Source: Cognatishimia sp. WU-CL00825
Lineage (GTDB): Bacteria > Pseudomonadota > Alphaproteobacteria > Rhodobacterales > Rhodobacteraceae
Direction: 5' to 3'
Assembly: GCF_040364665.1 (NCBI RefSeq)
Contig: NZ_BAABWX010000001.1
Span: 1,302,001 to 1,366,000, forward strand
DNA length: 64,000 bases
Of the stretch, positions 1 to 64,000 are shown piece after piece; position 1 is the first letter of the stretch, and every line of letters starts with the position of its first letter. The notes below the pieces were generated by a model that saw only the letters and a list, made by a program, of their open reading frames with translations, did not search any database and was not told the origin of the DNA. The translations under genes and the position numbers were made by a program.

Positions 1-956
1 GTGATCAACACTTCAACCGTGTTGGTTTCTACGGCCGACACCTGATCCACGCGCTTCAAACTTTTGTCGCGCTGCAAACTCAAGAGTTCCGTCATCTTGG
101 TGCGCAGAACAACCCTGTCGCCGGCCTGCAACTTCACCCCATCCATTTTGCGCCGCAACGAGGCATCGCCGCGGACCACATCCACCAAGCGCACCCCATC
201 ACGTTTGAACAGCTGCACGCTCAGCACTTCGCGGCCAATCAGATTTGAGTCAGGCGGCACCACAGCTTCGGTGAAAAATTTCTTAGACGCTTTGTCGCTG
301 GTCAAAAGATCAGACATGCTGCTGCGGTCCGGCAAAAGACGCGGCGCAATGAAACGCAGATAAACACCCCCCCAAATCGCCAAGACAATCGCCAAAGGCG
401 TGACCTCAAAAATGGTAAACGGCTCCAGCCCGCGCGCCCGCGCCACCCCATCCACCAACAGATTGGTCGAGGTGCCAATCAAGGTCAGGCAACCACCTAG
501 AATCGCAGCATAACTTAAGGGTATCAACAACTTACTGGCAGATATGCCCACTTTTCGCGACAGCTGCACAAAAACCGGGATCATCACAACCACAACCGGT
601 GTGTTGTTCATAAAGGCCGAGGCCACCATGACAAAGGCCATCAAAGCGCCAATGGCAATCGCCGGGCTGCGTTCCGCCTGGGCATTGGCCAGGCTGGTGA
701 ACCAATCCAGCGCCCCGGTGCGCACCAGCGCGCCCATCACGATGAACATTGCGGCAATTGTCCAGGGGGCTGGATTGGACAAAACATGCAGGGCTTCGTC
801 ATAGGGTAAAAGACCCAAGATCAACATAACCGAGGCCCCGGCCAAAGCAACAACTTCGGCGGGATAAACCTCGCGCATAAAAAGGGCAAACATCACAGCC
901 ACGACGCCAAGCGCCAGAAAGGCTTGTGTGGACTGGGAGAAATCAAAGAGTTCCAT
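1..956 (-). CDS. SLC13-family anion permease with TrkA-C domain, partial
   Basis: Minus-strand reading frame open from an ATG at 956 to the window edge, about 318 codons, C-terminus missing. The translation begins MELFDFSQSTQAFLALGVV and carries many hydrophobic helices, with MNNTPVVVV near residue 120 and GTSTNLL near residue 155. These are the paired substrate/Na-binding hairpin motifs of divalent anion:sodium symporters (SLC13/CitMHS). From about residue 215 it becomes soluble and resembles an RCK_C (TrkA-C) domain, the usual regulatory insertion in the bacterial SLC13 subfamily. Substrate (sulfate or dicarboxylate) cannot be told from sequence. It is followed by 106 bp without a gene. Confidence 0.85.
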   Translation of the reverse strand, partial: MELFDFSQSTQAFLALGVVAVMFALFMREVYPAEVVALAGASVMLILGLLPYDEALHVLSNPAPWTIAAMFIVMGALVRTGALDWFTSLANAQAERSPAIAIGALMAFVMVASAFMNNTPVVVVMIPVFVQLSRKVGISASKLLIPLSYAAILGGCLTLIGTSTNLLVDGVARARGLEPFTIFEVTPLAIVLAIWGGVYLRFIAPRLLPDRSSMSDLLTSDKASKKFFTEAVVPPDSNLIGREVLSVQLFKRDGVRLVDVVRGDASLRRKMDGVKLQAGDRVVLRTKMTELLSLQRDKSLKRVDQVSAVETNTVEVLI

Positions 957-1062
957 AGACCATCCAAAACTTATGCTTCAAATTACAATTGCTGATGCAC
1001 TTGCAATAGGCAAGCACAGCTTTCTGCGGCAAATCCGGCGCGCTCTGCTGGCACGCAAAGCA

Positions 1063-1881
1063 TTATTCTGGGCCAGACTGGCTTAGCCGCCCGCCCTGCC
1101 GCACCATTTCGATGCGCGTCGCAGCGCCGGTTTTATCATCGGTTTCAATATAGACCCCTGACAAGGTGGCCTCGCCCAGAGCCGGGGTAAAGCGCGCCTT
1201 TGGCATGCCGGTGATAAACCGGCGCATTGGTTCGGCTTTTTCCATGCCAATCACCGAGTTATAATCGCCGCACATGCCCGCATCCGCCTGAAATGCCGTG
1301 CCGCCAGGTAAAATCTGGGTATCTGCTGTTGGCACATGGGTATGGGTGCCCACCACCAAGGACGCACGGCCATCACAGAAATGACCCATGCCCATTTTTT
1401 CAGAGGTGGCTTCGCAATGCACATCGATGATGCTGGCCTGCACCATGCCGCCGCGCGGGTGGGCTTTGAGCACTCGGTCGACCGCGGAAAACGGGTCATC
1501 AAACGGCCGTTTCATAAAGACCTGCCCCAGGACCTGCATCACCAACACTTTGCGACCACCGCGGGCCTCAAACACCCGAAACCCACGTCCCGGCACATTG
1601 CCATGGGCGTAATTGATAGGTCTGATAATGCGACTGTCTTGCCCGATATGCTGCATCATGTCTTTTTGGTCAAAAGCATGATCCCCAAGCGTGACACAAT
1701 CCGCGCCCGCCTCAAACAGACCCTTGGCATGCTCGCCACTGAGCCCCATACCATTGCTGGCGTTTTCACCGTTGATCACAACAAAATCCAGCGCCCAGTC
1801 TTTGCGCAACTGTGGCAGCCTGTCTTTGACAGCAGCACGCCCGGCGCGCCCCATCACATCTCCGAGAAACAGAATTTTCAT
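1063..1881 (-). CDS. YmdB-like metallophosphoesterase (TIGR00282 family)
   Basis: 272 residues, the normal family length. It starts MKILFLGDVMGRAGR (metal ligand D8), followed by NGENASNG at 37-44, LGDHAFD at 65-71 and later GTHTHVPTAD: the metal-binding signature of the YmdB/DR1281 calcineurin-like phosphoesterases. Members hydrolyse 2',3'-cyclic nucleotides in vitro, and in Bacillus YmdB affects biofilm formation and motility. It lies downstream of fau and mgtE on the same strand, about 100 bp after fau, so co-transcription is possible. Cytoplasmic. Function beyond the phosphoesterase fold is inference. Confidence 0.88.
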   Translation of the reverse strand: MKILFLGDVMGRAGRAAVKDRLPQLRKDWALDFVVINGENASNGMGLSGEHAKGLFEAGADCVTLGDHAFDQKDMMQHIGQDSRIIRPINYAHGNVPGRGFRVFEARGGRKVLVMQVLGQVFMKRPFDDPFSAVDRVLKAHPRGGMVQASIIDVHCEATSEKMGMGHFCDGRASLVVGTHTHVPTADTQILPGGTAFQADAGMCGDYNSVIGMEKAEPMRRFITGMPKARFTPALGEATLSGVYIETDDKTGAATRIEMVRQGGRLSQSGPE

Positions 1882-1985
1882 AAAGACCCGGCCTAATGCC
1901 CAATCATGGTCCGGGCAAGATGCCAGCGCGGATTTTGGGTATTTTTGTCAAGAACAAAGCCGATTTGAGTGGTTTTTTGGCACTC

Positions 1986-2543
1986 TTAGCTCAGATCGCG
2001 AATGCTGCTCTCGGTCACGATCAGATCAAGCGGTTGATCTGTAGGTTCCAGCGGCAGTGTTTCCGCTTGCTGGGCGTCAAAGGCAAAGCCAATCGCCAGC
2101 GTGGCACGTTTGTTGCGCAGCTCTTGCAGCGTGCGATCATAAAACCCGCCGCCATAGCCCAACCGGCCACCCTGGGCGTCAAAAGCCACTAACGGCACAA
2201 TCACAATTTCAGGCTCAAAAAAGGCATCAACCTCGGGAATGCTGGCCCCAAAGGGCCCGGCGCGCATTGGCGCTTCGGGGGTCCAAAGGGAAAACTTAAG
2301 TGGCAGGCCCGCGCCTTGGATCACCGGCACACCCACCGGCCCATATGCTGCCGCCTCGGCCATGGCGCCCAGCGGATTTATCTCTGTTTGAATGGGCATA
2401 TAACCAGCCAAGGCAACGCCGCGATAGCCGGCCAGCACCTCTGACAAATAGGCTGATTGGCCAGGGTGACGCGCGCCAAATGCAGTTTTGCGGCGGGCAA
2501 ATCCAGCTTTGCGGGCCTTGGTTTTGATCTCTGAAATATCCAT
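1986..2543 (-). CDS. fau: 5-formyltetrahydrofolate cyclo-ligase
   Basis: 185 residues, typical length. The family signature GGRLGYGGGFYDR is present at 125-137, and the basic N-terminal helix contains the nucleotide-contacting Lys/Arg residues. The enzyme converts 5-formyl-THF to 5,10-methenyl-THF with ATP. It starts 8 bp after mgtE ends on the same strand. In many proteobacteria 6S RNA precedes this gene, but the 8-bp gap leaves no room for it here. Confidence 0.9.
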   Translation of the reverse strand: MDISEIKTKARKAGFARRKTAFGARHPGQSAYLSEVLAGYRGVALAGYMPIQTEINPLGAMAEAAAYGPVGVPVIQGAGLPLKFSLWTPEAPMRAGPFGASIPEVDAFFEPEIVIVPLVAFDAQGGRLGYGGGFYDRTLQELRNKRATLAIGFAFDAQQAETLPLEPTDQPLDLIVTESSIRDLS

Positions 2544-2551
2544 CTCGGGCC

Positions 2552-3991
2552 CTAAAATAATATCATGCCGGCCAAGGCCAAAAAGGCAAAAAAGCCCACA
2601 ACATCGGTGACCGTGGTGACAAATGCTCCAGAGGCCAAAGCCGGGTCAATGCCAAACCGCTCTAGCAGGACCGGAATGGCGGTGCCCGCAAGGCCCGCAA
2701 CCACCAGATTGATGACCATTGCCACAGCGATCACCAGCCCAAGCAAAGGCGACCCAAACCAAAGGATGCCAATCACTCCCATGATCACCGCAAACACCAA
2801 GCCATTAACCAGACCAACCAGCACTTCGCGGCGAATAACCCGCCACACATTGGCCCCGGTCAAATCCTTGGTGGCAATGGCACGCACGGCAACGGTCAAC
2901 GACTGGGTGCCCGCATTGCCCCCCATCGAGGCCACAATCGGCATCAGCACCGCAAGCGCCACAAGCTGCACAATAGTGGCTTCAAATTGCGCTATCACCA
3001 ATGAGGCCAATATCGCTGTCACCAGATTAACCGCCAGCCATGGCAAACGTTGACGCGTGGTTTCCATCACCCTGTCAGACAACGAGCTTTCCTCGCCAAC
3101 ACCAGCAAGACGCAGAATATCTTCTTCGTGTTCCTCATCCAGCACTGCCATCGCATCATCGATGGTGATCACCCCTACCAACCGCTCGTCTTCGTCCACC
3201 ACAGGGGCAGAAATCAAATGGTATTGGTTGAACGCATAGGCGACATCCGCTTCGTCTTGGGTGACCGGGATCACCTGAAACATTTCTTCGGCGAGGTTTT
3301 TGAGCGGCGCGGTGCGCGGCGCCCCCATGATTTTTCCCAAGGTTACATTGGCCACCGGCCGCATCCGCGGATCCACCAAAATCACGTGATAAAACTGCTC
3401 TGGCAATTCTGACGCATCACGCATGTAATCGATCGCATCCCCAACAGCCCAATGTTCAGGGGCCATAACGGTTTCGCGCTGCATCAGGCGACCAGCAGAA
3501 AACTCCGGATAGTTCAGCGCTTGCTCAACCGCTACCCGATCCGCGTCTTCCAAAGCGTCAAGAATGGCCTCTTGCTGAGGCTCGTCCAGATCCTCAACCA
3601 GATCCACCACATCGTCTGATTCCATATCCCGGACCGCTTCGGCCAGGGTTTCAGGATGCAGGGCTGCAATGACCTCTTCGCGAATACTCTCGTCAAGTTC
3701 CGACAGAATTTCGCCGTCAAACTCTTGATCATAAAGCTGGATCAAACGGCGGCGGTCAAAGGCGTTGATTTGCTCAAGAAGGTCAGCAATATCAGCCGCA
3801 TGCATCGGTTCGATCAGCTCAAGAAGCTGCGCGCGATCCGCCATTTCCAAGGCCTCTAGAACCGCCGAAACATTGCGGCGATCCAGGATGTAGGCGTCGT
3901 CCTCATCCAATTCGGTGTCAGGCGTAATTTGTTCGTTGAGTTCGGCCAAGTTCTGCCTCCCTGCCACCGGATTGATTTCTGCCGTGACCAT
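2552..3991 (-). CDS. mgtE: Magnesium transporter MgtE
   Basis: 479 residues. Order of domains: an acidic MgtE_N superhelical domain (about 30-150), two CBS domains (about 155-280), then five membrane helices from about 310. The pore region contains MGGNAGTQSLTV, the conserved Mg-selectivity segment of the family. The product is an inner-membrane dimeric Mg2+ channel gated by cytosolic Mg2+ through the N and CBS domains. It is first in a minus-strand run with fau and ymdB, and divergent from guaD (about 86 bp between the starts). No Mg2+ riboswitch-like structure was recognised upstream. Confidence 0.93.
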   Translation of the reverse strand: MVTAEINPVAGRQNLAELNEQITPDTELDEDDAYILDRRNVSAVLEALEMADRAQLLELIEPMHAADIADLLEQINAFDRRRLIQLYDQEFDGEILSELDESIREEVIAALHPETLAEAVRDMESDDVVDLVEDLDEPQQEAILDALEDADRVAVEQALNYPEFSAGRLMQRETVMAPEHWAVGDAIDYMRDASELPEQFYHVILVDPRMRPVANVTLGKIMGAPRTAPLKNLAEEMFQVIPVTQDEADVAYAFNQYHLISAPVVDEDERLVGVITIDDAMAVLDEEHEEDILRLAGVGEESSLSDRVMETTRQRLPWLAVNLVTAILASLVIAQFEATIVQLVALAVLMPIVASMGGNAGTQSLTVAVRAIATKDLTGANVWRVIRREVLVGLVNGLVFAVIMGVIGILWFGSPLLGLVIAVAMVINLVVAGLAGTAIPVLLERFGIDPALASGAFVTTVTDVVGFFAFLALAGMILF

Positions 3992-4077
3992 AGGGGAAGC
4001 CGCACCAGAAATTCAATGCCATAGCGTGATTTACTCGCCAATTTGCCCGCGTTAGGGTGATCAGGAAAGGATGTGTA

Positions 4078-5376
4078 ATGCGTAAAGACACAAATGCGAC
4101 GTTGCTTTTGGGCCAGACCCTCAGTTTCTCGGCCAATCCGTTTGAGTTGCCTGTCACCGAAGCCGTGCACCTGCAATCCGCAGGGGCGGTCTTGATCCGC
4201 GGGGGCAGCATTGCAGCTGTCGGCGATGCGGGCACCCTGCGAGCCTTGCATCCCACGGCACGGGTTGTGGATTATGGAAAAGGCCTGATCATGGCCGGTT
4301 TTGTCGACGCGCATGTGCATTATCCACAAACCGCCATCATCGCCAGTTGGGGCAAGCGGCTGATTGATTGGCTCAACAGCTATACATTTCCCGAAGAAAT
4401 GCGATTTGGCAGTAAAACCTATGCCACTGAAATCGCCAATCGTTATCTGGATCTGACCACAAGCCATGGCACAACCACCAGCGTCAGCTATTGCACCATT
4501 CATCCGCAATCGGTGGATGCGTTTTTTGACGCCGCTCAAACCCGTGGCCAACGGGTGGTCGCGGGCAAAACCTGTATGGACAGAAATGCGCCCGACGATC
4601 TGACCGACACGGCGCAATCTGCCTATGATGACAGCAAGCGATTGCTGACAAACTGGCATGGCGTCGACCGGCTTGAATATGCCATCACGCCCCGGTTTTC
4701 CCCCACCTCTACGCCCGAGCAACTAGAGGCCTTGGGGGCGCTTTGGTCTGAACACCCAGACTGTTTGATGCAAACCCACCTGTCGGAACAAACCGACGAA
4801 ATCGAATGGGTGCAGTCACTTTTTCCGGCAGCGCGCGATTATCTTGATACTTACGAAGAATTTGGCCTGCTGGGGCAAAAGGGGCTGTATGGGCATGCCA
4901 TCCACCTGACAGAGCGCGAGCGGGCCCGCCTGAAAGACGTGGGTGCCGGGCTCATTCATTGTCCAACCTCCAACACCTTTATTGGCTCTGGCCTGTTTGA
5001 TCTGCCAGGGCTGATGGCCGAGGGTCAGCGTATCGGTCTGGCCACCGATACCGGCGGCGGCTCGTCATTTTCCATGCTGCGCACGATGGCAGCCGCCTAT
5101 GAAATTTCTCAGCTGCGTCACACACCATTGCACGCCGCACAACTTTTGTGGCTGGCCACAATCGGCAGCGCACAAACCCTTCATATGAAAGACAAAATTG
5201 GTAATCTTGCGCCGGGAATGGAGGCCGATCTGGTGGTTCTGGACCTGGCTTCCACCGATGCGATTGCACAGCGGACGGCCCGCGCAGATGACATTTGGGA
5301 AGCGGTTTTTCCAACCATTATGATGGGAGATGACCGCGCCATTCGGGCGGTTTGGATCAACGGCAAAGCCGCCTAA
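4078..5376 (+). CDS. guaD: Guanine deaminase
   Basis: 432 residues from ATG 4078. This start is preferred over the in-frame GTG at 4057 because AGGAAAGGA (4063-4071) sits seven bases upstream of it. Amidohydrolase motifs: metal-binding HVH (H79, H81) in FVDAHVHYPQ, then LMQTHLSEQ, GHAIHLTE and LATDTGGGSSFS, which match guanine deaminase rather than cytosine or atrazine enzymes. It deaminates guanine to xanthine in purine salvage and catabolism. It is convergent with the CAP gene (3-nt overlap) and the 8-oxoguanine-deaminase-like gene, forming a small purine cluster. Confidence 0.92.
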   Translation: MRKDTNATLLLGQTLSFSANPFELPVTEAVHLQSAGAVLIRGGSIAAVGDAGTLRALHPTARVVDYGKGLIMAGFVDAHVHYPQTAIIASWGKRLIDWLNSYTFPEEMRFGSKTYATEIANRYLDLTTSHGTTTSVSYCTIHPQSVDAFFDAAQTRGQRVVAGKTCMDRNAPDDLTDTAQSAYDDSKRLLTNWHGVDRLEYAITPRFSPTSTPEQLEALGALWSEHPDCLMQTHLSEQTDEIEWVQSLFPAARDYLDTYEEFGLLGQKGLYGHAIHLTERERARLKDVGAGLIHCPTSNTFIGSGLFDLPGLMAEGQRIGLATDTGGGSSFSMLRTMAAAYEISQLRHTPLHAAQLLWLATIGSAQTLHMKDKIGNLAPGMEADLVVLDLASTDAIAQRTARADDIWEAVFPTIMMGDDRAIRAVWINGKAA

Positions 5377-5810
5377 CAGCCGCCACGCCCCAACACCATA
5401 ACCCAGATGTTGCCGCGTTGGCGCACAACGCCAATATCCGTGACCGAGGCGTCCAATAGGTTCTCGCGATGCCCACGAGATTTGATCCACCCACGGGTCA
5501 CATCACGGGCCGAATGGTGCCCTTTGGCGATATTCTCTGCGATCACGCAATACCTATACCCTGCCCCAAGTGCACGGCCTGCCACATCTGATCCATCAGA
5601 CCCCCGATGATCAAAAAATCGATTGCGCGCCATATCTGCGCCGTGCCGATCAGCCACGACCTCTAACAAACCCGAGACCCGCAGCGGTGGCAGCCCATAT
5701 TGTGCGCGATACTGATTTGTCAGCCCTGCGACTTCACGGGCAGGCTCTGCACTGGCAAATGTTCCCACAGCCAAACTCAATGCTGTAATCACGCCACTCC
5801 AACGTAACAT
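5373..5810 (-). CDS. Secreted CAP-domain (SCP/PR-1-like) protein
   Basis: 145 residues with an N-terminal signal peptide (MLRWSGVITALSLAVGTFASA) and a compact CAP domain: NQYRAQYGLPPL, HGADMARNRFFDHRG, CVIAENIAKG and W-KSRGHRENLLD, ending in GRGGC. Bacterial CAP proteins are secreted; some bind lipids or act on the envelope, and the activity of this one is unknown. Its ATG overlaps the stop of the upstream amidohydrolase gene (TAATG on the minus strand), so it is translationally coupled to a purine enzyme without an obvious functional link. Two cysteines (one in YRYC, one C-terminal) may form a disulfide. Confidence 0.85.
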   Translation of the reverse strand: MLRWSGVITALSLAVGTFASAEPAREVAGLTNQYRAQYGLPPLRVSGLLEVVADRHGADMARNRFFDHRGSDGSDVAGRALGAGYRYCVIAENIAKGHHSARDVTRGWIKSRGHRENLLDASVTDIGVVRQRGNIWVMVLGRGGC

Positions 5811-7162
5811 TACACCGACTCCAACAAGGCCCCCACCAGCTTAGTCTGACGTTCAAGTGCTAACGGAAGATTGACAGTTAAAAGGCAACCTTGTTTTACA
5901 ACCTGCCGGCCTTCGACAAACAGATCCCGCACTTTTTGTGGCCCCGCCAATACCAAGGCGGCCGGGTCCCAGCTGCCCGCGCTTTCGATGCCGCTGACAT
6001 CCCAAAGCGCAATATCAGCCCGTTTGCCCACCGCGATCTGACCACAATCGCTGCGCCCCAGAACCTCGGCCCCGCCACGGGTTGCCACCTCCAATGCCTC
6101 TCGGGCGCTCATCGCATCAGCCCCCAATGACACGCGCTGCAACATCATGGCTTGCCGTGCTTCGGCCATCAAATTCGAGGTGTCATTGCTGGCAGATCCA
6201 TCTACGCCTAGGCCAACGCGAACGCCCGCATCTCGCATGGAACGTACGGGCGCAATGCCTGATCCAAGTCGACAATTCGAACAAGGACAATGCGCCACCC
6301 CGGTTTTTGTTTTGGCAAATAAATCAATATCTTGCCCATCTAACTTAACGCAATGTGCATGCCAAACGTCTTGTCCCACCCAGCCCAAATCTTCTGCATA
6401 TTGTCCGGGTTTACAGCCAAATTTCTCTATAGAATAAGCCACATCTTCGTCGTTTTCCGCCAGATGCGTGTGCAGCATCACCCGCTTATCACGCGCCAAT
6501 ATCGCCGCTTCGCGCATCAGATCTCGGGTCACGGAAAACGGCGAACATGGGGCGATCCCAACCCTGACCATCGCGCCCTCGCGCGCATCGTGAAAGGCGT
6601 CAATCACCCGCACTGAATCTTGCAAGATTGTATTTTCATCCTCCACCAGCGCATCCGGTGGCAACCCTCCTGCACTTTCCCCAATGCTCATCGCACCGCG
6701 TGTGGGATGAAACCGCAACCCTATGTCCTGAGCGGCCGCAATCGTGTCATCTAATCGCGCGCCATTTGGAAACAGATAAAGGTGATCAGAACTCAGACTG
6801 CACCCGGACAATGCAAGTTCAGCCAGACCAATTTGGGCGGACGAATAGATTTCTTCGGGACCAAACTTTGCCCAAATCGGATAGAGCGTCTTTAGCCAAC
6901 CAAAAAGCAGCGCGTCTTGCGCCTTGGGGACGGCCCGCGTCAAAGTCTGAAAAAGGTGGTGATGCGTGTTCACCAAACCGGGAGTCACCACGCAACTTTC
7001 TGCCGAAACCACTTCTCCCGTGGTCACAAGCCCCGGACCAACATCAGCAATAACGCCATCCCGAATCAAGACGTCAGATCCGGTCAACTCTGACCGTTCA
7101 TCGTCCATTGTCAGAACAGTTTGCGCATTTTTGATTAAGATTTCACCACTTCGCACAATCAC
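5810..7162 (-). CDS. 8-oxoguanine deaminase-like amidohydrolase
   Basis: 450 residues from a GTG start; a second GTG at 7156 has better spacing from the AGAGG at about 7166-7170 and is an alternative. Metal-dependent hydrolase motifs: GLVNTHHHLFQTLTR, MLHTHLAENDED, HAHCVKLDG, HCPCSNCRLGSG and GLGVDGSASND. This combination is characteristic of the 8-oxoguanine deaminase / hydroxyatrazine hydrolase (AtzB-like) subfamily. The neighbouring guanine deaminase supports a role in purine base turnover, including oxidised guanine. A palindromic element upstream (7228-7260) may be its operator. Confidence 0.82.
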   Translation of the reverse strand: MIVRSGEILIKNAQTVLTMDDERSELTGSDVLIRDGVIADVGPGLVTTGEVVSAESCVVTPGLVNTHHHLFQTLTRAVPKAQDALLFGWLKTLYPIWAKFGPEEIYSSAQIGLAELALSGCSLSSDHLYLFPNGARLDDTIAAAQDIGLRFHPTRGAMSIGESAGGLPPDALVEDENTILQDSVRVIDAFHDAREGAMVRVGIAPCSPFSVTRDLMREAAILARDKRVMLHTHLAENDEDVAYSIEKFGCKPGQYAEDLGWVGQDVWHAHCVKLDGQDIDLFAKTKTGVAHCPCSNCRLGSGIAPVRSMRDAGVRVGLGVDGSASNDTSNLMAEARQAMMLQRVSLGADAMSAREALEVATRGGAEVLGRSDCGQIAVGKRADIALWDVSGIESAGSWDPAALVLAGPQKVRDLFVEGRQVVKQGCLLTVNLPLALERQTKLVGALLESV

Positions 7163-7227
7163 ACCTCTCGCTGCCCGTTCGGATGTGATGTGTCACCGGG
7201 CCGACAGAAGCGGGTAAGGACTCGACC

Positions 7228-7260
7228 GTTGAAAACCCTATTTCAACGTATAGTTGAAAT
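7228..7260. promoter_or_regulatory. Three alternating TTTCAAC/GTTGAAA half-sites upstream of the amidohydrolase
   Basis: GTTGAAA at 7228, TTTCAAC at 7241 and GTTGAAA at 7253 give two overlapping inverted repeats: GTTGAAA-N6-TTTCAAC and ATTTCAAC-N5-GTTGAAAT. They lie 66-98 bp upstream of the GTG at 7162, in the right place for a dimeric regulator. The regulator is not identified. Confidence 0.5.
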
Positions 7261-7279
7261 CAAGCCCCGCCCCGCTGAG

Positions 7280-8089
7280 CTATGCAAATTGACTTAGAAT
7301 CTGCAACGCTTCGGCATGCACCCGTGCATTTGCAGCTGCAATAATCCGGCCACCATTTGGTGCAGGATTGCCCTGCCAGTCTGTCACAATGCCCCCAGCC
7401 GCCTCGACAACACCAATTGGCCCCTGAATGTCATAGGCATTCAACTGCGCCTCAATCACCAAATCCACCTGCCCGCAGGCGACTAGCGCATAGGCATAAC
7501 AATCGGTGCCATACCGCGTCAGTTTGACTTTTTTGGCAACGGCTTGAAAGGCTCTGGCCTCCACGTCACTCCCCACTTCGGGAAATGTGGTGAACAGGAT
7601 CGCCTCGTCCAAGGCAGTTTCTGCCCGCGCTTTCAGCGGTCTCGTGCCATGGGGTCCCACCACCTCGGCAACCCCAAAACCACCAATAAAACGTTCTTTA
7701 ATATAGGGTTGATCAATGATGCCAAGCAAAGGGCCCGTGTCATCAGACACCGCAATCAGCACACCCCAAGTGGGTGTTCCACTGATAAATCCACGCGTGC
7801 CGTCGATCGGGTCTAGCACCCAAGTCAGCCCGGTGCGGCCGTCGCTATGTCCAAATTCCTCGCCAAAAACCGCGTCATCCGGGCGTTTTATGGCCAGAAC
7901 TTCACGCATCGCCAGCTCGGCAGCCCTGTCCGCTTCGGTGACCGGATCAAACCCCGCTTCAAGCTTGTTGTCAGCCACCAGGCCTTGCTGTCGGAAAAAC
8001 GGCAAAATGGCCGAGCGTGCAGCATCGGCCATTTCATTCGCTACCAAAAGCAGCTCTGATCCGTTGATATCTTCTTTAGTCATTTTCAA
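7280..8089 (-). CDS. Inositol-monophosphatase-family phosphatase (HisN-like histidinol-phosphatase)
   Basis: 269 residues. Mg-binding motifs of the IMPase superfamily: GEEFG (E77/E78), DPIDGTRGF (D93, D96) and AYDIQGPIGVVEAAGG near the C-terminus. The DPIDGTRGFISGTPTWG variant is typical of HisN-type L-histidinol-phosphate phosphatases of actinobacteria and alphaproteobacteria. The role in histidine synthesis is inferred from family resemblance; no other his gene is nearby. It is followed upstream by an XRE regulator on the same strand, 44 bp away. Confidence 0.8.
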   Translation of the reverse strand: MKMTKEDINGSELLLVANEMADAARSAILPFFRQQGLVADNKLEAGFDPVTEADRAAELAMREVLAIKRPDDAVFGEEFGHSDGRTGLTWVLDPIDGTRGFISGTPTWGVLIAVSDDTGPLLGIIDQPYIKERFIGGFGVAEVVGPHGTRPLKARAETALDEAILFTTFPEVGSDVEARAFQAVAKKVKLTRYGTDCYAYALVACGQVDLVIEAQLNAYDIQGPIGVVEAAGGIVTDWQGNPAPNGGRIIAAANARVHAEALQILSQFA

Positions 8090-8132
8090 TCCTACCCAGA
8101 CGCAAAATCGCTATCTCAGGCAGATGGAAAAC

Positions 8133-8498
8133 TCAAGCAACGTTGCTCAAAACGCGCGCTAATTCAAACAAGCGGCGGCGTTGATTTTCAGGAATCGCAT
8201 AATAAGAACGCACCAGATCCAACGCTTCTTTGTCGCCCATCAAATCGGCAGGAAACGAAGAGGTCGATTCTGTGTTGCTTTCACCAATACCTTCAAAGAA
8301 GAAACTAACCGGCACTTCCAGCGCTTCTGCGATATCCCAAAGCCGGGACGCGCTCACGCGATTTGCACCAGTTTCGTATTTTTGAATTTGTTGGAATTTA
8401 ATACCGACTTGTTCCGCCAGCTGCTGTTGGGTCATGCCCACCAACCAACGACGGTGTCTGATACGCTTACCAACATGGACGTCCACGGGGTGCGTCAT
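8133..8498 (-). CDS. XRE-family helix-turn-helix regulator
   Basis: 121 residues. A Cro/CI-type HTH spans about 10-65, with VGKRIRHRRWLVGMTQQQLAEQ, VGIKFQQIQKYETGANRVSASRL and a short following helix (LWDIAEALEVPVSFFFEG). The C-terminal part is short and helical. This architecture is very common in Rhodobacteraceae, usually in several copies per genome. SD AAGGAG lies just upstream of the start. Target genes are unknown; it may govern itself and the phosphatase downstream. Confidence 0.88.
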   Translation of the reverse strand: MTHPVDVHVGKRIRHRRWLVGMTQQQLAEQVGIKFQQIQKYETGANRVSASRLWDIAEALEVPVSFFFEGIGESNTESTSSFPADLMGDKEALDLVRSYYAIPENQRRRLFELARVLSNVA

Positions 8499-8787
8499 TC
8501 TTTACTCCTTTAATACTGATCAACCGAACACACAGAAATACTGCAAGCCCGAGCGTCGAAGCCAGCTCCCACACTGACACCAACTGTGAAGATTGGTCAC
8601 CACGCATCCCTTCGGCGACAGGTTATAATAACATCGCTCTACAATTGATCAAGCTATTTGAGAAAAACTTGCATTCAAAGTTACCATAGGTTGCTGACGC
8701 TTGGTGAATTCATTGCATTTTTTCATTGCACCCAAATTATAGAGAAATATTATTGCGCGGCCGATCATTAACAAACAGGACCACATC

Positions 8788-9750
8788 ATGCGCGCTTTCC
8801 AAGTCCAGTCCTTTGACACGCCAGCGCGGCTGAGTGACCTGCCGATCCCCGCACCTGCCAAAGGTCAGGTGCGGCTCAAGATCCATGCCTGTGGCTTAAA
8901 CTTCGCAGATCTTTTGATGCAAACCGGGCGTTATCAAGACACGCCGCAAGTGCCCTTTACGGCCGGCATGGAAGTGGCGGGCGTTGTGGATGCGCTTGGC
9001 CCAGACACCGAAGGCCCGGCAATTGGCACGCGGGTTGCCGCCTTTGGCGGACAAGGTGGGCTGGCAGAATACGGTGTGTTTGACGTGGAACGCGCTGTGC
9101 CCCTGCCCGCGAGCATGAGCTTTGAACAAGCCGCAGCCTTTCAAATCGCTTCTGGCACCAGCCATGTGGCCCTGTCCTATCGCGCAGACTTGCAGCCCAA
9201 TGAAACACTACTGGTGCTGGGGGCCGCTGGGGGGGTTGGCTTAACCGCAGTTGAAATTGGCAAACTCATGGGGGCCAGGGTCATCGCTTGCGCGCGCGGC
9301 CAAGACAAGCTGGCCATTGCCAAAAACGCCGGTGCTGATCACCTGATTGATGCCACACAGGACGATCTGCGCACCGCAGTCAAAAATCTTGGTGGGGCCG
9401 ATGTTGTTTATGACCCCGTTGGCGGCGACCAGTGGAAAGCGGCCTTTCGCGCCTGCAACCCAGACGCCCGTTTGCTGCCCATCGGCTTTGCCAGCGGCGA
9501 GGTTCCGCAAATCCCCGCCAATCACATGCTGGTCAAAAACCTGACAGTAATGGGCGTCTATTGGGGCGGTTATCTAAAATACAAACCGCACGTGGTGACC
9601 GACAGCATGGCCCACCTGTTTGCCTGGTTCACACAGGGCAAACTCAGCCCGCATATCAGCCATGTTTTACCGCTAGACCAAACCGCAGAGGCCATGAGCT
9701 TGCTCAAGGCGCGCAAATCCACGGGAAAAATTGTGATCACCCTGCCCTAA
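8788..9750 (+). CDS. NADPH:quinone oxidoreductase (zeta-crystallin-type MDR)
   Basis: 320 residues. GroES-like domain at the N-terminus (CGLNFADLLMQTGRYQ, PFTAGMEVAGVV) and a Rossmann domain with the NADPH-binding motif LGAAGGVGLTAVEIGKLMGA at about 148-167. It lacks the catalytic and structural zinc ligands of alcohol dehydrogenases, which places it in the zinc-independent quinone oxidoreductase branch. Cytoplasmic. The preceding 289 bp (8499-8787) hold the divergent promoters of this gene and the XRE gene; I recognise no RNA or further gene there. Confidence 0.88.
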   Translation: MRAFQVQSFDTPARLSDLPIPAPAKGQVRLKIHACGLNFADLLMQTGRYQDTPQVPFTAGMEVAGVVDALGPDTEGPAIGTRVAAFGGQGGLAEYGVFDVERAVPLPASMSFEQAAAFQIASGTSHVALSYRADLQPNETLLVLGAAGGVGLTAVEIGKLMGARVIACARGQDKLAIAKNAGADHLIDATQDDLRTAVKNLGGADVVYDPVGGDQWKAAFRACNPDARLLPIGFASGEVPQIPANHMLVKNLTVMGVYWGGYLKYKPHVVTDSMAHLFAWFTQGKLSPHISHVLPLDQTAEAMSLLKARKSTGKIVITLP

Positions 9751-9777
9751 AACCGGTCATAGCTACGCGCTTACAAC

Positions 9778-10680
9778 TTAGCCAACCGTGCTGAGGCGCG
9801 GGTGTATAAACCGGCCATCGCGATGCGGTTGCATCTGCAAAAAGGACAGGCGCAACATATCTGCCAACGCCTGTATCGCTTCGCCCTTAGAGGCATCCGC
9901 CCCGTACATATTGACGTAATAAGTACCGAGGTCGGGTAAAACTCCGGCGTGGTTGATCACCTCCAGATGCGGTGGCTCAGTGCCTTCCAGCATGGTCATC
10001 ACTGCCAAATCAGCGCTGACGGTGGCTTCGACGGCCCGATCAGATGTCGAATCAAGCGCAGGTTCCCACTCGATCCCCTCGGAATCCAGCCCCGCCAAAG
10101 TCCCAGACCGGAAAAGACACCTGCGACAAGAAGCAAAACGCAACGGACGCCGCCGCCATGTTGCGCCCCCTTGGGCACCAACCCAGACCAAGGGCGTTGC
10201 GCACAGCTCTTCTGACTCGGGTGTGGCCGTCGCTTCGGTGGTCAAAATCAAATCAAACGCCCCCTTGCTGTGCTGTTCTTTCAATGCCTGAGTATAACTA
10301 AAGTGCAAATCCACTTTGACCCGCGGATAAGCTGCGTTGAATTTTTGCAAAACCTGAGGAATGGCCGGATACACAATATCATGCGGCACCCCCATGCTGA
10401 TCGAGCCTTCAAAATCATCATGGGTCAGTCGCCGCACAGCCTCGTCATTCAAAGACACAATGCGACGGGCAAAGCCCAGCAACTGTTCGCCCTCCGCTGT
10501 CAGCGCGATTGTCCGCCCTGTGCGATCCAGCAAAGACACATCCAACAACTCTTCCAAGCGCTTCAGCTGCATTGAAACCGCAGATTGGGTCAGATTCAAA
10601 AACCCAGCGGCCTTGGTCACCCCACCCATATCCGCAACAGCCATAAAGCTGCGCAATGTGGTCACGTCCAGATTTCTCAT
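9778..10680 (-). CDS. LysR-family regulator (LrhA-like)
   Basis: 300 residues. N-terminal winged HTH (TTLRSFMAVADMGGVTKAAG, LNLTQSAVSMQLKRLEE) and a periplasmic-binding-protein-like effector domain. The C-terminal half, with CRRCLFRSGTLAGLD and DLAVMTMLEGTEPP, matches the LrhA/HexA-like branch. It is divergent from the DUF1127 gene at 10806, a pairing seen repeatedly in rhodobacteria, so that gene is the likely target. The arginine/cysteine-rich stretch in the middle was checked as a possible frameshift but fits the family. Confidence 0.88.
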   Translation of the reverse strand: MRNLDVTTLRSFMAVADMGGVTKAAGFLNLTQSAVSMQLKRLEELLDVSLLDRTGRTIALTAEGEQLLGFARRIVSLNDEAVRRLTHDDFEGSISMGVPHDIVYPAIPQVLQKFNAAYPRVKVDLHFSYTQALKEQHSKGAFDLILTTEATATPESEELCATPLVWVGAQGGATWRRRPLRFASCRRCLFRSGTLAGLDSEGIEWEPALDSTSDRAVEATVSADLAVMTMLEGTEPPHLEVINHAGVLPDLGTYYVNMYGADASKGEAIQALADMLRLSFLQMQPHRDGRFIHPRLSTVG

Positions 10681-10805
10681 ACATCACACCTTTTGATGGA
10701 ACCGACAACAAACATTCGTTTTAAAAATATCCCATAGCCGGGCATATACATCAAGAGTTTTGATGGAACTCGATGATAACATCACATTCAAGAAAGGACA
10801 TGACC

Positions 10806-11015
10806 ATGACATACCTACACTCTTTCGGTCGCTTTGCAGGCCTCTCTTTGAAAAAAGGCCACAGCCTCTTTGACCTGATCGCCCTGCGCCGCGAGCGCAA
10901 TAAGCTTGCGGCACTGGATGCCAGAGCGCTTGACGATATTGGCCTAACCGCCGACCAAGCCCGCACCGAAGCCAGCCGCCCAAGCTGGGATGTGCCACAA
11001 CATTGGTATAAATGA
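10806..11015 (+). CDS. DUF1127 (YjiS-like) small protein
   Basis: 69 residues, starting at ATG 10806, seven bases after AAAGGA at 10793-10798; the ATG at 10800 is too close to that SD. The C-terminal half ELAALDARALDDIG-type segment (here KLAALDARALDDIGLTADQAR) is the conserved DUF1127 core. Members are small, often stress- or metabolism-regulated and partly RNA-interacting proteins; the function here is unknown. It is divergent from the LysR gene and followed by BI-1. A hairpin at 11086-11109 lies between them. Confidence 0.85.
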   Translation: MTYLHSFGRFAGLSLKKGHSLFDLIALRRERNKLAALDARALDDIGLTADQARTEASRPSWDVPQHWYK

Positions 11016-11085
11016 TGTAATCGCGCGGGATTTCATACGGAATTCCTTGAAAACCCGCGCTGAGTCACCGATATTCACTAATGAC

Positions 11086-11109
11086 GGTCCGCACATCACT
11101 TTGCGGACC
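11086..11109 (+). terminator. Hairpin between DUF1127 gene and BI-1 gene
   Basis: GGTCCGCA (11086-11093) pairs with TGCGGACC (11102-11109) around an 8-nt loop, followed by CCTGACTTTTA. It could be a weak terminator of the DUF1127 transcript or a 5'-UTR structure of the BI-1 mRNA; the T tract is poor. Confidence 0.4.
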
Positions 11110-11133
11110 CCTGACTTTTATCGGAGGCTATTG

Positions 11134-11913
11134 ATGGCTGAATTTGACACAATCCGCGGCGTCGCAGGTGCACGCGCAGCAGATATTGATGCGGGCCTAC
11201 GCGCCCATATGAACAAAGTGTACAGCACCATGTCCGCGGGCATGTTGATTACATTTGCTGCCGCTTGGGCGATTGCCACATTGGCCGTAACCAGCGACCC
11301 GTCTCAGGCGGTTGCGCAAATTGGCACTGGCAAGTACCTGACATCTTTGGGTGGCGCGATTTACACGTCTCCCCTTAAGTGGGTGATCATGTTTGCTCCG
11401 CTGGCCTTTATCTTCTTTGGCTTTGGCGCAGCAATGAAGCGCCTGTCAGCCTCTGGTGTGCAACTGGCGTTCTTTGCCTTTGCGACCCTTATGGGTCTGT
11501 CGATCAGCTCGATCTTCCTCGTTTACACCGGCTTTTCGATCATCCAGGTGTTCTTGGTCACCGCCATCGCCTTTGCTGGCCTGTCGCTTTACGGCTACAG
11601 CACCAAAAAAGACATCTCAGGTTGGGGCTCTTTCCTGATCATGGGTGTGATTGGCCTGATCGTGGCATCTATCGTCAACATCTTCATTGGCTCTTCTGCC
11701 ATTGAATTCGGGATTTCGATCCTAGGTGTCCTGATCTTTGCGGGTCTCACAGCCTATGACACGCAGAACATCAAAAACACCTATTTGCAGCACGCGCATG
11801 CGGGTGACAGCGAATGGCTGGGCAAAGCCGCCATCATGGGGGCCCTCAGCCTGTACCTGGACTTCATCAACATGTTCATGATGTTGCTCAGCCTGCTTGG
11901 CAATCGCGAATAA
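11134..11913 (+). CDS. Bax inhibitor-1 / YccA-family membrane protein
   Basis: 259 residues from ATG 11134, preceded by CGGAGG at 11122. It has seven hydrophobic segments after a short polar N-terminus, and the family's GLTAYDTQNIKN motif near residue 205. BI-1 homologues are inner-membrane proteins; some act as pH-sensitive Ca2+ leak channels and YccA interacts with FtsH, so a housekeeping role in membrane quality control is likely. It ends with a strong Rho-independent terminator and appears monocistronic. Confidence 0.92.
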   Translation: MAEFDTIRGVAGARAADIDAGLRAHMNKVYSTMSAGMLITFAAAWAIATLAVTSDPSQAVAQIGTGKYLTSLGGAIYTSPLKWVIMFAPLAFIFFGFGAAMKRLSASGVQLAFFAFATLMGLSISSIFLVYTGFSIIQVFLVTAIAFAGLSLYGYSTKKDISGWGSFLIMGVIGLIVASIVNIFIGSSAIEFGISILGVLIFAGLTAYDTQNIKNTYLQHAHAGDSEWLGKAAIMGALSLYLDFINMFMMLLSLLGNRE

Positions 11914-11937
11914 GCGTCAAACATACCGCAAACTTAC

Positions 11938-11970
11938 AAAGGCCGGCTTATTCAGCCGGCCTTTTTCTTT
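11938..11970 (+). terminator. Rho-independent terminator after BI-1 gene
   Basis: AAAGGCCGGCT and AGCCGGCCTTT form an 11-bp perfect stem with loop TATTC, followed by TTCTTT. Confidence 0.9.
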
Positions 11971-12055
11971 GCGCGGTATTTGGCCAACCGTGAAAAAAGC
12001 ACTTAACATTTGCCGCAAACCACAGCATCAATTGCTGCACAAACCGGAGTTATCT

Positions 12056-12490
12056 ATGCGCAACAGCCGTATCGCCCTCACCGCTGCTCTTGGCGCCACC
12101 GCAGCAACCGCCCATGCCGAAACAGACGCATGGAATTTGCTCGAGCAAATTCAGATCAAAGAGCTTGTCACCGAAACCTCTTATGAAGTGCAAAAAACGT
12201 ACCCAAGCAACATGGACACCATTGGCAAAGATATAAAAATTTCTGGCTATGCGGTGCCCATGTATCCCGGAGACCAGGTGACAGAGCTTTTGCTGGTATC
12301 GGACATGGGCCTTTGCCCTTTATGTGGAAACTCAGAGCACGGCGCAAATCTTCAGGTCACGCTTGCCGAGCCGATATCCGTCATTGATGAAAGCCAGCGC
12401 ATTGTATTGCGTGGCGATCTGATACCGGTCCGAGACCCGGAAACCTGGCAAGCTGCAATCCTAAAGAATGCCCGCATAGTCACGCAATAA
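12056..12490 (+). CDS. Secreted protein resembling DUF3299
   Basis: 144 residues from ATG 12056, after CCGGAGTT (12044-12051). It carries a signal peptide (MRNSRIALTAALGATAATAHA). The mature part contains ISGYAVPMY, VTELLLVSDMGLCPLCG, a later GANLQVTLAEP and a C-terminal RGDLIPVRDPET; the GY-hydrophobic and LLV---G-CPLC pattern resembles DUF3299 periplasmic proteins, which often sit near lipoprotein or ABC systems. The CPLC pair could bind metal or be redox-active. Function unknown. Confidence 0.7.
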   Translation: MRNSRIALTAALGATAATAHAETDAWNLLEQIQIKELVTETSYEVQKTYPSNMDTIGKDIKISGYAVPMYPGDQVTELLLVSDMGLCPLCGNSEHGANLQVTLAEPISVIDESQRIVLRGDLIPVRDPETWQAAILKNARIVTQ

Positions 12491-12515
12491 AACCCACCCA
12501 GACAGCACGCACGCC

Positions 12516-13028
12516 CTAGCTGAGCGTGCGCCGCATTTCAACGGCCGGGAAGAATAGACCGGGTTCAAGCGCAAGCTCAATTTCCTGCACATAAGAAAAG
12601 CCCATCGCCTGATAAAAGCTTTGCGCCGTCAAAGTGCTCATGCAGCGCAACGCCCGCACGCCCTGTGCCCGCGCCGACTGAAACGACGCTTTCGCCAACG
12701 CCCGCCCAATCCCAAGACGCAATGCGCTGGGGGCCACGGCCACATGCCGCATGTGCCCCTCTCCGCGTGCAGCCAAGCCACGTGTTGGGCTGACATCCGT
12801 CCAGCCCCCAGCCCCGACAACACGGCCTGTGTCAGTCTCTTGCGCCAGAAAATATGTGCCTGACGTCAGCAATTCAGGACGTGCGGTTGAAATACGCGGC
12901 AAGGCTTTGGCCAAAATGCGTGGATTATAGTCAGGGGCCAATAATTGACCATAAGACAGCTGCATCATCGCCGAGATGCTGTCAGCATCAGCGGGCAACG
13001 CGGGGCGGATCGTGATTTGTGAATTCAT
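12516..13028 (-). CDS. GNAT-family N-acetyltransferase
   Basis: 170 residues. Motif A of the acyl-CoA fold is visible as MRHVAVAPSALRLGIGRALAKASFQSA (about 95-120), then ALRCMSTLTAQSFYQAMGFSYVQEIEL as motif B. N-terminal ITIRPALPADADSISAMM is typical of GNAT proteins acting on small molecules or protein N-termini. The substrate cannot be predicted. It sits alone between convergent and rpmG-terminator sequence. Confidence 0.88.
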   Translation of the reverse strand: MNSQITIRPALPADADSISAMMQLSYGQLLAPDYNPRILAKALPRISTARPELLTSGTYFLAQETDTGRVVGAGGWTDVSPTRGLAARGEGHMRHVAVAPSALRLGIGRALAKASFQSARAQGVRALRCMSTLTAQSFYQAMGFSYVQEIELALEPGLFFPAVEMRRTLS

Positions 13029-13070
13029 TGTCGCAGTCCTGAAAAATCTCGGTTCAGGCGCGACGTCTTA

Positions 13071-13105
13071 AAAACAAAAAGCCGCGCTCAAGGGGCGCGG
13101 CTTTT
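13071..13105 (-). terminator. Terminator of rpmG
   Basis: GCCGCGC (13081-13087) pairs with GCGCGGC (13095-13101). On the minus strand it is followed by a T-rich run (complement of 13072-13080). Confidence 0.85.
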
Positions 13106-13125
13106 GCATGTGTCTGAAAGCGATC

Positions 13126-13293
13126 TTACTTGATCTTGCCTTCTTTGTACTCAACATGCTTCCGCAACACCGGGTCGTACTTACGGACGACCATTTTTTC
13201 GGTCATTGTGCGTGCATTCTTTTTGGTCACGTAGAAATGGCCAGTGCCCGCGGTCGAGTTCAGGCGGATCTTAATTGTGGTCGGCTTCGCCAT
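13126..13293 (-). CDS. rpmG: 50S ribosomal protein L33
   Basis: 55 residues, beginning [20 protein letters not shown] and ending EYKEGKIK. The conserved [15 protein letters not shown] segment identifies L33. It is of the type without the four zinc-binding cysteines. The gene is preceded on the minus strand by AGGAG at 13302-13306 and followed by a strong terminator, so it is monocistronic. Small enough to be missed by a length-limited search. The 258 bp upstream (13294-13551) contain no recognisable gene. Confidence 0.97.
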
Positions 13294-13551
13294 GTGTCTT
13301 CTCCTGCGCGGGCAGCAGCGCCCGTGAAATCTCTATTGAGCTGGCCTTTTACCTACGCCACCAGCCAAGTCAATGGCCAGCGAGGGGAATTCTTGGGGAT
13401 TTCCGAAAAATTGTCAGATCTCCTGCATTCGGCAGGCCATCCCGTTATCAAAAGCTGCTTTCCTATTACTTTGCCAACCATTTCCCCAATCCATTTAGGC
13501 ACCAAAGCACTTGCGCAATTCCGATACGCGTCCCTACACAATACCCTGCCC

Positions 13552-14064
13552 TCAAACCATTCGCTCGGCACGCTGTTTCAACGCCTGATTCATGCGAACA
13601 AATCCATCCAGCGTGTCCTGACGAATGAGCGCGAGCAACGGATAGGCTAAGAGCCCCCTGAATGTCTCACCATGGCGCAAAACCGTCGTGCCCTCTGGTG
13701 TTTCCTCAAGCAGAAAATAATGTTCGCCATCAAAGACCCCGCGAAAACCCAACTTGCCAACCCAGCGCAATTCAGAATTCTGATCAGCGGCCAGTACCTC
13801 AGGTCTAAACCGCATTGCTTTGCCGCCTTCGGGTTGAATGAGTACATCCAAATGTGACCCGACCACCAGATCACCCGACAGATGTTTCACAAAAGGATTC
13901 CACTCGGGATAAGCATCGCCTTGGGTCAACGTGCGCCAAACCGCGTCAACCGGTGCCGATATTTCGACTTGAGTGCTGATCGAAGGACCAACCATCAGCC
14001 CTGCTGCATAAAGTCCCGCAAGCGCCACCACCCCAATTTTTCCCGCAGTCAATAGAACTGACAT
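13552..14064 (-). CDS. SRPBCC (START/Bet v 1-like) family protein with N-terminal membrane anchor
   Basis: 170 residues. An N-terminal hydrophobic segment (about 5-27) precedes an SRPBCC fold (ISAPVDAVWRTLTQGDAYPEWNPFVKHLSGDLVVGSHLDV, then RWVGKLGFRGVFDGEHYFLLEE and TTVLRHGETFRGLL). Members bind hydrophobic ligands; this one is likely membrane-tethered or exported. SD AGGAG precedes the start. It is divergent from the LysR gene at 14191 with 126 bp between, so it is the likely target of that regulator. Confidence 0.82.
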   Translation of the reverse strand: MSVLLTAGKIGVVALAGLYAAGLMVGPSISTQVEISAPVDAVWRTLTQGDAYPEWNPFVKHLSGDLVVGSHLDVLIQPEGGKAMRFRPEVLAADQNSELRWVGKLGFRGVFDGEHYFLLEETPEGTTVLRHGETFRGLLAYPLLALIRQDTLDGFVRMNQALKQRAERMV

Positions 14065-14190
14065 CCCAATTCTCCTTTGTTTGTACGTTTCAGTGTGTCT
14101 CTCAACGGGTGTCAGCTTCTAACATTTATAAAGCTTTATAAATTGGCTAAAATTTGATAATTTATATAAATTATTTAATACAGGTCTGAA

Positions 14191-15084
14191 ATGCCATATT
14201 CGCTTGATCATATCCGCACGTTCCAAGCTGTTGTGAAACACGGCTCGCTTCTTGCAGCTTCCAAACAGCTCGCGCTCACCCAACCAACTGTGGGCCGCCA
14301 TATCGACCTGCTGGAAGACGCACTTGGCATTCAGCTATTTACGAGAGGTCGCGCGGGCATGCGTCTCACAGAGAAGGGGGCGGACCTTGTCGGAGTCGCC
14401 AATGAAATTTCAGGCAGCGCATTGGAATTTGAGCGCGTCGCAGCGGGGCTAGAAGAACAAATATCTGGGTCCGTACGGCTATCCACAAATCAGATTTTCG
14501 GCACATTGCTGTTGCCCGGCTTAGTTGCTGCCTTCATGCAAACCCACTCTGAAATTGACTTGGAAATTGTTGTGACCAACGCTGTTTCAAATCTGCTGCA
14601 ACGGGACGCTGACATTGCAATTCGCATGTTCCGACCAACGCAAAACGACTTGATCGCGCGCAAAGTTACTGATCTTCCAATGGGGCTTTATGCCCACAAA
14701 AATTATCTTGATCGCAATGACGCGCCCCAAACGCTTGCGGCTCTAAAACAGCATGTCTTGATCGGCCAGGATCGCAGCCCAACTTTGATAGCCGCCTTTC
14801 ATTCAGCAGGGATAGATTTGACACGGGGCGATTTCAATTTTCGCTGCGACGATGATGTGGCCGCACTGCATGCGGTGCGCGCGGGCATTGGCATCGGCCC
14901 CCTTCACACTGGCATGGCCGCGCGCTGGCCGGATTTGGTGCGAATTCTGCCACAGCTAGACATCCCACCACTGCAGCTATGGCTCGCGTGTCATGCGGAC
15001 GTCAGGCACAACAAACGTATACGTCTGGTTATGGATTTTTTGGCGCAAAAACTCAGTTCGCCCTATGCCAACTGCTCTATCTAG
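14191..15084 (+). CDS. LysR-family transcriptional regulator
   Basis: 297 residues. HTH at 1-60 (YSLDHIRTFQAVVKHGSLLAASKQLALTQPTVGRHIDLLEDALG) and a LysR substrate-binding domain; note ADIAIRMFRPTQNDLIARKV and AVRAGIGIGP. It is divergent from the SRPBCC gene. The intergenic region is AT-rich around 14125-14180 (TTTATAAAGCTTTATAAATTG and neighbours) and also holds GTACGTTTCAG at 14083-14093, which is part of the dispersed repeat described elsewhere. Confidence 0.9.
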   Translation: MPYSLDHIRTFQAVVKHGSLLAASKQLALTQPTVGRHIDLLEDALGIQLFTRGRAGMRLTEKGADLVGVANEISGSALEFERVAAGLEEQISGSVRLSTNQIFGTLLLPGLVAAFMQTHSEIDLEIVVTNAVSNLLQRDADIAIRMFRPTQNDLIARKVTDLPMGLYAHKNYLDRNDAPQTLAALKQHVLIGQDRSPTLIAAFHSAGIDLTRGDFNFRCDDDVAALHAVRAGIGIGPLHTGMAARWPDLVRILPQLDIPPLQLWLACHADVRHNKRIRLVMDFLAQKLSSPYANCSI

Positions 15085-15096
15085 CTTGGCCACGCC

Positions 15097-15138
15097 CGAA
15101 TCGTACGTTTCAGGCCGCCAAACGTACAAATTGTACAA
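15097..15138. repeat. 42-bp palindromic dispersed repeat, copy A
   Basis: 39 of 42 bases match the reverse complement of 28288-28329. It contains GTACGTTT and AAACGTAC arms separated by nine bases, and the odd palindrome GTACAAATTGTAC. It lies between the 3' end of rnpB and the stop of the LysR gene. Confidence 0.7.
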
Positions 15139-15159
15139 ATAACCAAAAATGAAGAGAAC

Positions 15160-15550
15160 GTGCGCAGGCGGCCTATAAGCCGGATTTTGTCCAAGAGGTT
15201 GCCCTCTTTGGATGACCATTCATCTAAAGGACCAGTTGCCTGATCCCCTCTAGCTGCCAACCCGGATCGCCAGGCCAAGACGTCCCTGCCGCAAGCGGCG
15301 TGCGATCCCTATTCGGCATTGCTCCCGGTGGGGCTTGCCATGCCAGTTCTGTTGCCAGAACCGCGGTGAGCTCTTACCTCGCCGTTTCACCCTTACCCTA
15401 TTGAAAAGCAACGCTTTTCTACAAGGCGGTCTGTTCTCTGTGGCGCTATCCCTTGGGTTTCCCCAGCCGGGCGTTACCCGGCACCGTTGCCCTGTGGAGT
15501 CCGGACTTTCCTCGAGGTTACCCCCGCGGCCACCCAGCCACCTACGCAGG
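15160..15550 (-). ncRNA. rnpB: RNase P RNA (class A)
   Basis: Read on the minus strand, the region contains GAGGAAAGTCCGGACTCC (complement of about 15494-15513), the universal 5' P4 region, then AGGGTAAGGGTGAAA, GGTAAGAGCTCACC, CAACAGAACTGG and the 3' GGCTTATAGGCCGCC. The termini pair as P1: the 5' strand lies at 15537-15547 and the 3' strand at 15162-15172, 11 consecutive pairs including G-U. This fixes the ends to within a few bases. It is the catalytic RNA for tRNA 5' maturation. It fills the 15085-15633 gap between the LysR gene and the amidase gene. Confidence 0.96.
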
Positions 15551-15633
15551 TGCTCACATATGCTGTGGCATCCGGATCGTCAATCTGACCCAGACTGAAA
15601 TGTTAAGTTTTGAGTATTTTTGGAAAAGTGAAT

Positions 15634-16323
15634 TCAGGACGTAGCCTGCGCCACAAGCCGCGCCATAATACGGCGATCTTCGGCATCTTCTGCCCCCGTT
15701 TTCCAAGGACAAAACCTTGATCTAAACGCCTGAAAACAAAGATTATTTGCCTTTTCTGGGTCTGGATCACAATCCAGTGGGTACCCAAAAGTTCTGGCCG
15801 ATTGCGCCCACTCTTCGGTGCTTATTTTGTCATCCGGCCACAGGGCCAGATCCCTTTTTGCCAGCCGAGCCCAGTCAAATCGTTTCCCGGGATCAATTTT
15901 GCGTTGCGGTGCCAAGTCAGAATGCGCAATCACACCTTTTGGTTTAATATCCCAACGTTTCAAAACCCCCTCAAGCAACAGTTCCAGAGACGCCATCAGC
16001 GGTTCGGAGAATCCGTGATCGCCCTTGTTATCAAGCTCGATTCCGATCGAATGAGAATTTACATCCGTGATGTCGCCCCAGCGCCCTGCCCCCGCATGCC
16101 AAGCACGCGCAGCTTCATCTACCATCTGAAAAACCCGCCCATCAGCAGCGATTAGGTAGTGGGCTGATACTTCGGTATTGGGGTTGCACAGGGTGTCAAG
16201 CGCGCTTTGCGCATCTGACATCGCCGTATAATGGATCACCACCAAAGAGGGCCGCGCGTTTTCACGTCGCGGCCCAAAATTTCCAGAAGGATATTGAATG
16301 ATATCAATCGCTTCGGAACCCAT
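15634..16323 (-). CDS. N-acetylmuramoyl-L-alanine amidase, AmpD-like
   Basis: 229 residues from ATG 16323. Amidase_2 fold: VVIHYTAM (Zn ligand H31), SIGIELDNKGDHGF (E96) and GVIAHSDLAPQRKIDPG (Zn ligands H134 and D144), which correspond to the zinc site of AmpD. No signal peptide is visible, so a cytosolic role in muropeptide recycling (cutting 1,6-anhydro-MurNAc peptides) is likely. Its ATG overlaps the stop of the upstream lipoprotein gene (TGATG), a strong sign of translational coupling. Confidence 0.88.
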   Translation of the reverse strand: MGSEAIDIIQYPSGNFGPRRENARPSLVVIHYTAMSDAQSALDTLCNPNTEVSAHYLIAADGRVFQMVDEAARAWHAGAGRWGDITDVNSHSIGIELDNKGDHGFSEPLMASLELLLEGVLKRWDIKPKGVIAHSDLAPQRKIDPGKRFDWARLAKRDLALWPDDKISTEEWAQSARTFGYPLDCDPDPEKANNLCFQAFRSRFCPWKTGAEDAEDRRIMARLVAQATS

Positions 16324-17000
16324 CAGCCATTCAAGGCCTTGCGAAACGGTTGCGGGTTCCAAGAACAGGCATAGCCATCGCCATCCGGATCCAAGCCCAA
16401 CCGATCTTTTGCGGGACCACCTTTGGTCAAAAAGTCGATTTGCGCCTGATCAGGCGACGGGTATTTTCGACAATTGCGGTCAAACCGTGCCTGCGCGTTC
16501 AATCCAAACCGTTGATATATACGTGTCCCAACCGGGTTGGTACTTTTGAGCGCATAGTCAACGATATTTGGCCCCGAGGATTGACGCTGAGGCAGATCTG
16601 TTGGCGCAACAACTTGATATTGTGCGGCAATATCAGCTCGGCGTTTTGCGTCATCTTCAATTGTGCGCCGCGTACCGACCGTTGCAAAATCGTTTTCATC
16701 GGAAATTCCGGCGTTTTCAACTTTGACAGGCTGCGGATTGGACGGGCTAGCGTTCACCACCCCGTTTTGGCCCGCTGGAGCGGTTGCAACAACGGTTAAA
16801 GACTGTGTGGCCTGCAATGTAGAAAGCGTCTCTTGTGAGACCGCCTGCGCAGGCGGCACTGCAGGCTCAAACCCCGGCGCACTTGATGATTGCGGGTTCA
16901 TGGCCGGGTTATCAAACCCAACACCGGCCCCGCTGTCAGGAACTGGTGGGCTGCAAGCCACCATCGCCAGAATTGCACAGCCGCTCAAAATCAACCGCAT
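16323..17000 (-). CDS. Lipoprotein with C-terminal Excalibur-like calcium-binding motif
   Basis: 225 residues from ATG 17000 (an in-frame ATG at 17024 adds eight residues and would displace the signal peptide). Signal MRLILSGCAILAMVAC with lipobox LAMVAC (Cys16), then a long Pro/Ser/Ala-rich disordered stretch to about 140. The C-terminal 50 residues contain NCRKYPSPDQAQ and LDPDGDGYACSW, which matches the DxDxDGxxC pattern of Excalibur domains. Envelope location is inferred. It is coupled to the amidase gene downstream, hinting at a peptidoglycan-related role. Confidence 0.75.
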   Translation of the reverse strand: MRLILSGCAILAMVACSPPVPDSGAGVGFDNPAMNPQSSSAPGFEPAVPPAQAVSQETLSTLQATQSLTVVATAPAGQNGVVNASPSNPQPVKVENAGISDENDFATVGTRRTIEDDAKRRADIAAQYQVVAPTDLPQRQSSGPNIVDYALKSTNPVGTRIYQRFGLNAQARFDRNCRKYPSPDQAQIDFLTKGGPAKDRLGLDPDGDGYACSWNPQPFRKALNG

Positions 17001-17036
17001 TGTTTTGCCTCGTGGTTTATGCATTTTTTTCTGACG

Positions 17037-18524
17037 TTACCACCAACGACCTGGTTTCGCTATAAAGCCAGCAGCGTTTTCAAGCGCATAGGCGGTATTT
17101 AGCAGATCGCCTTCTTCCCAAGGACGGCCAATCAACTGCAAGCCCAATGGCAAGCCTTGGCTGTCGATGCCTGTGGGTACGGAAATACCTGGCAACCCTG
17201 CCAGATTCACGGTGACGGTAAAGACATCGTTTAGATACATTTTCACCGGATCAGCGTCGTTCATTTCGCCCAATCCAAAGGCTGCGGACGGCGTTGCTGG
17301 TGTTAGGATCGCGTCGATACCCGCAGCGAACACATCATCAAAGTCTTTTTTGATCAGGGCACGCACGCGACGCGCCCGGTTATAATACGCATCATAAAAC
17401 CCAGCAGACAGCACATAGGTGCCCACCATGACGCGGCGCTGAACTTCTGAGCCAAAGCCCTCGGCACGGGTCTTTTCATACATTTCAGTGATGCCATCAC
17501 CTGCCGCCAAATTGGCGCGGTGCCCATACCGCACACCGTCATAACGCGCCAAATTGGAAGAGGCTTCAGCTGGCGCAATCACGTAATAGGAAGGTAAAGC
17601 GTATTTTGTATGCGGCAGGCTAATATCAACAATTTCCGCCCCCGCGGCTTTCAACATAGCGGTGCCGTCTTGCCAGAGTTTTTCGATTTCTTCTGGCATA
17701 CCATCCATACGGTATTCTTTTGGGATACCGATTTTCTTCCCCTTGATATCGCCTGTCAGCATCGCCTCAAAATTGGGCACGGCCAATTCGGCAGAAGTGC
17801 TATCTTTGGGGTCGTGACCTGACATTGCCTCTAGCATTATCGCAGCGTCGCGCACGGATTTGGTCATTGGGCCAGCTTGGTCAAGCGAGCTTGCAAACGC
17901 CACAACACCCCAACGGGAACAGCGCCCATAGGTGGGTTTGATCCCAACAATCCCTGTAAAAGCAGCCGGTTGGCGAATAGAGCCACCAGTATCGGTTCCG
18001 GTTGCCGCGAGGCAAATATCGGCGGCCACAGCTGCTGCTGATCCACCTGATGACCCGCCTGGTGTCAGGGCAGCGGTGTCATTACCACGTCGCCACGGGC
18101 TTACTGCATTGCCGTAAACCGAAGTTTCATTTGAGCTGCCCATGGCGAATTCGTCCATGTTCAACTTGCCCAGCATAACCGACCCGGCGTCAAACAGGTT
18201 CTGGGTCACAGTGGATTCATACTCAGGAATAAACCCTTCCAGAATGCGGCTGCCAGCTTGGCTCGCGACACCCTTGGTGCAGAACAGGTCTTTGATTCCA
18301 ATGGGCAGGCCACACATCGCGGGCGCATCGCCTTCTGCCAAACGTGCATCTGCAGCTTTGGCTTGCTGTAAAGCCAATTCAGGGGTGTTGTGCACAAACG
18401 CATTGAGAGCCCCGGAAGCTTCGGCGGCGTCTAGGCAAGATTGCGTAAGCTCGACCGACGTCACATCCTTGGCACGCAATTTGTCGCGTGCATCGGCCAG
18501 TGTAAGCGTATTTAGATCCGTCAT
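17037..18524 (-). CDS. gatA: Glutamyl-tRNA(Gln) amidotransferase subunit A
   Basis: 495 residues. Amidase-signature Ser-cisSer-Lys triad: K78 (LPIGIKDLF), S158 in [14 protein letters not shown] and S182 in [13 protein letters not shown], with the 24-residue spacing of the two serines expected for GatA. It transamidates Glu-tRNA(Gln) (and possibly Asp-tRNA(Asn)) in complex with GatC and GatB. Start overlaps the gatC stop (TAATG). gatB is not in this window. Confidence 0.96.
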
Positions 18525-18811
18525 TATTCAACCACCTTGGGTACGGCAAAAAAGCCTTCTCGCGCATCTGGCGCATTGGCCAATATTTTTTTCTGCTGGT
18601 CACCATCCGCCACGACATCAACACGGCGCTTCAGGCGCTGCGGTGTCACAGAGGTCATGGGTTCGACCCCCTCAACATCAACTTCGTTCAACTGCTCGAT
18701 GAACCCAAGGATTGTGTTAAATTCCTGCGCCAAGGCCGGCAGCGCATCCTCTTCAACCTTAATACGCGCGAGCTTTGCCACGCGTGCGGCGGTGTCCTTG
18801 TCAATCGACAT
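18524..18811 (-). CDS. gatC: Glutamyl-tRNA(Gln) amidotransferase subunit C
   Basis: 95 residues from ATG 18811: [20 protein letters not shown], then [17 protein letters not shown] and [12 protein letters not shown], all standard for GatC, the belt-like subunit that stabilises GatA-GatB. An in-frame upstream start at 18871 would overlap the ceramidase-like gene and is not supported by an SD. Translationally coupled to gatA. Confidence 0.95.
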
Positions 18812-18845
18812 TGCGAAAACTCCAGTTGCAACTTGGAAATAGCGT

Positions 18846-19502
18846 TTAGCCTTGGTTTTGCATCGGTGCAAGCATGTGACGTCGGTAGGTCTCGATCATC
18901 CACCCTAATGCAACGGCATTCAACAAATGCCATAGAAAATGTGTGCCCAGTGGAAAGCTTGGGCAAAGTGGCAAATCGGTGGCGCGTATTACGATCGACA
19001 GAAAAATCAACCCTGCCCCAACGGCAAGCCGTTTTGCGGTTTGCGGCACCTTCCGACTAAGACCGAGCGCATAGATCAGGATCAACAGAGGCACAGGCCC
19101 ATAAGCTGCCGAGGAGCCCAAAAACGCAATTTTCTGAAACACAGGCACGGTTAGGGCCGCATAGGGCACAAACAACAGCACTGCGCTGAAAGCGACCAAG
19201 GTACTGCTTTGCCAAAAATCTCTGGTCGCCGCGAAAATATACAACAGCACAAACAGCAAGATCGGCAAAGTGTCTGCAAGCCCTGCCCAGGTTTGCGCAA
19301 AGGTGTGAAACAGAAAACTGCCAAGTCCGATCAGTGCCAAGACAATGCAAAGCACCCGCGCACGTGGCAGCCCGTAACTACGACGCCACATCAACAACGC
19401 CACAATAACGAAGGCCAAGTTTGTTACGGCGTTGACAGGTTCCGCCCAAAACGCACTGTCCAGGCGCTCGCAATATCCATCAACCTGCTGTGCCCAATCC
19501 AT
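18846..19502 (-). CDS. Ceramidase-family (alkaline ceramidase-like) membrane protein
   Basis: 218 residues with seven predicted membrane helices. Diagnostic CREST-superfamily residues: AEPVNAVTNLAF near residue 22, IGLGSFLFHTFAQTWAGLADTLPI (His and Asp) and the C-terminal GTHFLWHLLNAVALG pair of histidines, which together form the predicted zinc site of alkaline ceramidases. In bacteria the substrate is uncertain. It ends 35 bp from the gatC start and may share that transcript. Confidence 0.82.
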   Translation of the reverse strand: MDWAQQVDGYCERLDSAFWAEPVNAVTNLAFVIVALLMWRRSYGLPRARVLCIVLALIGLGSFLFHTFAQTWAGLADTLPILLFVLLYIFAATRDFWQSSTLVAFSAVLLFVPYAALTVPVFQKIAFLGSSAAYGPVPLLILIYALGLSRKVPQTAKRLAVGAGLIFLSIVIRATDLPLCPSFPLGTHFLWHLLNAVALGWMIETYRRHMLAPMQNQG

Positions 19503-19612
19503 GAAACATCCGATTCGTTTTGCTGATCACGTTGCTTGCTGACACGCCGGACCTATTGCCAGCTGCCACAATTAAATACCAACTTCCGCCAAGGCCCCAA
19601 AGATAAAAAATA

Positions 19613-20065
19613 CTACGCGCGCTTATTGTGGAAAAAAGCGCGCAACAAAGCCTCGCTGTCCGCGCTTGCCAATCCATCATAGACCTCTGGAACATGATGG
19701 CTTTGGGGGTGACTAAAGACACACGGCCCCTGCGCAACGCCGCCGGACTTAGGATCCGATGCCCCATAATAAACTCGTGCAATACGCGCCTGAGAAATGG
19801 CGCTGGCGCACATTGGACAAGGCTCTAATGTCACGTATAGATCACAACCAGTCAGCCGTTCGCTCGCCAGTTTTTCCCCACCTGCACGTATCACAAGGAT
19901 CTCTGCATGTGCGGTTGGGTCATTCAATTCTCGCGTACGATTGCCGTCGGCAGCCAATACCTGGCCATCTGGCGCGATCAGAACCGCGCCAACTGGCACT
20001 TCGCCCCGCTCGGCGGCCTTCTCTGCTTCGGTTAACGCAAGGTTCATGTGGCTTTTAAACTGCAT
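19613..20065 (-). CDS. tadA: tRNA adenosine(34) deaminase
   Basis: 150 residues from ATG 20065. Zinc-deaminase motifs: TAHAEILVI (H53, catalytic E55) and EPCPMCASAI (C83, C86). It converts A34 to inosine in tRNA-Arg(ACG). An upstream in-frame extension to 20251 is open but non-conserved and would overlap the divergent rluB start; M at 20086 is a further alternative. It is divergent from rluB with only about 56 bp between starts. Confidence 0.94.
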   Translation of the reverse strand: MQFKSHMNLALTEAEKAAERGEVPVGAVLIAPDGQVLAADGNRTRELNDPTAHAEILVIRAGGEKLASERLTGCDLYVTLEPCPMCASAISQARIARVYYGASDPKSGGVAQGPCVFSHPQSHHVPEVYDGLASADSEALLRAFFHNKRA

Positions 20066-20121
20066 TCTTATCTTTTGCCCCTGCATTGGCCCTTTCGCAA
20101 TCCCTGTTTGACAGATACAGA

Positions 20122-21162
20122 ATGCCCATGACCCAAGATACACCCAAAGGCGACCGGATCGCCAAAGTTCTGGCACGCGCCGGTGTGGCTTCGCGCCGCG
20201 ACGCAGAGCGTATGATCGAGGCTGGCCGCGTGTGCGTTGATGGTAAAACATTAACGTCGCCTGCGCTTAATGTAATGCCAAAGTCCCGCATTCTGGTTGA
20301 CGGCAAGCCTATCGCAGAAAAAGAACCAGAACGCATTTGGTTGTATCACAAACCAAGCGGGCTCGTGACCAGTCACAAAGACGAAAAAGATCGCCAAACG
20401 ATTTTTGACGAACTGCCCGAAACATTGCCGCGGGTCATGACAATTGGCCGTCTGGACCTGAATTCCGAGGGTCTGCTGTTGCTCACCAACGACGGCGATG
20501 TCAAACGCAAGCTTGAACTGCCATCCACCGGCTGGGTGCGCAGATACCGAGTGCGCGTCAATGGCCGCCCAACTGATGCGCAATTTGATCCACTGCGCAA
20601 GGGTATCACGGTTGAGGGTGAAGATTTTGCACCGATGACGATCACCTTGGACAGTCAAAAAGGTGCTAATGCTTGGGTAACTGTCTCATTGCGCGAAGGC
20701 AAAAACCGCGAAATTCGCCGCGCCATGAATGCGATTGATCTCACAGTAAACCGCTTGATCCGCATCGCATATGGGCCATTTCAATTGGGCGACATCAAAC
20801 CTGGCGAAGTGGAAGAGCTGCGCCGCAAAGTTGTACGTGACCAGCTAGGGCTTGATGGCGCGATACCACCTGAAGAGCGCAAAAAACCCACGCGGCGTAA
20901 AAAGCCAACCGGTGCTGCCAAGAGCGGCGACAAAACCACACAAATCAAGCATGCATCTGAAATACCTGCATTTGGCAAAAAATTCTCCAGCAAGTCTGGT
21001 GCTGCAAAACCCTCAAAAAATCGCGCAAAAGAAAAACGGCCAGAATCTCCTTGGGATGACTATGGTAACTTGATCGCGCGTGGACGTGGCAAGCGAAGTG
21101 GTGATAAGTCAGGGAAACCTGCCGCCGCGCGGTCCGGACGAAAGCCACCGTATAAGGGGTAA
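20122..21162 (+). CDS. rluB: Pseudouridine synthase of the RluB/RsuA family
   Basis: 346 residues from ATG 20122 (ATG 20128 is equally possible). S4 domain at the N-terminus (DRIAKVLARAGVASRRDAERMIEAGRV), then the catalytic GRLDLNSEGLLLLTNDGDVK (Asp of the RLD motif) and EGKNREIRRAM. This matches the 23S rRNA U2605 family. The C-terminal about 100 residues are a Lys/Arg/Ser-rich low-complexity tail, absent from E. coli RluB-sized proteins, which may extend rRNA contact. Confidence 0.9.
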   Translation: MPMTQDTPKGDRIAKVLARAGVASRRDAERMIEAGRVCVDGKTLTSPALNVMPKSRILVDGKPIAEKEPERIWLYHKPSGLVTSHKDEKDRQTIFDELPETLPRVMTIGRLDLNSEGLLLLTNDGDVKRKLELPSTGWVRRYRVRVNGRPTDAQFDPLRKGITVEGEDFAPMTITLDSQKGANAWVTVSLREGKNREIRRAMNAIDLTVNRLIRIAYGPFQLGDIKPGEVEELRRKVVRDQLGLDGAIPPEERKKPTRRKKPTGAAKSGDKTTQIKHASEIPAFGKKFSSKSGAAKPSKNRAKEKRPESPWDDYGNLIARGRGKRSGDKSGKPAAARSGRKPPYKG

Positions 21163-21268
21163 CGCGCGCGGGGGGATCACTCTGAAAATTTCCCCGTTCT
21201 CAAGCCTTTGCGATGCCAACCGCTTGCGTTATGCAGAGATCAAATGCATGTAACGCAAGGGTGTTTTA

Positions 21269-22087
21269 ATGGCCGACCTTTTAACAATTCAAAACCTTGG
21301 TAACCTAGTGATGCTTTGCTTTCTGCAAGCCGTTCTTGGGTTCGACAATCTTCTTTATATTTCGATTGAATCTCAGCGCGCACCTGTGGCGCACCAAAAA
21401 TCTGTCCGCTTTTGGGGCATTATCCTCGCGGTGGCGCTGCGCGTCGTTCTATTGTTCACCATGATCGAACTGATAGACGCCTTGTCAGAACCATTCTGGG
21501 TGTTTAATCAGCCGGGCCTAATCGAAGGCGGTGTGAACTTTGCCACCTGTATCTTTATCATTGGCGGAATTTTCATCATCTATACGGCGGTGAAAGAGAT
21601 CGGGCACATGTTGTCCATCGAGCATCTGGATGCCGATGTTTCAAATAAGGGTGGGAAGTCAGCGGCACAGGTTGTGACCTTGATTGTTCTGATGAACCTG
21701 ATTTTTTCCTTTGATTCCATTCTGTCAGCGTTGGCGATCACCGATGTGTTTCCAATTTTGGCGGCCGCAATTCTGATTTCTGGTGGCGCAATGCTATTGC
21801 TGGCAGACGGTGTTACACGCTTTCTAGAAAAGAACCGCATGTATGAGGTTTTGGGACTGTTCATTCTGCTGATCGTTGGTGTTGTACTGCTTGGCGAATC
21901 CGGACAAGCGGCAGCCCATGCGATGCATGATGATTCCTTGGCACTGAAATTCTTTGGATATGAAGTGATCCCAATGTCCAAAACCACCTTCTACTTCAGC
22001 GTCTTGGTATTGTTTGCAGTCGAAATCATCCAATCCGGCTACTCGCGCAAACTCAACGCTGAGCGCGCGTCTCACGCTCGCCACTAA
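21269..22087 (+). CDS. TerC-family integral membrane protein
   Basis: 272 residues, about seven helices. TerC signatures: AVLGFDNLLYISIES near residue 24 and LIVLMNLIFSFDSILSALAITD near residue 145, whose acidic residues are implicated in metal handling; TerC relatives (Alx, MeeF/MeeY-type) export Mn2+ for metalated exoenzymes. It ends in a strong terminator, 167 bp before the small ORF of the TelA operon, so it is a separate transcript but a likely functional neighbour, since TerC and TelA often co-occur. Confidence 0.9.
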   Translation: MADLLTIQNLGNLVMLCFLQAVLGFDNLLYISIESQRAPVAHQKSVRFWGIILAVALRVVLLFTMIELIDALSEPFWVFNQPGLIEGGVNFATCIFIIGGIFIIYTAVKEIGHMLSIEHLDADVSNKGGKSAAQVVTLIVLMNLIFSFDSILSALAITDVFPILAAAILISGGAMLLLADGVTRFLEKNRMYEVLGLFILLIVGVVLLGESGQAAAHAMHDDSLALKFFGYEVIPMSKTTFYFSVLVLFAVEIIQSGYSRKLNAERASHARH

Positions 22088-22109
22088 GCCAAAGCCCCTG
22101 TCGAATCCG

Positions 22110-22140
22110 AAAACGCCCGCATCGCGCGGGCGTTTTCTTT
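22110..22140 (+). terminator. Rho-independent terminator after the TerC gene
   Basis: AAAACGCCCGC and GCGGGCGTTTT form an 11-bp stem with loop ATCGC, followed by CTTT. Confidence 0.9.
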
Positions 22141-22254
22141 AGGTCTGGCACCAAAAATAGACCTCGGCGTGATACCGCTTTGGTTTTCTTCCCCCTAGCA
22201 ACACAGTTCAAAAGTTCCTAAGTTTCTAGCAGGGTTAGCGGGGATAGCTATTAC

Positions 22255-22338
22255 ATGTCTGGAACTGGACTACAAAAACTGGCGTTTATCGTTCTCGTCA
22301 TTTTGGTGTTTTACGTCTCTGTCGCAGGAGGCAACTAA
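22255..22338 (+). CDS. 27-residue single-pass membrane peptide
   Basis: ATG 22255 to TAA 22338 encodes MSGTGLQKL, a hydrophobic run of about 15 residues (AFIVLVILVFYVSVA) and GGN. The stop abuts the ATG of the XpaC gene (TAAATG), and its last codons contain GCAGGAGGC, the SD of that gene, so translation of the two is coupled. Codon use looks like that of its neighbours. The GGGGA upstream is an imperfectly spaced SD. It is too short for routine gene calling. Function unknown; it could be a small regulatory subunit of the membrane complex encoded downstream. Confidence 0.55.
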   Translation: MSGTGLQKLAFIVLVILVFYVSVAGGN

Positions 22339-23217
22339 ATGGCGCAGAATTTTGGTGGAAAATACAGCCCAAACGGCAAGTCAAAGGACACGCATTCAAA
22401 ACAATTTTTGAATGCCAAACGAACCCGCGTAGGCGGCCGTGTCAATTTGCTGTTTTTAGTCCCCCTGCCCTTGCTCTGGAAAGCTTTCACCTCGGAACCC
22501 ATTGTCATGGCGCAGTATTTGGCCAGCCTTGGAACGCTTTTATTAGGCGCTTGGTTGACACGCGAGGGATTGCTGGCCGAGGAGGCCTATCACGCGCGCA
22601 AAATCGCGCGCCGTCCTGCTATGCCGCGCAAGATCATCGGTGGCGTTTTAACCGGGCTTGGCTTGGGCATTGCCGGACTGGCGGGATTTGGCGTGATAGA
22701 TGCGCTTATCTTTGTGATTTTTGGAACCGGTCTGCATCTGCTTGCCTTTGGTCTTGATCCCCTAACCGACAAGGGTGCCGAGGGCATTGATACGTTCCAA
22801 ACCGATCGCGTGGCACGCGCCGTTGAAGAGGCCGAGAAACATCTGACCGCGATGCGTGACGCTATTTTGCGCGCAGGGGATCGCGATCTAGAGCGCCGGG
22901 TGGCGCAATTTGAAACCACCGCCAGAGATCTTTTTCGCACTATCGAAGACGATCCACGCGACCTGACTTCTGCGCGAAAATATCTGTCGGTCTATCTAAA
23001 GGGCGCGCGGGATGCGACTTCGAAATTCGCAGATGTCTATGCCCGCAACCAAAACTCTAAGGCACGCGCAGGATATGAAGAGTTGCTGAACGATCTGGAA
23101 CAAAACTTTGCAGCACGCACCCGCACGCTGCTGATCAACGACCATAGCGACCTGACGGTAGAAATTGACGTGTTGCGCGAACGCCTGCAACGCGAAGGCA
23201 TCAGAGACGATGTATAA
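22339..23217 (+). CDS. XpaC-like protein (5-bromo-4-chloroindolyl phosphate hydrolysis family)
   Basis: 292 residues. Basic N-terminus, then four hydrophobic segments at about 35-50, 57-75, 100-118 and 119-138, followed by a long cytosolic helical region (about 150-290) rich in Asp/Arg heptads. This is the XpaC/halogen-hydrolase-like family, whose B. subtilis member is paired with the TelA homologue YaaN. No hydrolase motif is apparent, and the name reflects an old phenotype. Here it directly precedes telA (25 bp) and is translationally coupled to the small ORF upstream. Confidence 0.85.
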   Translation: MAQNFGGKYSPNGKSKDTHSKQFLNAKRTRVGGRVNLLFLVPLPLLWKAFTSEPIVMAQYLASLGTLLLGAWLTREGLLAEEAYHARKIARRPAMPRKIIGGVLTGLGLGIAGLAGFGVIDALIFVIFGTGLHLLAFGLDPLTDKGAEGIDTFQTDRVARAVEEAEKHLTAMRDAILRAGDRDLERRVAQFETTARDLFRTIEDDPRDLTSARKYLSVYLKGARDATSKFADVYARNQNSKARAGYEELLNDLEQNFAARTRTLLINDHSDLTVEIDVLRERLQREGIRDDV

Positions 23218-23242
23218 CGCCATAAAACGCGAGGGAACTTAA

Positions 23243-24442
23243 ATGTCAGAGACAGTACGTCAAAAAGCCGAAGCCACTTTGGCAGAAGTCGAAGCAATCA
23301 ATGCCGTGGTATTGGCCGAGCCCGCCGAAAGCACAGCCATCGTGCCGCTGGCTGAAGCCGACGCCCCCACAAGCGATGAAATCACCAAACGAATGGCCGA
23401 ATTGGACATGGAGGACACAAATTCGATTGTGACTTTTGGATCCTCTGCCCAAGCGGAATTGCAAGAAATCAGCCAGTCGATGCTGCAGGGCGTGCGCAAC
23501 AAAGACGTTGGCCCAGCCGGCGATAGCCTGCGCAATATCGTCACGACGATACGCGGCTTTTCGATTTCCGAACTTGATGTGCGCCGCAAACGCAGTTTCT
23601 GGGAAAAGATATTGGGAAAAGCGGCACCGTTTGCCAAATTCACAGCACGGTTTGAACAAGTGCAGGGGCAAATTGATAAGATCACTGACAGCTTGCTGGA
23701 CCACGAACACACGTTGATGAAAGACATCAAATCTTTGGATTTACTGTATGATAAAACACTTACGTTTTATGATGAATTGGCGCTGTATATCGCTGCGGGT
23801 GAAGCCAAAATAGCAGAGCTTGACGCCAAAGACATTCCTGCAAAGGAAGCCGAGGTCCAAGCCGCAGAAGAAAAAGATCAAGTAATGAAGGCGCAGGAGC
23901 TGCGTGATTTGCGTGCAGCGCGCGACGATCTGGAACGCCGGGTGCATGATCTGAAACTGACCCGTCAGGTGACGATGCAGTCCCTGCCCTCTATCCGTCT
24001 GGTTCAAGAAAACGACAAATCGCTGGTCACCAAGATCAATTCAACTTTGGTTAACACCGTGCCTCTTTGGGAAACGCAATTGGCCCAGGCTGTCACAATC
24101 CAGCGCAGCGCAGAAGCCGCCGCAGCAGTGCGCGATGCCAATGATCTGACCAATGAATTGCTGACGTCCAACGCCAAAAATCTGCGCGACAGCAACAAAG
24201 TGATCCGCGAAGAAATGGAACGTGGTGTCTTTGACATTGAGGCCGTCAAGCAGGCCAACGCAGATCTGATTGGAACCATCGAAGAAAGCCTGCAAATCGC
24301 CGACGAAGGCAAAGCGCGCCGTGCCGCTGCAGAGGTTGATTTAAAATCAATGGAAGCAGAACTGCGCGATACGCTGGCTTCTGCCAAAGCCAAAGCGACC
24401 GGGCTTGGTGAAACTATCGCGACTTCTGCTGGCTCTGAATAA
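23243..24442 (+). CDS. telA: TelA/KlaA-family toxic-anion-resistance protein
   Basis: 399 residues, soluble and mostly coiled coil. Features include ISELDVRRKRSFWEKILGKAAPFAKFTARFEQVQGQIDKITDSLLDHEHTLMKDIKSLD-type sequence (about 113-170), which is the TelA core, and the C-terminal LIGTIEESLQIADEGKARRAAAE. Plasmid TelA contributes to tellurite and colicin resistance; chromosomal members are linked to cell-envelope stress, with an uncertain mechanism. SD GAGGGAAC lies upstream. The stop TAA is immediately followed by the ATG of the DUF2927 gene. Confidence 0.92.
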   Translation: MSETVRQKAEATLAEVEAINAVVLAEPAESTAIVPLAEADAPTSDEITKRMAELDMEDTNSIVTFGSSAQAELQEISQSMLQGVRNKDVGPAGDSLRNIVTTIRGFSISELDVRRKRSFWEKILGKAAPFAKFTARFEQVQGQIDKITDSLLDHEHTLMKDIKSLDLLYDKTLTFYDELALYIAAGEAKIAELDAKDIPAKEAEVQAAEEKDQVMKAQELRDLRAARDDLERRVHDLKLTRQVTMQSLPSIRLVQENDKSLVTKINSTLVNTVPLWETQLAQAVTIQRSAEAAAAVRDANDLTNELLTSNAKNLRDSNKVIREEMERGVFDIEAVKQANADLIGTIEESLQIADEGKARRAAAEVDLKSMEAELRDTLASAKAKATGLGETIATSAGSE

Positions 24443-25372
24443 ATGGCATATCTCGGGGCTCGTTTAACTGGTTTGGCATTTTGTGCGCTTGCGGCGTGCG
24501 ATTTGGCTGCGCCCGTTGCACCGGCCCCGACACCTGCATCCTTGCCGTTGCCTGCCGCGCCAAGCGCCGCTAGTGAATCGGTGCGGACATATTATAAAAA
24601 TGTTCAAAATGACCTTTTGGTTCAGGGCCTTATGCGCGTTGACGGCGGTGGCCCAGACACGCCATATTCCGCAGATAATCTGGCGCGAAACTTCGAAAAA
24701 ATCGCGTTCTATGATGAGCATAGTATCGGAACCAGCCTTCAGAGAAGCACCGGAGAGGCCCGACTTTTGGCACGTTGGGACAAGCCCGTGCGTATAGGTG
24801 TTGAATTTGGCCCCAGCGTCGATGCGGCGCAACGCGCCAAGGACAAAGCCTTTGTCGCCAAATTCGCAGACCGGTTGGGACGCGTCACCGGCCACCCGGT
24901 GACGACTGCAAAAACCCGTATAAACTTCAACGTTCTTGTGGTCGGCGAAGACGACAGAACCGCTATGGCGCAACGGTTTTCGAACCTTTTGCCCAGCCTT
25001 TCAAACGCCCATCGGACCTTACTGCAGAACTTGCCACGTGACATGCATTGCTTGGTGATCGTAAGCCATGCGGATTCTGACGAGCCCAAAATCATGTCCG
25101 GCGTCGCCATCGTGCGCGCCGAACATCCAGAGCTATTGCGTCAGGCTTGTTTTCATGAAGAAATCTCGCAGGGCCTCGGTTTGGTGAACGATAGCCCATT
25201 GGCGCGCCCGTCGATTTTCAATGACGACGACGAATTTGCCTATCTGACAAGCCACGACCAGGCTCTGCTAAATATGCTATATGACCCTCGGCTTGCCATC
25301 GGCATGACTGCTGATCAAGCACGCCCCATCATTCGTATTCTTGCCCGCGAACGCATGGGCCAAGATCTATGA
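24443..25372 (+). CDS. DUF2927 lipoprotein
   Basis: 309 residues. Lipobox LAAC (Cys19) with Asp at +2, the residue that retains lipoproteins in the inner membrane of enterobacteria, then a Pro/Ala-rich linker to about 50. The DUF2927 domain fills the rest, with CFHEEISQGLGLVND near residue 236 (H238, E239) and DDEFAYLTSHDQALLNMLYDPRL following. The HExxxQ-LG pattern recalls metallopeptidase active-site helices but lacks the second His of HExxH, so activity is uncertain. Starts directly at the telA stop (TAAATG), so the two are coupled. Confidence 0.82.
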   Translation: MAYLGARLTGLAFCALAACDLAAPVAPAPTPASLPLPAAPSAASESVRTYYKNVQNDLLVQGLMRVDGGGPDTPYSADNLARNFEKIAFYDEHSIGTSLQRSTGEARLLARWDKPVRIGVEFGPSVDAAQRAKDKAFVAKFADRLGRVTGHPVTTAKTRINFNVLVVGEDDRTAMAQRFSNLLPSLSNAHRTLLQNLPRDMHCLVIVSHADSDEPKIMSGVAIVRAEHPELLRQACFHEEISQGLGLVNDSPLARPSIFNDDDEFAYLTSHDQALLNMLYDPRLAIGMTADQARPIIRILARERMGQDL

Positions 25373-25389
25373 CCAATTAGGAGAAACCC

Positions 25390-26508
25390 ATGGGTATTTT
25401 CGACTTCCTCACCGGCGAATTCATTGATGTTATTCATTGGGTCGACGACACACGCGACACGATGGTTTGGCGATTTGAACGCGAGGGCCACGAGATCAAA
25501 TATGGGGCCAAGCTGACGGTGCGCGAAGGCCAGGCAGCCGTGTTTGTACACGAAGGTCAGCTGGCAGATGTGTTCACGCCTGGGCTTTACATGCTTGAAA
25601 CCAACAACATGCCCATCATGACAACGCTAAATCATTGGGATCACGGCTTTAAAAGCCCCTTTAAATCAGAAATTTACTTTGTAAACACCACCCGTTTCAA
25701 CGATTTGAAATGGGGCACCAAAAACCCGATTATGTGCCGCGACCCAGAATTCGGCCCCGTGCGATTAAGGGCCTATGGCACCTATTCAGTCCGTGTGAAT
25801 GATGCGGCGCGTTTCTTGACTGAAATCGTTGGCACAGATGGTGAGTTCACCATGGACGAGATCAGCTTTCAAATCCGTAACATCATCGTACAAGAGTTTT
25901 CGCGCGCGATTGCAAAGTCGGGTATTCCAGTTCTGGACATGGCGGCCAATACCGCTGACGTTGGTAAGTTGGTGGCCCAGGCCATCGAACCGGTGATCAG
26001 CCAATATGGCCTGTCTATCCCTGAATTATACATTGAAAACATATCCTTACCGCCTGCCGTCGAGACCGCATTGGACGCTCGTACCTCGCGTGGCATCGCC
26101 GGAAATTTGGACGCCCATATGAAATGGAAAGCAGCCGAAGCCATGGGCAATGAGGGTGCTGCAGGGAACGCAATGGGCACAGGCCTGGGTGCGGGGATGG
26201 GCATGGCGATGGCCGGAAATTTGATGCAACAGCAAAACAGCGGACCTTGGGGGGCGGCCCCTCAGTCGACCGCCGTCGCGGCCCCTCCACCCCCGCCCGT
26301 CGAGCATGTCTGGCATATTGCAGAAGGCGGTAAAACCACAGGCCCCTTTTCCAAAGCCAAACTTGGACGCATGGCCGCTGACGGCAAACTGACCCGTGAA
26401 ACCTATGTTTGGACTGCGGGCCAAGACGGTTGGAAAGCCGCCCAAGATGTTACTGAACTGGCGCAGCTGTTCACCACCATGCCTCCCCCGCCGCCTCCTG
26501 GCGCATAA
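25390..26508 (+). CDS. SPFH-domain protein with C-terminal GYF_2 domain
   Basis: 372 residues. SPFH (stomatin/prohibitin/flotillin) domain of the virion-core-protein subgroup at about 20-240, a Gly/Met/Ala-rich segment at 255-280, a run of prolines at 299-303, and a GYF_2 (DUF4339) domain at about 306-361 (WHIAEGGKTTGPFSKAKL, TYVWTAGQDGWK), ending in polyproline. The same family includes B. subtilis YdjI. GYF domains bind proline-rich peptides, so the tail may self-bind or bind a partner. SD AGGAGAAA at 25379-25386. Confidence 0.86.
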   Translation: MGIFDFLTGEFIDVIHWVDDTRDTMVWRFEREGHEIKYGAKLTVREGQAAVFVHEGQLADVFTPGLYMLETNNMPIMTTLNHWDHGFKSPFKSEIYFVNTTRFNDLKWGTKNPIMCRDPEFGPVRLRAYGTYSVRVNDAARFLTEIVGTDGEFTMDEISFQIRNIIVQEFSRAIAKSGIPVLDMAANTADVGKLVAQAIEPVISQYGLSIPELYIENISLPPAVETALDARTSRGIAGNLDAHMKWKAAEAMGNEGAAGNAMGTGLGAGMGMAMAGNLMQQQNSGPWGAAPQSTAVAAPPPPPVEHVWHIAEGGKTTGPFSKAKLGRMAADGKLTRETYVWTAGQDGWKAAQDVTELAQLFTTMPPPPPPGA

Positions 26509-26554
26509 GAAACATCGGCTAAACCATTGTTCTTGATCATCTAAGTAGACCGAC

Positions 26555-27679
26555 ATGACAGAATTGCCACCGATTCCACCACTGCCAACTAAACCAGAAA
26601 ATGAGCACAGGTTTCCCTGTGACCAATGCGGTGCTGACTATCGCTTTGCACCAGAGGCCGGTGAATTACGCTGTGACCATTGTGGCCACCACGAAGCAAT
26701 TGAAGACGTCGGTCCTTGGAAAGGCTCAATCAAAGAGTTGGATTTTGACCGCGCGTTGCAGAACCAATTGCCCGCGCAGGAGATCGAGGTAACCCGTGTT
26801 TCAACTTGCCCAAATTGTGCCGCTCAGGTGGAATTTGACGCGGTAGATCACGCCACAGATTGTCCATTTTGCGCGACGCCGGTTGTTGCAGACACCGGCA
26901 AACACCGCCATATCAAACCGCGTGGCGTGCTGCCTTTTGCGCTGGATGAGCGCGCAGCCCATGGGGCGATGGGCCAGTGGTTGGGGAAATTATGGTTTGC
27001 ACCCAACGGCTTGCAAGAATACGCCCGAAAAGGCCGTAAGATGAACGGCATCTATGTGCCCTATTGGACGTTTGATGCCGACACCAAGTCCAGCTATCAA
27101 GGTGAGCGTGGCACGGTGTATTATGAAAACCGCACCGTCACGATTAGCGGAAAACAACAAACAAAACGTGTTGCCAAAGTACGCTGGCGTCCGAAATCAG
27201 GGCGTGTGGCACGATTTTTTGATGATGTCTTGGTGCTTGCGTCCAAAAGTTTGCCCAAACGTTTTACAGATGCTCTTGAGCCATGGGATTTGTCGGCACT
27301 GGAGCCTTATCGCCCTGAATTCCTTGCAGGATTTCGCGCTGAAGGCTATGCAGTCGAGCTGGAAGAGGGCTTTGTAGAAGCCCGCCAGCATATGGATCGC
27401 GTGATCCTGCGGGATGTCAAATTTGATATTGGCGGTGACCGTCAAAGAGTTCATGATATCAACACGTTGGTATCTGATGTGACTTTTAAACACGTGCTTT
27501 TACCGGTTTGGATGGCAGCCTATAAATACCGGGGAAATACCTATCGATTTGTAGTGAATGGCCGCACAGGCCGGGTGCAGGGCGAACGGCCATGGTCCGC
27601 TTGGAAAATCGCCATAGCCGTGATAGCTGGGGCCATCGTTGCGGGTGGAATTGGTTATTTTATCGCAATGAATCAATAA
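26555..27679 (+). CDS. Double-zinc-ribbon protein with C-terminal membrane anchor (YdjG-like)
   Basis: 374 residues. Two zinc ribbons: C22/C25/C40/C43 (CDQCG to CDHCG) and C85/C88/C103/C106 (CPNCA to CPFCA). A long conserved middle part contains YVPYWTFDADT, a PVWMAAYKYRG segment and one membrane helix at about 350-372. Relatives are often annotated as primosomal protein N' because of the ribbon, but there is no helicase motif, so that name should be rejected. The B. subtilis analogue is likely YdjG, which with YdjI recruits PspA-type proteins to the membrane. Confidence 0.83.
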   Translation: MTELPPIPPLPTKPENEHRFPCDQCGADYRFAPEAGELRCDHCGHHEAIEDVGPWKGSIKELDFDRALQNQLPAQEIEVTRVSTCPNCAAQVEFDAVDHATDCPFCATPVVADTGKHRHIKPRGVLPFALDERAAHGAMGQWLGKLWFAPNGLQEYARKGRKMNGIYVPYWTFDADTKSSYQGERGTVYYENRTVTISGKQQTKRVAKVRWRPKSGRVARFFDDVLVLASKSLPKRFTDALEPWDLSALEPYRPEFLAGFRAEGYAVELEEGFVEARQHMDRVILRDVKFDIGGDRQRVHDINTLVSDVTFKHVLLPVWMAAYKYRGNTYRFVVNGRTGRVQGERPWSAWKIAIAVIAGAIVAGGIGYFIAMNQ

Positions 27680-27700
27680 GATAGAAAAAGGCGCACAGAA

Positions 27701-28150
27701 ATGCGAGCAGTGATTCAGCGGGTTTCCCAAGCCGAGGTGCGGGTGGATGATGTGGTTACCGGAGAGATCACACAGGGTTTGTTGATACTGATCTGTGCCA
27801 TGAAAGGTGACTCTGAAGCAGACGCCGATAAATTAGCCAGAAAAATCAGCAAGATTCGCATTTTCCAAGACGAAAACGGCAAAATGAATAAGTCCGTTCT
27901 TGATATCGGTGGCAGCGCCTTGGTGGTCAGCCAATTCACATTGGCCGCAGATACGCGCAGCGGAAATAGACCTGGCTTTTCAACAGCTTGCGGTGCAGAT
28001 GACGGAAATATGTTCTATGAGTATTTCACCAAATCGATTGCAGAAACCGGCGTTCCCGTTGAAAAAGGCATATTTGGCGCAGATATGAAAGTTTCGTTAA
28101 TCAACGATGGGCCGGTGACCATTTGGCTCGACACGGATCAATGGAAATAG
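27701..28150 (+). CDS. dtd: D-aminoacyl-tRNA deacylase
   Basis: 149 residues. Family motifs: [15 protein letters not shown] at the N-terminus, SQFTLAAD (about 81-88, catalytic SQxT) and [11 protein letters not shown] at the C-terminus (cis Gly-Pro site). It hydrolyses D-aminoacyl-tRNAs and Gly-tRNA(Ala). It follows the zinc-ribbon gene by 21 bp and so forms the end of the TelA operon. Confidence 0.95.
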
Positions 28151-28614
28151 CCAGCGCGCTGTGTATTAACGCTGACTTTTTTGGCCGCCTGTTTACGCCT
28201 CGCTAAGCTTTGTGCCTGTCTTTGAACTAACTGTTGTGGTGTTGCACGCCACACCCCCCTAAGTGCGCCCGTTAAATGTTTGCCTAATTGTACAATTTGT
28301 ACGTTTGAGGCCCTGAAACGTACGATTCGAGCAAGCTTAGTCGGCTTGCTATGCAGATTAGGTTAACAGCGCCCAAAAAAGCCCCTTTTTCGTGCAGTTT
28401 TTTTGAGAACCAATTTTTAACGTCTTGATGCAACACTCGACGTGATTTTGACGGTCATAGGTCAGGGTTCAAGTGGATGAAAATACAGTCGCGCAGGAAG
28501 GCGGAAAGCGAGACAGCCATGCCAAACACTTCGCGCAAAGACGGGCATTCTTGATGCCCATTCAAGACACCTGGTCTTTAACAAGAATAGAGAGGCGAGA
28601 CGACTGTTACAGGC
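28151..28614. other. 464-bp gene-free region with hairpins and repeat copy B
   Basis: No coding sequence is convincing here. Contents: a short hairpin at 28152-28174 followed by ACTTTTTTGG (28175-28184), a possible weak terminator of the TelA/dtd operon; the 42-bp repeat copy B at 28288-28329, immediately followed by another hairpin (AGCAAGC/GCTTGCT at 28330-28350); and GGGCAT/ATGCCC at 28543-28559, possibly the 3' hairpin of phnA on the minus strand. Confidence 0.6.
28288..28329. repeat. 42-bp palindromic dispersed repeat, copy B (inverted relative to copy A)
   Basis: TTGTACAATTTGTACGTTT at the left end and CTGAAACGTACGATTCG at the right; 39 of 42 bases match copy A (15097-15138) when reverse-complemented. 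Partial matches continue for about 10-15 bp on either side. Confidence 0.7.
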
Positions 28615-29133
28615 CTATCCGGTCTTTTTCACGAACTTGGTCAATATCACGATGCGTTGGCTTTCGACGCGACCTTCGATATGTTCTTGATTGGTTTGCA
28701 CCAGGGAAATGTTGCGCACAGGCGTGCCGCGTTTGGCGGTAAATCCAGCGCCTTTGACGGGCAAATCTTTTGTCAACACAACAGAGTCACCTGCGGAAAG
28801 CACCACACCGTTGCTATCGCGGTGGATCACCTGGGGTTCGTCAGAAAGACCAGCCTTAGCCCAGTCCAGGGTTTCAGGTTCCAGATATGCGATGTCCAAA
28901 AGGTCCCGCGCCCATGGGGATTGTGGCAGAGCACTGAGCAAGCGAAAGGCCAGCACCTGGGTGGCAGCGTCAGCAGACCAGATGGCGTCGTTCAAACACT
29001 GCCAATGCGGTGCATCGCTGATGTCACCTTGGGCGGCAGGTAAACAGGTTGCACACAACAGCAGAACGTCATCGCGCGGGGTGACGGTGAATTTGGAAAG
29101 ATTGGCGTCAGATGAACAGATTGCGCAGGCCAT
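28615..29133 (-). CDS. phnA: PhnA-family zinc-ribbon protein
   Basis: 172 residues from ATG 29133 (SD AAGGGGG; the upstream in-frame start at 29196 is not conserved). N-terminal zinc ribbon CAICSS to LLCATCLPA, C-terminal PhnA domain (GDSVVLTKDLPVKGAGFTAKRGTPVRNISL, VESQRIVILTKFVKK). Despite the name, PhnA proteins do not take part in phosphonate breakdown as far as known; the function is unclear. It is alone on the minus strand, between the gene-free region and glpK. Confidence 0.9.
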   Translation of the reverse strand: MACAICSSDANLSKFTVTPRDDVLLLCATCLPAAQGDISDAPHWQCLNDAIWSADAATQVLAFRLLSALPQSPWARDLLDIAYLEPETLDWAKAGLSDEPQVIHRDSNGVVLSAGDSVVLTKDLPVKGAGFTAKRGTPVRNISLVQTNQEHIEGRVESQRIVILTKFVKKTG

Positions 29134-29198
29134 TATGCCCCCTTGGAGTGGTTTGAACCGCTTATGGGCACAATGAAGCCTGTCGTCTAGGTGCAACC

Positions 29199-29248
29199 GC
29201 AGGGCGGCGGCGCTTTGGAGGTCACCCTGCGACGCGACGCCGCCCTGC
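29199..29248. terminator. Long inverted repeat between glpK and phnA
   Basis: GCAGGGCGGCG (29199-29209) is the exact reverse complement of 29238-29248, an 11-bp stem with a 28-nt loop. No T tract follows on the minus strand, so it may act as an mRNA stabiliser or a weak terminator of glpK. Confidence 0.45.
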
Positions 29249-29267
29249 TTGGTTTGTGTTGCGTAGA

Positions 29268-30755
29268 TTACACGGCCAATGTGGCATCAACCGCGCGTTT
29301 CCAAGCGGCATATTTGTCTTCGCGGAAAGGCTCTTGCATTTTTGGCTCAAACTTTTGCTCCAGACGCCAAGTGGCCGCAAAGCCTTGTTGGTCGGGATAG
29401 ACCCCTGCCCGCATACCTGCCAGCCAAGCCACACCAAGGGCGGTGCTTTCCAACACCTCTGGCCGATCCACTGGTGCGCCGATGATATCTGCAAGAAACT
29501 GCATCGCCCAATCGCTGGCGGTCATGCCGCCGTCAACTCGCAGGATTTGGGTTTGCACCGCTTCGCCCATATCGCCGCGCATCGCCTCTAACAGATCGCG
29601 TGTTTGAAACCCGACGCTTTCAAGGGCTGCGCGGGCGAATTCGGCTGGGCCAGAGCCGCGCGTCAATCCATAGATGGCACCGCGACAATCCGGGGCCCAA
29701 TAGGGCGCGCCAAGACCAGTGAAGGCGGGCACAAGGATCAGGTCTTGGGATTTGTCAGCCTGTTCGGCCAAACCCTGGGTTTCTTTGGCGTCTTTGATAA
29801 TGCCCAACCCGTCGCGCAGCCATTGCACCACAGCACCCGCAATAAAGATCGCCCCTTCCAGCGCATAAGTGGGTTTGCCATCCAATTGGTAGCCAATGGT
29901 GGTCAACAGGCGGTTTTTGGACGCCACGGGTGTGTCGCCGGTGTTAAGCAGAGCAAAGCAGCCGGTGCCATAAGTGGATTTCATCATGCCCGGCTCAAAA
30001 CAAGCGTTGCCAAGGGTGGCCGCTTGTTGATCGCCCGCGACGCCCAAAATCGGCACTTCGGCCCCAAAAATACCGGCGTCGGTGGTGCCAAAATCCGCGG
30101 CGCAGTCCAGCACTTCGGGCAACATGGCCTGCGGGATATCCAGCAGATCGCAGATGCGGCTGCTCCATTTGCCCTTGTGGATGTCATAAAGCATGGTGCG
30201 TGCGGCATTGGTGGCGTCGGTCACATGGCGCTTGCCGCCGGTGAGGTTCCAGATGATCCAGCTGTCAACGGTGCCAAAGGCCAATTGCCCCAGACGCGCG
30301 CGGGCATGCAAGCCCTCGGAATGATCCAGGATCCATTTGACTTTGGTTGAGGAAAAATATGGATCTAGCAGCAGGCCTGTGGTGTCGGTCACCAGCTCTT
30401 CATGGCCTTCGGATTTTAGAATGCGGCAGATGTCGGCTGTACGGCGGTCTTGCCATACGATGGCGTTGTGCACCGGTTCACCGGTTTGCCGATCCCAGAT
30501 CACCGTGGTTTCGCGCTGGTTGGTGATGCCGATGGCGGTCACATCGGCGGCAGTGATACCGACTTTGGCAAAGACCGCGTTGCAGGTGGACAGCGTGGTG
30601 TTCCACAGATCCATCGGATCATGTTCGACCCAACCGGAATCGGGAAAATGCTGGGTGAATTCCTCTTGGGCGCTGTCGATGATCTTCATGTCCGCATCAA
30701 AAAGGATGGCGCGTGTGGATGTGGTGCCTTGGTCGATGGCGAGGATATAAGTCAT
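29268..30755 (-). CDS. glpK: Glycerol kinase
   Basis: 495 residues from ATG 30755 ([15 protein letters not shown]). FGGY motifs are intact: [13 protein letters not shown] phosphate-binding loop, and [12 protein letters not shown] and [20 protein letters not shown] in the C-terminal domain. It phosphorylates glycerol to glycerol-3-phosphate. The glycerol ABC transporter of the window (54.7-60.6 kb) is not adjacent. The 267-bp region upstream to 31022 carries the promoter, a 17-codon ATG-initiated frame at 30926-30979 (too weak to call) and the palindrome at 30980-31005. Confidence 0.96.
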
Positions 30756-30979
30756 GCTAGTTTCACCCATGTCTGACTGCAGTCATTGCAGAATGCCCGA
30801 GAACGCAGATGAGGCAAGGGTCTGTTGCCATCGCACGGCAACTGTGACCGCCCTCCTCACGATCAGTTCGCAATCTGTTAGCGTATAATTGCTCGTTTGA
30901 AAAGATACGAAACCAAAAGGAACCTATGGAAATTGCGCTTCTCAGCCATATTTCGCAAAAATTTGACAAAAGGGCCTAG

Positions 30980-31005
30980 AATTGACCTTCAAATGAAGGT
31001 CAATT
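30980..31005. terminator. 11-bp palindrome downstream of the acyl-CoA synthetase gene
   Basis: AATTGACCTTC and GAAGGTCAATT with loop AAAT. It lies 18 bp past the stop of the minus-strand acyl-CoA synthetase gene; either its terminator (little T tract) or an operator. Confidence 0.45.
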
Positions 31006-31022
31006 CGGATCACCAGCATGTG

Positions 31023-32903
31023 CTACTCGGCCCACTCCCATGGGCGGGTAAAGGCCCCTAGTACTTTGGCCACATCATGTTCATTCGCGCTATTTTGAGC
31101 AAGCTGGGCCACCAGCCCGCGCTTTTTGTCGTCGACAACTTGGACAACGCGCGCCGGGCAGTCTGCCTTTTCCAAGGCTGCATTATAGACCCGGGTGATG
31201 GCAGATTTGCGCAGATCCGGCTTGAACACTTTGCCAACTGCGGTCTTGGGCAATTCGGGCAGAATATCGATGTGTTTTGGACGGGCAGCCCTTTCGTGAA
31301 CATGGGTGTGGGCATGCTCCAAAAGCTCTTGCGTGCTGACCTCTGCCCCCTCGACCAATTCGACAAAGGCACAGGGCAATTCTCCGGAATGGGCGTCAGG
31401 CTGACCAATTGCGCCCGCCATGGCCACTGCGGGATGCAACATCAGGGCCTCTTCGATTTCAGCGGGGTCCAGATTGTGACCGCCGCGAATAATCAGGTCT
31501 TTGGCGCGGCCGGTAATCCACAGATAGCCGTCATCGTCCAAACGCCCCAAGTCACCGGTGCGCAGGTATTTGTCTGCATAGTAGAGGTCGACGTTTTTTT
31601 CCGTCTCTGTATAGGTGTGGCCCACGTAGACGCCTGGGTTGGACACGCAGATTTCCCCGACTTCGTCGGTGGCGCATTCGATCATGCCCTCAGCAGTCGA
31701 TTTCACAATGCGCACATCCGTGTGGGGAAACGGGATACCAACCGAGCCAACTTTTTTTTCGCCAGCGGGCGGATTGCAGGACACTAGGCAGGTGCATTCG
31801 GTCAGCCCGTAACCTTCGACCACCGCGATATCAGAGGCGGATTCAAACCTGGTAAAGAGCTCCATCGGCATGGGAGCTGAACCAGAGAAGGCCACATTGA
31901 CGCTGGATATATCGGCGTCCACAGGGCGTTGCATCAGGGCGGAAACAGCGGTGGGCACGGTGATGATAAACGAGATTTTCCAGCGCTCGACCAGCTTCCA
32001 GAAATTGTCAAACACGCCCTCGCCGCGATAGCCTGCCGGGGTTGGAAAAACCACATGGGCACCAGAGGCAATGGCGGACATCATGATGACCTGAACCGCA
32101 AAGACATGAAACAACGGCAACGGGCACATCAACACGTCATGTTCATCAAACAACAGGGTTTTGCCGATCCAGCCGTTATACACCATGCCGCCATACTTGT
32201 GCTGCGCCACTTTGGGCATACCAGTGGTGCCGCCGGTGTGAAAATAGGCCGCGACACGGTCGCCTTGGCTGTCGGCGAAATCAAGCGTTGTGTTCTGCTT
32301 GGCGAGTTCCTGATTGAAATTCAGCACATCCGCGTGGTGTTCACCGGGGTTTTTCGGACGGATCAGCGGCACAATCCAGCTTTTGGGCGGGCTGAGATAG
32401 CGGTTGAGGTCAACTTCGTAGACAGTGTGCACATCGGGGGCGTGACGCACCGCCTCTTTGACTTTTTGCGGCACATCGGTTTTGGGAAAGGCCTTGAGGG
32501 TGACCACCACTTTGGCCCCAGTTTCGCGCAGGATCGAGGCGATCTGTTCGGGTTCCAGCAAGGGGTTGATGGGGTTGGCGATACCGGCAATCATGCCGCC
32601 CATCAGCGCAAAAAGCGTTTCATGGCAATTGGGCATGACATAGGCGACGCTGTCAGTTTCCTGGATGCCAAGGCCACGAAACAGATTGGCGGCTTGTACA
32701 GATTTTTTGTGCAATTGGTCCCATGTCAGGGTCTCGGCCTTATCTGTCGGGCCAGAGGTGATTTGATAGCTGACCGCCGGGCGATCCGGATATTTGTCAC
32801 GGACCCGCGTTAGAAATTCGTACATTGTGACAGCGACATCGCGCTTGTCATACGGCATTTCATTCTCGATGGCATTGCGATCATCGATGGATGCAAAACT
32901 CAT
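31023..32903 (-). CDS. Acyl-CoA synthetase (AMP-binding, ANL superfamily)
   Basis: 626 residues from ATG 32903, after GGGGAGGAT. ANL motifs: P-loop YFHTGGTTGMPKVAQHKYGG, GYGLTECT, TGDLGRLDDDGYLWITGR and a C-terminal lysine region (PKTAVGKVFKPDLRK). It is about 80 residues longer than many acyl-CoA ligases, consistent with the fatty-acyl branch. The acyl chain specificity cannot be read from sequence. A candidate operator lies upstream (33012-33028). Confidence 0.9.
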   Translation of the reverse strand: MSFASIDDRNAIENEMPYDKRDVAVTMYEFLTRVRDKYPDRPAVSYQITSGPTDKAETLTWDQLHKKSVQAANLFRGLGIQETDSVAYVMPNCHETLFALMGGMIAGIANPINPLLEPEQIASILRETGAKVVVTLKAFPKTDVPQKVKEAVRHAPDVHTVYEVDLNRYLSPPKSWIVPLIRPKNPGEHHADVLNFNQELAKQNTTLDFADSQGDRVAAYFHTGGTTGMPKVAQHKYGGMVYNGWIGKTLLFDEHDVLMCPLPLFHVFAVQVIMMSAIASGAHVVFPTPAGYRGEGVFDNFWKLVERWKISFIITVPTAVSALMQRPVDADISSVNVAFSGSAPMPMELFTRFESASDIAVVEGYGLTECTCLVSCNPPAGEKKVGSVGIPFPHTDVRIVKSTAEGMIECATDEVGEICVSNPGVYVGHTYTETEKNVDLYYADKYLRTGDLGRLDDDGYLWITGRAKDLIIRGGHNLDPAEIEEALMLHPAVAMAGAIGQPDAHSGELPCAFVELVEGAEVSTQELLEHAHTHVHERAARPKHIDILPELPKTAVGKVFKPDLRKSAITRVYNAALEKADCPARVVQVVDDKKRGLVAQLAQNSANEHDVAKVLGAFTRPWEWAE

Positions 32904-33011
32904 GGTATCCTCCCCTGTGTCGCCCTGCCAATTTGTCATGGCTTTCAGGCTTGGCCGTTAGACAATACAGACCGTTGGGCCGGTGCAAGCATGTCCAAAG
33001 GTCAACGCGAC

Positions 33012-33028
33012 TTCGACGTTACGTCGAA
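33012..33028. promoter_or_regulatory. Palindromic operator candidate upstream of the acyl-CoA synthetase gene
   Basis: TTCGACG-TTA-CGTCGAA, seven-base arms, centred about 117 bp upstream of the start. The form is typical of TetR-type (FadR/PsrA-like) operators; no such regulator is in the window. Confidence 0.4.
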
Positions 33029-33071
33029 ATCCGTCAATCCCAGTGTCCTCTCCTCTAAGGAGAATAACAAG

Positions 33072-33106
33072 AAAAAAGCGCCGGGCTCGTTTGAGCACAG
33101 CGCTTT
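33072..33106 (-). terminator. Terminator after the ABC exporter gene
   Basis: On the minus strand AAGCGC---GCTC/GAGC---GCGCTT, followed by TTTTTTC. The stem has internal mismatches. Confidence 0.7.
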
Positions 33107-33133
33107 AATGTCTTAACATCAAAGGGGTTACGG

Positions 33134-34930
33134 TCAGGCGGCTTCACCGGCGGTGAATTGCAGACGCGCCAGTTTGGCATAAAGCCCATCTTGGGACACC
33201 AATTCGTCATGACGGCCCTGCGCCACAACCCGGCCTTCGTCCATCACGATGATGCGGTCGGCTTTTTTCACGGTGGCCAAACGGTGCGCCACAATGATGG
33301 TGGTGCGGGTTTTGGCCAGTTCATCGACCGCCTGTTGCACCAGCCGTTCGCTTTCTGCGTCTAGTGCGGAGGTGGCTTCGTCCAACAGCAAGACCGGCGC
33401 GTCGCGCAGGATGGCGCGGGCAATGGCGATACGTTGTTTCTGACCACCAGACAGCATGACACCGCGCTCGCCAACATAGCTGTCATAGCCCTGTGGCAAT
33501 TTGGTGATAAATTCATCTGCGGCGGCGGCTTTGGCAGCGGCACGCACCTCGGCATCGCTGGCATCTGGGCGGCCAAAGCGAATGTTTTCAAGCGCGGTTT
33601 CTGCAAAAATCACCGGATCTTGCGGCACAAGTGCCATCGAGCCACGGAAATCGCTGCGCGCCATTTCAGTCAACGGAATGCCATCAAACGTGACTTGGCC
33701 GCCGCGCGGATCATAAAACCGCTGGATCATTTGAATGATGGTGGTTTTGCCGGCACCAGACGGCCCAACCAAGGCAACGGTTTCTCCCGGTTGAATGGTC
33801 AGCGACACGTCCTGAAGGGCAGGCATGTCGGGGCGCGCGGGGTAGTTGAAGTTCACATCCTCAAAGGCAATTTCACCGCGGGCGGGCTGGGGCAAAAGCT
33901 TGGGGGCCTCTGGGTCCTTGACCGCGTCGGTCACCTGCAACAATTCGACAAGGCGTTCGGTGGCCCCGGCGGCCCGCTGTAGTTCACCCCAGATTTCTGA
34001 CAGCGCGGCCACAGAGCCAGCCACCATGACCGCATAGATCACAAATTGGATCAGCGCCCCTGCGCTCATCAGGCCGCCGCGCACGTCGTTTGCGCCAATC
34101 CACAAGACGCCAACCACGCCGGAAAAGATCAGGAAAATAACGATGGTGGTCATCAGCGCCCGGGTGTTGATCCGACGTTTGGCGGCCGACAGGCTAAGAT
34201 CGGTGACATCGACAAAGGCTTGTTGGGATTGGGTCTCGTGGGTGAAAGCCTGTACGGTTTGCACCGAGAGCAAGGCTTCGGAAGCGTTGCCCGATGACTG
34301 GGCAATCCAGTCTTGGTTTTCACGGCTGAGCACGCGCAATTTGCGACCAAGTACCAGAATGGGCACAATCACCAAGGGCACGATCAGAAACACCAGTCCG
34401 GTGAGTTTGGCAGAGGTAAAGAGCATCAGCGCCAACCCACCCAGAAAGATCAGCAGATTGCGCAGCGCAATAGAGATAGAGGAGCCGATGACCGACAGGA
34501 TCAGCGTGGTGTCGGTGGTGATGCGTGACAGGACTTCGCCGGTCATGACGTTTTCAAAAAACGCCGGACTCATGTTGATCACGCGTGAAAACACCGCTTT
34601 GCGAATGTCAGCCACCACGTTTTCACCCAGCTTGGTGACCAGCATATAGCGCAGGGCTGTGCCAACCGCCAAAAGCGCGGCAACCCCAAGGGCCGCAAGA
34701 AAATAGAGATCAAGCAAAGCGCTGTCTGCAGTGTTGAAATTGTCGATCACCCGACGCACGGCAATGGGCATTACAAGCGATACGCTGGCGGTCAGCACCA
34801 AGGCCAAACCCGCAAACATCGCCAGAATTTTATAGGGGCGCAAGAAAGGACCAAGCTCTCGCAATGCGCCAACACGTTTGGATTTTGCCCGATCTTCTTC
34901 GTTCGGGGCTGGTGTAGGGTTACGTGCCAT
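33134..34930 (-). CDS. ABC exporter, fused permease-ATPase (MsbA-like)
   Basis: 598 residues. N-terminal transmembrane domain with six helices (about 30-320), then a nucleotide-binding domain: Walker A GPSGAGKTTIIQM (about 394), signature LSGGQKQRIAIARAILR (about 497), Walker B VLLLDEATSALD and H-loop IIVAHRLATVKKAD. A half-transporter that acts as a homodimer; in roseobacters such genes export lipids or drugs. It is monocistronic on the minus strand. Confidence 0.92.
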   Translation of the reverse strand: MARNPTPAPNEEDRAKSKRVGALRELGPFLRPYKILAMFAGLALVLTASVSLVMPIAVRRVIDNFNTADSALLDLYFLAALGVAALLAVGTALRYMLVTKLGENVVADIRKAVFSRVINMSPAFFENVMTGEVLSRITTDTTLILSVIGSSISIALRNLLIFLGGLALMLFTSAKLTGLVFLIVPLVIVPILVLGRKLRVLSRENQDWIAQSSGNASEALLSVQTVQAFTHETQSQQAFVDVTDLSLSAAKRRINTRALMTTIVIFLIFSGVVGVLWIGANDVRGGLMSAGALIQFVIYAVMVAGSVAALSEIWGELQRAAGATERLVELLQVTDAVKDPEAPKLLPQPARGEIAFEDVNFNYPARPDMPALQDVSLTIQPGETVALVGPSGAGKTTIIQMIQRFYDPRGGQVTFDGIPLTEMARSDFRGSMALVPQDPVIFAETALENIRFGRPDASDAEVRAAAKAAAADEFITKLPQGYDSYVGERGVMLSGGQKQRIAIARAILRDAPVLLLDEATSALDAESERLVQQAVDELAKTRTTIIVAHRLATVKKADRIIVMDEGRVVAQGRHDELVSQDGLYAKLARLQFTAGEAA

Positions 34931-35123
34931 CTTGTCCTCTTTGCCTTTTAGGCTTTAGTGGCCGCCCTGCCCCAGATCGTCAAGTGCGGCGGATTGACGG
35001 AGCTTGGCAAAATTGAGCATTTTGCGCAATTTCCGTGTTTTCCTGTGCTTTGGCATATTTGGCGCGCGGGTCAGCCTGGCAAGGGCTGTATTTCGCTTAT
35101 ACAGATTTGTGGATCAGAGCAGA

Positions 35124-36020
35124 TCAATGGCTTGCGTTTTGTGGAGCCTGTTTGAACGCATTTAGAGCGAGATGGATTAACCCGTGTTTGGGGGCATTGG
35201 CTGGCCAAACGGCAAACACGCTCAAACTTGGCAACTGCCATTCAGGCAAGACGTATTGTACTTTGCCGCGGATCACATCGTCTTTGGCAAGAACCTCTGG
35301 CACAATCGCCAACCCGGCCCCGGCGCGCGCCAGACGGTAGAGCGACTGTGCGTCGTTGGTAGACAGCTGTGACTTGGGCTTAAGGAGCACGCTTTGACCA
35401 TTTTGGTCTTTGAATTCATGTGGCGTATTTTGCACCGGGAACAATGACACCCAATCCCAATTGGCAAGCCCACTCGGCGTTTTGACCGGCGGTTGCTTGG
35501 CAAGATAATCACTGGACGCAATCAAGACCCGCCGAACTTGAAACAGGTTGCGCGACGTCGCGGTGTTTTTTGTATGCGGGCCCATTCGGATGGCGATGTC
35601 AAATCCGTCGTCGATCATCTCGCGCTGGGTGTCAGAGAAATCGAGCGCTATCTGAATGCGCGGATAAGCCAAGGCGAAGGCGGTGATTTGATCAACCAAT
35701 CGCGATTGTGACAAAACAGAGGGCAAAGTGATGCGCAGTTCGCCGCTGGGCGAATTCGCTTGGGTGGTCAGGTTTTGCAACTCACCTTCGGCGGCCTCAA
35801 GCATCTTGCGCGTTGCGGCCAACAGGCTTTCGCCTTCGCGGGTCAAGGCGAGCTTTCTGGTCGAGCGGTAGATGAGCGCGACGCCCAGATGTTCTTCGAG
35901 CTGCGAGATGTGATGGCTGACCACCGAGGGTGACAGGTTCAACGCCCCAGCGGCCCCACGAAAAGAGCCATGGTCAATGGTTTTGGCAAAAATGGCCATT
36001 TGGCGCAGGCGGTCGATCAT
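35124..36020 (-). CDS. LysR-family transcriptional regulator
   Basis: 298 residues from ATG 36020 (an upstream in-frame start at 36086 is not conserved). HTH MIDRLRQMAIFAKTIDHGSFRGAAGALNLSPSVVSHHISQLEE; the effector domain includes FDIAIRMGPHTKNTATSRNL. It belongs to the CrgA/AaeR-like subgroup. Divergent from the SnoaL-like secreted protein gene (122 bp apart), which is the likely target. Confidence 0.9.
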   Translation of the reverse strand: MIDRLRQMAIFAKTIDHGSFRGAAGALNLSPSVVSHHISQLEEHLGVALIYRSTRKLALTREGESLLAATRKMLEAAEGELQNLTTQANSPSGELRITLPSVLSQSRLVDQITAFALAYPRIQIALDFSDTQREMIDDGFDIAIRMGPHTKNTATSRNLFQVRRVLIASSDYLAKQPPVKTPSGLANWDWVSLFPVQNTPHEFKDQNGQSVLLKPKSQLSTNDAQSLYRLARAGAGLAIVPEVLAKDDVIRGKVQYVLPEWQLPSLSVFAVWPANAPKHGLIHLALNAFKQAPQNASH

Positions 36021-36142
36021 TATGTAAAAAATCCGAACAGTTAAATCTATCAATTCTACCTTATGGAATAGTGTGGATTTGTCCATGTTGAATGCATAGG
36101 CGAAGTGGAACGCACGTCGCCGCAGTAATGATTGGACATGAC

Positions 36143-36622
36143 ATGAACAAAGCTCAAAAACTTATCGCCGCAGCCTCGGTTGTATTGGCCCCCCTTGGCA
36201 CCGCGGCCTTTGCTGATAACACCGACACAGTGCAGGTGTTTTATGACTTGCTCAGCAACCCTGGATCCGAAAGCCACGTGACCGCGTTTATGGGTGTCAC
36301 AGCAGAGAATTGGGAAAGCGTTGGGGACTATTCCGGCAAGAACAAATCCCGCGAGGGCTTGGTCGGGCAGCTGGGCTTTTTTGATCAGCTGATCCCCGAT
36401 CTTGAATGGTCCGTCGAAGCGATGCACGAAGCGGGTGAATTTGTGACTGTGCGCAGCCGCGCGACGGGCACGCCAGTTGGGCCGTTGTTTGGGGTTGATG
36501 GTCAGGGCCGAGATTTTGAGATTTTGACCATTGATATTCACGAGCTTGCGGATGGCAAGATTGTGCGGACACATCACGTGGAAGACTGGGCCGGTGCCCT
36601 GCAACAGCTGTCTGGCAAATAG
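36143..36622 (+). CDS. Secreted SnoaL-like (NTF2-fold) protein
   Basis: 159 residues from ATG 36143 (MNKAQKLIAAASVVLAPLGTAAFA signal peptide). The mature part fits the SnoaL polyketide-cyclase-like NTF2 fold: VFYDLLSNPGSESHVTAFM, WESVGDYSGKNKSREGLV, AGEFVTVRSRATGTPVGPLFG and IVRTHHVEDWAGALQQL. Likely periplasmic; substrate unknown. A 12-bp hairpin (36651-36679) follows. Confidence 0.8.
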   Translation: MNKAQKLIAAASVVLAPLGTAAFADNTDTVQVFYDLLSNPGSESHVTAFMGVTAENWESVGDYSGKNKSREGLVGQLGFFDQLIPDLEWSVEAMHEAGEFVTVRSRATGTPVGPLFGVDGQGRDFEILTIDIHELADGKIVRTHHVEDWAGALQQLSGK

Positions 36623-36650
36623 GTCTCTGCCAAAGCCCGTAAATCAAACA

Positions 36651-36679
36651 CCGTCGCGTTGGCATTCCAAGCGCGACGG
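36651..36679 (+). terminator. Stem-loop after the SnoaL-like gene
   Basis: CCGTCGCGTTGG pairs with CCAAgCGCGACGG with one bulged G, loop CATT. There is no T tract after it. Confidence 0.5.
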
Positions 36680-36778
36680 CACATGGTTTGGCGATCTATT
36701 TTGCCGGGCCAATTTGGGATCTAATCACAAATAGCTATTGACCTCAGAATCGGGATAAAATACATCCAGCTTTACTGA

Positions 36779-36852
36779 GCGGGCGTTGTGTAGTGGTAAG
36801 ACCTTAGCCTTCCAAGCTAATGACGCGGGTTCGATTCCCGCCGCCCGCTCCA
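36779..36852 (+). tRNA. tRNA-Gly (anticodon TCC)
   Basis: Acceptor arm GCGGGCG/CGCCCGC, discriminator T and encoded CCA at 36850-36852. Anticodon arm TTAGC-CTTCCAA-GCTAA gives anticodon TCC. T arm CGGGTTCGATTCCCG. The fold is complete, and no integrase or duplicated 3' end marks an attachment site here. Confidence 0.96.
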
Positions 36853-36900
36853 AGTCATGCCAAACCCCCTTAGACTTTGATAACACTGCGAATTACGCGA

Positions 36901-38286
36901 TCAATTCAGCGCAACCAGTTTGCCTGGATTCAGGATATTGTCAGGGTCCATGCTGCGTTTCAGGTTGGTCATCACGCCATAGGCCGCGCCGTGTTCGGCC
37001 TGCATATAGGGCAGTTTTCCGGTGCCAACCCCATGTTCACCCGTGACAGTTCCATCCAGCGACAAAGCCACATGGTTCAACTTGGCGGCAAGTGATTTCG
37101 CAGTGGCAATTTCTTGGGCGTTCTGCGGATCCACCAGAATTTGCAAATGAAAATTGCCATCGCCGACATGGCCGACCACCGGGGCGATCAGGCCGGTTTT
37201 GGCGATCATGGCTTTGGCCTGCCCGATGCATTCTGCCAATGCGGAGATCGGCACGCAGCAATCTGTCAAAACCGCGGTTGCCCCTTTTCGCAGGGATTGT
37301 GCTGCGTAATAGGCGCTGTGGCGCGCTGCCCAAAGGCGATTGCGATCTTCGGTTTTTTTGGCCCAGTTGAAATCAGAGGCCCCAAATTCATCGGTGATGG
37401 CTCGGAAGGCATGGACCTGTTCTGCGACCCCGGCATCGGAGCCGTGGAATTCCAAAAACAAATGCGGTTTTTCAGGAAGATCCATATCTGGGTTATAGAG
37501 GTTCATACCGCGCATTTGCACTTCGTCCAGCAATTCAATGCGCGCCATGGGCAAACCGCATTGAATGGCCGCAATCACGCTGTTGACGGCATCGTCCACA
37601 GTTTCAAACGCACAAGTGGCAGCTGAAATGGCTGCGGGCTGACCAAACAGGCGCACGGTGAGCTGGGTGATAATGCCCAAGGTGCCTTCGGAGCCGATAA
37701 ACAGGTGGGTGAGGTCATAACCGGCGGATGATTTACGCGCCCGGGACCCGGTTTGAATGATGGTGCCGTCAGCCAGCACCACTTCGAGCGCCATGACGTT
37801 TTCGCGCATGGTGCCATAGCGCACGGTGTTGGTGCCAGAGGCCCGCGTGGCCGCCATGCCGCCCATCGTTGCATCTGCCCCCGGATCGACGGTGAACATC
37901 AGCCCCGTTGCACGCAATTCTTGGTTCAATTGGGTGCGCGTGACCCCCGGTTGCACCACCGCGTCCAGATCTTCGGGATGCACATCAAGCACCTGATTCA
38001 TTTGACTGAAATCCATGGAAATGCCGCCCTTGATCGGGATCACATGACCTTCGAGCGAGGTGCCAACCCCAAAGGGCACAATCGGGCAAGCATGGGCTGC
38101 GCATATTTTGACGATCTCTGACACTTCGGCGGTGCTTTGTGGGAAAACCACGGCATCGGGCAATATCGGGGTGCTGTGGGCTTCGTCTCGGCTGTGGATT
38201 TCGCGGATCGATTGGCCGGTCGACAGGCCGTCCCCTAATAGCGATTTTAGGGCAGTGAGGACAGCGGGGATATTTGCAGCAGACAT
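36901..38286 (-). CDS. FAD-linked oxidase, D-lactate dehydrogenase (cytochrome)-like
   Basis: 461 residues from ATG 38286 (SD AGGAAAGG). FAD_binding_4 domain: CPIVPFGVGTSLEGHVIPIKGGISMDFSQMN (about 69-99), PGADATMGGMAATRASGTNTVRYGTM; FAD-oxidase C domain with HVGDGNFHLQILVD (about 390) and GEHGVGTGK. This places it with GlcD/LDHD flavoproteins. D-lactate and glycolate are both possible substrates; the absence of glcE and glcF favours the single-subunit lactate type. Confidence 0.87.
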   Translation of the reverse strand: MSAANIPAVLTALKSLLGDGLSTGQSIREIHSRDEAHSTPILPDAVVFPQSTAEVSEIVKICAAHACPIVPFGVGTSLEGHVIPIKGGISMDFSQMNQVLDVHPEDLDAVVQPGVTRTQLNQELRATGLMFTVDPGADATMGGMAATRASGTNTVRYGTMRENVMALEVVLADGTIIQTGSRARKSSAGYDLTHLFIGSEGTLGIITQLTVRLFGQPAAISAATCAFETVDDAVNSVIAAIQCGLPMARIELLDEVQMRGMNLYNPDMDLPEKPHLFLEFHGSDAGVAEQVHAFRAITDEFGASDFNWAKKTEDRNRLWAARHSAYYAAQSLRKGATAVLTDCCVPISALAECIGQAKAMIAKTGLIAPVVGHVGDGNFHLQILVDPQNAQEIATAKSLAAKLNHVALSLDGTVTGEHGVGTGKLPYMQAEHGAAYGVMTNLKRSMDPDNILNPGKLVALN

Positions 38287-38369
38287 AAACGGCCTTTCCT
38301 GGATTTGCGGGCAAGTGTGACCTTTGACGCCCAAAAGGCAAGCGGGATCGGGCGCTTAGACGACAGTTT

Positions 38370-39815
38370 TTAGCGTTGAATGGTCAGCCGCGCGCGCAGG
38401 CCGACAGGGCCTTTTTCAAAACTAAGATTGCCGCCATGCATGGTGGCAATGGTGGCGACAATCGTCAGGCCAAGCCCAGTGCCATCAACCGATTGGGTAT
38501 TTTCACCGCGCTGAAACGGCGCAAGCAGTTGGTGAATGGCCTCGACCGTCAGATCTGTGCCCTCGTCCTCGACCAGAATGGTGGCCGTGTCCGAACTGGT
38601 TTCAAGCCGCAACGTGGCGCGACGCCCGTATTTAAGCGCGTTATCAATCAGGTTGGTGATGGCCCGTTGCAGGGCTATGGGGCGTGCGGTGACCAAGACG
38701 TGGCGGTCTTCGGGCACAATCCCCTGCCCCTGACGCGACATAAAGAGCGAGGCACTGCCTTTGACCACAACCGGGTCAGCGCGCTGAAACGAGACCGGGC
38801 TGCCCGTGTCGCTGTAGTCGTCCACCAGCGCATCTATCAGCGAGATCAGCGACAGTTTGCGCGGCTCTTCGACGTTAAGTTCCGCGCGCGTAAAGGTCAG
38901 CACGCTTTCGATCATGCCGGTCATCTTGTCGATATCCCCTTCGAACTTGGCACGCAGGGCCTGGTCTTCGATCAAGGCGGTGCGCAGACGCAGGCGCGCG
39001 GCGGGCGTGCCCAAATCATGGCTGACCCCTGACAACACGGTGGCGCGTTTTGAAAGGCTTTCGCGTTCGGCCTCTAGATACATGTTGACCGCATCAACGA
39101 TCTCGCGCAGCTCGGCGGGGCCTTGGGTGGTGTAGCTGGCAGGCCCTCCAAGGCGACGACGCGCCAAAAGCGCCTGTGCAAAGGTTTGAAAGGTCGCGGA
39201 AATATTTGCGACATGCGTGATGAGGGCAGCCAGAAACACCGCGGCGCCAAGCGCGGCAATAAGCCGGTAATCTTTGGGCGCAACATCACAACCCCACAGG
39301 TCTGTGCCATCGGTGCGCTGCCATTCACCGCCATCAAAACGGGTGTAAATGATGGACTGCGAACAATATGTCGCCAAAAGCCGCGTCAGCTGCCCAAATT
39401 TTTCCGGCACACTGGGGCGGGTTTGCGCCGAGAGTTCAGAAACCTGATAGCGCAGTTTGTCAGAGATCACGACAATCGAGAGCACCGCCCCTTCGATGGG
39501 ATTATTCACATTAAGATGCAGCGACATATTGGTGACATAGGCCGGTTTTGGCGTGCCGCTGATGCGTTCAAATTTCCCGGCTTGGGCGTTGCCACGGTCT
39601 GCACCACTGAGCGTGGTGATGTGCACACCATCAGGTGCCACGCCGCTGGTGCGCAGGGATTCAAAAATCGAAAACCCCGCGGCAAAGGCACCTGTCAGAT
39701 GGCGATCCCAGGCGCGCGACGAGGCAAACCACAGGCTGGCACAAATTAGCCCGGTCAAAAAACCCGAAATAACCCAGCCTGTGGCGAGGGTTCGAAAGGC
39801 AAACCGTCGTCGCAT
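38370..39815 (-). CDS. Sensor histidine kinase (GtrS-like)
   Basis: 481 residues. Membrane helices at about 15-35 and 185-205 frame a periplasmic sensor region of about 150 residues, followed by HAMP, a HisKA domain with the phospho-acceptor H266 in SGVSHDLGTPAARLRLR (HDLGTP instead of the common HDLRTP) and a HATPase with NLIDNALKYG and GLGLTIV. Start overlaps the response regulator stop (TGATG). In Pseudomonas the GtrS/GltR pair beside gtsABCD senses hexose acids; the gene order here is the same in form. Confidence 0.88.
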   Translation of the reverse strand: MRRRFAFRTLATGWVISGFLTGLICASLWFASSRAWDRHLTGAFAAGFSIFESLRTSGVAPDGVHITTLSGADRGNAQAGKFERISGTPKPAYVTNMSLHLNVNNPIEGAVLSIVVISDKLRYQVSELSAQTRPSVPEKFGQLTRLLATYCSQSIIYTRFDGGEWQRTDGTDLWGCDVAPKDYRLIAALGAAVFLAALITHVANISATFQTFAQALLARRRLGGPASYTTQGPAELREIVDAVNMYLEAERESLSKRATVLSGVSHDLGTPAARLRLRTALIEDQALRAKFEGDIDKMTGMIESVLTFTRAELNVEEPRKLSLISLIDALVDDYSDTGSPVSFQRADPVVVKGSASLFMSRQGQGIVPEDRHVLVTARPIALQRAITNLIDNALKYGRRATLRLETSSDTATILVEDEGTDLTVEAIHQLLAPFQRGENTQSVDGTGLGLTIVATIATMHGGNLSFEKGPVGLRARLTIQR

Positions 39816-40552
39816 CAGCCGTCTTGGACCTGAACATCGGTGGCCAAAACATAGCCGGTGCCGCGTTCGGTTTTGATGATTTTAGGATCTTTGGGGTTGG
39901 TTTCTATCTTAGAGCGCAAGCGACCGACCAGCACGTCTATGGCGCGGCCAGTGGCTTCTGGTGTGGTGTCTTGGGCAGCGGTCACATCAAGTGCGGCGGC
40001 AATTTCCTCACGGGTCAGCGGGATATGCGGATTGGCCAGCATGACTTTTAGAAGACCGGTTTCGCGTTGGCTGAGTGTAACCTGAAAACCATCAGGCGAT
40101 AAGACTTCGTCGCGTTTGCCATCATATGTCCAGCCGGCAAAGCGAAAGGTAGAAACCCGGCGGCGGTATATGAGTGACGAGCTGCGCTGCGCACGGGTCA
40201 AGACAGCGCGCACCCGGGCCAGCAGAAGTTCAGGATTAAAGGGCTTGGCAATGTAGTCATCTGCCCCGACCTCATAGCCGCTCATACGCTGATGGTCTGC
40301 GGAAAGCGCAGAGACAAAGATCACTGGCACAGCTTGGTCCTGACGCAATCGGCCACAGATCTCGACGCCGTTTTCATCCCCCAACATCACATCCAGCAAA
40401 ATCAGGTCGATGCGGCCACTGTCCATATGGTTGCGAATTTCTTGTTCGGTGGAGGCGGGCAAAGCGATGAAACCGTTTTTGCGCAAAAACTGTATCATCA
40501 TGCTGCGCATGTCGGCATCATCGTCAACGACAAGTAAACGTGGAATCGCCAA
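39815..40552 (-). CDS. OmpR-family response regulator (GltR-like)
   Basis: 245 residues from TTG 40552, chosen because AGGAGG (complement of 40559-40564) lies six bases upstream; an ATG at 40600 would add 16 residues with no SD. Receiver: D10-D12 acidic pocket, phospho-acceptor D54 (LILLDVMLG), K103 (YIAKPFNPE). C-terminal winged HTH (FRFAGWTYDG to RGTGYVLATDV). It is co-translated with the kinase and divergent from the sugar ABC operon, whose promoter has phased direct repeats. Confidence 0.88.
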   Translation of the reverse strand: MAIPRLLVVDDDADMRSMMIQFLRKNGFIALPASTEQEIRNHMDSGRIDLILLDVMLGDENGVEICGRLRQDQAVPVIFVSALSADHQRMSGYEVGADDYIAKPFNPELLLARVRAVLTRAQRSSSLIYRRRVSTFRFAGWTYDGKRDEVLSPDGFQVTLSQRETGLLKVMLANPHIPLTREEIAAALDVTAAQDTTPEATGRAIDVLVGRLRSKIETNPKDPKIIKTERGTGYVLATDVQVQDG

Positions 40553-40600
40553 GTGAAACCTCCTTTTGTGACCCTTTTGGGCCGCTTGCCCTTTTGTCAT

Positions 40601-40647
40601 TGTAACACTGTGCAACGAAATCAAGAGCAAGGTAACAATGGGTAACA
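40601..40647. promoter_or_regulatory. Phased GTAACA direct repeats in the divergent promoter region
   Basis: TGTAACA (40601), TGCAACG (40611), GGTAACA (40631) and GGTAACA (40641) lie at 10-bp steps, on one helix face. Tandem repeats with about 10-bp phasing are how OmpR-family regulators bind. Located 127-173 bp upstream of the ATG at 40774. Confidence 0.5.
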
Positions 40648-40773
40648 GATGGGCGGAAAAACTGAAAGTCTTGGGCTTTAAGACGCTGATCTTAGATTGA
40701 TTTAAAACCTGACCGCGCAGCATGCTTGGGCATCTGGCTTGGAATGAGCCACGAATTTTGGGAGGAATACAGA

Positions 40774-42018
40774 ATGAAAAAGATCGCATTATCAGCGGTA
40801 TCAAGCATCGCGATTATGGCGGCATCTTCTGCTATGGCGGGGCCTAAAGCAGAGGTTCTGCATTATTGGACATCTGGCGGTGAAGCGAAATCGGTTGCGG
40901 TCCTGCAGGAAGAGTTTGCAGCCAACGGTGGCACATGGACAGACATGCCAGTTGCTGGTGGCGGCGGTGACGCGGCGATGACAGCACTGCGGGCACGGGT
41001 TCTGTCAGGCAACGCCCCAACAGCGGTTCAACTGAAAGGCCCAGCCATTCAGGAATGGTATGAAGAAGGCGTTTTGACTGACATCTCGGCAGTTGCAGAA
41101 GCCGAAGGTTGGGCAGATGTTTTGCCAGCCTCTATTGCGGCACATATGCAATGTGACGGCACTTGGTGCGCGGCACCGGTGAACGTGCACCGCATTGACT
41201 GGATCTGGGCAAACGCTGAAATCCTGTCAGCCAACGGCATTGCGATGCCCACCACTTGGGACGAATTCAACGCAGCGGCAGTCAAGTTGCAGGCAGCAGG
41301 TATCATCCCGCTGGCGCATGGTGGACAGGCTTGGCAGGATGCAACCGTGTTTGAAGCTGTTGCCCTTGGCCTTGGGGGGGCGGACTTCTTTCAGAAAGCC
41401 TTTGTTGATCTGGACAAAGACACGCTGACATCTGACACGATGGTTGCGGTATTTGACCAAATGCGCACCCTGCGCGGCTATGTTGACCCAAACTTTTCTG
41501 GTCGTGACTGGAACCTTGCAACCGCCATGGTCATGAATGGCGAAGCGGCATTTCAAGTTATGGGCGACTGGGCCAAAGGCGAATTCCTAGCTGCGGGCAA
41601 AGTACCGGGCGAAGATTTCCTATGTGCTTCTACGCCGGGTGAGGGTTTCTTGTACAACGTGGACAGCTTTGCGATGTTTGACGTCAAAGGCGACGACAAC
41701 GAAGCGGGTCAGGCCCTGTTGGCAAAACTGATCGTTGGTAAGAACTTTCAAGAAGTGTTCAACCTGAACAAAGGGTCCATCCCTGCCCGTGTTGATGTGG
41801 GTTTGGAGGCCTTTGACAGCTGCGCGCATACTTCTTCTGCGGACATGAACGCCAGTTCTGAAAGTGGTTCGCTGTTGCCGAGCTATGCCCATGGCATGGC
41901 CCTGCGTGGTGCGCAATCTGGGGCAATCACCGATGTTGTGACCGCCCATTTTAACTCTGACATGTCCTCGAGCGACGCGGTTCAGATGTTGGCAGACGCC
42001 GTAGCAAACAGCTATTAA
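40774..42018 (+). CDS. Sugar ABC transporter, substrate-binding protein (GtsA-like)
   Basis: 414 residues from ATG 40774 (SD GGGAGG; the 40726 start adds 16 non-conserved residues). Signal peptide MKKIALSAVSSIAIMAASSAMA. Mature sequence VLHYWTSGGEAKSVAVLQEEFAANGG and APVNVHRIDWIWANAEIL match family-1 glucose/mannose binding proteins. It delivers sugar to the two permeases downstream. A stem-loop (42034-42056) follows the gene, as is common for highly expressed binding-protein messages. Confidence 0.9.
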   Translation: MKKIALSAVSSIAIMAASSAMAGPKAEVLHYWTSGGEAKSVAVLQEEFAANGGTWTDMPVAGGGGDAAMTALRARVLSGNAPTAVQLKGPAIQEWYEEGVLTDISAVAEAEGWADVLPASIAAHMQCDGTWCAAPVNVHRIDWIWANAEILSANGIAMPTTWDEFNAAAVKLQAAGIIPLAHGGQAWQDATVFEAVALGLGGADFFQKAFVDLDKDTLTSDTMVAVFDQMRTLRGYVDPNFSGRDWNLATAMVMNGEAAFQVMGDWAKGEFLAAGKVPGEDFLCASTPGEGFLYNVDSFAMFDVKGDDNEAGQALLAKLIVGKNFQEVFNLNKGSIPARVDVGLEAFDSCAHTSSADMNASSESGSLLPSYAHGMALRGAQSGAITDVVTAHFNSDMSSSDAVQMLADAVANSY

Positions 42019-42033
42019 TTTCGATAACGGCAA

Positions 42034-42056
42034 CGTCCCGGCACCATGCTGGGGCG
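42034..42056 (+). other. Intercistronic stem-loop after the sugar-binding protein gene
   Basis: CGTCCCGGCA-CCA-TGCTGGGGCG, ten pairs with two G-U, no T tract. Probably protects the upstream mRNA so that the binding protein exceeds the permeases. Confidence 0.5.
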
Positions 42057-42077
42057 GGCCAATAACGGGAGGACGAT

Positions 42078-42950
42078 ATGTCTGACTGGTTAGAAGATCA
42101 CCTGCCTAAGGTGGTTCTTGCCCCCTCTTTCGTCGCCGTGTTGATATTTGTTTACGGGTTCATTGGCTGGACTGCATGGGTGTCTTTGACCCGATCCAAG
42201 CTTTTGCCCAAATACGATATCGAAGGCATTATTCAATATCAAAAACTGTTTGCCGCCCCACGTTGGGATACGGCGATGAACAACCTGTTTATTTTTGGTG
42301 CGCTGTTTATTGGCATCGCGATGATCCTGGGCTTGCTTTTGGCGATCCTGTTGGATCAGAAAATTCGCGTCGAAGGTGTGATCCGCACGATCTATTTATA
42401 CCCGATGGCCCTGTCGATGATTGTAACAGGTACCGCTTGGAAATGGATTTTGAACCCTGGTTTGGGTGTACAATCCATGGTGCAGGGTTGGGGGTTTGAG
42501 AATTTCAAATTCGACTGGCTTGTGAACCCAGATTACGCGATTTACACCGTTGTGCTTGCGGGTCTTTGGCAAAGCTCGGGCTTTGTGATGGCCTTATTTC
42601 TGGCCGGTCTGCGCAGTGTGGATGAAGAAATCATCAAGGCCGCACAGGTTGATGGCATACCAACATGGCGTATCTATTCGGCGATCATATTACCGTCGAT
42701 GGCCCCGATCTTTTTGTCCGCCTTTATCGTGCTAGCGCACCTTGCGATCAAAAGCTTTGATCTGGTCATCGCGCTGACAGGTGGCGGCCCCGGATATGCG
42801 ACCGATCTGCCAGCGACATACATGTACGCAATGGCCTTTTCACGCGGCGACATCGGACAGGCAGCCAGCTCTGCCATGGTGATGATGCTGGTCGTGTTCA
42901 CCATTGTTGTGCCTTACCTTTACTCTGAATTGAGGGCGAAAAATGACTGA
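42078..42950 (+). CDS. Sugar ABC transporter permease (GtsB-like)
   Basis: 290 residues, six membrane helices, MalF-type. EAA loop: EIIKAAQVDGIPTWRIYSAIILPSMAPIF at about 187-215, with the conserved EAA---G pattern (AQVDG) that docks the ATPase. SD GGGAGGA upstream. It overlaps the next gene by 8 bp (its stop TGA lies at 42948-42950, the next ATG at 42943). Confidence 0.92.
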   Translation: MSDWLEDHLPKVVLAPSFVAVLIFVYGFIGWTAWVSLTRSKLLPKYDIEGIIQYQKLFAAPRWDTAMNNLFIFGALFIGIAMILGLLLAILLDQKIRVEGVIRTIYLYPMALSMIVTGTAWKWILNPGLGVQSMVQGWGFENFKFDWLVNPDYAIYTVVLAGLWQSSGFVMALFLAGLRSVDEEIIKAAQVDGIPTWRIYSAIILPSMAPIFLSAFIVLAHLAIKSFDLVIALTGGGPGYATDLPATYMYAMAFSRGDIGQAASSAMVMMLVVFTIVVPYLYSELRAKND

Positions 42951-43842
42951 TTTATCGATGCCCCAAACCCAAGACAGCGCCCGCGCTGACTATGGTAAAA
43001 TCGCTTTGCGGTGGCTGCTTTATGTGATGCTTGGCCTGTTTGCGCTGTATTACCTGTTGCCTTTGTTTGTGATGATCACCACATCGCTGAAAAGCCTTGA
43101 GGAAATTCGCACCGGTAGTTTGATTTCACTGCCCCGCTCAGTGACATTTGAAGCCTGGGCAACCGCATGGTCTGGTGCCTGTACCGGCATTCAATGTGAA
43201 GGACTGCGTCCTTATTTTTGGAACTCTGTTCTGATGGCAGTGCCGGCGGTGGCGATCTCTACGATCCTTGGCGCGTTAAATGGCTATGTCGTGGCGCAGT
43301 GGCGTTTCAAAGGCGCAAACCTGATCTTTTCACTGATGTTGTTTGGCTGCTTTATCCCGTTTCAAGTGGTTCTGTTGCCGATGGCACGTATGCTCGGGAT
43401 CATGGGGCTTGCAGGCAGCATTCCCGGCTTGATCTTTGTGCATGTGATCTATGGCCTTGGCTTCACAACGCTGTTTTTCCGCAACTACTATGTGACGATC
43501 CCCCAAGAGTTGGTGAAAGCCGCCAAGGTGGATGGTGCTGGGTTCTTCCGGATCTTCTGGTCGATCTTTTTGCCGCTGTCGTTGCCGATCATCGTTGTGA
43601 CCGTGATCTGGCAGTTCACGCAGGTTTGGAATGACTTCTTGTTTGGCGTGTCCTTTAGCCAAGCCGGAACGCAGCCCGTGACCGTTGCTTTGAACAATAT
43701 CGTAAACTCCACCACTGGCGTGAAAGAATACAATGTGGATATGGCCGCCGCGATCATCGCTGCCCTGCCCACGCTGTTTGTCTATGTCGTCGCCGGTAAA
43801 TATTTCATCCGCGGTCTAACCGCCGGATCCGTGAAAGGGTGA
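42943..43842 (+). CDS. Sugar ABC transporter permease (GtsC-like)
   Basis: 299 residues, MalG-type with six helices. EAA loop ELVKAAKVDGAGFFRIFWSIFLPLSLPII at about 188-216. The periplasmic loop after helix 1 (about 40-80) contains GACTGIQCEGLRPYF, a two-cysteine insertion found in the GtsC group. Overlaps the upstream permease by 8 bp. Confidence 0.92.
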   Translation: MTDLSMPQTQDSARADYGKIALRWLLYVMLGLFALYYLLPLFVMITTSLKSLEEIRTGSLISLPRSVTFEAWATAWSGACTGIQCEGLRPYFWNSVLMAVPAVAISTILGALNGYVVAQWRFKGANLIFSLMLFGCFIPFQVVLLPMARMLGIMGLAGSIPGLIFVHVIYGLGFTTLFFRNYYVTIPQELVKAAKVDGAGFFRIFWSIFLPLSLPIIVVTVIWQFTQVWNDFLFGVSFSQAGTQPVTVALNNIVNSTTGVKEYNVDMAAAIIAALPTLFVYVVAGKYFIRGLTAGSVKG

Positions 43843-43846
43843 TCAG

Positions 43847-44944
43847 ATGCAACCTATTCTGGACATTAAAAACCTCTATAAAAACTATGGGCCTGTTGAG
43901 ATCCTGAAAGATATCAATGTGGCCATCGATCCCGGTGACTTTTTGGTGCTGGTCGGCCCCTCTGGCTGCGGTAAGTCAACTCTGCTGAACTGCATTGCGG
44001 GGCTGGAACCCATCACTGATGGCAATCTGTATATTGGCGGCAAGGACATGACCCATGTCAGCCCCAAGGATCGCGACATTGCCATGGTGTTTCAAAGCTA
44101 TGCTTTGTACCCCACCATGTCGGTGGCCAAAAACATCACATTTGGCATGAAGGTGCGCGGTGTGGATGCGGCCACTCAGGCGGAAAAGCTGAAAGAAGTG
44201 GCGGCGCAGTTGCAGATTGAACCGCTGCTCAATCGTCGCCCCGGACAGCTGTCAGGTGGTCAGCGTCAACGTGTTGCCATGGGCCGCGCGCTGGTGCGCG
44301 ACCCTAAGCTGTTTTTGTTTGATGAACCCTTGTCAAACTTGGACGCAAAGCTGCGGGTAGAAATGCGCACCGAAATCAAGAAGCTGCACCAGACCCTAGG
44401 CACGTCGATGGTGTATGTGACCCATGACCAGATCGAAGCCATGACTTTGGCCACCAAGATTGTGGTCATGAAGGGCGGTATTATTCAGCAGATCGGCACC
44501 CCCGCCGAAATCTATAATACCCCTGCCAATATGTTTGTGGCCGACTTTATGGGCAACCCGGCGATGAACTTGATCCCGGCGCGTACCAAAAGCAATGGTG
44601 CAGGTGTTCAAATTGAAATTGAACGTCCCGGCGAAGCGCCAATTGTGCTGCATGATCCACGTCACAAAAGCCTGCCCGATGATGTTGTGCTGGGCCTGCG
44701 CCCAGAGGACATCGCAGAACCGGGTCGCCGTGGTGGGGCAGATGTGCACGAGGCCGAGTGTTTTGTGGACATCGTTGAACCCGCAGGTGCCGACACTTTT
44801 GTGATGATGAAGCTCGGCGGCAAGCCGGTGACTGCGCGTCTGCATTCAGACACCAGCGCGGTGGCTGGGGAAAACCATTCACTGGCGTTTGATTTTAGCA
44901 AAGTGTCCTACTTTGAGCCAAACTCTGGCGAGCGTTTGAACTAG
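43847..44944 (+). CDS. Sugar ABC transporter ATP-binding protein (UgpC/MalK type)
   Basis: 365 residues. Walker A GPSGCGKST (37-45), signature LSGGQRQRVAMGRALVR (from 135), Walker B FLFDEPLSNLD, H-loop VTHDQIEAMTLA; C-terminal TOBE/OB domain (about 240-365) of the MalK type. It powers the sugar transporter. It starts 4 bp after the permease stop and ends just before the terminator at 44971. Confidence 0.95.
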   Translation: MQPILDIKNLYKNYGPVEILKDINVAIDPGDFLVLVGPSGCGKSTLLNCIAGLEPITDGNLYIGGKDMTHVSPKDRDIAMVFQSYALYPTMSVAKNITFGMKVRGVDAATQAEKLKEVAAQLQIEPLLNRRPGQLSGGQRQRVAMGRALVRDPKLFLFDEPLSNLDAKLRVEMRTEIKKLHQTLGTSMVYVTHDQIEAMTLATKIVVMKGGIIQQIGTPAEIYNTPANMFVADFMGNPAMNLIPARTKSNGAGVQIEIERPGEAPIVLHDPRHKSLPDDVVLGLRPEDIAEPGRRGGADVHEAECFVDIVEPAGADTFVMMKLGGKPVTARLHSDTSAVAGENHSLAFDFSKVSYFEPNSGERLN

Positions 44945-44970
44945 GCACTCGCAATGTGATAGCCTGTAAG

Positions 44971-45002
44971 ACCGCCCCGTATCACGCGGGGCGGTTTTTT
45001 AC
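44971..45002 (+). terminator. Rho-independent terminator of the sugar operon
   Basis: ACCGCCCCG / CGGGGCGGT nine-base stem, loop TATCACG, then TTTTTT. The convergent LysR gene ends inside it: its stop codon (44982-44984) lies in the loop, and the hairpin overlaps its last codons. Confidence 0.93.
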
Positions 45003-45881
45003 GTTGGCTTTTAGCCAGCGCATAAAGGCTTGTGTTTTGGCTGACCGCTCACCGAGCGGCGTTACCATATAATAGTTTTGCCCGGATTGATCAGCCACCG
45101 GCGCAAGCGGCAGCAAAGCCCCAGAGGCCAGCTCATTTTCGATCAGATATGTCGGCAAGATCGCCGCGCCCAACGCATGAATGGCGGCAGAAATCACCAG
45201 CGAGAACTGATCAAAGTAGCTGCCCCTGCGGGTGTTTGGCCCATCAAGCCCCAGCGAAGTTTGAAACTGCGACCAAAGATGTGGCCGAGATGAGATATGC
45301 AGCAGTGGCAAATTAAGAATATCAGCCTGCCTGTTCTGTGGGTTGGACCGGATCAATTCAGGCGAGGCCACCACAACCAGGTTTTCGGGGCAAAGCGGCG
45401 TCAGCTGCGCGCCGGGCCAGTCGTCATGACCAAAGTGAATGGCCAAATCCACCGAGCGCTGCTGTAAGTCAAAGGGCTCTGAATGGCTGATCAGCATGGT
45501 TTCAAGATTGGGATACGCCTTGGTAAAATCACGCAACCGCGGGATCATCCAGCGTGAGGCAAAGGTGGGCGGCACAGCGATCGAGAGAAGCTCTTGAGCT
45601 TGGCCGGCAGAAACGGCTTGCAATATGGTATTGCGCAGCTTGCTTAGATCGCGCGCCAGGTTGGTTGCCAGCGCCTCGCCCGCGCGGGTCAGTCGCACGC
45701 CGCGCCCAGCACGGGTGAACAGGGCAAGCCCCAATTGTTCTTCGAGGTCTTTGACCTGACGACTTACTGCCCCCTGCGTGAGCCCCAATTCATCAGCAGC
45801 AGCAGTAAAGCTTTGGTTTTTTGCTGCGGCTTCAAAACACCGCATGATCGAAAAACTTGGGAGATCGTTAGGGGTCTGCAT
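44982..45881 (-). CDS. LysR-family transcriptional regulator (GcvA-like)
   Basis: 299 residues from ATG 45881. HTH with MRCFEAAAKNQSFTAAADELGLTQGAVSRQVKDLEEQLG, effector domain including VDLAIHFGHDDWPGAQLTPLCPE, and the family's C-terminal short helix. It belongs to the GcvA/TrpI-type branch. Divergent from the aldehyde dehydrogenase gene (126 bp apart), so it probably controls that gene. Confidence 0.9.
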   Translation of the reverse strand: MQTPNDLPSFSIMRCFEAAAKNQSFTAAADELGLTQGAVSRQVKDLEEQLGLALFTRAGRGVRLTRAGEALATNLARDLSKLRNTILQAVSAGQAQELLSIAVPPTFASRWMIPRLRDFTKAYPNLETMLISHSEPFDLQQRSVDLAIHFGHDDWPGAQLTPLCPENLVVVASPELIRSNPQNRQADILNLPLLHISSRPHLWSQFQTSLGLDGPNTRRGSYFDQFSLVISAAIHALGAAILPTYLIENELASGALLPLAPVADQSGQNYYMVTPLGERSAKTQAFMRWLKANVKNRPA

Positions 45882-46007
45882 CGCACATCCATGAGTTTTA
45901 TTCACATATAAATGCATTATTCAGGTATTTTTATATAGATCAACCAAGCATAATCTGGGTGCAAAGCCAAAGCTGGCCTTTCTGGCATATCGATGAGGAG
46001 AATTGCG

Positions 46008-47504
46008 ATGCAACATTCTGAGGTTCTGCAAAAACTAGGGTTCACGGCTGATGAATTGACCGGGGGGGGCCTGTTGGTGCGGTCGCCGATTGATGGCACC
46101 GAAGTTGCGCGATTGACTGAAACACCACGTGCCGAGATGCAGGCCGTTATAAAGCGTTCGAAGGCGGCCTTCAAAGCATGGCGCAGCGTGCCGGCCCCGC
46201 GTCGCGGCGAATTGGTGCGCTTATTGGGGGAGGAGCTGCGCGCTGCCAAGGATGATCTGGGGGCGCTAGTGACTTTGGAAGCGGGCAAGATCACCTCGGA
46301 AGGCCTGGGTGAAGTGCAAGAGATGATCGACATTTGTGATTTTGCGGTGGGCTTATCGCGCCAGTTGTATGGCCTGACAATTGCCTCTGAACGCCCCGGC
46401 CACAAGATGAGTGAAACCTGGTTGCCCATGGGTCCGTGTGGCGTGATTTCAGCGTTCAACTTTCCGGTGGCGGTTTGGTCTTGGAATGCGGCCTTGGCCT
46501 TGGTCTGTGGCAACCCGGTGATCTGGAAACCTTCGGAAAAAACACCGCTGACGGCTTTGGCATGCCAAAAGATCTTTGACAAAGCGTTGGCGCGGTTTGG
46601 CGATGCGCCCGTCGGGCTGTCGCAAGTGGTTATTGGCGGCGCAGATATTGGCGAAGCCTTGGTGATGTCCAAAGATGTTCCGGTTCTATCGGCGACGGGC
46701 TCTACCCGCATGGGCAGTATTGTCGGGCCTAAAGTGGCGGCGCGCTGGGGCAGGTCTATTCTGGAACTTGGCGGCAATAATGCGATGATCGTTGCGCCTT
46801 CAGCAGATATCGACATGGCGGTGCGCGCGATTGTGTTTTCGGCTGTTGGTACGGCAGGACAACGTTGTACAAGCCTGCGAAGATTGATTGTGCATAGTTC
46901 GATCAAAGAGGATTTGGTTGCCAAGTTGGCCAAGGCCTATAGCTCTTTGCCGGTCGGTGATCCGCGCGATGCGGGCACGTTGATCGGGCCGCTGGTGGAT
47001 CATGCCGCATTGGACGGGATGCAAAACGCTTTGGCGGCCGCGGTTGTTGAGGGCGGCAAAGTTCACGGTGGCCAGGCTGTGACTGAGGGCGTGCCCCGCG
47101 GGGCCTATGTGGCCCCTGCCCTTGTCGAAATGCCAAGCCAATCTGACACGGTGAAAACAGAGACCTTTGCGCCGATCCTTTATGTCATGGGGTATGAGAC
47201 GCTCGACGACGCCATAGAGATGCAAAATGATGTGCCCCAAGGGCTGTCTTCTTGCATATTCACGTTGAATCTGCGCGAAGCAGAAAGCTTTTTGTCTGCC
47301 TCCGGGTCTGATTGCGGCATCGCGAACGTGAACATTGGCCCCTCGGGCGCAGAGATCGGCGGGGCCTTTGGCGGAGAAAAGGAAACCGGTGGCGGGCGCG
47401 AGTCTGGGTCAGACGCTTGGAAGGCCTATATGCGTCGACAAACCTCGACGGTGAACTATTCGGCGGAGTTGCCGTTGGCTCAGGGCGTCAAATTTGACAT
47501 CTAA
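46008..47504 (+). CDS. Aldehyde dehydrogenase, ALDH7-type (L-aminoadipate-semialdehyde dehydrogenase-like)
   Basis: 498 residues from ATG 46008 (SD GAGGAGA about eight bases upstream). Catalytic Glu in LELGGNN and Cys in GTAGQRCTSLRRL. The motifs GPCGVISAFNFPVAVWSWN and SGAEIGGAFGGEKETGGGRESGSD are those of the ALDH7 group that oxidises L-aminoadipate semialdehyde / piperideine-6-carboxylate in lysine catabolism. The divergent LysR gene is a plausible regulator. A hairpin follows at 47527-47548. Confidence 0.87.
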   Translation: MQHSEVLQKLGFTADELTGGGLLVRSPIDGTEVARLTETPRAEMQAVIKRSKAAFKAWRSVPAPRRGELVRLLGEELRAAKDDLGALVTLEAGKITSEGLGEVQEMIDICDFAVGLSRQLYGLTIASERPGHKMSETWLPMGPCGVISAFNFPVAVWSWNAALALVCGNPVIWKPSEKTPLTALACQKIFDKALARFGDAPVGLSQVVIGGADIGEALVMSKDVPVLSATGSTRMGSIVGPKVAARWGRSILELGGNNAMIVAPSADIDMAVRAIVFSAVGTAGQRCTSLRRLIVHSSIKEDLVAKLAKAYSSLPVGDPRDAGTLIGPLVDHAALDGMQNALAAAVVEGGKVHGGQAVTEGVPRGAYVAPALVEMPSQSDTVKTETFAPILYVMGYETLDDAIEMQNDVPQGLSSCIFTLNLREAESFLSASGSDCGIANVNIGPSGAEIGGAFGGEKETGGGRESGSDAWKAYMRRQTSTVNYSAELPLAQGVKFDI

Positions 47505-47818
47505 CCTTTGCCAAAGTGAACACATTGCTGCCCCTGCATTGGGGCAGCATTCCTGTGAGACATCCCCCCGAATAGCCGTGTTGTAGTGCAAGAACTGCGT
47601 GACCCGAGCGAAAAATCACGCAAAACGCAAAAAATTAGTTTCAAATCCACCTTATTATTCTGCATTTTGTGTCGCGAACCCCGAAAAATATTTCTAAATA
47701 TTTTTAAACCAGTGGGTAAAATTACTTTTTCCCCAACTGCGGCCTTGGTGACCTTTTCAAATCAAAATTCGCCATCTAGTCTCGCCTCAGGATAAAAATC
47801 CAACATGGGAGCAAACAC
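47505..47818. other. 314-bp gene-free region: hairpin and upstream region of the Liv-type operon
   Basis: GCTGCCCC-TGCATT-GGGGCAGC (47527-47548) is a perfect stem, probably the ALDH terminator. TGCGTGA-N13-TCACGCA (47596-47622) is an inverted repeat suggesting a regulator site. The stretch from 47630 is AT-rich and should hold the promoter of the binding-protein gene. No further gene was seen. Confidence 0.6.
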
Positions 47819-49003
47819 ATGAAAAAAATTCTACTTGCAAGCGCTGCCACGGCGCTGATTTCTGGCGCTGCTGCGGCTGACGAAATCAAAGTGGGTCTGA
47901 TGCTTGGCTTTACCGGCCCTGCTGAATCTTATGCGCCACCAATGGCCGGCGGTGCACGCGCGGCTGTCAAAGAAATTTCCGAAAGCGGCAAATTCCTGGG
48001 CGGCAAAACCATCAATCTGGTTGAAGGCGACTCGACCTGTGCAGATGCCGCGATCGCAACCTCAGTTGCCGAACGCTTTGTGACTGCCGAAGGTGTTTCA
48101 GGCATCATTGGTGCGCTGTGCTCGGGTGCAACGACTGCTGCTTTGCAAAACGTCGCCATTCCAAATGGCATGGTCATGATTTCGCCCTCTGCGACATCAC
48201 CTGCGCTGACCACTATTGAAGACAATGGCTTGTTCTTCCGCGCAACGCCTTCTGACGCGCGTCAGGGCGAAGTTATGGCAGACATTCTGTTGGAAAACGG
48301 CGTAGACACAGTTGCTGTGACCTATACCAACAACGACTATGGCAAAGGCTTGTCGGACGCATTTGAAGCTGCCTATACCGCCAACGGTGGTACAGTGACC
48401 ATCAACGCATCACACGAAGATGGCAAAGGCGATTATTCAGCAGAAGTTGGTGCGCTTGCATCCGCGGGCGGTGATCGTTTGGTCGTCGTCGGCTATGGTG
48501 ACCAAGGCGGTAAAGGTATCATTCAAGCGGCACTTGATACGGGTGCATTTGATCTGTTCCACCTGCCGGACGCAATGGTTGGTTCCGCAACCGAAGCAAA
48601 CTTTGGTTCTGATCTAGACGGGACATTGGGCCAGGTACCGGGCACTGATGCTCCGGGTGGTGATTTGTATACGCCAATTGGCGAGGCAAACGGCTTTGAC
48701 GCAACTGCGCCATTCTCTCCTGAATCTTATGATGCGGCGTCTATCCTGTTGCTGGCGATGCAAGCGGCGAATTCTAACGATCCAGCTGTTTACAAAATGA
48801 AAATGTTTGACGTGGCCAACGCACCGGGCGAACAGATTTTCCCAGGTGAACTGGCGAAAGCACTGGAGATCCTGGCCAACGGTGGCGAAATCGACTTTGT
48901 TGGTGCATCCGCTTTGGAGCTGATTGAGCCAGGTGAAGCGTCCGGTGCCTACCGGGTGATCAAGACCATCAAGGGCAAGCAAGAAACCATCGCATATCGC
49001 TAA
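47819..49003 (+). CDS. Branched-chain amino-acid-type ABC substrate-binding protein
   Basis: 394 residues. Signal peptide MKKILLASAATALISGAAAA, then a peripla_BP_6 fold: EIKVGLMLGFTGPAESYAPPMAGGARAAVKEI, FRATPSDARQGEVMADILLENGVDTVAVTYTNNDYGKGLSDAFEAAY. Belongs to the LivK/amide-binding family; the amino-acid or amide ligand cannot be specified. SD GGGAG about ten bases upstream of the start. Followed by a hairpin (49024-49050) before livG. Confidence 0.9.
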   Translation: MKKILLASAATALISGAAAADEIKVGLMLGFTGPAESYAPPMAGGARAAVKEISESGKFLGGKTINLVEGDSTCADAAIATSVAERFVTAEGVSGIIGALCSGATTAALQNVAIPNGMVMISPSATSPALTTIEDNGLFFRATPSDARQGEVMADILLENGVDTVAVTYTNNDYGKGLSDAFEAAYTANGGTVTINASHEDGKGDYSAEVGALASAGGDRLVVVGYGDQGGKGIIQAALDTGAFDLFHLPDAMVGSATEANFGSDLDGTLGQVPGTDAPGGDLYTPIGEANGFDATAPFSPESYDAASILLLAMQAANSNDPAVYKMKMFDVANAPGEQIFPGELAKALEILANGGEIDFVGASALELIEPGEASGAYRVIKTIKGKQETIAYR

Positions 49004-49023
49004 GACGGTCGTATAATATGACC

Positions 49024-49050
49024 AAGCCCGGGGCAGTGCCTCGGGCTTTT
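49024..49050 (+). terminator. Hairpin with T tract between the binding protein gene and livG
   Basis: AAGCCCG and CGGGCTT frame GGGCAGTGCCT, followed by TT. A leaky intercistronic terminator fits the usual excess of binding protein over ATPase and permease. Confidence 0.6.
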
Positions 49051-49104
49051 GCACATGGCATCGCCCGCAAGAGGCGGTCCACATAAACAACGGGGACATA
49101 CCAC

Positions 49105-49890
49105 ATGATCGAAGTGCGTGACCTACACATGCATTTCGGCGGATTCCGCGCAGTTGATGGCGCTTCACTGACCATTGAACAAGGCACCATTACCGGGTTG
49201 ATTGGCCCAAATGGCGCAGGGAAAACGTCGCTCTTTAACTGCATTGCTGGGGTGCTGACACCGACCAGCGGACAAGTGTATTTTGACGGTGAGGACATCA
49301 CCGGGTTGAAACCACACAGCTTGTTTCACAAAGGCATTCTGCGCACCTTTCAGGTGGCGCATGAATTCCATTCCATGAGTTGCCGCGAAAACCTGATGAT
49401 GGTGCCTGCAGAGCAGCATGGGGAAACCCTGTGGAACACTTGGTTTGGTCGCAAGCGCATTGCCGATCAGGAACGCGCGTTGCGGGCCAAGGCGGATGAG
49501 GTTTTAGAGTTTCTGACAATCGAACATATCGCCGACCTGCGGGCTGGTGAGGTTTCAGGTGGGCAGAAGAAATTGCTAGAGCTGGGCCGCACCATGATGG
49601 TGGATGCCAAGATGGTGTTTCTGGATGAGGTTGGGGCCGGAGTGAACCGTACCTTACTTTATACAATTGGCGACGCGATCAAGCGGCTTAATGTCGAGCG
49701 TGGCTATACATTTTGCATGATTGAACACGATATGGATTTCATCAAACAGCTGTGTGATCCGGTGATCGTGATGGCGCAGGGATCTGTTATGGCCACCGGC
49801 TCTGCGGATGAAATCATGTCAAACGAACAGGTCATCGAGGCCTATCTGGGCACCGGCGTGAAAAACAAAAAGAAAGAGAGCGCGACATGA
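49105..49890 (+). CDS. livG: Amino-acid ABC transporter ATP-binding protein LivG
   Basis: 261 residues. Walker A GPNGAGKTSLFNC (about 34-46), signature VSGGQKKLLELGRTMM, Walker B MVFLDEVGAGVN. Typical LivG length with the long C-terminal helix. It overlaps livF by 4 bp (ATGA). Two ATPases plus two permeases complete a HAAT-family importer. Confidence 0.92.
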   Translation: MIEVRDLHMHFGGFRAVDGASLTIEQGTITGLIGPNGAGKTSLFNCIAGVLTPTSGQVYFDGEDITGLKPHSLFHKGILRTFQVAHEFHSMSCRENLMMVPAEQHGETLWNTWFGRKRIADQERALRAKADEVLEFLTIEHIADLRAGEVSGGQKKLLELGRTMMVDAKMVFLDEVGAGVNRTLLYTIGDAIKRLNVERGYTFCMIEHDMDFIKQLCDPVIVMAQGSVMATGSADEIMSNEQVIEAYLGTGVKNKKKESAT

Positions 49891-50594
49891 GTTTTCTTTC
49901 TGCAACCCAAATGACAGGCGGCTATGGGGCCGGTCCTGACATTTTACATGCCTTGGATCTGACCGTCGAAAAAGGCGAGATCGCGGTGATTGTCGGCCCG
50001 AATGGCGCGGGCAAATCAACCGGCATGAAAGCGGTGTTTGGCATGCTGAACCTGCGCGCGGGCACGGTGAAGCTGGATGGCAAAGACATCACAGCGCTTT
50101 CACCGCAAGAGCGCGTGCATATGGGCATGGGATTTGTGCCGCAGGTGCGCAACATTTTCCCGACGATGAGCGTGCGTGAAAACCTTGAGATGGGCGCGTT
50201 TATTCGCACCGATGATTTTGAAGACACCATCGAGCAGGTCTATGAGCTGTTTCCGGCAGTATATGAAAAACGCAATCAGAATGCGGGTGAATTGTCCGGT
50301 GGGCAACGTCAGCAAGTTGCGGTTGGCCGTGCGCTGATGACACAGCCCAAACTGTTAATGCTGGATGAACCAACGGCGGGTGTGTCCCCAATTGTGATGG
50401 ATGAGCTGTTTGACCGCATTATCGAGGTGGCAAAGACGGGCATTTCAATCTTGATGGTTGAACAAAACGCCCGGCAAGCGCTTGAAATCGCGGATAAAGG
50501 CTATGTGTTGGTTCAGGGCAAAAACGCCTATACCGACACCGGCGAAGCGCTTTTGGCGAACCCCGAAGTTCGCCGCACATTCCTGGGAGGTTGA
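49887..50594 (+). CDS. livF: Amino-acid ABC transporter ATP-binding protein LivF
   Basis: 235 residues, LivF-like. Walker A GPNGAGKSTGMKA (about 35-47), signature LSGGQRQQVAVGRALM, Walker B LLMLDEPTAGVSP. SD GGGAGG of livH sits at its 3' end. Confidence 0.92.
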   Translation: MSFLSATQMTGGYGAGPDILHALDLTVEKGEIAVIVGPNGAGKSTGMKAVFGMLNLRAGTVKLDGKDITALSPQERVHMGMGFVPQVRNIFPTMSVRENLEMGAFIRTDDFEDTIEQVYELFPAVYEKRNQNAGELSGGQRQQVAVGRALMTQPKLLMLDEPTAGVSPIVMDELFDRIIEVAKTGISILMVEQNARQALEIADKGYVLVQGKNAYTDTGEALLANPEVRRTFLGG

Positions 50595-50596
50595 TC

Positions 50597-51610
50597 ATGA
50601 TCGATATTCTCAATGCTTTGGTGGCATTCACCAATTTCGTTATTGTTCCTGCCTCTGCTTATGGCGCGCAATTGGCCATCGGTGCCCTTGGGGTGACGCT
50701 GATCTATGGAATTCTGCGTTTCTCCAATTTTGCCCATGGTGAAACAATGGCCTTTGGCACCATGTTTGTTTTGCTTTTAACGGCGCTGCTTCAGCAATGG
50801 GGTATTTCGCTAGGTCCGTTGCCAACTGCCCTGTTGGCCCTGCCCTTTGGCATTGCGGCTGCGGCCGCCTTTGTGCTGATCACAGATCGCACGGTTTACA
50901 AGTTTTACCGTCGTGTCAAAGCCGCGCCGGTGATGTTGGTGATCGTCTCGATGGGGGTGATGTTCATGATGAATGGCATCATTCGCATGATTGTGGGCAC
51001 CGATGATCGGCGTTTTACTGACGGCGCGAGATTCATCATGAAAGCGCGTGAATTCAAAGAGATGACCGGGTTATCAGAGGGGCTGGCGATCAAAACCACT
51101 CAGGTTTTGACGCTGGTTGTTGCGGTGATCACTGTGGCGCTGCTGTTTTGGTTCCTCAATAAAACCCGCACGGGCAAATCCATGCGTGCCTATTCGGACA
51201 ACGAAGACTTGGCTTTGTTGTCGGGCATCAACCCTGAGCGGGTTGTCACCATCACCTGGCTGGTTGTTGCGGCCTTGGCGACCGTGGCGGGCACGCTTTA
51301 CGGGCTAGACAAAAGCTTTAAGCCTTTTGTGTTTATGCAGCTTTTGTTGCCGATCTTTGCCTCGGCTATTGTAGGCGGATTGGGGTCGCCGCTGGGGGCA
51401 ATTGCCGGTGGTTTTCTGATCGCGTTTTCCGAAGTCACGCTGACCTATGCGTTTAAGAAGGTGGTGACTTATCTGGGCCCGGATGGCTGGGTGCCGGATA
51501 GTTTGGTGCAATTGTTATCTACCGATTACAAATTCGCCGTTTCCTTCGCCATTCTGATCATTGTCCTGCTGTTTAAACCGACCGGACTATTTAAGGGGCA
51601 ATCGGTATGA
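50597..51610 (+). CDS. livH: Amino-acid ABC transporter permease LivH
   Basis: 337 residues from ATG 50597 (SD GGGAGG at 50585-50590). About eight hydrophobic helices; GALGVTLIYGILRFSNFAHGETMAFG is the LivH signature segment near residue 24. Overlaps livM by 4 bp (ATGA). Confidence 0.92.
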   Translation: MIDILNALVAFTNFVIVPASAYGAQLAIGALGVTLIYGILRFSNFAHGETMAFGTMFVLLLTALLQQWGISLGPLPTALLALPFGIAAAAAFVLITDRTVYKFYRRVKAAPVMLVIVSMGVMFMMNGIIRMIVGTDDRRFTDGARFIMKAREFKEMTGLSEGLAIKTTQVLTLVVAVITVALLFWFLNKTRTGKSMRAYSDNEDLALLSGINPERVVTITWLVVAALATVAGTLYGLDKSFKPFVFMQLLLPIFASAIVGGLGSPLGAIAGGFLIAFSEVTLTYAFKKVVTYLGPDGWVPDSLVQLLSTDYKFAVSFAILIIVLLFKPTGLFKGQSV

Positions 51611-52908
51611 CCAATATGAAAACACCAATTTACTTTGCCCTGATGGGCCTGTTGATCGTCGGGGTTGGGGTTTTTGAATCCTGGAACAACGCGCTGTTTG
51701 TGCTGAACTTTGGACTGATCTCTGCGATCATGGCTTTGGGTGTGAACCTGCAATGGGGCTATGCTGGTCTGTTCAATGTCGGCGTGGTCGGGTTTGTCGC
51801 CCTTGGGGGGCTTGCGGTGGTTATCACGTCGGTTTCCCCTGTCGCCCCGGCCTGGCAGGCCGGTGGACCGCGCATCTTGTTGGCCTTGCTGATTATGGTG
51901 GGTGTGATCACTGCGGCCATCATGATGTGGCGACGTCTGCCAAAAGGCGCAATGCGCGGGTTGATAGTTGGCGCGATCCTGATTGTGGGCTTCTTTGTGT
52001 TTCGGGAAACTTTTGATCCGGCTGTGGCCGCGATCGAGGCAGTGAACCCCGCGCAACAGGGCTTCTTGGGCGGTCTGGGGCTGCCAGTGCTGCTGGCTTG
52101 GCCTGTTGGTGGGCTTTTTGCCGCTGGGGCCGCCTGGCTGATTGCCAAGACCGCGCTTGGATTGCGGTCTGACTATTTGGCGATTGCCACGTTGGGCATT
52201 GGCGAAATCATCATTGCTGTGCTTAAAAACGAAGATTGGCTGAGCCGCGGCGTTAAAAACGTCAACGGCCTGCCCCGCCCCGTGCCCTACGAAGTGGATT
52301 TGCAACAATCAGAAGGCTTTGTGGGCTGGATGGAACGTATTGGTGCAGATCCGGTGATTGGCTCGACGATTTTTGTAAAATTGTGCTATGCGGCCTTGTT
52401 TTTGGCGGTGATCATATTGATCGTCAGCTTGATGCAACTGGCGCTAAATTCACCTTGGGGCCGCATGATGCGCGCCATTCGTGACAATGAAATCGCTGCC
52501 GAGGCCATGGGCAAGGATGTCACTAAGAGACACTTGCAGATCTTTGTTTTGGGGGCCGCGATCTGTGGCATTGCCGGGGCAATGATGACCACTTTGGATG
52601 GCCAGTTGACGCCCGCGTCTTATCAACCGCTGCGCTATACATTCCTGATTTGGGTGATGGTGATTGTCGGTGGTTCGGGCAATAATTGGGGCGCGGTTCT
52701 GGGAGGCATGTTCATCTGGTTCCTCTGGGTCGAGGTCGAGCCGATTTCAATCTTTTTGGTCAGTGTTCTGACATCCGGCATGGATGCCACGTCGCCATTG
52801 CGCGAAGCCATTCTGGAACGTGTGGCCTATATGCGCCCGCTGACCATGGGGCTGATTTTGCTGCTGGTCCTGCGCTTTAGTCCACGTGGATTGTTGCCAG
52901 AGAAATAG
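51607..52908 (+). CDS. livM: Amino-acid ABC transporter permease LivM
   Basis: 433 residues, LivM type: LQWGYAGLFNVGVVGFVALGGL near residue 48 and RAIRDNEIAAEAMGKDVTKRHLQIFVLGAAICGIAGAMM near residue 295. An extra hydrophobic insertion at about 90-180 makes it about 80-100 residues longer than many LivM proteins. Last gene of the operon; no strong terminator recognised before the BlaI gene. Confidence 0.9.
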   Translation: MTNMKTPIYFALMGLLIVGVGVFESWNNALFVLNFGLISAIMALGVNLQWGYAGLFNVGVVGFVALGGLAVVITSVSPVAPAWQAGGPRILLALLIMVGVITAAIMMWRRLPKGAMRGLIVGAILIVGFFVFRETFDPAVAAIEAVNPAQQGFLGGLGLPVLLAWPVGGLFAAGAAWLIAKTALGLRSDYLAIATLGIGEIIIAVLKNEDWLSRGVKNVNGLPRPVPYEVDLQQSEGFVGWMERIGADPVIGSTIFVKLCYAALFLAVIILIVSLMQLALNSPWGRMMRAIRDNEIAAEAMGKDVTKRHLQIFVLGAAICGIAGAMMTTLDGQLTPASYQPLRYTFLIWVMVIVGGSGNNWGAVLGGMFIWFLWVEVEPISIFLVSVLTSGMDATSPLREAILERVAYMRPLTMGLILLLVLRFSPRGLLPEK

Positions 52909-53029
52909 CTCTGTGAAGGGCGACTGTGGCGGGCGTCCAGAGCGCCCGCCGACTTTTCTGCCACGCTTGGGCAATCTTGCGCGACGAATGGCCTTATAAA
53001 AAAGACTTTCGCAAATTCTTCCGATATTG

Positions 53030-53045
53030 TACTAATTATATAGTT
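53030..53045. promoter_or_regulatory. BlaI/MecI-type operator upstream of the blaI-like gene
   Basis: TACTA-ATTATA-TAGTT: ACTA (53031-53034), N6, TAGT (53041-53044). Same half-sites and spacing as the classical bla/mec operator core TACTA-N6-TAGTA. It sits 22 bp before the GTG start, in the presumed promoter, so it fits autorepression. Confidence 0.65.
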
Positions 53046-53066
53046 TATGATTTTGGAGATGTGCAG

Positions 53067-53459
53067 GTGGCACGCCGTCGAAGTGAAATGCTCACGGATG
53101 TTGAGCTTGAATTCATGATCGCCCTTTGGGGCATTGGCTCTGGTTCTGTGCGCGATATCATGTCTGCGTTGCAGGATGATATGAAGCGCGCCTATACCTC
53201 TGTTGCCACAATCATGAAGATTTTGGATGACAAAGGCTATGTGACGTCCGAACGTGTTGAGCGCAGTTTGGTTTATAAGCCCGCACTCCAGAAAAGCGAC
53301 TATGAGGGGCGGTCCCTCAGAAACTTGTCCAATTCCTTGTTTGGAGGCACGCCAACGGCCCTTGTCGCCCGTCTGGTGGATAACGAGGAACTGACTGACG
53401 AAATGATCCAGGAAATAAAAGAGATCATTGATACAAGGATCAGAAAGGATGACGGTTAG
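53067..53459 (+). CDS. BlaI/MecI/CopY-family repressor
   Basis: 130 residues from GTG 53067 (GGAG eight bases before; GTG at 53061 is too near the SD). Winged HTH with MLTDVELEFMIALWGIGSGSVRDIMSAL and TSVATIMKILDDKGYVTSERV, then a C-terminal dimerisation helix. Family members repress beta-lactamase, mecA or copper genes and are released by cleavage. Its stop overlaps the BlaR1-like gene by 11 bp. No beta-lactamase gene is adjacent. Confidence 0.88.
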   Translation: MARRRSEMLTDVELEFMIALWGIGSGSVRDIMSALQDDMKRAYTSVATIMKILDDKGYVTSERVERSLVYKPALQKSDYEGRSLRNLSNSLFGGTPTALVARLVDNEELTDEMIQEIKEIIDTRIRKDDG

Positions 53460-54561
53460 TCATATCGTAGGGGGGGCGATCTGGATTCAATCGATGATCC
53501 TGGTGGCCGCAATTGTCTTTGGTTTGTTTGAAGGGGCACTAACCCTCACAGGCCTTAGGCGCAGGTTTCTGACGCGCCGCCGTTTGGGCGTAACAGCAAT
53601 CGTGAGTTTGGCGCTGTTGCCTTTGGTGCAGCCCTATCTGGTTGCCTCGCCCTATGCGGCGACTTTGAACGCCACGGATGTCGTGGTCGGCCAATACCTA
53701 AAGGGCAATCTCTTTATCAGCGCCAATGAAATGTCGTCTTTACTGGCGGCAAAAACACTTTGGCTGGAACAACTTACAACTGCCAGCGGGCTTTTGGCCC
53801 AGTTTATCATTGCGGTATTCATAGTCGCCTTTGTCGGGCGCGCTGGGTATCTGGTGATGAATTTCCGGCGAATTTGGCAAGCGGTTCAAGCCGGACAGTT
53901 GATGCGGCAAACGCGCCGTACGCGCGTGGTCATCAGCCCCGCAATTTCTGTGCCGTTCTCGACACGGGGTCTTTGGTATTACTATGTGGTGCTGCCCGAC
54001 TCTATGTGCAGCGACTGTCAAACGATGCAAATGTCGATTGGCCATGAAATGCAGCATATTCGCCAAGGAGATGTCGACGCAGAGGTGATCTTGTCATTGC
54101 TCTCGCCCCTGGTGGTGTTGAACCCCGGCTTCTGGTTCCTATCCAGCCGGATGCGCCGCTTGGGTGAATTGGCCTGCGATCGCGCCTATCTGGCCCGTCG
54201 CGGGTTTGATGCGCACAGCTACTCTATGCGATTGTTGAATATTGCGCGCAGCACGCGATTTGCCACCCAGCAGCCAACAGCCTTTGGCGTGCCGTTGATT
54301 GGGCGCAGCGTGCCCTTTCTGGCGCGTCGGTCGATGTTGAAAGACCGCATTATTGAAATTGCCCGTGATCAGGCCAAACCGACGCGCGAAACACGTTTGT
54401 TTGGCTGGGGGCTTTCAGCGGTGATGGCTGTTTTGGTTCTGGCTGGCGCGACGTCGCTGGCCGAACCTGCAGACTGGAGTCACGAGCGGTTGATGTTGTC
54501 GTCCGTTGCCAATCTGGAGCGCCTTAATCAGTTAAACACACTGGCCCAACGCAGCTGGTGA
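53449..54561 (+). CDS. M56 (BlaR1-like) membrane metallopeptidase without sensor domain
   Basis: 370 residues from ATG 53449. Four to five membrane helices surround a cytosolic zinc protease domain: GHEMQHIRQGD with H199/E200/H203, and GELACDRAYLARRG as the third-ligand motif. Classical BlaR1/MecR1 carry a further penicillin-binding domain of about 250 residues at the C-terminus; here there is only a short tail, so the signal sensed is different. It likely cleaves the BlaI-type repressor encoded upstream. Followed by a strong terminator. Confidence 0.87.
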   Translation: MTVSHIVGGAIWIQSMILVAAIVFGLFEGALTLTGLRRRFLTRRRLGVTAIVSLALLPLVQPYLVASPYAATLNATDVVVGQYLKGNLFISANEMSSLLAAKTLWLEQLTTASGLLAQFIIAVFIVAFVGRAGYLVMNFRRIWQAVQAGQLMRQTRRTRVVISPAISVPFSTRGLWYYYVVLPDSMCSDCQTMQMSIGHEMQHIRQGDVDAEVILSLLSPLVVLNPGFWFLSSRMRRLGELACDRAYLARRGFDAHSYSMRLLNIARSTRFATQQPTAFGVPLIGRSVPFLARRSMLKDRIIEIARDQAKPTRETRLFGWGLSAVMAVLVLAGATSLAEPADWSHERLMLSSVANLERLNQLNTLAQRSW

Positions 54562-54611
54562 CGCGGTTTAATACGGCTGAGGGCGCAGAGTTCTACAGAG
54601 TTCTCCCATAG

Positions 54612-54648
54612 AAAAGGGCGGTTGGAATGTCTCCAACCGCCCTTTCTT
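54612..54648. terminator. Strong terminator between the convergent BlaR1-like gene and the glp operon
   Basis: AAAGGGCGGTTGGA / TCCAACCGCCCTTT, 14-bp stem with loop ATGTC, then CTTTG; symmetric enough to end both transcripts. Confidence 0.92.
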
Positions 54649-54665
54649 TGATATCTGTACGGGGT

Positions 54666-54944
54666 CTAGACCTTCCAAAAGCAAAGGATGCCCCAGCAGA
54701 TCGAGATAAACAGCGGCCCCCAGAGCGGCATCCCAATCAGACCCAGCCAGATCAGAAAGATAAAGCTGGTGCCCAACAGCGATAGGAACAACCGGTCACC
54801 GCGGGTGGTGGTGAGCCCAAGGATTCCCTTGCGCTCTGCCCCACCGGGATATTTGATTTCAACCACCGTAAGAAACCCGATTGCGCTGAAGATCCCAATG
54901 AAGATCAGGGCCGTTGGCCACGTCCATGCCATCCAAGAAAACAT
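54666..54944 (-). CDS. glpU: DUF2160 small membrane protein of the glycerol transporter
   Basis: 92 residues from ATG 54944, after GGGGAGGG. Three hydrophobic segments (WTWPTALIFIGIFSAIGFLTVVE, FLSLLGTSFIFLIWLGLIG, PLFISICWGILCFW). DUF2160 proteins are found almost only inside glycerol ABC operons, where the Rhizobium gene is called glpU. Role unknown; perhaps an accessory membrane subunit. Confidence 0.85.
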   Translation of the reverse strand: MFSWMAWTWPTALIFIGIFSAIGFLTVVEIKYPGGAERKGILGLTTTRGDRLFLSLLGTSFIFLIWLGLIGMPLWGPLFISICWGILCFWKV

Positions 54945-54945
54945 A

Positions 54946-55743
54946 TCAAACCCTCCCCATCGCGAAGCCCTTCGCGATATAATTGCGTACAAAGTAGATC
55001 ACGATGGCACCCGGAATAATGGTCAGCGTGCCAGCCGCCGCCAGCAGACCCAGCTCATAGCCGGCACTAGAGGCAGTTTTGGTCATCGTGGCGGCAATTG
55101 GCTTGGCGGCAACCGCCGTCAGGGTCTTGGCCAGCAGCAATTCCACCCAAGAGAACATGAAGCAGAAGAAAGCCGCGACGCCCACACCAGCTTTGATGGT
55201 TGGGATAAAGATCGACATGAAGAACCGCGGGAAGGAATAGCCATCCACATAGGCGGTTTCATCCAGCTCTTTTGGCACGCCGCCCATAAAGCCTTCGAGG
55301 ATCCAAACTGCGAGTGGGATATTAAACAGGCAATGCGCCAAAGCCACCGCAAGGTGGGTGTCAAAGATGCCCACAGCCGAATAGAGCTGAAAGAACGGCA
55401 GCGCAAAGACAGCCGCCGGTGCCATGCGGTTGGTCAGCAGCCAAAAGAACAGCTGTTTGTCGCCCAGAAAGCGGTAGCGGCTAAAGGCATAAGCGGCCGG
55501 CAGGGCCACGGCAATCGAAATAACCGTGTTGATCGATACATAGAGGATCGAGTTGATGTAGCCCCAATACCACGTTGGATCGGTAAAGATGGTTTTATAA
55601 GCGTCCAGCGTAAAGGTCTGTGGAAACAGCGAAAAGCCGGACAGGATTTCATTGGTTGTCTTAAAGCTCATCGCGACAAGCCAATAGATCGGCAGCATCA
55701 GGAAGAAGATATAGACAATGGGAACGAGGGATCGTTTTTGCAT
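54946..55743 (-). CDS. glpQ: Glycerol ABC transporter permease
   Basis: 265 residues from ATG 55743 (SD GGAGAG). MalG-type with six helices and the EAA loop ELDETAYVDGYSFPRFFMSIFIPTIKAGVGV at about 160-190. Gene order after the two ATPases and the first permease matches glpSTPQU of Rhizobium. Confidence 0.9.
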   Translation of the reverse strand: MQKRSLVPIVYIFFLMLPIYWLVAMSFKTTNEILSGFSLFPQTFTLDAYKTIFTDPTWYWGYINSILYVSINTVISIAVALPAAYAFSRYRFLGDKQLFFWLLTNRMAPAAVFALPFFQLYSAVGIFDTHLAVALAHCLFNIPLAVWILEGFMGGVPKELDETAYVDGYSFPRFFMSIFIPTIKAGVGVAAFFCFMFSWVELLLAKTLTAVAAKPIAATMTKTASSAGYELGLLAAAGTLTIIPGAIVIYFVRNYIAKGFAMGRV

Positions 55744-55754
55744 GATCGCTCTCC

Positions 55755-56618
55755 TTAATTCAGATCGTCTTTGGTCATCAGGGTGTAAAACAGCCATGAC
55801 ACCAAAAGCGTGATTGCAAAGTAGATAAGAGACATCGCGGCGGCTGGTCCAAGATCGAACTGGCCAAGGGCGATTTTCACCAGGTCAATCGACAGCAAAG
55901 TGGTCGAGTTGCCCGGCCCGCCGCCCGTCAAAACAAACGGCTCGGTATAGATGTTGAAACTGTCCATAAACCGCAACAAGATGGCGATGGTCAGGACGTT
56001 TTTCATCTTGGGCAGTTGGATAAACCGAAACACCGACCAATTAGAGGCCCCATCGATTTTGGCCGCTTGATAGTAAGCGTCTGGAATGGAAACCAGCCCG
56101 GCATAAGACAGCAGCACAACCAGCGATGTCCAATGCCACACATCCATCGTGATGATGGTCATCCAGGCGGCAATAGGGTCTTGGGTCATGTCATAGTGAA
56201 TGCCCAGAATATGGTTGATCGTATAGCCCATCAAGCCAATGTCTGGCAGCGCAAATATGTTCCACATCGCGCCCACAACGTTCCAAGGGATCAACATAGG
56301 CAACGCCATAAGCACCAGACAAACCGGCACCCAAAAGCCCTTGCGCGGCATAGAAAGCGCAATCGCGATGCCCAGCGGGATTTCAATGATCAGGATCAGA
56401 AAGGTGAACAGGAACTGACGGCCAAGCGCCGCATGGAACCGCTCAGACCGTAAGATCTGTTCAAACCACGTCAGGCCTTCCCAGAAAAACAGGTTGTCCC
56501 CAAAGGTTTCCTGCACCGAATAATTGACAACGGTCATCATCGGGATCAGCGCGTTAAACGCCACAAGCAACAGGACAGGCAAGACAAAGAACCATGCCTT
56601 TTGATTTTCGGTCTTCAT
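55755..56618 (-). CDS. glpP: Glycerol ABC transporter permease
   Basis: 287 residues from ATG 56618 (upstream in-frame starts lie in glpT). MalF-type, six helices, EAA loop PDAYYQAAKIDGASNWSVFRFIQLPKM at about 190-216. Begins one base after the glpT stop. Confidence 0.9.
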   Translation of the reverse strand: MKTENQKAWFFVLPVLLLVAFNALIPMMTVVNYSVQETFGDNLFFWEGLTWFEQILRSERFHAALGRQFLFTFLILIIEIPLGIAIALSMPRKGFWVPVCLVLMALPMLIPWNVVGAMWNIFALPDIGLMGYTINHILGIHYDMTQDPIAAWMTIITMDVWHWTSLVVLLSYAGLVSIPDAYYQAAKIDGASNWSVFRFIQLPKMKNVLTIAILLRFMDSFNIYTEPFVLTGGGPGNSTTLLSIDLVKIALGQFDLGPAAAMSLIYFAITLLVSWLFYTLMTKDDLN

Positions 56619-56619
56619 A

Positions 56620-57705
56620 TCAGGCCCCCTTCCCTGCGGGTTTGGTCGCATTCCAGCCATCGGCATAAACACGTGTCTGATTTTGTTTGAAGTTCAGATG
56701 CACGATATCGCCCTGATTTGGCGCATCGCCGTTTAAGATCGCTGACACGCGTTGTTCGCCTACCATGGCATCCACCACCCGGTGTCTGCCTACATCCGCA
56801 ACGCGCCGCACATGCGCTTCGATGCCGGATGTATCTAGTGAAACAAACTCTGGACGAATGCCGATTTCAATCTGCCCCGAAGTACCAGGGTTCACCGCCC
56901 CTTCCAGGGCCACGTGATGACCATAGAAAAAGGCTTCACCCTGTCGCAGTTCGGCGGGTAAAACATTCATGCCCGGGGAGCCAATAAAGTGCCCCACAAA
57001 GGTATGGGCCGGACGTTCAAACAGTTCGACCGGTGTACCGATTTGCACCACCTCGCCGTCCTGCATCACAACCACCTGATCGGCAAAGGTTAATGCTTCG
57101 GTTTGGTCATGGGTCACATAGATCATTGTGCGCCCGGTTTTCTGATGCAGCTCTTTGAGTTTTGAGCGCAATTTCCATTTCAGATGCGGGTCAATCACCG
57201 TCAGCGGTTCGTCAAACATCACAACATTCACATCATCGCGCACAAGCCCACGGCCCATCGAGATTTTCTGTTTGTTGTCCGGTGAAAGCCCCGCAGCGCG
57301 GCGTCCCAGCATATCTGACACTTCAAGCATCTCAGAGATCTCTTGTACGCGTCTATCAATGGTGGCTTGATCTACGCCCCGGTTTTTCAACGGAAATGCC
57401 AGGTTTTCATAGACAGTCATCGTGTCATAGATCACCGGAAACTGGAAAACTTGCGCAATGTTGCGCTGGTCCGGTGGCAGATGCGTGACGTCTTTGCCGT
57501 CAAACAGGATCTGGCCTTCGGACGGCACCAGCAGCCCAGAGATGATGTTGAGCAAAGTGGATTTGCCGCAGCCTGATGGGCCAAGCAGCGCATAAGCCCC
57601 ACCATCTTGCCAATCGACGTCAACTTCTTTGAGGGCGAAATCTTCCGGGCCCTTGGGCTCTGGAAAATAGGAATGCCTTAGATTTTTGAGTGTAATTTTA
57701 GCCAT
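56620..57705 (-). CDS. glpT: Glycerol ABC transporter ATP-binding protein with degenerate signature
   Basis: 361 residues. Walker A GPSGCGKST (42-50), Walker B VMFDEPLTVID. The ABC signature reads LSPDNKQ (140-146) instead of LSGGQ, and the D-loop is TVIDPHL rather than NLDxxL. C-terminal TOBE domain present. The canonical partner is glpS, so the pair may form one standard and one non-standard ATP site. It starts 9 bp after glpS ends. Confidence 0.9.
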   Translation of the reverse strand: MAKITLKNLRHSYFPEPKGPEDFALKEVDVDWQDGGAYALLGPSGCGKSTLLNIISGLLVPSEGQILFDGKDVTHLPPDQRNIAQVFQFPVIYDTMTVYENLAFPLKNRGVDQATIDRRVQEISEMLEVSDMLGRRAAGLSPDNKQKISMGRGLVRDDVNVVMFDEPLTVIDPHLKWKLRSKLKELHQKTGRTMIYVTHDQTEALTFADQVVVMQDGEVVQIGTPVELFERPAHTFVGHFIGSPGMNVLPAELRQGEAFFYGHHVALEGAVNPGTSGQIEIGIRPEFVSLDTSGIEAHVRRVADVGRHRVVDAMVGEQRVSAILNGDAPNQGDIVHLNFKQNQTRVYADGWNATKPAGKGA

Positions 57706-57714
57706 CTCGCCCCC

Positions 57715-58776
57715 CTAGGCGGCCCGGCTGCCGTCGGGCGCAAAGTATAAGCACGCGTCGGCATCCATGTAGAAAGTGTGGTTTTCCCCAATTTCATAGG
57801 GGTGCGCACCATGCGCGAGCGAGACCCATCCGTGGTCGTCAAATTCAAAATGGGCTGAACTTTCAGAACCGCTGAGTTCGGTCACACCAATGCGTCCGGT
57901 CAAGGCAACATTGGCCTGATCGGTGGCATTGGGCAGAATATGGTTTGGCCGCACTGCAACGGAATAGCTGCCATCCGCAAGAGCTGCTGCGTCACCCGTC
58001 ACAGACCAGCGCACCTCTCCCATCACCATTTGGTTGCCTTGCTTGACAACGGGTGCGTGATTGATCGGAGGATCTGAGAAAATAGCCGCCGCCGTCAAAG
58101 TTGCGGGGGCGCGGTAGATATCCGCAGTGGTGCCAAATTGGGCCACGCGTCCATCCATCATCAGCGCCGTTTCACCGCCCAGCAACAGGGCCTCTTCGGG
58201 TTCTGAAGTGGCGTAAACCACCACGGCTCCGCGATCGGCGAACAATTCAGGCAACAATTCACGCAGCTCTTCGCGCAATTTGTAATCCAGATTGGCCAAA
58301 GGTTCGTCCAGAAACACCGCCTGGCTGTCCTTGGCAATCGCACGCGCCAAAGCGCACCGCTGTTGCTGACCGCCCGAAAGCTCGTGTGGGCGTCGATGTA
58401 ACATCGGTCCCAGTTTCAGGATGGCGGCTGCTTCGCCAACGCGGTCTTCGATTTCAGACTTGGCCATGCCTGCCACCCGCAGCGGCGAAGCGATGTTGTC
58501 AAAAACCGTCATATGCGGATAGTTCACAAAGAATTGGTGGACCAAGCTGATTTTGCGTTTTTGCGTTGTCAGTTTGGTGACATCAGTGCCGTCCATCAGG
58601 ATCTGTCCAGAGGCAATGGGATCAAGCCCAGCCATCATTTTGATCAATGACGTCTTGCCAGCGCCGGTTTCGCCCAGCAGCACGTTGAAGTGGCCTTTTT
58701 TCAACGTCAGGGTTGTCGGCTTGATGTGGGTCACACCGCTAACAACCTTGGATAAGTTCTTGAGTTCAAGTGCCAT
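57715..58776 (-). CDS. glpS: Glycerol ABC transporter ATP-binding protein
   Basis: 353 residues. Walker A GETGAGKTS (35-43, Glu-Thr in the P-loop), signature LSGGQQQR (133-140), Walker B VFLDEPLANLD, C-terminal TOBE domain. Second gene of the operon, 121 bp after glpV. With glpT it drives glycerol uptake. Confidence 0.9.
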   Translation of the reverse strand: MALELKNLSKVVSGVTHIKPTTLTLKKGHFNVLLGETGAGKTSLIKMMAGLDPIASGQILMDGTDVTKLTTQKRKISLVHQFFVNYPHMTVFDNIASPLRVAGMAKSEIEDRVGEAAAILKLGPMLHRRPHELSGGQQQRCALARAIAKDSQAVFLDEPLANLDYKLREELRELLPELFADRGAVVVYATSEPEEALLLGGETALMMDGRVAQFGTTADIYRAPATLTAAAIFSDPPINHAPVVKQGNQMVMGEVRWSVTGDAAALADGSYSVAVRPNHILPNATDQANVALTGRIGVTELSGSESSAHFEFDDHGWVSLAHGAHPYEIGENHTFYMDADACLYFAPDGSRAA

Positions 58777-58897
58777 TTTGCACCTTTGTATTTAGAGATA
58801 CCGCGCGGTTTCGCGGAGATTGGCTGGGACCACTTGGGCCCCAGCCTGCGTCAGACCTTGGTCGTCACGGGGAGTGGGTCAGGTCAGACGGGTGACG

Positions 58898-60634
58898 TTA
58901 GTTGGCGTTCCAGCGGGCGACCAACTCTTCATAGTTGACGGTTTGGCCAGCGGGCTTTTCATTGTCCAACTTTGGCTTAGCGCCACCATTGGCAAACCAC
59001 CAGTCAGCGTCTTTCTCTTCGTTCAGACGCGGACCGCAACCACCGTAGACGCTTTGCGCTTCGTCAGCACGTTGCATACGGGCCATGGTGATGTCCATTT
59101 CTTCAGCCAGACGGTTCATCGCTTCTTGAGGGGTAAAGGCCCCAGAGTTCACGTCGCCAATTTGCTGCCACCAGATTTGTGCCAGTTTTGGATAGTCAGG
59201 CACGTTGATGCCGGTTGGAGACCAAGCCACACGATCTGGCGAACGGTAGAATTCTACCAGACCACCCAGTTTTGGTGCACGTTCTGTAAACGACGCGTGG
59301 TTCACCGAACTGTCGCGGGCAAAAGTCAGGCCAACGTGTGATTTTTTCACATCAACTGTTTTGGATGTCACGAACTGTGCGTAAAGCCATGCCGCTTGGG
59401 CGCGATCAGAGGGTGTGGATTTCAGGAAAGTCCATGAGCCAACGTCCTGATAACCAACCTTTTGGCCTTCTTCCCAATATGGACCATGTGGAGATGGAGC
59501 CATGCGCCACAGTGGATTGCCGTCGCCATCAACCGTGTTGTTGCCTTCGGATTGTGGTTTCACCATGTCTGCGGTGAAAGCCGTGTACCAGAAGATTTGC
59601 TGGGCTACGTTGCCTTGGGATAGTGCTGGCAGAGACTGGTAAAAGTCAAAACTTGCGGCACCTGGAGGCGCGTAGTTCCGCAGCCATTCATCCCATTTGC
59701 GGATCGCATAAACCGCTGCTGGGCCGTTTGCTGCGCCACCGCGGGTCACGCTTGCACCGGCTGGGTTACAAGAGCCCGCCTCCATGCGGATGCCCCATTC
59801 ATCAATCGGCACGCCGTTTGGCTCGCCCTTGGAACCGGCACCGGCCATCGACAGCCATGCATCGGTCATACGCCACCCCAGATCAGGGGCGCGTTTGCCA
59901 TAATCCATGTGGCCGTAGATGGCTGTTCCGTCGATTTCTTTCACGTCTTTAGAAAAGAACTCAGCGATGTCTTCGTAAGCCGACCAATTGACTGGCACGC
60001 CCAGATCATAGCCGTATTTCGCTTTGAAGGCTTCTTGGAAATCAGCGCGGTCAAACCAGTCTTTGCGGAACCAATACAAGTTGGCAAATTGTTGGTCAGG
60101 CAGCTGATACAGGTCGCCATCTGGTCCAGTTGTGAACTGGGTGCCCATGAAATCATCAAGGTCCAGGGTTGGTGATGTTGTTGCCGCCCAATCGCCCGCC
60201 ATCTGATCAGTGAGGTTATAGGCCAATTGCAAACGAGAGTGCGTCCCGATCAGATCAGAGTCGTTCACATACCCATCATAAAGGTTACGTTGGGTTTGCA
60301 TTTGCGTTTGAACCGCTTGCACAACTTCGCCCTCACCCAGGATCTGGTGATTGACTTTGATGCCCGTGATTTCCTCAAAGGCCTTGGTCAACACTTCGGC
60401 TTCGTAGCCGTGTGTTGGAATGCCTTCGGACAATACGTTGATTTCCATGCCTTTGAACGGAGCTGCGGCAGAAATGAACCAATTCATCTCGCCCATTTGA
60501 GCATCTTTGCTGATCGCTGACGGCTGGAATTCCGCGTCAACCCAGCGCTTGGCAGCTGCTTCGTCGGCATAGGCCGAGTGTGTACCCGCAATCACGGCAA
60601 CAGCCGCAACAGCGGAAAGAAGATACGTCCGCAT
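58898..60634 (-). CDS. glpV: Glycerol ABC transporter substrate-binding protein
   Basis: 578 residues, unusually long for a binding protein and typical of GlpV. Signal peptide MRTYLLSAVAAVAVIAGTHSAYA; conserved ISAAAPFKGMEINVLSEGIPTHGYEAEVLTKAFEEITGIKV and WFRKDWFDRADFQEAFKAKYGYDLGVPVNW. In Rhizobium leguminosarum glpV ends the operon; here it opens it. SD GGGAGGAAAAG. The 121-bp gap to glpS and the upstream region (60635-60923) are described separately. Confidence 0.92.
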   Translation of the reverse strand: MRTYLLSAVAAVAVIAGTHSAYADEAAAKRWVDAEFQPSAISKDAQMGEMNWFISAAAPFKGMEINVLSEGIPTHGYEAEVLTKAFEEITGIKVNHQILGEGEVVQAVQTQMQTQRNLYDGYVNDSDLIGTHSRLQLAYNLTDQMAGDWAATTSPTLDLDDFMGTQFTTGPDGDLYQLPDQQFANLYWFRKDWFDRADFQEAFKAKYGYDLGVPVNWSAYEDIAEFFSKDVKEIDGTAIYGHMDYGKRAPDLGWRMTDAWLSMAGAGSKGEPNGVPIDEWGIRMEAGSCNPAGASVTRGGAANGPAAVYAIRKWDEWLRNYAPPGAASFDFYQSLPALSQGNVAQQIFWYTAFTADMVKPQSEGNNTVDGDGNPLWRMAPSPHGPYWEEGQKVGYQDVGSWTFLKSTPSDRAQAAWLYAQFVTSKTVDVKKSHVGLTFARDSSVNHASFTERAPKLGGLVEFYRSPDRVAWSPTGINVPDYPKLAQIWWQQIGDVNSGAFTPQEAMNRLAEEMDITMARMQRADEAQSVYGGCGPRLNEEKDADWWFANGGAKPKLDNEKPAGQTVNYEELVARWNAN

Positions 60635-60923
60635 CTTTTCCTCCCAATTGTATAAAGTCCGGCCTCTCCGCCGGGTGCTTTACGTTTGCAAATGCACGGG
60701 CCTCAGTCAACTAATAAATTAGTAGATGGGTGTTTGCAGACGGATTTATTGAAAAAGAGGCAATGTAAACATTTGTAATAAAACAAAAACATTCTCAAAG
60801 GAACGCCTCATTTATCAAAAAGAAACACGCATATTTTGGCCATAGAATTGAAAGGGTCGGCAAAAAAATCACGAAATACGCCCAGAACAATGGCCGCAAT
60901 CCGATATAGAATTTCTTCAATCC
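60635..60923. promoter_or_regulatory. glpV promoter region with BlaI-like operator
   Basis: 289 bp without a gene. ACTA (60710-60713)-N6-TAGT (60720-60723), 76 bp upstream of the start, has the same half-sites and spacing as the operator before blaI (11 of 14 bases identical). TTGACT on the minus strand directly adjoins it and could be a -35 element. The rest is AT-rich with no further feature. Confidence 0.5.
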
Positions 60924-61331
60924 CTAGAAATTTTCTGTGGCCTTGACCTCATAAAGCTCGATCGGCAACCCGTCAGGGTCTGAGAAAAATACGAATTTTG
61001 CGCCGGTGAATTCATCGACCCGCAGCTCTTCGGTGGCAATCCCTGCTTTGGTCAGGGCATGGATCGAGCTTTCAATGTCAGTCACGGCAAATGCAAGATG
61101 GCGTAACCCCTGTGCTTCGGGCGATGATGGACGTTTTGGCGGCGCAGGAAAGGAAAACAACTCTATCTGACCGCCATCTGGAAGTGCCAAATCAAGCTTC
61201 CAAGAGTCGCGTTCCGCCCGATGGTTTTCAGCCAAAACCTTTAGCCCCAAAACCTTGGTATAGAACTGTTTAGACACCCGGTAATCGCTGCAAATAACCG
61301 CAACGTGATGAATGGACTTCAGGGAAATCAT
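60924..61331 (-). CDS. VOC-family protein (YaeR-type glyoxalase-like)
   Basis: 135 residues from ATG 61331 (SD AAAGGA). Two beta-alpha-beta-beta-beta halves with SIHHVAVICSDYRVSKQFYTKVLG, GGQIELFSF, LRHLAFAVTDIESSI and DPDGLPIELYE; metal residues H, E, H, E are in place. This is the small one-chain glyoxalase-like group (YaeR/SMU1112c); substrate not predictable. Alone, on the minus strand. Confidence 0.85.
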   Translation of the reverse strand: MISLKSIHHVAVICSDYRVSKQFYTKVLGLKVLAENHRAERDSWKLDLALPDGGQIELFSFPAPPKRPSSPEAQGLRHLAFAVTDIESSIHALTKAGIATEELRVDEFTGAKFVFFSDPDGLPIELYEVKATENF

Positions 61332-61528
61332 CAAAAAATCCTTTAGCAAGGTTTGGCGACAGGCGCGCAGGTCTGGCCGTGCAAATCATCTTTGCCATTC
61401 AATGTCGAGGTTGCCAAACGCAAAGCCCACCGAGGGTGGACATATAGCGACATTGACATGTTTGGCATTGAGACCTTTACTTTCAGTCACGAGAAGTCAA
61501 AACCGAACAGCTCGGTGGCACAGATAAA

Positions 61529-62236
61529 ATGACGCAAAACACATTTTCGACCAGAGGATTGACCAAAGTATATGGCGAAGGACGCTCAGCAGTGCACGCG
61601 CTGCGTGGTGTCGATTTGGACATTCCACAAGGAGAGATTGTCGTCCTGTTGGGGCCGTCGGGCAGCGGGAAATCCACATTGCTAAATATCATCGGCGGTC
61701 TGGACCAGGCGACAGATGGGCAGGCTTTTTTTCAGGATCAGGACTTGTCGCTGATGAGTGACAAGCAACTGACCCGTTATCGCCGTGACCACGTGGGGTT
61801 TGTGTTTCAGTTTTACAATCTTATGCCCAGTTTGACGGCGCGGGAAAATGTTGAGCTCGTCACAGAAATCGCGCGGGACCCGATGGATCCGGATAAGGCG
61901 CTGGAATTGGTTGGGCTGCGCGAAAGGGTTGATCACTTTCCGGCACAATTGTCGGGTGGCGAACAACAGCGTGTGGCGATTGCGCGCGCGGTTGCAAAGC
62001 AGCCAACGGTGCTGTTTTGTGACGAACCAACTGGCGCGCTGGACAGCGGCACCGGTCGCTCTGTTTTAAACGTCTTAAAAGACGTGAATGAAAAGCTAGG
62101 TGCCACAGTGTTGATCGTCACCCATGCAGCCAGCCAAGCCGCGATGGCCGACAGGGTAATTCATTTTGCAGATGGTGGCATTCGCGACATTGTGAAAAAC
62201 CACACAAAACGAACCCCAGAAGAGATTGAGTGGTGA
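61529..62236 (+). CDS. LolD/MacB-type ABC ATPase
   Basis: 235 residues. Walker [19 protein letters not shown] (about 43-60), signature [16 protein letters not shown] (about 142), Walker [18 protein letters not shown]-loop [12 protein letters not shown]. Belongs to the MacB/LolD/FtsE group that drives mechanotransmission-type membrane proteins. Its stop overlaps the start of the permease gene (GTGA). Confidence 0.92.
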
Positions 62237-64000
62237 GCCCGCTGGATCATAAATTGCTGCGCGATTTGTGGCACATGAAAGGTCAGGTTATTGCCATTGG
62301 CCTGGTGATCGCCTTTGGGGTCGGCATGTTGGTGATGATGACGGGCCTCGTGACATCTTTAAACGAAACCCGCACGGCCTATTACGAGCGGTACCGACTG
62401 GCCGATATTTTTGCACCTGTCACACGCGCGCCCAACCGGCTGACCACCCGTTTAAGCACCATTGACGGGGTGCGCGCAGTAGAGCCACGCGTCAATGGTG
62501 GGGCACTGATTGATTTGCCAAATGTCGATTTACCGGTGCAAGCGCGCGCTGTGTCCTTACCAGACCTGCGCATGGCCCGTCTAAACGATGTGTTTCTGAC
62601 CAGCGGCCGGATGATCGACAGCGACCGCACCGCAGAGATATTGCTTTTGCAGTCCTTTGCCAAAGCCCATGGGTTGCGGCCCGGCGATCAGTTACATGCC
62701 ACAATGAATGGAGCACGACGCAGTTTTGACATTGTTGGGCTCGCCCAAAGCCCCGAGTTTCTGTACACAACCGCCCCCGGCGAAATGATCCCAGATGATG
62801 CGCGCTTTGGTGTGATCTGGATGAGCCGCTCTGCCCTTGCCGCAGCCCATGACATGGAGGGAGCCTTCAACGAAATCTTGTTGTCACTGTCGCGCGGTGC
62901 AAATGAAGCTGCGGTTTTGGATGCGGTAGACCGGATTTTAAAACCCTATGGCGGCACCGGAGCCTTTCCACTGGCAGATCAGATGTCCAACAGATTTGTC
63001 AGCGAAGAAATCGGCGGCTTGTCTGCGGCAAGCACCAGCGTGCCGCCGATCTTTTTGGCTGTGGCCGCGTTTTTGCTTTATATCGTCGTCAACCGGATGG
63101 TGCAGTCTGAACGCGAAGAAATCGGTCTGATGAAGGCCTTTGGCTACAGCAATCTTGAAGTTGGAACGCATTATTTCAAATTTGTGCTGGTGATTGCAGT
63201 GGGTGGGGCCTTGGCCGGATGCTTGATGGGCATCGCCGGTGGTCGGGCTCTTATTCAGGTCTATATCACCTATTTTAAATTTCCGTTTCTGGTGTTTCAG
63301 CTTGACCCGGCATCATTTGTGATTGGCTTTGGCGTCAGCATTTTGGCAGCCTCTGTTGGCGGCATTTTGGTTCTGCGCAACGTTTTTGCACTGACCCCTG
63401 CCGCGGCGATGCGCCCGCCTGCCCCCGCCGATTACAGCCGCACGGGTCAATTTGGTCAGGCGTTGAATGCTTGGCTGGATCAGCCTTCGCGCATGGTGCT
63501 GCGCCGCCTGATGCGACAACCAGGCCGGATGTTTGGGGCGATGATCGGCATCGCCTGTGGCATGGCCCTCAGTGTTTCTATGATCACGATTTATGCTGGA
63601 TTTGACCGCACGATTGACCTGACATTCAACGTTCTGGACCGCAGCGATGCGACTGTAAGTTTCAATCACGCAGTGTCAGAGTCCGCAATATTTAGCCTGC
63701 GCCGCATGCCTGGCATGGCTTTGGTCGAACCGGTGCGCCACGTGCCCGCCGTGCTTTACCATGGACGCCACAGCTTTCGCGGGGTGGTCACTGGACTGAC
63801 GCCCAAGGCGCGGCTACGGCGGGCTTTGGACGCAAACCTTACAGAGATCCCATTGCACAATTCGGGCATTGTGTTGTCGACGGCTTTGGCCGATCTGCTG
63901 CAAATAGGCCCCGGCGACATATTGACCGTTGATGTGCGCGAAGGGCGGCAGCCGGTGTTGCACATCCCGGTCACGGCCGTGGCTGAAAGCCTGCTTGGGT
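62233..64000 (+). CDS. FtsX-family ABC permease, partial
   Basis: Open from GTG 62233 to the window end (589 codons; no stop). Helix 1 at about 20-45, a large periplasmic MacB_PCD-like domain (about 60-255), then three helices in the FtsX domain: [42 protein letters not shown] is the diagnostic segment at about 268-310. A second half begins at about 425 ([27 protein letters not shown]). A two-half permease of the type found beside LolD-like ATPases; substrate unknown. Confidence 0.88.

Follow-up and report, generated by a model that had tools for sequence, protein, structure and literature searches.

The window analysed here is a stretch of 64,000 nt from the marine bacterium Cognatishimia sp. 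WU-CL00825 (contig NZ_BAABWX010000001.1, positions 1,302,001 to 1,366,000), and all coordinates are relative to it. It contains a run of seven co-directional genes (Table 1), which the earlier note had described together with two TAAATG junctions; all seven reading frames and both junctions (22338/22339 and 24442/24443) are indeed present. The remaining intergenic gaps are 25, 17, 46 and 21 nt. None of the six proteins searched for anti-phage defence, TerC and the five core proteins, matches a PADLOC model at an E-value of 0.01.

Table 1. Features of the operon and its immediate surroundings
Feature	Coordinates	Strand	Remarks
Hairpin 3' of TerC	22109-22137	+	-22.7 kcal/mol, z -4.39
Promoter-like element	22185-22226	+	CTTCCCCCTAGCAA-N16-CCTARRTTTC type; 28 nt upstream of peptide start
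Microprotein, 27 aa	22255-22338	+	one hydrophobic segment; stop abuts XpaC start (TAAATG)
XpaC	22339-23217	+	PF10112 2.4e-26; membrane segments and a further domain
TelA	23243-24442	+	PF05816 3.8e-107; predicted long-helix protein without membrane segment
DUF2927 lipoprotein	24443-25372	+	PF11150 1.9e-57; lipobox Cys19, Asp at +2
SPFH (Band_7_1) protein	25390-26508	+	PF13421 1.4e-99; C-terminal GYF_2 (PF14237) 5.3e-21 and polyproline tail PPPPPPGA
Double zinc-ribbon protein	26555-27679	+	C-terminal membrane helix 348-373; invariant cysteines; no Pfam match over cut-off
dtd, D-aminoacyl-tRNA deacylase	27701-28150	+	PF02580 1.3e-56, TIGR00256; co-directional neighbour outside the core

Among 121 sampled Rhodobacterales genomes, TelA is matched in 119 and the SPFH protein over the cut-off in 117. 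The SPFH gene lies downstream of TelA on the same strand, with at most 3.1 kb between the domain matches, in 115 of these 117 genomes and away from TelA in the other two; the zinc-ribbon gene comes after SPFH in 103/117. The linkage on which the earlier note had staked its proposal is therefore the rule. In six genomes of one genus (g8), SPFH stays with TelA and the zinc-ribbon gene is found elsewhere. The five core genes are complete in 74 of 80 named loci; for the other six, the contigs stop 1.0-3.5 kb beyond TelA. Because the same order recurs across 57 genera, it reflects more than chance.

Four further alphaproteobacterial families (loci L128-L131) carry a four-gene version of the core, in which the DUF2927 gene was not found. 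All six strong-SPFH genomes in the class sample outside the family also have TelA, adjacent in four; the TelA-SPFH co-occurrence has a P value of 1.7e-8, based on 12 strong TelA genomes among 187 and with genomes treated as independent. In the phylum sample outside the family, none of the five SPFH genomes with TelA shows the linkage. One locus from the phylum outside the class (L156) has a divergent SPFH-like GYF protein directly after XpaC-TelA, with a Band_7_1 score under and a GYF_2 score over the cut-off. Many genomes carry the SPFH-zinc-ribbon pair without TelA, and XpaC-TelA without SPFH also exists (eg, L149). Since each pair occurs without the other, each can work alone.

TerC, encoded directly upstream here, is found upstream in only 11/60 loci of Rhodobacterales and in 16/80 named loci. 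The strong hairpin between TerC and the operon is probably the TerC terminator, so that TerC is likely a separate unit. The dtd gene is near 40 of the 60 loci and co-directional in 39 of these, often with intervening genes that are PfkB-like or nitroreductase-like (names by resemblance), and is best regarded as a neighbour. Neither gene can be kept as a member of the module, as had been proposed for both. A hydrophobic ORF of 20-42 aa ends at the start of the XpaC match in 52/57 XpaC loci, while the same search before other genes yields 0/60, 0/55, 0/56, 2/50, 2/39 and 0/47. The differences at codon positions 1/2/3 of the microprotein are 558/279/863 over 62 pairs. The 27-residue peptide is a conserved part of the locus, a point added by the present analysis.

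TTCCCCC occurs in 16/53 upstream regions, compared with a shuffle maximum of 7 for any 7-mer. An exact TTCCCCCTAG is present in 13/58 regions, and roughly half of the regions fit the profile poorly. In 11 of 14 chosen genomes, the pattern TTCCCCCTAG-N17..19-CCTA has exactly one match, which lies at this operon. The CCCCCTAG element 5' of the operon is promoter-like and may act as a promoter in that part of the family in which it is present.

XpaC displays hydrophobic segments at residues 55-73 and 99-142 by hydropathy. Its PF10112 match lies upstream of TelA (PF05816) in 57 of 60 TelA loci, and directly precedes it here. The TelA model consists of helices 129-207, 210-326 and 332-385 (mean pLDDT 68.8), and its structural match lists contain mostly generic long-helix proteins. 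TelAs from SPFH-linked loci fall into one clade with 100/100 support, in a tree that carries long-branch warnings; the clade also includes rows without linked SPFH (L149, L110, L121 and L124) and one (L164) whose contig is too short to tell. The DUF2927 gene is present in 55/60 loci of Rhodobacterales, and its product has conserved Cys203, Cys236 and HEExxQ (238-243). A lipobox is found in 50 of 56 homologues. The +2 rule governs inner-membrane retention of lipoproteins, and Asp or Glu occupies this position in 22 of the 50 lipoboxes; the inner-membrane location assumed in the earlier note is thus not a conserved trait.

A membrane segment is absent from the SPFH protein in 57/57 sequences. 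Its polyproline tail occurs together with the GYF domain among the homologues, which suggests that the two form a self-latch. In the zinc-ribbon protein, Cys22/25/40/43 and Cys85/88/103/106 are invariant in 33 aligned sequences, and a C-terminal membrane segment is found in 50/51. The structure model is poor (pLDDT 54). PF08271 is among the precomputed matches of some homologues, and the protein may be a YdjG homologue. The zinc-ribbon protein is present in exactly the 117 genomes with SPFH over the cut-off, and both are absent from the same 4/121, so that the two are kept or lost together. TelA is retained in two of these four genomes, where its best matches score lower than in any other genome of the set.

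We interpret the locus as a conserved alphaproteobacterial operon in which two widespread pairs, XpaC-TelA and SPFH(GYF)-zinc-ribbon, belong to one envelope-maintenance module, and place the probability of this reading at roughly 0.6. The role in envelope stress is suggested by analogy with distant Firmicute relatives, through the lowering of the Bacillus operons in a sigW mutant, the dependence of YdjI on membrane proteins and the nisin sensitivity of a Listeria telA insertion, all described below. Anchoring in the membrane would fall to XpaC, which has membrane segments, and to the zinc-ribbon protein with its C-terminal tail anchor. Lacking such a segment, the SPFH-GYF protein would be docked by the zinc-ribbon protein; it may polymerise, in which case its GYF domain would hold the polyproline tail of an adjacent subunit or that of a proline-rich partner. 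Soluble, long-helix TelA, held by XpaC, would join this patch beneath the inner membrane and help stabilise the membrane during envelope stress. Within the membrane, the microprotein may tune or stabilise XpaC; the DUF2927 lipoprotein could read or modify the periplasmic side. Such a module would work much as the Ydj proteins do in the Psp response of Bacillus, except that its complex would include XpaC-TelA and would not need PspA.

The earlier note's remark that no PspA is encoded nearby holds for the entire genome (3.62 Mb, 99% complete), in which PF04012 has no match; the same search is positive in 9/14 control genomes. PspA is also absent from 78 of the 117 genomes with both TelA and SPFH, the other 39 keeping it elsewhere. 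What stands of the proposed envelope module is accordingly a conserved XpaC-TelA/SPFH/zinc-ribbon operon, PspA-free here and in these 78 genomes. The further suggestion, that TelA functionally replaces PspA and, once recruited by the SPFH protein and the zinc-ribbon anchor, forms a PspA-like membrane coat, agrees with these absences, with the lack of PspA in 4/4 linked genomes from other families (including one of just 68% completeness), with its presence in 4/6 genomes that have both TelA and SPFH but unlinked, and with the predicted long helices of TelA. However, TelA has no detectable sequence-profile similarity to PspA (hhalign probability 0.4%), 39/117 genomes carry both, and 12 of 13 TelA-less SPFH genomes tested are likewise without PspA. 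The claim is not upheld, and we consider such a substitution improbable.

The linkage could also come from co-expression instead of one complex. The operon would then comprise two independent modules behind one promoter, co-regulated and separate, with XpaC-TelA providing cationic/oxyanion stress tolerance and SPFH-zinc-ribbon organising the membrane. Each pair is found alone elsewhere, part of the family has a single element ahead of the operon, and in Bacillus the counterparts are separate sigma-W operons, with pspA-ydjGHI, xpaC-yaaN and yceC-yceH all lowered in a sigW mutant according to PMC3498285. Independence does not readily explain an order and strand that are kept over 57 genera, the persistence of SPFH beside TelA after relocation of the zinc-ribbon gene (g8), or the finding that the most divergent TelAs belong to genomes that have lost SPFH and the zinc-ribbon protein; this arrangement is conceivable, though rather unlikely. 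A Ter-type tellurite/metal-stress locus, in which TelA, the TerC neighbour and the zinc ribbons handle metals or oxyanions, is suggested by the PF05816 family name and by TerC at this and some other loci, but TerC is usually missing, the hairpin follows it here, and the Pfam search returns no further Ter-type family among the operon proteins. This explanation appears very improbable.

TelA and XpaC are widespread, and the phenotypes that gave them their names leave the proteins unexplained. By tying them to an SPFH protein and its membrane anchor, the operon supplies a concrete partner set and opens their function to tests in roseobacters, which are easy to grow. Should the proteins act together, bacteria possess an SPFH-based membrane-protection scaffold independent of PspA. 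A more specific version, which we offer tentatively and regard as unlikely in its full form, is a second, PspA-independent membrane-repair scaffold: XpaC-bound TelA rods on a self-latching SPFH-GYF polymer with a tail-anchored zinc-ribbon receptor. The microprotein would set this scaffold, and some members of the family would have it under the control of an element that is found in its exact form only at this operon. If true, the function of TelA would be that of the working coat of the scaffold. The microprotein and the GYF-polyproline tail are two specific parts that can be tested cheaply.

Several known systems share components with this operon. Myxococcus GltJ/AgmX combines a zinc ribbon with a GYF domain and gives weak sequence matches to both, but is a single motility protein, and SPFH, TelA and XpaC are not known to take part in its function. 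Loci of the SPFH-DUF4178-DUF350-polyamine aminopropyltransferase type (eg, in Novosphingobium) place SPFH beside a partner gene; they differ in the partner (DUF4178), in the SPFH C-terminus, which is SHOCT-like, and in having no TelA. At one locus (L146), the DUF4178-type partner shows weak zinc-ribbon matches. Plasmid records from Vibrio coralliilyticus and Tsukamurella contain the SPFH(GYF)-zinc-ribbon bicistron in the same order and with a proline tail, but the annotation of the surrounding 4-5 kb includes neither XpaC nor TelA. Conversely, the XpaC-YaaN/TelA pair is known from Bacillus (xpaC-yaaN) and Listeria (lmo1966-1967); in a Bacillus plasmid record the two genes are adjacent and in the same order, but followed by yaaO, tmk, darA and yaaR rather than SPFH or zinc-ribbon genes. 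For Listeria, PMC12791056 cites a telA insertion that raises nisin sensitivity 4-fold.

The parallel drawn in the earlier note with YdjI/YdjG finds support in the literature (PMC8581546, PMC9239133, PMC11237479). Unlike B. subtilis pspA-ydjG-ydjH-ydjI, the present operon has no PspA and instead encodes XpaC, TelA, the DUF2927 lipoprotein and the microprotein; no Pfam match to the TPM domain of YdjH is found among its proteins at an E-value of 0.1. The SPFH C-terminus, GYF and polyproline here, is described as a zinc ribbon in the Firmicute Band-7 protein, which PMC11237479 names YdjL. Both systems have a YdjI-type SPFH protein without a membrane segment and, in the same operon, a zinc-ribbon membrane protein, and in Bacillus this is a stress operon. 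YdjG has a TFIIB-type ribbon (PMC9239133), or two ribbons according to PMC11237479, and YdjI depends on the membrane proteins YdjG/H and recruits PspA (PMC8581546).

The seven genes (27-residue peptide, XpaC, TelA, DUF2927 lipoprotein, SPFH-GYF, zinc-ribbon and dtd) are all co-directional and closely spaced, with TAAATG at two junctions, and the layout described in the earlier note, coordinates included, is present in the sequence. Pfam assigns XpaC to PF10112, TelA to PF05816, DUF2927 to PF11150 and SPFH to Band_7_1 plus GYF_2, and also names dtd; the zinc-ribbon protein matches no Pfam family above cut-off. Leaving aside the window's own proteins, the nearest database entries belong to Cognatishimia (TelA 96% and zinc-ribbon 91% identical), which suggests a roseobacter source in or close to that genus. 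The predicted structure of TelA consists of three very long helices (model pLDDT 68.8).

Coordinates of features in the window
Feature	Position	Description	Extent
Upstream element, CCCCCTAG-type	22185-22226	recurrent 7-mers before peptide	part of family
27-residue peptide	22255-22338	hydrophobic ORF before XpaC	52/57 loci (among L067-L126)
DUF2927	24443-25372	HEExxQ (238-243), Cys203, Cys236	conserved in family
SPFH-GYF	25390-26508	proline tail directly after GYF	
Seven genes	22255-28150	plus strand	

For Rhodobacterales, a fixed set of 121 genomes from 59 genera was evaluated. TelA matches in 119 genomes and SPFH scores above its cut-off in 117, and the 117 genomes matching the zinc-ribbon profile are exactly the same ones. 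In 115/117, SPFH is a co-directional downstream neighbour of TelA, the domain matches being no more than 3.1 kb apart; the two exceptions have separate contigs and a 13.6 kb interval, respectively. A zinc-ribbon gene comes after SPFH at a distance of up to 6 kb in 103/117. Among the other 14, six have SPFH and zinc-ribbon on separate contigs, one or both of them near a contig end, probably because of assembly breaks; another six belong to a single genus (g8) with the zinc-ribbon gene located elsewhere, and in the last two (g19) it lies upstream, at about 50 kb and 8 kb. These frequencies bear out the linkage of SPFH and zinc-ribbon to TelA.

Searched by tblastn, 60 TelA loci (57 genera plus three extras chosen for unusual gene spacing or contig placement, some shortened by contig ends) gave these counts: XpaC 57, SPFH 56, DUF2927 55, zinc-ribbon 50, dtd 40 and TerC 11; 47 also have an rRNA pseudouridine synthase gene upstream. 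All five core genes are held by 74 of 80 named loci (the best 80 of 569 confirmed candidates, all close relatives, whose genomes overlap with the other locus set); in the other six the contig stops 1.0-3.5 kb after TelA. In two genomes, G081 (L110) and G085 (L112), SPFH and zinc-ribbon are unmatched and the TelAs have the two lowest scores in the 121-genome set, as though TelA degenerates when these partners are absent. In several genera (L068, L085 and L091), cytochrome b561-like genes separate SPFH from zinc-ribbon; that of L085 is backed by Pfam PF01292, and the other two are named by resemblance.

By hydropathy, none of 57 SPFH proteins has a membrane segment, and 50 of 51 zinc-ribbon proteins have one at the C-terminus; eight cysteines of the zinc-ribbon protein are invariant (33 aligned sequences). 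A recognisable lipobox is present in 50 of 56 DUF2927 proteins, the remaining six perhaps having misplaced starts. The HEExxQ of this family resembles, yet is not, the zincin HExxH, and is possibly an altered zinc-protease motif. SPFH proteins of the order end in GYF followed by a tail such as PPPPPPGA. PPG or PPPP falls within the last 25 residues in 51 of 57, and GYF plus PPP in the last 30 residues are found in 56 of 57, the lone exception seemingly cut by a contig end, and in 76 of 79 ORFs from the named loci. Other loci supplied 22 more SPFH ORFs, of which 10 have both GYF and tail and 10 have neither; L156 has GYF without the tail, and a split-gene piece at L138 has prolines without GYF. 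GYF-less proteins end otherwise, some by eye SHOCT-like or helix-turn-helix-like, and one record is annotated SPFH plus helix-turn-helix. Because proline-rich peptides are ligands of GYF domains, a natural hypothesis is that the GYF of one SPFH subunit would latch head-to-tail onto another.

The peptide upstream of XpaC is, judged from sequence, a conserved microprotein. A search for hydrophobic ORFs of 20-42 residues ending near the XpaC match start recovered it at the frequency tabulated, and tblastn with the peptide of the window gives a match at L071, one of the five misses. Equivalent control searches returned 0/60 before TelA, 0/55 before DUF2927, 0/56 before SPFH, 0/47 before the pseudouridine synthase, 2/50 before zinc-ribbon and 2/39 before dtd, and 20 single-base shuffles gave no such ORF. 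With a cruder anchor, the named set yields 64/79. Nucleotide differences at codon positions 1/2/3 number 558/279/863 (62 equal-length pairs sharing 60% identity or more), the pattern expected of a translated gene. The ORF mostly overlaps or abuts XpaC and encodes a single hydrophobic segment with no Pfam match (rough consensus M-S-x-x-x-L-Q-K-x-A-[FY]-x-x-L-x-x-L-x-x-x-V-x-x-G-G). Two distant lineages, L149 and L156, carry 27-residue hydrophobic peptides of unrelated sequence just before XpaC.

In the upstream regions, TTCCCCC occurs in 16 of 53 (shuffle maximum 7 for any 7-mer), with a second block, CCTA, about 18 nt beyond 7-mers of this type. The element is common to part of the family only, because exact TTCCCCCTAG is present in just 13 of 58 regions and about half fit the profile poorly. 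The pattern TTCCCCCTAG-N17..19-CCTA was run against 14 genomes picked for a good operon copy, a choice that makes presence circular and leaves uniqueness per genome unaffected. It occurs once each in 11, about 1.2 kb before TelA by coordinates, and is absent from three; used as a control, the reversed pattern was seen twice overall. The element looks operon-specific where it occurs, since each of the 11 has a single copy, before this operon. We infer a promoter or operator.

At the level of the class, a sample of 190 genomes includes 17 with TelA over cut-off and nine with strong SPFH (E below 1e-70). TelA is present in all six strong-SPFH genomes outside Rhodobacteraceae, and in four of them 143-503 bp separate the domain matches; these four loci (L128-L131) read XpaC-TelA-SPFH-zinc-ribbon, with no DUF2927 match. 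The phylum sample (299 genomes) has 21 strong-SPFH genomes outside the family, five with TelA, and none of the five shows linkage (one has 129 kb between the genes, four have them on separate contigs). Across 20 fetched SPFH loci, an adjoining zinc-ribbon match is strong in 12, weak in three (one is DUF4178) and missing in five, in one of which the contig stops 0.3 kb past SPFH. Vibrio and an actinobacterium also carry SPFH-GYF plus zinc-ribbon. These occurrences indicate that two widespread gene pairs have been fused into the operon, a compact unit observed in some Alphaproteobacteria. On a Vibrio coralliilyticus plasmid (L260, 1-4114), the SPFH-GYF/zinc-ribbon pair adjoins oppositely oriented TIR-domain and TRAFs-binding-domain genes. 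At L156, from outside the class, XpaC-TelA is directly followed by a divergent SPFH-like protein (Band_7_1 0.0027, under cut-off; GYF_2 8.8e-10), which hints independently at a connection between TelA and SPFH-GYF. In a 30-sequence TelA tree (15/27 inner branches open, several rows long), a single 100/100 clade of 21 rows contains the linked TelAs, along with rows without linked SPFH.

The absence of PspA noted near the operon extends to the whole source genome, where a profile search gave no PF04012 match. Within the order set, PF04012 is above cut-off in 39/121 genomes, all 39 also with TelA and SPFH, and has no match in 78 of the 117 carrying both. Grouped by TelA/SPFH state, 26 further genomes have PspA in 0/4 with a linked operon outside the family (one only 68% complete), 4/6 with both genes unlinked, 1/13 with SPFH and no TelA (one more matches weakly; one genus supplies five of the 13, which together cover all but three such genomes) and 0/3 others. 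The module is PspA-free in most sampled hosts, and carriers of this SPFH type commonly lack PspA in general. The suggestion that TelA takes the place of PspA therefore finds no support: SPFH genomes without TelA mostly lack PspA too. TelA and PspA profiles gave no alignment (PspA profile of four sequences).

No description of TelA, XpaC and SPFH together was found in the literature searched; a subscription-journal study reportedly analysed gene neighbourhoods of Ter and TelA. The word TelA was not found in the passages searched of a PSP survey (PMC11237479). As a genome organisation, the envelope module proposed earlier is well supported; its mechanism is still conjectural. The Listeria XpaC and TelA genes are slightly up under the bacteriocin garvicin KS (log2 0.63 and 0.61; PMC12791056), and a telA insertion is more nisin-sensitive (as cited in PMC12791056). 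Bacillus PspA needs YdjI to reach the membrane, and YdjI, itself likely soluble, is brought there by YdjG/H (PMC8581546); in a sigW mutant, pspA-ydjGHI, xpaC-yaaN and yceC-yceH are all lowered (PMC3498285). By analogy, the simplest interpretation is that these sigma-W-type envelope functions would have been brought together by the alphaproteobacterial operon in one transcription unit, and probably joined in one complex as well.
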